DNA from: Nitrospirales bacterium
Lineage (GTDB): Bacteria > Nitrospirota > Nitrospiria > Nitrospirales > UBA8639
Reading direction: 5' to 3'
Length of the DNA stretch: 8,087 bases
NCBI GenBank assembly: GCA_021604265.1
Contig: BQIY01000077.1
Coordinates: 1-8,087, forward strand
The first letter of the stretch is position 1; every line of letters starts with the position of its first letter. Below the pieces are notes generated by a model, which saw only the letters and a list, made by a program, of their open reading frames with translations, made no database searches and was not told where the DNA came from. Below, in pieces: positions 1 to 8,087 of the stretch. The position numbers and the translations under genes were made by a program.

Positions 1-3000
1 TTCATTACATCTGCTCCAGTACCGTGGCTCCACATGATGGGCAGCAATCCCAAAAAAATTGCGGAGGCTGTCATAATTTTCGGGCGCACTCGAAGTACCG
101 CTCCCTCGACCACCGCATCACGAAGATCGCTCAATGACTGAAGTTGGTTTTCCTTTTGCCGTTTGGCACAGGCTTCATCAAGAAACATGATCATAATGAC
201 CCCAGTTTCGGCTGCTACACCCGCCAAGGCAATGAGCCCCACCCACACAGCCACACTTAAATGATACCCAAGATAATGGAGGTACCAGATGGCCCCTACC
301 ATGGAAAAAGGAACCGAGAGTAGAACCAGCAAGCATCGCGGTATAGACCGGAAATTCAAGTAGAGCAAGACAAAGATCAGGAACAGCGTTAAGGGAATGA
401 CGATCTGAAGTTGTTGTTGTGCTCGTTCAAGATATTGGTATTGGCCTGCCCATTGTAACGAGTACCCTGACGGAAGTTTCACTTTCTCTTGAACCAACCT
501 CTTAGCCTTCTGAACATACGTTCCCAGGTCTTGTCCCGCGACATCGACAAATACAAAACTGGCAAGGGATCCATTCTCATCCCGAATGGATGGGGGACCG
601 GTTGTCTTTGAAATGCTGGACAGTTGAGCCAGCGGAATATGTTCACCTTGAGGTGTTGTCACGAGAACACGTTTGATGGCCTCAATGTCCTGACGGAGTT
701 CGCGAGGATAGCGAACATTAATGGGATATCGTTCTCGGCCTTCCACGGTCCAGGTAATATTTTTTCCACCAATCGCCGATTCAATGACCTCTTGGACATC
801 GGCCACGGTCAACCCGTATCGGGTTATCGCTTTCCGATTGACATCAATGTCTAAATAATATCCCCCGGTGACCCGTTCAGCATACGCACTTCGGGTGCCT
901 TCGAGTATTTGAAGGAGATCTTCAATCTGAATCCCTAACCGTTCCAGTTCCTCTAACTGAGGTCCTAAGATTTTAATGCCGAGGCTACTTCGGATGCCGG
1001 TAGCGAGCATTTCCGTTCTCGTTTGAATCGGCATCCACCAGATGTTCGGCATGCCGGGAAATTTGACTCGCTGATCCATTTCCGCCACGAGCTTGTCCCA
1101 CGTCATACCGGGCCGCCATTCACTTTGAGGCTTGAGCGTGATGAGGGTTTCGGTCATGTTCAAGGGAGCGGGATCTGTCGCTGTTCGTGCCCGGCCCATT
1201 TTCCCCATCACCCGGTCCACCTCAGGAAACTCCTTCAACAATCGGTCCTGGGTTTGGAGAATCTGACTGGCTTTTTGAACTGATAGGCCTGGAAGAGAGG
1301 TGGGCATATACAACATCGTGCCTTCGTTCAAGGGCGGCATGAATTCAGATCCGAGCTTTTCGTAGAGGGGTAGGACCAAGATCATCCCTCCAACTGCGAG
1401 TCCTACTACTAGCCATCGGAGACGCAACACGCCTTTCACGAGGGGGCTGTACAGCCAAAGAAGAAAGCGGTTCAACGGATTTCGCCGTTCTGATGTGATT
1501 CGACCTCGAATGAACCAACGCATTAACAACGGAGCCACGGTGATCGAGACCAGCGCGGCAAAAAACATGGCAAACGTCTTCGTATAGGCGAGTGGCTTAA
1601 AGAGACGCCCTTCTTGCGCCTCCAAAGTAAAAATAGGCAGAAAGGAGACCATAATAATCAGCAAAGAAAAAAAGAGTGGTTTCCCCACTTCTTGTGCCGC
1701 CCGAATGATGATCTCTTCTCGGGATCCTTTTCGGCCCTGGCTTTCCCATTCTTCTAATCGCCGGTGTGCATTCTCCACCATGACGATGACCGCATCGACC
1801 ATGGCCCCAATCGCGATCGCGATGCCTGACAGGGACATGACATTCGAGGTGATCCCCAGGTAATACATCGCAATGAATGAAAGGAGTATGGCCACGGGTA
1901 AAAGAAGAATCGGCACGAGAGCTGACCGAAGGTGAAAGAGAAACACCACACTGACTAAACTGACGACGATACTGATTTCAATCAGTTTTTCTTTTAATGT
2001 CGCGATGGCGCGAAGGATGAGATCCGACCGATCATACACGGGGACCACCTGAATGCCTTCGGGAATAGACGGTTCAATGTCTTGTAATTTCTGTTTGACC
2101 CGATCAATCACTGCCAGGGCATTTTCGCCATAGCGCATGATGACGATGCCGCCCACTACTTCTCCCCTTCCATCCAACTCCGCGATACCGCGTCGAAGAT
2201 CTGGCCCGATGGTCACCCTGGCGACATCTCGGACGACGATCGGTGTCCCGTGCTGGTCCGTGCCAAGGGCTATGGTTTGGATGTCCTCTAGGGAACGGAT
2301 ATATCCTCGACCTCGGACCATATATTCCCGTTCGCTCGCTTCAATCACCCGTCCTCCGACCTCGTTATTACTACGGCGAATAGCCTGGATGACCTCGGAC
2401 ATGCTCATGCCATATGTTTGTAGTTTTACCGGATCTACCTGCACTTGATACTGCTTCACGAATCCACCAATGGAAGCAACTTCTGCGACTCCCCGCACAC
2501 TTTGGAGCCAATACCGCAAATACCAATCTTGAAAGGATCGTAGATCAGCCAAATTGTGTTGGCCGGTTTCATCCACCAACGCATACTGAAAGACCCAGCC
2601 AACTCCCGTGGCATCAGGGCCTAGGGTTGGCGAGACGCCTTCCGGCAGTTTATCCGTCACGCCTTGAAGATATTCCACGACACGGCTTCTTGCCCAATAC
2701 ATGTCGGTCCCATCTTGAAACACGATGTAGACAAATGAGAGACCAAGAAAGGATTGCCCACGGACATATTTGACCTGCGGAGCTCCCAGCAGAGAGGTGA
2801 TAAGGGGATAGGTGATTTGATCCTCAATGAGATCAGGGCTACGGCCTGGCCATTCCGTGAAGACAATGACCTGGACATCTGATAAGTCGGGTAAGGCATC
2901 AACCGGAGTGCGGGCCACCACCCAGATTCCCCAGCCCATGAGAAAGAACACCAACAAACTCACCAGAAAACCGTTGCGGGCGCTCCAGCCAATGATTCGT

Positions 3001-3008
3001 TCAATCAT
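1..3008 (-). CDS. cusA: CusA-type Cu(I)/Ag(I) efflux RND pump, 3' end cut off
   Basis: Inner-membrane proton-driven pump of the heavy-metal-efflux RND family, which drives Cu(I)/Ag(I) through an adaptor and outer-membrane channel. The visible part is 1002 residues and starts MIERIIGWSARNGF, with a membrane segment at about 12-30. E. coli CusA has 1047 residues, so roughly 45 are missing beyond base 1. Seen: the proton-relay aspartate in AMVDAVIVMVENA (D405), E934 in GVAAETGVIM and K977 in RVRPKIM. The three methionines of the CusA metal path are also present: M568 (LYMPTSLPG), M618 (APLNMTETL) and M667 (TEMLATGI), each five below the E. coli numbers 573, 623 and 672. These support monovalent Cu/Ag rather than Zn/Co/Cd as substrate. 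All these landmarks fall in one frame, so there is no net frameshift. The start overlaps the cusB stop by 8 bases, indicating translational coupling. Confidence 0.96.
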   Translation of the reverse strand, partial: MIERIIGWSARNGFLVSLLVFFLMGWGIWVVARTPVDALPDLSDVQVIVFTEWPGRSPDLIEDQITYPLITSLLGAPQVKYVRGQSFLGLSFVYIVFQDGTDMYWARSRVVEYLQGVTDKLPEGVSPTLGPDATGVGWVFQYALVDETGQHNLADLRSFQDWYLRYWLQSVRGVAEVASIGGFVKQYQVQVDPVKLQTYGMSMSEVIQAIRRSNNEVGGRVIEASEREYMVRGRGYIRSLEDIQTIALGTDQHGTPIVVRDVARVTIGPDLRRGIAELDGRGEVVGGIVIMRYGENALAVIDRVKQKLQDIEPSIPEGIQVVPVYDRSDLILRAIATLKEKLIEISIVVSLVSVVFLFHLRSALVPILLLPVAILLSFIAMYYLGITSNVMSLSGIAIAIGAMVDAVIVMVENAHRRLEEWESQGRKGSREEIIIRAAQEVGKPLFFSLLIIMVSFLPIFTLEAQEGRLFKPLAYTKTFAMFFAALVSITVAPLLMRWFIRGRITSERRNPLNRFLLWLYSPLVKGVLRLRWLVVGLAVGGMILVLPLYEKLGSEFMPPLNEGTMLYMPTSLPGLSVQKASQILQTQDRLLKEFPEVDRVMGKMGRARTATDPAPLNMTETLITLKPQSEWRPGMTWDKLVAEMDQRVKFPGMPNIWWMPIQTRTEMLATGIRSSLGIKILGPQLEELERLGIQIEDLLQILEGTRSAYAERVTGGYYLDIDVNRKAITRYGLTVADVQEVIESAIGGKNITWTVEGRERYPINVRYPRELRQDIEAIKRVLVTTPQGEHIPLAQLSSISKTTGPPSIRDENGSLASFVFVDVAGQDLGTYVQKAKRLVQEKVKLPSGYSLQWAGQYQYLERAQQQLQIVIPLTLFLIFVLLYLNFRSIPRCLLVLLSVPFSMVGAIWYLHYLGYHLSVAVWVGLIALAGVAAETGVIMIMFLDEACAKRQKENQLQSLSDLRDAVVEGAVLRVRPKIMTASAIFLGLLPIMWSHGTGADVM

Positions 3009-4353
3009 GAGCCGGCTTCCCCCTGTCCTTTTTCATATCTATCTTCATATTCATTCCACTCATCTCCATGTTTCCCTTGTCCATCTCACCCATTTGTGCC
3101 TGTTCCATTTTGACGCCGCCCATTCCCAGGGCTCCCATCATGTTACTCGTGGCCATGAGACGACTTTCGGAATCCAATAAAAAAGTGCCAGAGGTGACAA
3201 TGCGTTCCCCTTCCTCCAATCCCTGATTCACCTCAAAAAATGAACCGACCTTGGGTCCGAGCGTAATTTTCCTCGGCTCAAATCTGTCACCCTCCTGTGC
3301 AACAAACACCACGTGTCGGCGTCCCGAGTCGAGCACAGCCTGGTCCGGGATGACGAGGCTTGTCCCACGATTCACTTGGATCAGCACCGTGCCATACATG
3401 TCAGGTTTCAACCGAACCTGAGGATTAGAGAATTCCAGGCGTAGCTGTACGGTGCGTGACTTTTTTTGCAGATAGGGGTAGATATAGGTCACACGTCCAG
3501 AAAATGTTTCCCCAGGGAATGCCTCCAGCGTAAACATCGCTGATTGCCCCACCTGAATAAACGGCAATTCATATTCATAGACGTCAGCTAGCACCCAAAT
3601 CGTCGAAAGATTGGCAATGGTGTACATTGTCATGTCAGGTCGGACAAACATGCCCTGAAACGCCGTCTTATCAATGATATGGCCGCTGATGGGAGAAAAG
3701 ATGGTGACCGAGTGGTTGGGTCTTCCTTGAAACTCCAATTCATCAATCTGGTCATCGGTAAACGTCCACAGGCGTAACCGATCTCTGGCCGCCTCAATGA
3801 CTTGTTGGGCTTGCTGGTGCACATCAGGGAGTGGACTGGCTTGGACATCTTCTAAGCCTTGTAAAGACAGCAGATATTCTTCCTGTGTGGCGACTAACTC
3901 AGGGCTGTACAGCGTAAAAAGGGGCTGCCCTTTGCGAACCGGCTTGCCGGTGAAATCCACGTAGAGGTCTTCGATCCAACCGGAAATCCGAAGGTTGACA
4001 TGAGCAATGCGCTGTTCGTTGTAGGTCACACGCCCGGTGGCTCGAACGGTTGTAGAAAGCCGCCGTTTCTCCACCAATGCGGTTTGTACGCCAATCATTT
4101 GTTGTTTGAGCGAGGACACGATCGGTGAGGCTTGCCCCGATGGCATATCAATCTGATCTGGCGTGGTCTTGATTTCCATGCTTGCCATTTTCTTCATATT
4201 TTGCATGGTCAGATGAGAGCCCTCAGTTCCGGTGCCGCGTGGGTAAAGTTCGAGCTTTTCATTTACCCACCATCCACCACCAACAAGGGCAATAATCCCA
4301 ATAACTATGGCGATCCAACGGAATTGATTTCTAAAGCGTTGTGGTATCTTCAT
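3001..4353 (-). CDS. cusB: CusB-type periplasmic adaptor with methionine-rich ends
   Basis: Membrane-fusion protein linking the CusA pump to the outer-membrane channel; in the Cus family it also hands metal to the pump. It has 450 residues from the chosen start MKIPQRFRNQ. That start has a strong AAGGAAGG seven bases upstream; a longer reading from 4425 would intrude 59 bases into the gene before and lacks such support. Seen: one N-terminal membrane anchor (about 12-30), no lipobox, a barrel-sandwich/lipoyl half near 120-150 (ISGWIEDLYVDFTGKPVRKG), a helical hairpin at about 153-210, the second lipoyl half near 218-240 (SPISGHIIDKT), a beta-barrel (about 250-330) and a membrane-proximal domain (about 335-400). 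Methionines 50, 53, 56 and 59 recur every third residue after the anchor, and residues 399-450 hold 12 methionines. E. coli CusB binds Cu(I) through N-terminal methionines; metal binding by the C-terminal tail is inference. Divergent family members with Zn/Co/Cd specificity usually lack such Met enrichment. Confidence 0.93.
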   Translation of the reverse strand: MKIPQRFRNQFRWIAIVIGIIALVGGGWWVNEKLELYPRGTGTEGSHLTMQNMKKMASMEIKTTPDQIDMPSGQASPIVSSLKQQMIGVQTALVEKRRLSTTVRATGRVTYNEQRIAHVNLRISGWIEDLYVDFTGKPVRKGQPLFTLYSPELVATQEEYLLSLQGLEDVQASPLPDVHQQAQQVIEAARDRLRLWTFTDDQIDELEFQGRPNHSVTIFSPISGHIIDKTAFQGMFVRPDMTMYTIANLSTIWVLADVYEYELPFIQVGQSAMFTLEAFPGETFSGRVTYIYPYLQKKSRTVQLRLEFSNPQVRLKPDMYGTVLIQVNRGTSLVIPDQAVLDSGRRHVVFVAQEGDRFEPRKITLGPKVGSFFEVNQGLEEGERIVTSGTFLLDSESRLMATSNMMGALGMGGVKMEQAQMGEMDKGNMEMSGMNMKIDMKKDRGKPAHD

Positions 4354-4360
4354 GAGCAGA

Positions 4361-4368
4361 CCTTCCTT
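4361..4368 (-). promoter_or_regulatory. Ribosome binding site deciding the cusB start
   Basis: On the minus strand the sequence reads AAGGAAGG, seven bases before the ATG at 4353, and it overlaps the TAA stop of the outer-membrane factor gene (4367-4369). This favours the 450-residue CusB over the 24-residue longer reading and suggests that translation of the two genes is coupled. Confidence 0.75.
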
Positions 4369-5644
4369 ATGACACTTCCGTTCCAACAACTCGTTCCAGT
4401 TGTGCGAGCACCTGTTCCCAATCAACTAATGCTCTGACAAATTCCAACTGATAGGTCAGCAATGCACGATCAGCTTCTATTAAGTCCAAAAAGTCGTTGC
4501 GATCCGTGCGATACCCGGCAATAGCTGCCTTTAACGTAAGTTTGGCCTGAGGCAGAACAGTGGTCTTATACAAGTTCAGAATTTTTCTCTTCGCTGCTAT
4601 CCGAGCCAGGAGGTCTTGAATTTGAAACCGCGTCTGGTTTTCCAACGTCCGTTTTTTAAACCGTGCAGCTTCTCGCTGCGCCATGGCTTCTCGAACGCCT
4701 GCCTCATATTTGGGCTTTGTCCAAAAGGCAAAGGGCAGGTTGATAGATATCACCCCACCAAACCCATCTTCTGTATTGCGGTTAAGCCAACGTTGAGCTT
4801 CAACCCGTAGGTGGGGATAGGTTTGGAGTTCGGCCAGTTTAATAATGGAATCATATTGCTCCACTGCAAACGCAGCTTCGAGAATTTCTGGTCGCTGCTG
4901 AAGGGCTTGGTTCTGGAGATGCTCTACTGAAAGAACCTGTGCCTTTATCACAGGTTCCATAGGTATCCCCAACGAGGCCTGAGTTTCACGATTTAAAATC
5001 GTATTGAGATTGGCATGAGCGGTCTGCTTTTGCTGTTTCAGAATAGGAAGGTGTTGAAACCACTTCGCCTGCTCGACTTGGGCTTTCAGGACATCCACTT
5101 GGGTCCCTTTCCCAACACGGAATTTCGCCTTCGCTGCATTAAAAAATTGTTTGAGACGTTGGGCTTCCTGATGATGAATCTCTATAGCTTGGTGGACATA
5201 AAACAATTCATAGTAGGCCATCTTCACCGTCTCGATGATTTCCCGTTTCTTCCCTGCCAAGCTTTGTTCAGCCTGTTTCACCACCTTTTCCGCAAGGTGC
5301 TCTTGCTCAGATAAGGTTCCTGGATAGGGAAATTGTTGGGAAAGTCCAAAGATGGTCCGATCCGAACGTGTCACATCCAACGAGTTAGGTGTGTTCCACA
5401 GTCGGACAGTCAATTCGGGGTCATCTAAGGCGTTGCTTTGGGGAATCCGCTCCTGCATAGCTTTTACCCTGGCTTGTTCTGCTACCAATTCCGGATTGTT
5501 TTCAAGGGCTTCTTGAACAAGCAGGCCAAGTCGTATGGTTTTTTGGGTTTCGGTCTGATCTCCCGCAAGGATAGGCCAGGGCAAACCAAACCACGCAATG
5601 CTGACCAGTAAGCATGTCCAACACAATCTCCGTAAGGATTTCAT
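4367..5644 (-). CDS. TolC-family outer-membrane efflux channel (CusC-like)
   Basis: Outer-membrane factor expected to form the trimeric exit duct of the CusCBA pump. It has 425 residues from MKSLRRLCWT, a basic n-region followed by a hydrophobic core and a likely signal-peptidase I site near residue 28 (PILA|GDQ). There is no lipobox cysteine, unlike E. coli CusC, which is lipidated. Two outer-efflux-protein repeats are visible: residues about 40-220 (with NNPELVAEQA, QQFPYPGTL and FRVGKGTQVDVLKAQVE) and about 245-420 (with YPHLRVEAQRW, INLPFAFWTKP and TDRNDFLDLIEADRALL). Long glutamine- and alanine-rich helices fit the periplasmic barrel. An alternative ATG four codons upstream (5656) has AGGTGG six bases before it; the chosen one has GGAG six bases before it. 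Placement directly before cusBA gives the CusC role, but sequence alone cannot separate CusC from CzcC. Confidence 0.88.
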   Translation of the reverse strand: MKSLRRLCWTCLLVSIAWFGLPWPILAGDQTETQKTIRLGLLVQEALENNPELVAEQARVKAMQERIPQSNALDDPELTVRLWNTPNSLDVTRSDRTIFGLSQQFPYPGTLSEQEHLAEKVVKQAEQSLAGKKREIIETVKMAYYELFYVHQAIEIHHQEAQRLKQFFNAAKAKFRVGKGTQVDVLKAQVEQAKWFQHLPILKQQKQTAHANLNTILNRETQASLGIPMEPVIKAQVLSVEHLQNQALQQRPEILEAAFAVEQYDSIIKLAELQTYPHLRVEAQRWLNRNTEDGFGGVISINLPFAFWTKPKYEAGVREAMAQREAARFKKRTLENQTRFQIQDLLARIAAKRKILNLYKTTVLPQAKLTLKAAIAGYRTDRNDFLDLIEADRALLTYQLEFVRALVDWEQVLAQLERVVGTEVS

Positions 5645-5674
5645 ATGGTTCTCCATTCCGAACCACCTGGCCCC

Positions 5675-5690
5675 CCCTTTAAAAAAAGGG
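5675..5690. repeat. Short CCCTTT/AAAGGG hairpin ahead of the pump genes
   Basis: Six-base arms CCCTTT and AAAGGG enclose four A's on the plus strand, next to a run of seven C's. It lies in the leader of the outer-membrane factor gene, after the stop of the small gene upstream. It has no following T-tract in the transcribed direction, so it is not a classic terminator; it may be a weak attenuating hairpin or a fragment of a dispersed repeat. Confidence 0.35.
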
Positions 5691-5798
5691 AACTAGAGAA
5701 ACTCAGGCCCGGAAATCTTTCCTGACATACAGGAGGGATTAGCGATTAATCTGTTAACTCAGAAAATACTGGGGTGTGGTAAAAAAACGGGAAGGGTA

Positions 5799-6158
5799 TC
5801 AAATACGAAAAACGGAAATGAGAACAAGGGTATCCTTCGGAGGTACGGATTGCCCTTGGGCCACTATGGGGGGTAATGGATTTGTTGCGACTTCGATCGA
5901 TGTGAGAGAAGGCACATTCCCATCTAAGAGGATAAAAGAACTCCATTCAGAGGGAATATCGAAATTAGCTTGGATTGCGAGAGATTTAAACCCATCACAA
6001 AATTGCAAGGCGGGTTCTTCCCCAGGTTTCGTGCAATCACTGTCCTGGCTGACTTGCATGCCGCCATAAATCGGCACCACACATGCATAGGCATTGAAAC
6101 TAAACAAAAGGAAAAGGATTATAAGGAGAAGGGCCAAGTATTTTGGGAAGGTTCGCAT
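5799..6158 (-). CDS. Small exported cysteine-containing protein, unknown function
   Basis: A 119-residue protein of no family I can name. Residues 1-25 form a clear signal peptide (MRTFPKYLAL, then a run of leucine, isoleucine and phenylalanine) ending AYA just before C26. Signal peptidase I cleavage there would leave cysteine as the first mature residue; the -3 residue is alanine, so a lipoprotein site is possible but poor. The mature part is about 94 residues with C26, C42 and C54, an acidic stretch (QDSDCTKPGEEP), then FCDGFKSLAIQANFDIP, and a proline-rich, beta-like C-terminus. No histidine occurs in the protein and the only mature methionine is M34, so a CopC- or CusF-type copper site is not evident. 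It sits between the cupredoxin and the pump genes on the same strand, suggesting a periplasmic accessory role in metal handling (inference). No Shine-Dalgarno is visible; see the promoter just upstream. Confidence 0.75.
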   Translation of the reverse strand: MRTFPKYLALLLIILFLLFSFNAYACVVPIYGGMQVSQDSDCTKPGEEPALQFCDGFKSLAIQANFDIPSEWSSFILLDGNVPSLTSIEVATNPLPPIVAQGQSVPPKDTLVLISVFRI

Positions 6159-6169
6159 TTCTATAATAT

Positions 6170-6198
6170 ATTGTAAATTAGGAAATTAATTTCGGCAA
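6170..6198 (-). promoter_or_regulatory. Sigma-70-like promoter of the small exported protein gene
   Basis: Reading the minus strand, TTGCCG (6198-6193) and TACAAT (6175-6170) are separated by exactly 17 bases in an AT-rich stretch. The expected transcription start near 6163 is only about five bases before the ATG at 6158, and no Shine-Dalgarno is present, so the message may be leaderless or nearly so. It would give the distal genes, possibly including cusCBA, expression independent of the mer-type promoter. Matched by eye only. Confidence 0.45.
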
Positions 6199-6286
6199 GA
6201 GACTAAGAATTATCCTCTCCCATGTTGCGGAATCAAACGTGTGGATTTTCATTACTCTCACTATATTTTACCCCACAATTAGTTGC

Positions 6287-6646
6287 TTATTTTGTTCCCT
6301 TAAGCACAGTGATCGTTCCTCGCATGATAAGGTGCAAACGGCAGTAATAAGGATAGGTTCCTGGTTGAAGAGAAGAAAGAATAAAACTTTTCCCAGGAAC
6401 GACTGGGCCTGAATCAAACAGGCAGGTTTTTTGAGTTGAACAATCATCGTGAGTTACAGTGTGGACCGTGGCCATTTTGTTATCCCACTGAACTGGTGAT
6501 CCAGAAGGAATGCTTGTCAATACAGGGGAATAATACGGGGCCGGTTGTTCCATGGTGATGTGATAGGGGCTCGGTCCTTCTACTAACCCAGTCGTCCTGA
6601 AAAGAACGATTCCGCACAAAACCACGACCGTTGAACTCAATTGCAT
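6287..6646 (-). CDS. Small exported cupredoxin (type 1 copper protein)
   Basis: A 119-residue single-domain cupredoxin of the plastocyanin/amicyanin type, predicted periplasmic. The type 1 copper ligands are all visible: H62 in ATVHTVTHDD, then C102, H105 and M108 in YYCRLHLIM. The C-x2-H-x2-M loop has the short amicyanin spacing rather than the longer plastocyanin one. The N-terminus (MQLSSTVVVLCGIVLF) is hydrophobic but has no positive charge before the core, so it may be an atypical signal peptide or an anchor. C69 and C75 lie close enough for a disulfide. The ATG has a very strong AGGAGGG five bases upstream, and an in-frame stop lies 13 codons further up, so the start is well fixed. It follows the GDCCVxC gene after 47 bases on the same strand. 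Likely role: copper binding or electron transfer in the periplasm (inference). Confidence 0.9.
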   Translation of the reverse strand: MQLSSTVVVLCGIVLFRTTGLVEGPSPYHITMEQPAPYYSPVLTSIPSGSPVQWDNKMATVHTVTHDDCSTQKTCLFDSGPVVPGKSFILSSLQPGTYPYYCRLHLIMRGTITVLKGTK

Positions 6647-6693
6647 GCCTTCCCTCCTCAGGAGAAGACCTCGAATTTCTCATTCCACTGTTC

Positions 6694-6909
6694 TCAGCTT
6701 GGTGCCTGCTGAATGGGTGGGCATGGCACATCCCCATACGAACAGAACACGCAACAATCCCCGTCTTTCGGGCGAAGGCTCGTTTGGCAGTTTTGGCAGT
6801 CATACGCTACCCGGCAAGAATCCGTGGGCATGGTTTCGGTTTTTTTAAATCCACACTTGGGACAGGTAATGGTTGACTCCAGGAAAAGGTTACTTGTGTC
6901 AGTCATCAT
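6694..6909 (-). CDS. GDCCVxC-domain small cysteine-rich protein
   Basis: A 71-residue cytoplasmic-looking protein with nine cysteines: 16, 19, 32, 38, 41, 52, 53, 56 and 63. An N-terminal TCPKCGF knuckle pairs with CQNC at 38-41 as a probable zinc-ribbon-like metal site. The C-terminal GDCCVFCSYGDVPCPP is the signature of the GDCCVxC domain family, some members of which are selenoproteins. Here every position is an ordinary cysteine codon, so this is the non-seleno form. The start overlaps the end of the merP-like gene by 11 bases; AGGAGGA lies eight bases before the first of two tandem ATGs, favouring the first. The function of the family is not firmly known; its place among mer genes suggests thiol-based binding of a soft metal in the cytoplasm (inference). 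Confidence 0.88.
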   Translation of the reverse strand: MMTDTSNLFLESTITCPKCGFKKTETMPTDSCRVAYDCQNCQTSLRPKDGDCCVFCSYGDVPCPPIQQAPS

Positions 6910-7126
6910 CAGATTGCTCCTCCTGCGTCAGAGTCGAGGGAAATCCTGCGTTCGTTGTGAGCGCGATCAACGTGTGTACGTGGACTTCTCTCTCATCGAA
7001 TGTCACGATCGCATTTTCTAGTTCAAGAGACACTGTTGCCTCATGAACGCCATCGACATCCTGCAATACTTTTCTTACGGTTATGGGGCACAGAGAACAG
7101 GTCATGTTTTCGACAGAGAGGGTCAC
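6899..7126 (-). CDS. merP: MerP-like heavy-metal-associated (HMA) domain, downstream part after in-frame stop
   Basis: A 75-residue HMA domain read from a GTG start. It carries the metal-binding loop NMTCSLCPITVRK with C10 and C13 (the M-x-C-x2-C motif), followed by VDGVHEATVSLELENAIVTFDE, closely matching the ferredoxin-like fold of MerP, the periplasmic Hg(II)-binding protein that passes metal to MerT. The domain is complete, with an acidic tail (EEQSDDD). Oddity: the same reading frame continues upstream through three codons to a TAA, and beyond that to a full signal peptide starting at 7204. The gene therefore looks like a merP of about 100 codons broken by one nonsense codon. The GTG has no good ribosome binding site, but it lies nine bases after the TAA, so re-initiation is conceivable and would make a cytoplasmic metal chaperone instead of a periplasmic one. 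A sequencing error is the other possibility. Confidence 0.8.
   Translation of the reverse strand: MTLSVENMTCSLCPITVRKVLQDVDGVHEATVSLELENAIVTFDEREVHVHTLIALTTNAGFPSTLTQEEQSDDD
6918..6924 (-). promoter_or_regulatory. Ribosome binding site of the GDCCVxC gene
   Basis: AGGAGGA on the minus strand lies inside the last codons of the merP-like gene, eight bases before the first ATG (6909) and eleven before the second (6906). It supports the first start and independent initiation even if translation of the gene before is lost. Confidence 0.6.
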
Positions 7127-7135
7127 GACTTTTCT

Positions 7136-7204
7136 TTATGCAACAGCAGTAGTTCCCATTGTAAGCAGGACAAAAACCATGATACTGACGAAGAATGTTT
7201 TCAT
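7136..7204 (-). pseudogene. merP: Signal-peptide stub of merP, ended by TAA
   Basis: A 22-codon reading starting MKTFFVSIMVFVLL and ending with TTAVA followed by TAA (7138-7136). It is a textbook signal peptide with a lysine, a hydrophobic core and an A-x-A-type end, and the stop stands precisely where the mature MerP should begin. The ATG is preceded by GAGGAA at good spacing, and begins ten bases after the merT stop, exactly where merP sits in mer operons. The downstream HMA domain is in the same frame, so a single base change (for example from CAA, GAA or AAA) would explain it. Confidence 0.8.
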
Positions 7205-7214
7205 TGGTTTTTCC

Positions 7215-7562
7215 TCACAGTAACAATAGGCCAAATAATTCAACACCCAATGTACTCAGAATAAGAAGTGTGGCTATCCAAAGAGTCCCTTTCAACATTT
7301 GTTCTGACTGATGTGTGCTGCATGCCGCTCCTTCTTCACAGGACGTTTCAGGCTTGCCGTAGATCTTCCAAAATCCGATTCCTAGAAACACCAGGCTTTC
7401 CACAAGAAAAAAGGGTTGATACGGCGCAAGGGCTGTTACATAAGAAATCCATGCGCCACTGATGCCCAAAAGAAGCAAAGCAAAAGGCACGATGCAGCAT
7501 GTGGATGCCAGGACCGCTCCAATTAATCCTCCGGCAGCAAAAACGACTTTTCCCTTTATCAT
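7215..7562 (-). CDS. merT: MerT mercuric-ion transport protein
   Basis: Inner-membrane protein that in mer operons takes Hg(II) from MerP and brings it into the cytoplasm. It has 115 residues, usual MerT length, with three predicted membrane helices at about 7-33, 46-67 and 92-114. The vicinal cysteine pair C22-C23 sits in helix 1 within STCCIVPFALLLLGISGAW, the MerT signature. The second pair, C75 and C81, is in the cytoplasmic loop (CEEGAACST); these match the MerT positions usually numbered 24/25 and 76/82 with a shift of one. AAGGAG lies nine bases before the ATG. It is the first gene after the divergent operator and is followed after ten bases by the merP signal peptide. No mercuric reductase is seen in the window, so the fate of imported metal is open. 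Confidence 0.92.
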   Translation of the reverse strand: MIKGKVVFAAGGLIGAVLASTCCIVPFALLLLGISGAWISYVTALAPYQPFFLVESLVFLGIGFWKIYGKPETSCEEGAACSTHQSEQMLKGTLWIATLLILSTLGVELFGLLLL

Positions 7563-7578
7563 GAACTTTCTCTCCTTT

Positions 7579-7609
7579 ATGGTACAACCTGTAGTAACTA
7601 CAGATACAA
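7579..7609 (-). promoter_or_regulatory. MerR-type promoter of merT with 19-base spacer
   Basis: On the minus strand TTGTAT (7609-7604) and TACCAT (7584-7579) are separated by 19 bases rather than 17. This overlong spacer is the mark of promoters that MerR-family activators switch on by untwisting the DNA. The palindrome described at 7589-7603 fills most of the spacer. The -10 falls just ahead of the merT ribosome binding site, leaving a short leader. The merR promoter must also lie in this 74-base gap on the other strand; I could not place it with confidence. Confidence 0.75.
7589..7603. promoter_or_regulatory. Operator palindrome for the MerR-family regulator
   Basis: CTGTAGT-A-ACTACAG is a perfect palindrome with seven-base arms around one central base, lying between the divergent merT and merR genes and within the merT promoter spacer. 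The arm sequence differs from the GTAC-centred arms of Tn501/Tn21 mer operators and from the CCTTCC/GGAAGG arms of CueR sites, so it is its own variant. Confidence 0.75.
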
Positions 7610-7636
7610 GAGGTTTTTACTGAAAAGCGAACAGCC

Positions 7637-8032
7637 ATGTTAATAGGAACACTTTCACTGCGAACCGGGTGCCAGATTGAAACGATTCGGTATTACGAGC
7701 GTATAGGGTTGCTCCCCAAACCCCTGAGAACGGAAGGGGGGCACAGGATCTATACTAAAGAGCAAATGAAACGATTGGTCTTTATTCGGAGAAGTCGGGA
7801 ATTGGGGTTTTCCCTTGACGAAATTCGTACTCTGCTACGTCTGGTTGACGGCAAGCGGTATACGTGTCAGCAAGTCAAAACTATCATGGAGAAACACCTG
7901 GGAGATATTAAAAAGAAAATTTTCGATTTACGGCGTCTTCAAAAAGCTCTCGGGGATATTTCTGCCCGATGCGAAGGGACCCAGGTCCCAGAGTGCCCGA
8001 TTATTGATGTGTTATTTGAGGAGAGAAAGTAA
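7637..8032 (+). CDS. merR: MerR-family metal-responsive transcriptional regulator
   Basis: A 131-residue dimeric activator/repressor of the MerR family. Residues 2-26 form the winged helix-turn-helix (IGTLSLRTGCQIETIRYYERIGLLP), the wing follows with EGGHRIY, the second helical pair is at about 41-66 (RELGFSLDEIRTLL), and the dimer helix spans about 77-108. The metal site has C77, C112 and C120 (CEGTQVPECPII). C77 and C112 are 35 apart, as in mercury MerR (82 and 117). The C112-x7-C120 loop, however, has the length and numbering of the copper sensor CueR, which has serine at 77. It is transcribed away from merT across a shared operator. No strong Shine-Dalgarno precedes the ATG. The metal specificity, Hg(II) versus Cu(I)/Ag(I), cannot be settled from sequence; neighbours merT and merP favour mercury. 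Confidence 0.9.
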   Translation: MLIGTLSLRTGCQIETIRYYERIGLLPKPLRTEGGHRIYTKEQMKRLVFIRRSRELGFSLDEIRTLLRLVDGKRYTCQQVKTIMEKHLGDIKKKIFDLRRLQKALGDISARCEGTQVPECPIIDVLFEERK

Positions 8033-8087
8033 TGAATGCTGTGATTGTCTATATTAGTGCGGCAGTTGCTGAAATCGGAGGCTGTTT
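8032..8087 (+). CDS. YnfA-family small membrane protein, 5' fragment
   Basis: Eighteen complete codons are visible before the right edge: MNAVIVYISAAVAEIGGC. The hydrophobic first helix ending AEIGGC is the hallmark of the YnfA (UPF0060) family, four-helix inner-membrane proteins resembling small multidrug resistance exporters. The ATG shares its A with the TAA stop of merR, so the two are translationally coupled. Identification rests on a short stretch; the remaining roughly 90 residues are outside the window. Confidence 0.7.
   Translation, partial: MNAVIVYISAAVAEIGGC

Follow-up and report, generated by a model that had tools for sequence, protein, structure and literature searches.

The window analysed here, a Nitrospirales metagenome contig taken apparently over its whole length of 8087 nt, carries a merP-like gene with an in-frame TAA between its signal peptide and its metal-binding domain. 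The stop probably arose by a recent nonsense substitution; the gene would otherwise be a normal member of the Nitrospirales merR/merT-merP-GDCCVxC cluster, coding for an exported MerP-like protein. The stop itself, the intact frames on the contig, the stop-free relatives and the past purifying selection on the domain are direct observations, and this reading is built on them. Translation would begin at the merP ATG and end at the TAA once the 22-residue signal peptide has been made, so that the periplasmic metal carrier would be lost or nearly so. MerT and the GDCCVxC protein would still be made, each from its own start site, and a small amount of cytoplasmic HMA domain might arise by restart at a downstream GTG, as an accident rather than an adaptation.

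On the minus strand, positions 7204-6890 translate to MKTFFVSIMVFVLLTMGTTAVA*RKVVTLSVENMTCSLCPITVRKVLQ...SDDD*, and the first stop in the merP-like frame is the TAA at 7138-7136. The open frame that follows the residues RKV is VTLSVENMTCSLCPITV...SDDD, running to a TGA that ends at 6899. The original prediction had described a signal peptide at 7204-7139 ending in AVA, then the TAA, three codons and a GTG-started HMA domain; translation reproduces this arrangement, coordinates and wording alike (Table 1). It had also taken normal MerP to be a single exported protein, which holds in the relatives that we read in protein and DNA alignments. The signal peptide of the window aligns with the N-termini of the related proteins P0002-P0005, P0007 and P0008. 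Its spacing from the HMA domain is the same as in two Nitrospirales genomes, represented by the loci L093 (genome G029, Candidatus Nitronereus thalassa) and L094 (Nitrospirales bacterium NPIRA01), which indicates that the lesion is a substitution and not an insertion or deletion.

Table 1. Features of the 8087-nt window, with strand and the basis on which each was assigned
Feature	Coordinates	Strand	Basis
CusA-like RND pump, open to contig edge	3..3008	-	Pfam
CusB-like adaptor, intact	3001..4353	-	Pfam and relatives
CusC/TolC-like outer membrane efflux protein, intact	4367..5656	-	Pfam and relatives
119-aa open frame	5799..6158	-	matches L093 (57%), L096 (61%), L094 (29%)
Cupredoxin-like protein, intact	6287..6646	-	PF13473, 29.9 bits against 27
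GDCCVxC-domain protein, intact, start overlapping the HMA 3' end	6694..6909	-	NF041374, 102.9 bits against 40
HMA domain, 75 aa, open from GTG, CxxC intact	6899..7126	-	Pfam and solved-chain alignment
Three sense codons (RKV) from TAA to GTG	7127..7135	-	translation
In-frame TAA, first mature codon of the merP-like gene	7136..7138	-	translation
merP-like signal peptide, 22 codons, ending AVA	7139..7204	-	translation; judged by eye
merT-like membrane transporter, intact	7215..7562	-	Pfam MerT, 92.5 bits against 32.9
Putative MerR-type operator-promoter; inverted repeat CTGTAGTTACTACAG flanked by two hexamers with 19-nt spacing	7579..7609	-	by eye
MerR-family regulator, divergent, intact	7637..8032	+	family models

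The GTG-started piece covers positions 1-61/62 of the Pfam HMA model PF00403 (50.6 bits against a cut-off of 24.8). Its 75 residues align to residues 5-72 of the solved 72-residue MerP chains 1osd and 1afi, and both metal-site positions are cysteines (MTCSLC). Structure prediction of the 75-aa product was of low confidence (mean pLDDT 56.9, with seven sequences), and no conclusion was drawn from it; RNA folding around the junction of signal peptide and HMA domain was unremarkable (z -1.44). Against the NCBIfam MerP equivalog TIGR02052 the open piece alone scores 74.8 bits over model positions 26-92, below the cut-off of 92.55; five intact relatives score 90.8, 89.9, 97.1, 104.5 and 70.4 bits, so that two of the five reach it. 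The MerT equivalog gives 85.5 bits (cut-off 150), and the regulator scores 128.4 bits with MerR (cut-off 150.85), 122.6 with CadR-PbrR and 121 with CueR, in each case below the cut-off. With all three equivalog scores (MerP, MerT, MerR) short of their cut-offs, it is safest to call the system 'mer-like'.

The window shares with known MerP systems (TIGR02052; 1afi, 1osd) an HMA domain with the MTCxxC motif, a signal peptide upstream in the same frame, an adjoining merT and a divergent merR, and the gene appears to lie in an operon with merT under the MerR-type regulator. It differs from them in the stop that splits the signal peptide from the domain, where MerP is a single exported protein, and in that no merA-like frame was seen among the named frames of the contig. 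The Nitrospirales orthologues are closer models: P0004 (Candidatus Nitronereus thalassa) is the merP sequence of L093 and P0005 (Nitrospirales bacterium) that of L094. They have the same gene order, merR/merT-merP-GDCCVxC-cupredoxin, and a MerR-type operator as in the window, and their HMA domains are 65-68% identical to that of the window; unlike the window gene, however, each of these merP genes is a single open frame. A nonsense allele or pseudogene is defined by a disabling lesion where relatives have an intact gene, and the window shows this combination. The signal peptide and the ribosome sites are nevertheless intact, and a second lesion that would mark the gene as a pseudogene is absent, which counts against the recent-nonsense reading.

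The merT stop codon, TGA at 7217-7215, sits just 5' of the merP ATG. In L093 and L094 the same five genes (merR, merT, merP, GDCCVxC and cupredoxin) lie in synteny with the window, and the GDCCVxC gene adjoins merTP there as well; a search for GDCCVxC in the available literature collection gave no paper. We take the segment between merT and merR to be a MerR-type operator-promoter from the anatomy of MerR promoters. L094 has the same inverted repeat, and L093 has it with one central base changed. A sigma-70 scan, which admits spacings of 16-18 nt only, missed this putative promoter. No Rfam family or tRNA gene was found in scans of the window, and no Pfam family was assigned to the 119-aa frame. 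Of the 11 records returned by a plasmid search none matched more than 8% of the queried stretch, and searches of phages and viral contigs gave no match. At the end of the window (8032-8087) a further frame, MNAVIVYISAAVAEIGGC, opens at the merR stop codon and is cut off by the contig edge; it presumably resembles the beginning of a small membrane protein of the YnfA type. In L093 no comparable frame of 60 aa or more is listed directly after merR.

The column occupied by the stop holds E, K or Q in all eight nearest protein relatives (P0002-P0009, found with the HMA piece as query), and a stop in this column occurs in none of 65 relative DNA rows. These rows comprise 51 of 52 genome-contig loci, 13 stretches of order relatives and L093, with near-duplicates included; for loci outside Nitrospirales the column was set by a fixed offset and is hence less exact. 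Judged by eye, the frame is open back to a hydrophobic N-terminus in 63 of the 65 rows, the exceptions being L037 and the decayed L113. In the protein collection the nearest HMA protein besides the window's own P0001 is P0002 (78% identical) and the nearest MerT besides its own is P0011 (72%); of 48 family genomes searched, G029 gives the closest DNA match (73%). The TAA allele is carried by one contig only (P0001 has one member on one contig). Within the collections compared, the stop is private to this contig.

Among the relatives themselves, L113 (G174:C1:2350506-2350706), the third merP-like match of genome G174, is a decayed copy with no recognisable signal peptide and with its second metal cysteine lost (CELF); the two other copies of G174 have signal-peptide-like N-termini. 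L037 has no clear signal peptide. In P0009, encoded on a 745-nt contig, the first cysteine of the CxxC motif is replaced by F (MTFSLC). In-frame stops in matches of other genomes of the order (TAG in three, TGA in two) were considered as possible recurrent recoding, but the DNA shows them to be natural gene ends.

A private stop could also come from a base error in the sequencing or assembly of a single metagenome contig, the gene then being an ordinary merP. We consider this unlikely, though it must be taken seriously. The allele stands on one contig, and a same-species sequence, sought among the proteins and family genomes, was not found in the collections searched. A substitution error would give an identical picture and fits the sequence equally well, which weighs against a recent nonsense mutation as the explanation. 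However, the contig is not generally noisy, as its seven other genes and the 119-aa frame show no further stop or frameshift, and consensus substitution errors in contigs are rare. The original prediction had offered 'recent' or 'artefact' as readings of the stop, and both fit the data. It had also called the position of the stop striking. This impression weakens on inspection of the orthologues: 31 of 106 codons in the L093 merP and 34 of 101 in the L094 merP can be turned into a stop by a single base change, and in both genes these include codon 23, the site of the stop. A nonsense change on exactly this codon has a prior of ~3%, but it is judged post hoc and other sites near the cleavage site would have been equally eye-catching, so that the position is weak evidence.

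The HMA domain has been under purifying selection. Over 75 codons, the window and L093, its nearest DNA relative, show 17 differences at first, 12 at second and 46 at third codon positions. This corresponds to pN 0.203 and pS 0.755 (pN/pS ~0.27, with dS saturated). The comparison of L093 with L094, in both of which merP is intact, gives a similar value (pN 0.189, pS 0.693). With L094 as outgroup, the amino acid changes on the window side and on the L093 side number 9 and 7 in the HMA domain, 18 and 11 in merT, 4 and 4 in the GDCCVxC gene, 10 and 8 in the cupredoxin gene and 8 and 5 in merR. The window side thus has more changes in four of the five genes, but these lineage counts are only indicative because L094 may not be an outgroup: the protein tree joins P0004 with P0005, albeit with weak support (53). 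In the same tree the terminal branch of the window protein is somewhat longer than that of P0002 (0.21 against 0.13, in a range of 0.06-0.67 for the set), a point against the recent-nonsense reading. Compared with P0003-P0009, the window domain has a mean identity of 0.638 and P0002 one of 0.666.

The conserved columns of the domain tell of the same constraint. The window departs at one of the 25 columns that are invariant in eight relatives, by a conservative change of V to I, and at two of the 28 or 29 columns that are invariant when seven or six relatives are used. Under random substitution, the chance that the HMA domain stays as intact as this is P 0.022-0.054 after 20 neutral changes per 225 nt, across three choices of relatives, and P <=0.005 after 30. 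The few departures at invariant columns, set against random substitution, indicate that the domain was constrained over most of its separate history. The pN/pS, branch and invariant-column comparisons together bear out the earlier statement that the HMA domain shows no further decay, and the purifying selection that the prediction proposed to look for in close relatives is found in the comparison with L093. A constrained domain implies that the stop is recent, or that it is false, or that the domain is still made. Purifying selection along the branch cannot separate a recent stop from continued translation. The case also carries a caution, in that a recent or false stop looks just like an intact domain after a stop.

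Continued translation could take the form of a functional split, in which restart at the GTG at 7126 yields a selected cytoplasmic HMA metal chaperone alongside a free signal peptide. We regard this as improbable. The GTG lies in frame 9 nt past the TAA, a start there would yield the HMA domain in full, and the short distance between stop and start would allow termination-reinitiation. Termination-reinitiation across short distances is well documented; in a study on Haloferax, exchange of the Shine-Dalgarno motif cut reinitiation by ~20-80% in six of seven gene pairs and raised it in one, so that loss of the motif did not abolish it (PMC6728339). Since reinitiation works over short distances even without such a motif, a weak accidental restart at the GTG is plausible in the window as well, and it is as an accidental, low-level event that we would expect it.

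The sequence around the GTG bears little mark of a start. With a generic 16S tail, the computed ribosome-site duplex at the GTG has -1.0 kcal/mol, a value equalled or bettered by 79% of 460 start-like triplets on the same strand, against -5.6 for the merP ATG, -8.8 for merT and -10.3 kcal/mol for the GDCCVxC gene. This poor site speaks against a functional split, but it does not exclude a start at the GTG, because merR (-2.0 kcal/mol) and the 119-aa frame (+0.2 kcal/mol) have similarly weak sites. The restart column is mostly Val in relatives and is GTG in 11 of the 65 rows, all of them without a preceding stop. Consequently, nothing indicates that the GTG arose as a start, and it need not be a new one. 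The weak ribosome site and these stop-free GTG rows leave the suggestion that the cytoplasmic form is useful, and tolerated for that reason, without support.

Relatives that begin at the same junction bear on the functional split too. A profile search of the protein collection gave 303 relatives, 120 of which were listed; leaving aside the window's own P0001, at least five of the 119 matches listed are called as starting at the junction (17 residues or fewer before the first cysteine). They are P0006 (on a 461-nt contig), P0121 (on an 8997-nt contig), P0124 (two members on five contigs), P0136 (on six contigs) and P0137, which begins with V and is perhaps at a contig edge. P0113 and P0169, with 19 and 21 residues before the first cysteine, start slightly earlier than the junction. 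The contigs of P0121 and P0124 are equal in size to those of the MerT proteins P0037 and P0045, so that their merP genes are probably not at a contig edge. These relatives favour a functional split in so far as their starts are correctly called; the junction starts may be start-codon miscalls or real losses of the signal.

Cytoplasmic HMA genes of the CopZ-like kind do occur in the phylum, which also favours the split: eight of the 12 HMA loci fetched there are signal-less. We considered these short genes as candidates for signal-less merP and rejected them, as no match to merT turned up within the 4.2-5 kb read and they look CopZ-like, as if of another kind. The other four loci have merT nearby and a signal-peptide-like N-terminus. 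Moreover, of the loci at which merT was sought and found next to an HMA gene (L093-L096 and L134-L137), eight of eight have an HMA gene with a signal-peptide-like N-terminus by eye, which is a further argument against a selected cytoplasmic product. The GTG-started product of the window would, like the CopZ-type copper chaperones, be a stand-alone cytoplasmic HMA domain, but the piece scores only 44.5, 44.3 and 43.1 bits with CopZ models whose cut-offs are 91, 95 and 85 bits, respectively. Unlike CopZ genes, the window encodes an export signal directly upstream of the HMA domain, and unlike the CopZ-like genes seen in the phylum it has a merT beside it.

A broader proposal would be that this Nitrospirales merP subfamily sheds its export signal repeatedly at the cleavage site and that the junction-started HMA domain partners MerT from the cytoplasm. 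On this view the nonsense case would be the window, with P0006, P0121, P0124, P0136 and P0137 as other cases. We hold this to be highly improbable. If the related junction starts are real, they would trace one route from an exported metal carrier to a cytoplasmic chaperone.

Readthrough of the TAA, by a suppressor tRNA or by recoding, would restore a full-length MerP, and the intact downstream frame is the sole point in its favour. This explanation is scarcely credible. TAA also ends cusC, the cupredoxin gene and merR on the same contig, which indicates that the codon is not reassigned and that the contig uses the standard code. There is no tRNA gene within the window. The base after the TAA is A, whereas a C following the stop codon is known from leaky contexts. 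The stop is a TAA, unlike the TGA found at the metal site of a relative, L021. Two selenoprotein-related models, with related HMA domains, are the second and third best for the window piece: NF045683, a MerT/CopZ fusion selenoprotein (68.6 bits against a cut-off of 375), and NF041115, a UxxU metal-binding (seleno)protein (57.4 bits against 95). In contrast to these families, the metal site of the window is CxxC and carries no UGA, and the TAA lies away from it.

On present evidence the window would be a further example of a nonsense allele of recent origin, or of a base error, in an accessory gene for metal transport. MerP is reported to be dispensable for resistance in Tn21/Tn501. A MerP knock-out is proposed as follow-up in the available text of PMC4570782; neither that text nor the available text of PMC8153442 contains a direct test of MerP loss.

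The relative L021 mentioned above is a gammaproteobacterial MerP-like gene (5001-5192 of its locus, with the same letters in L030) in which TGA takes the place of the first metal-site codon (VENMT*NFC). In this it recalls the UxxU selenoprotein family NF041115.
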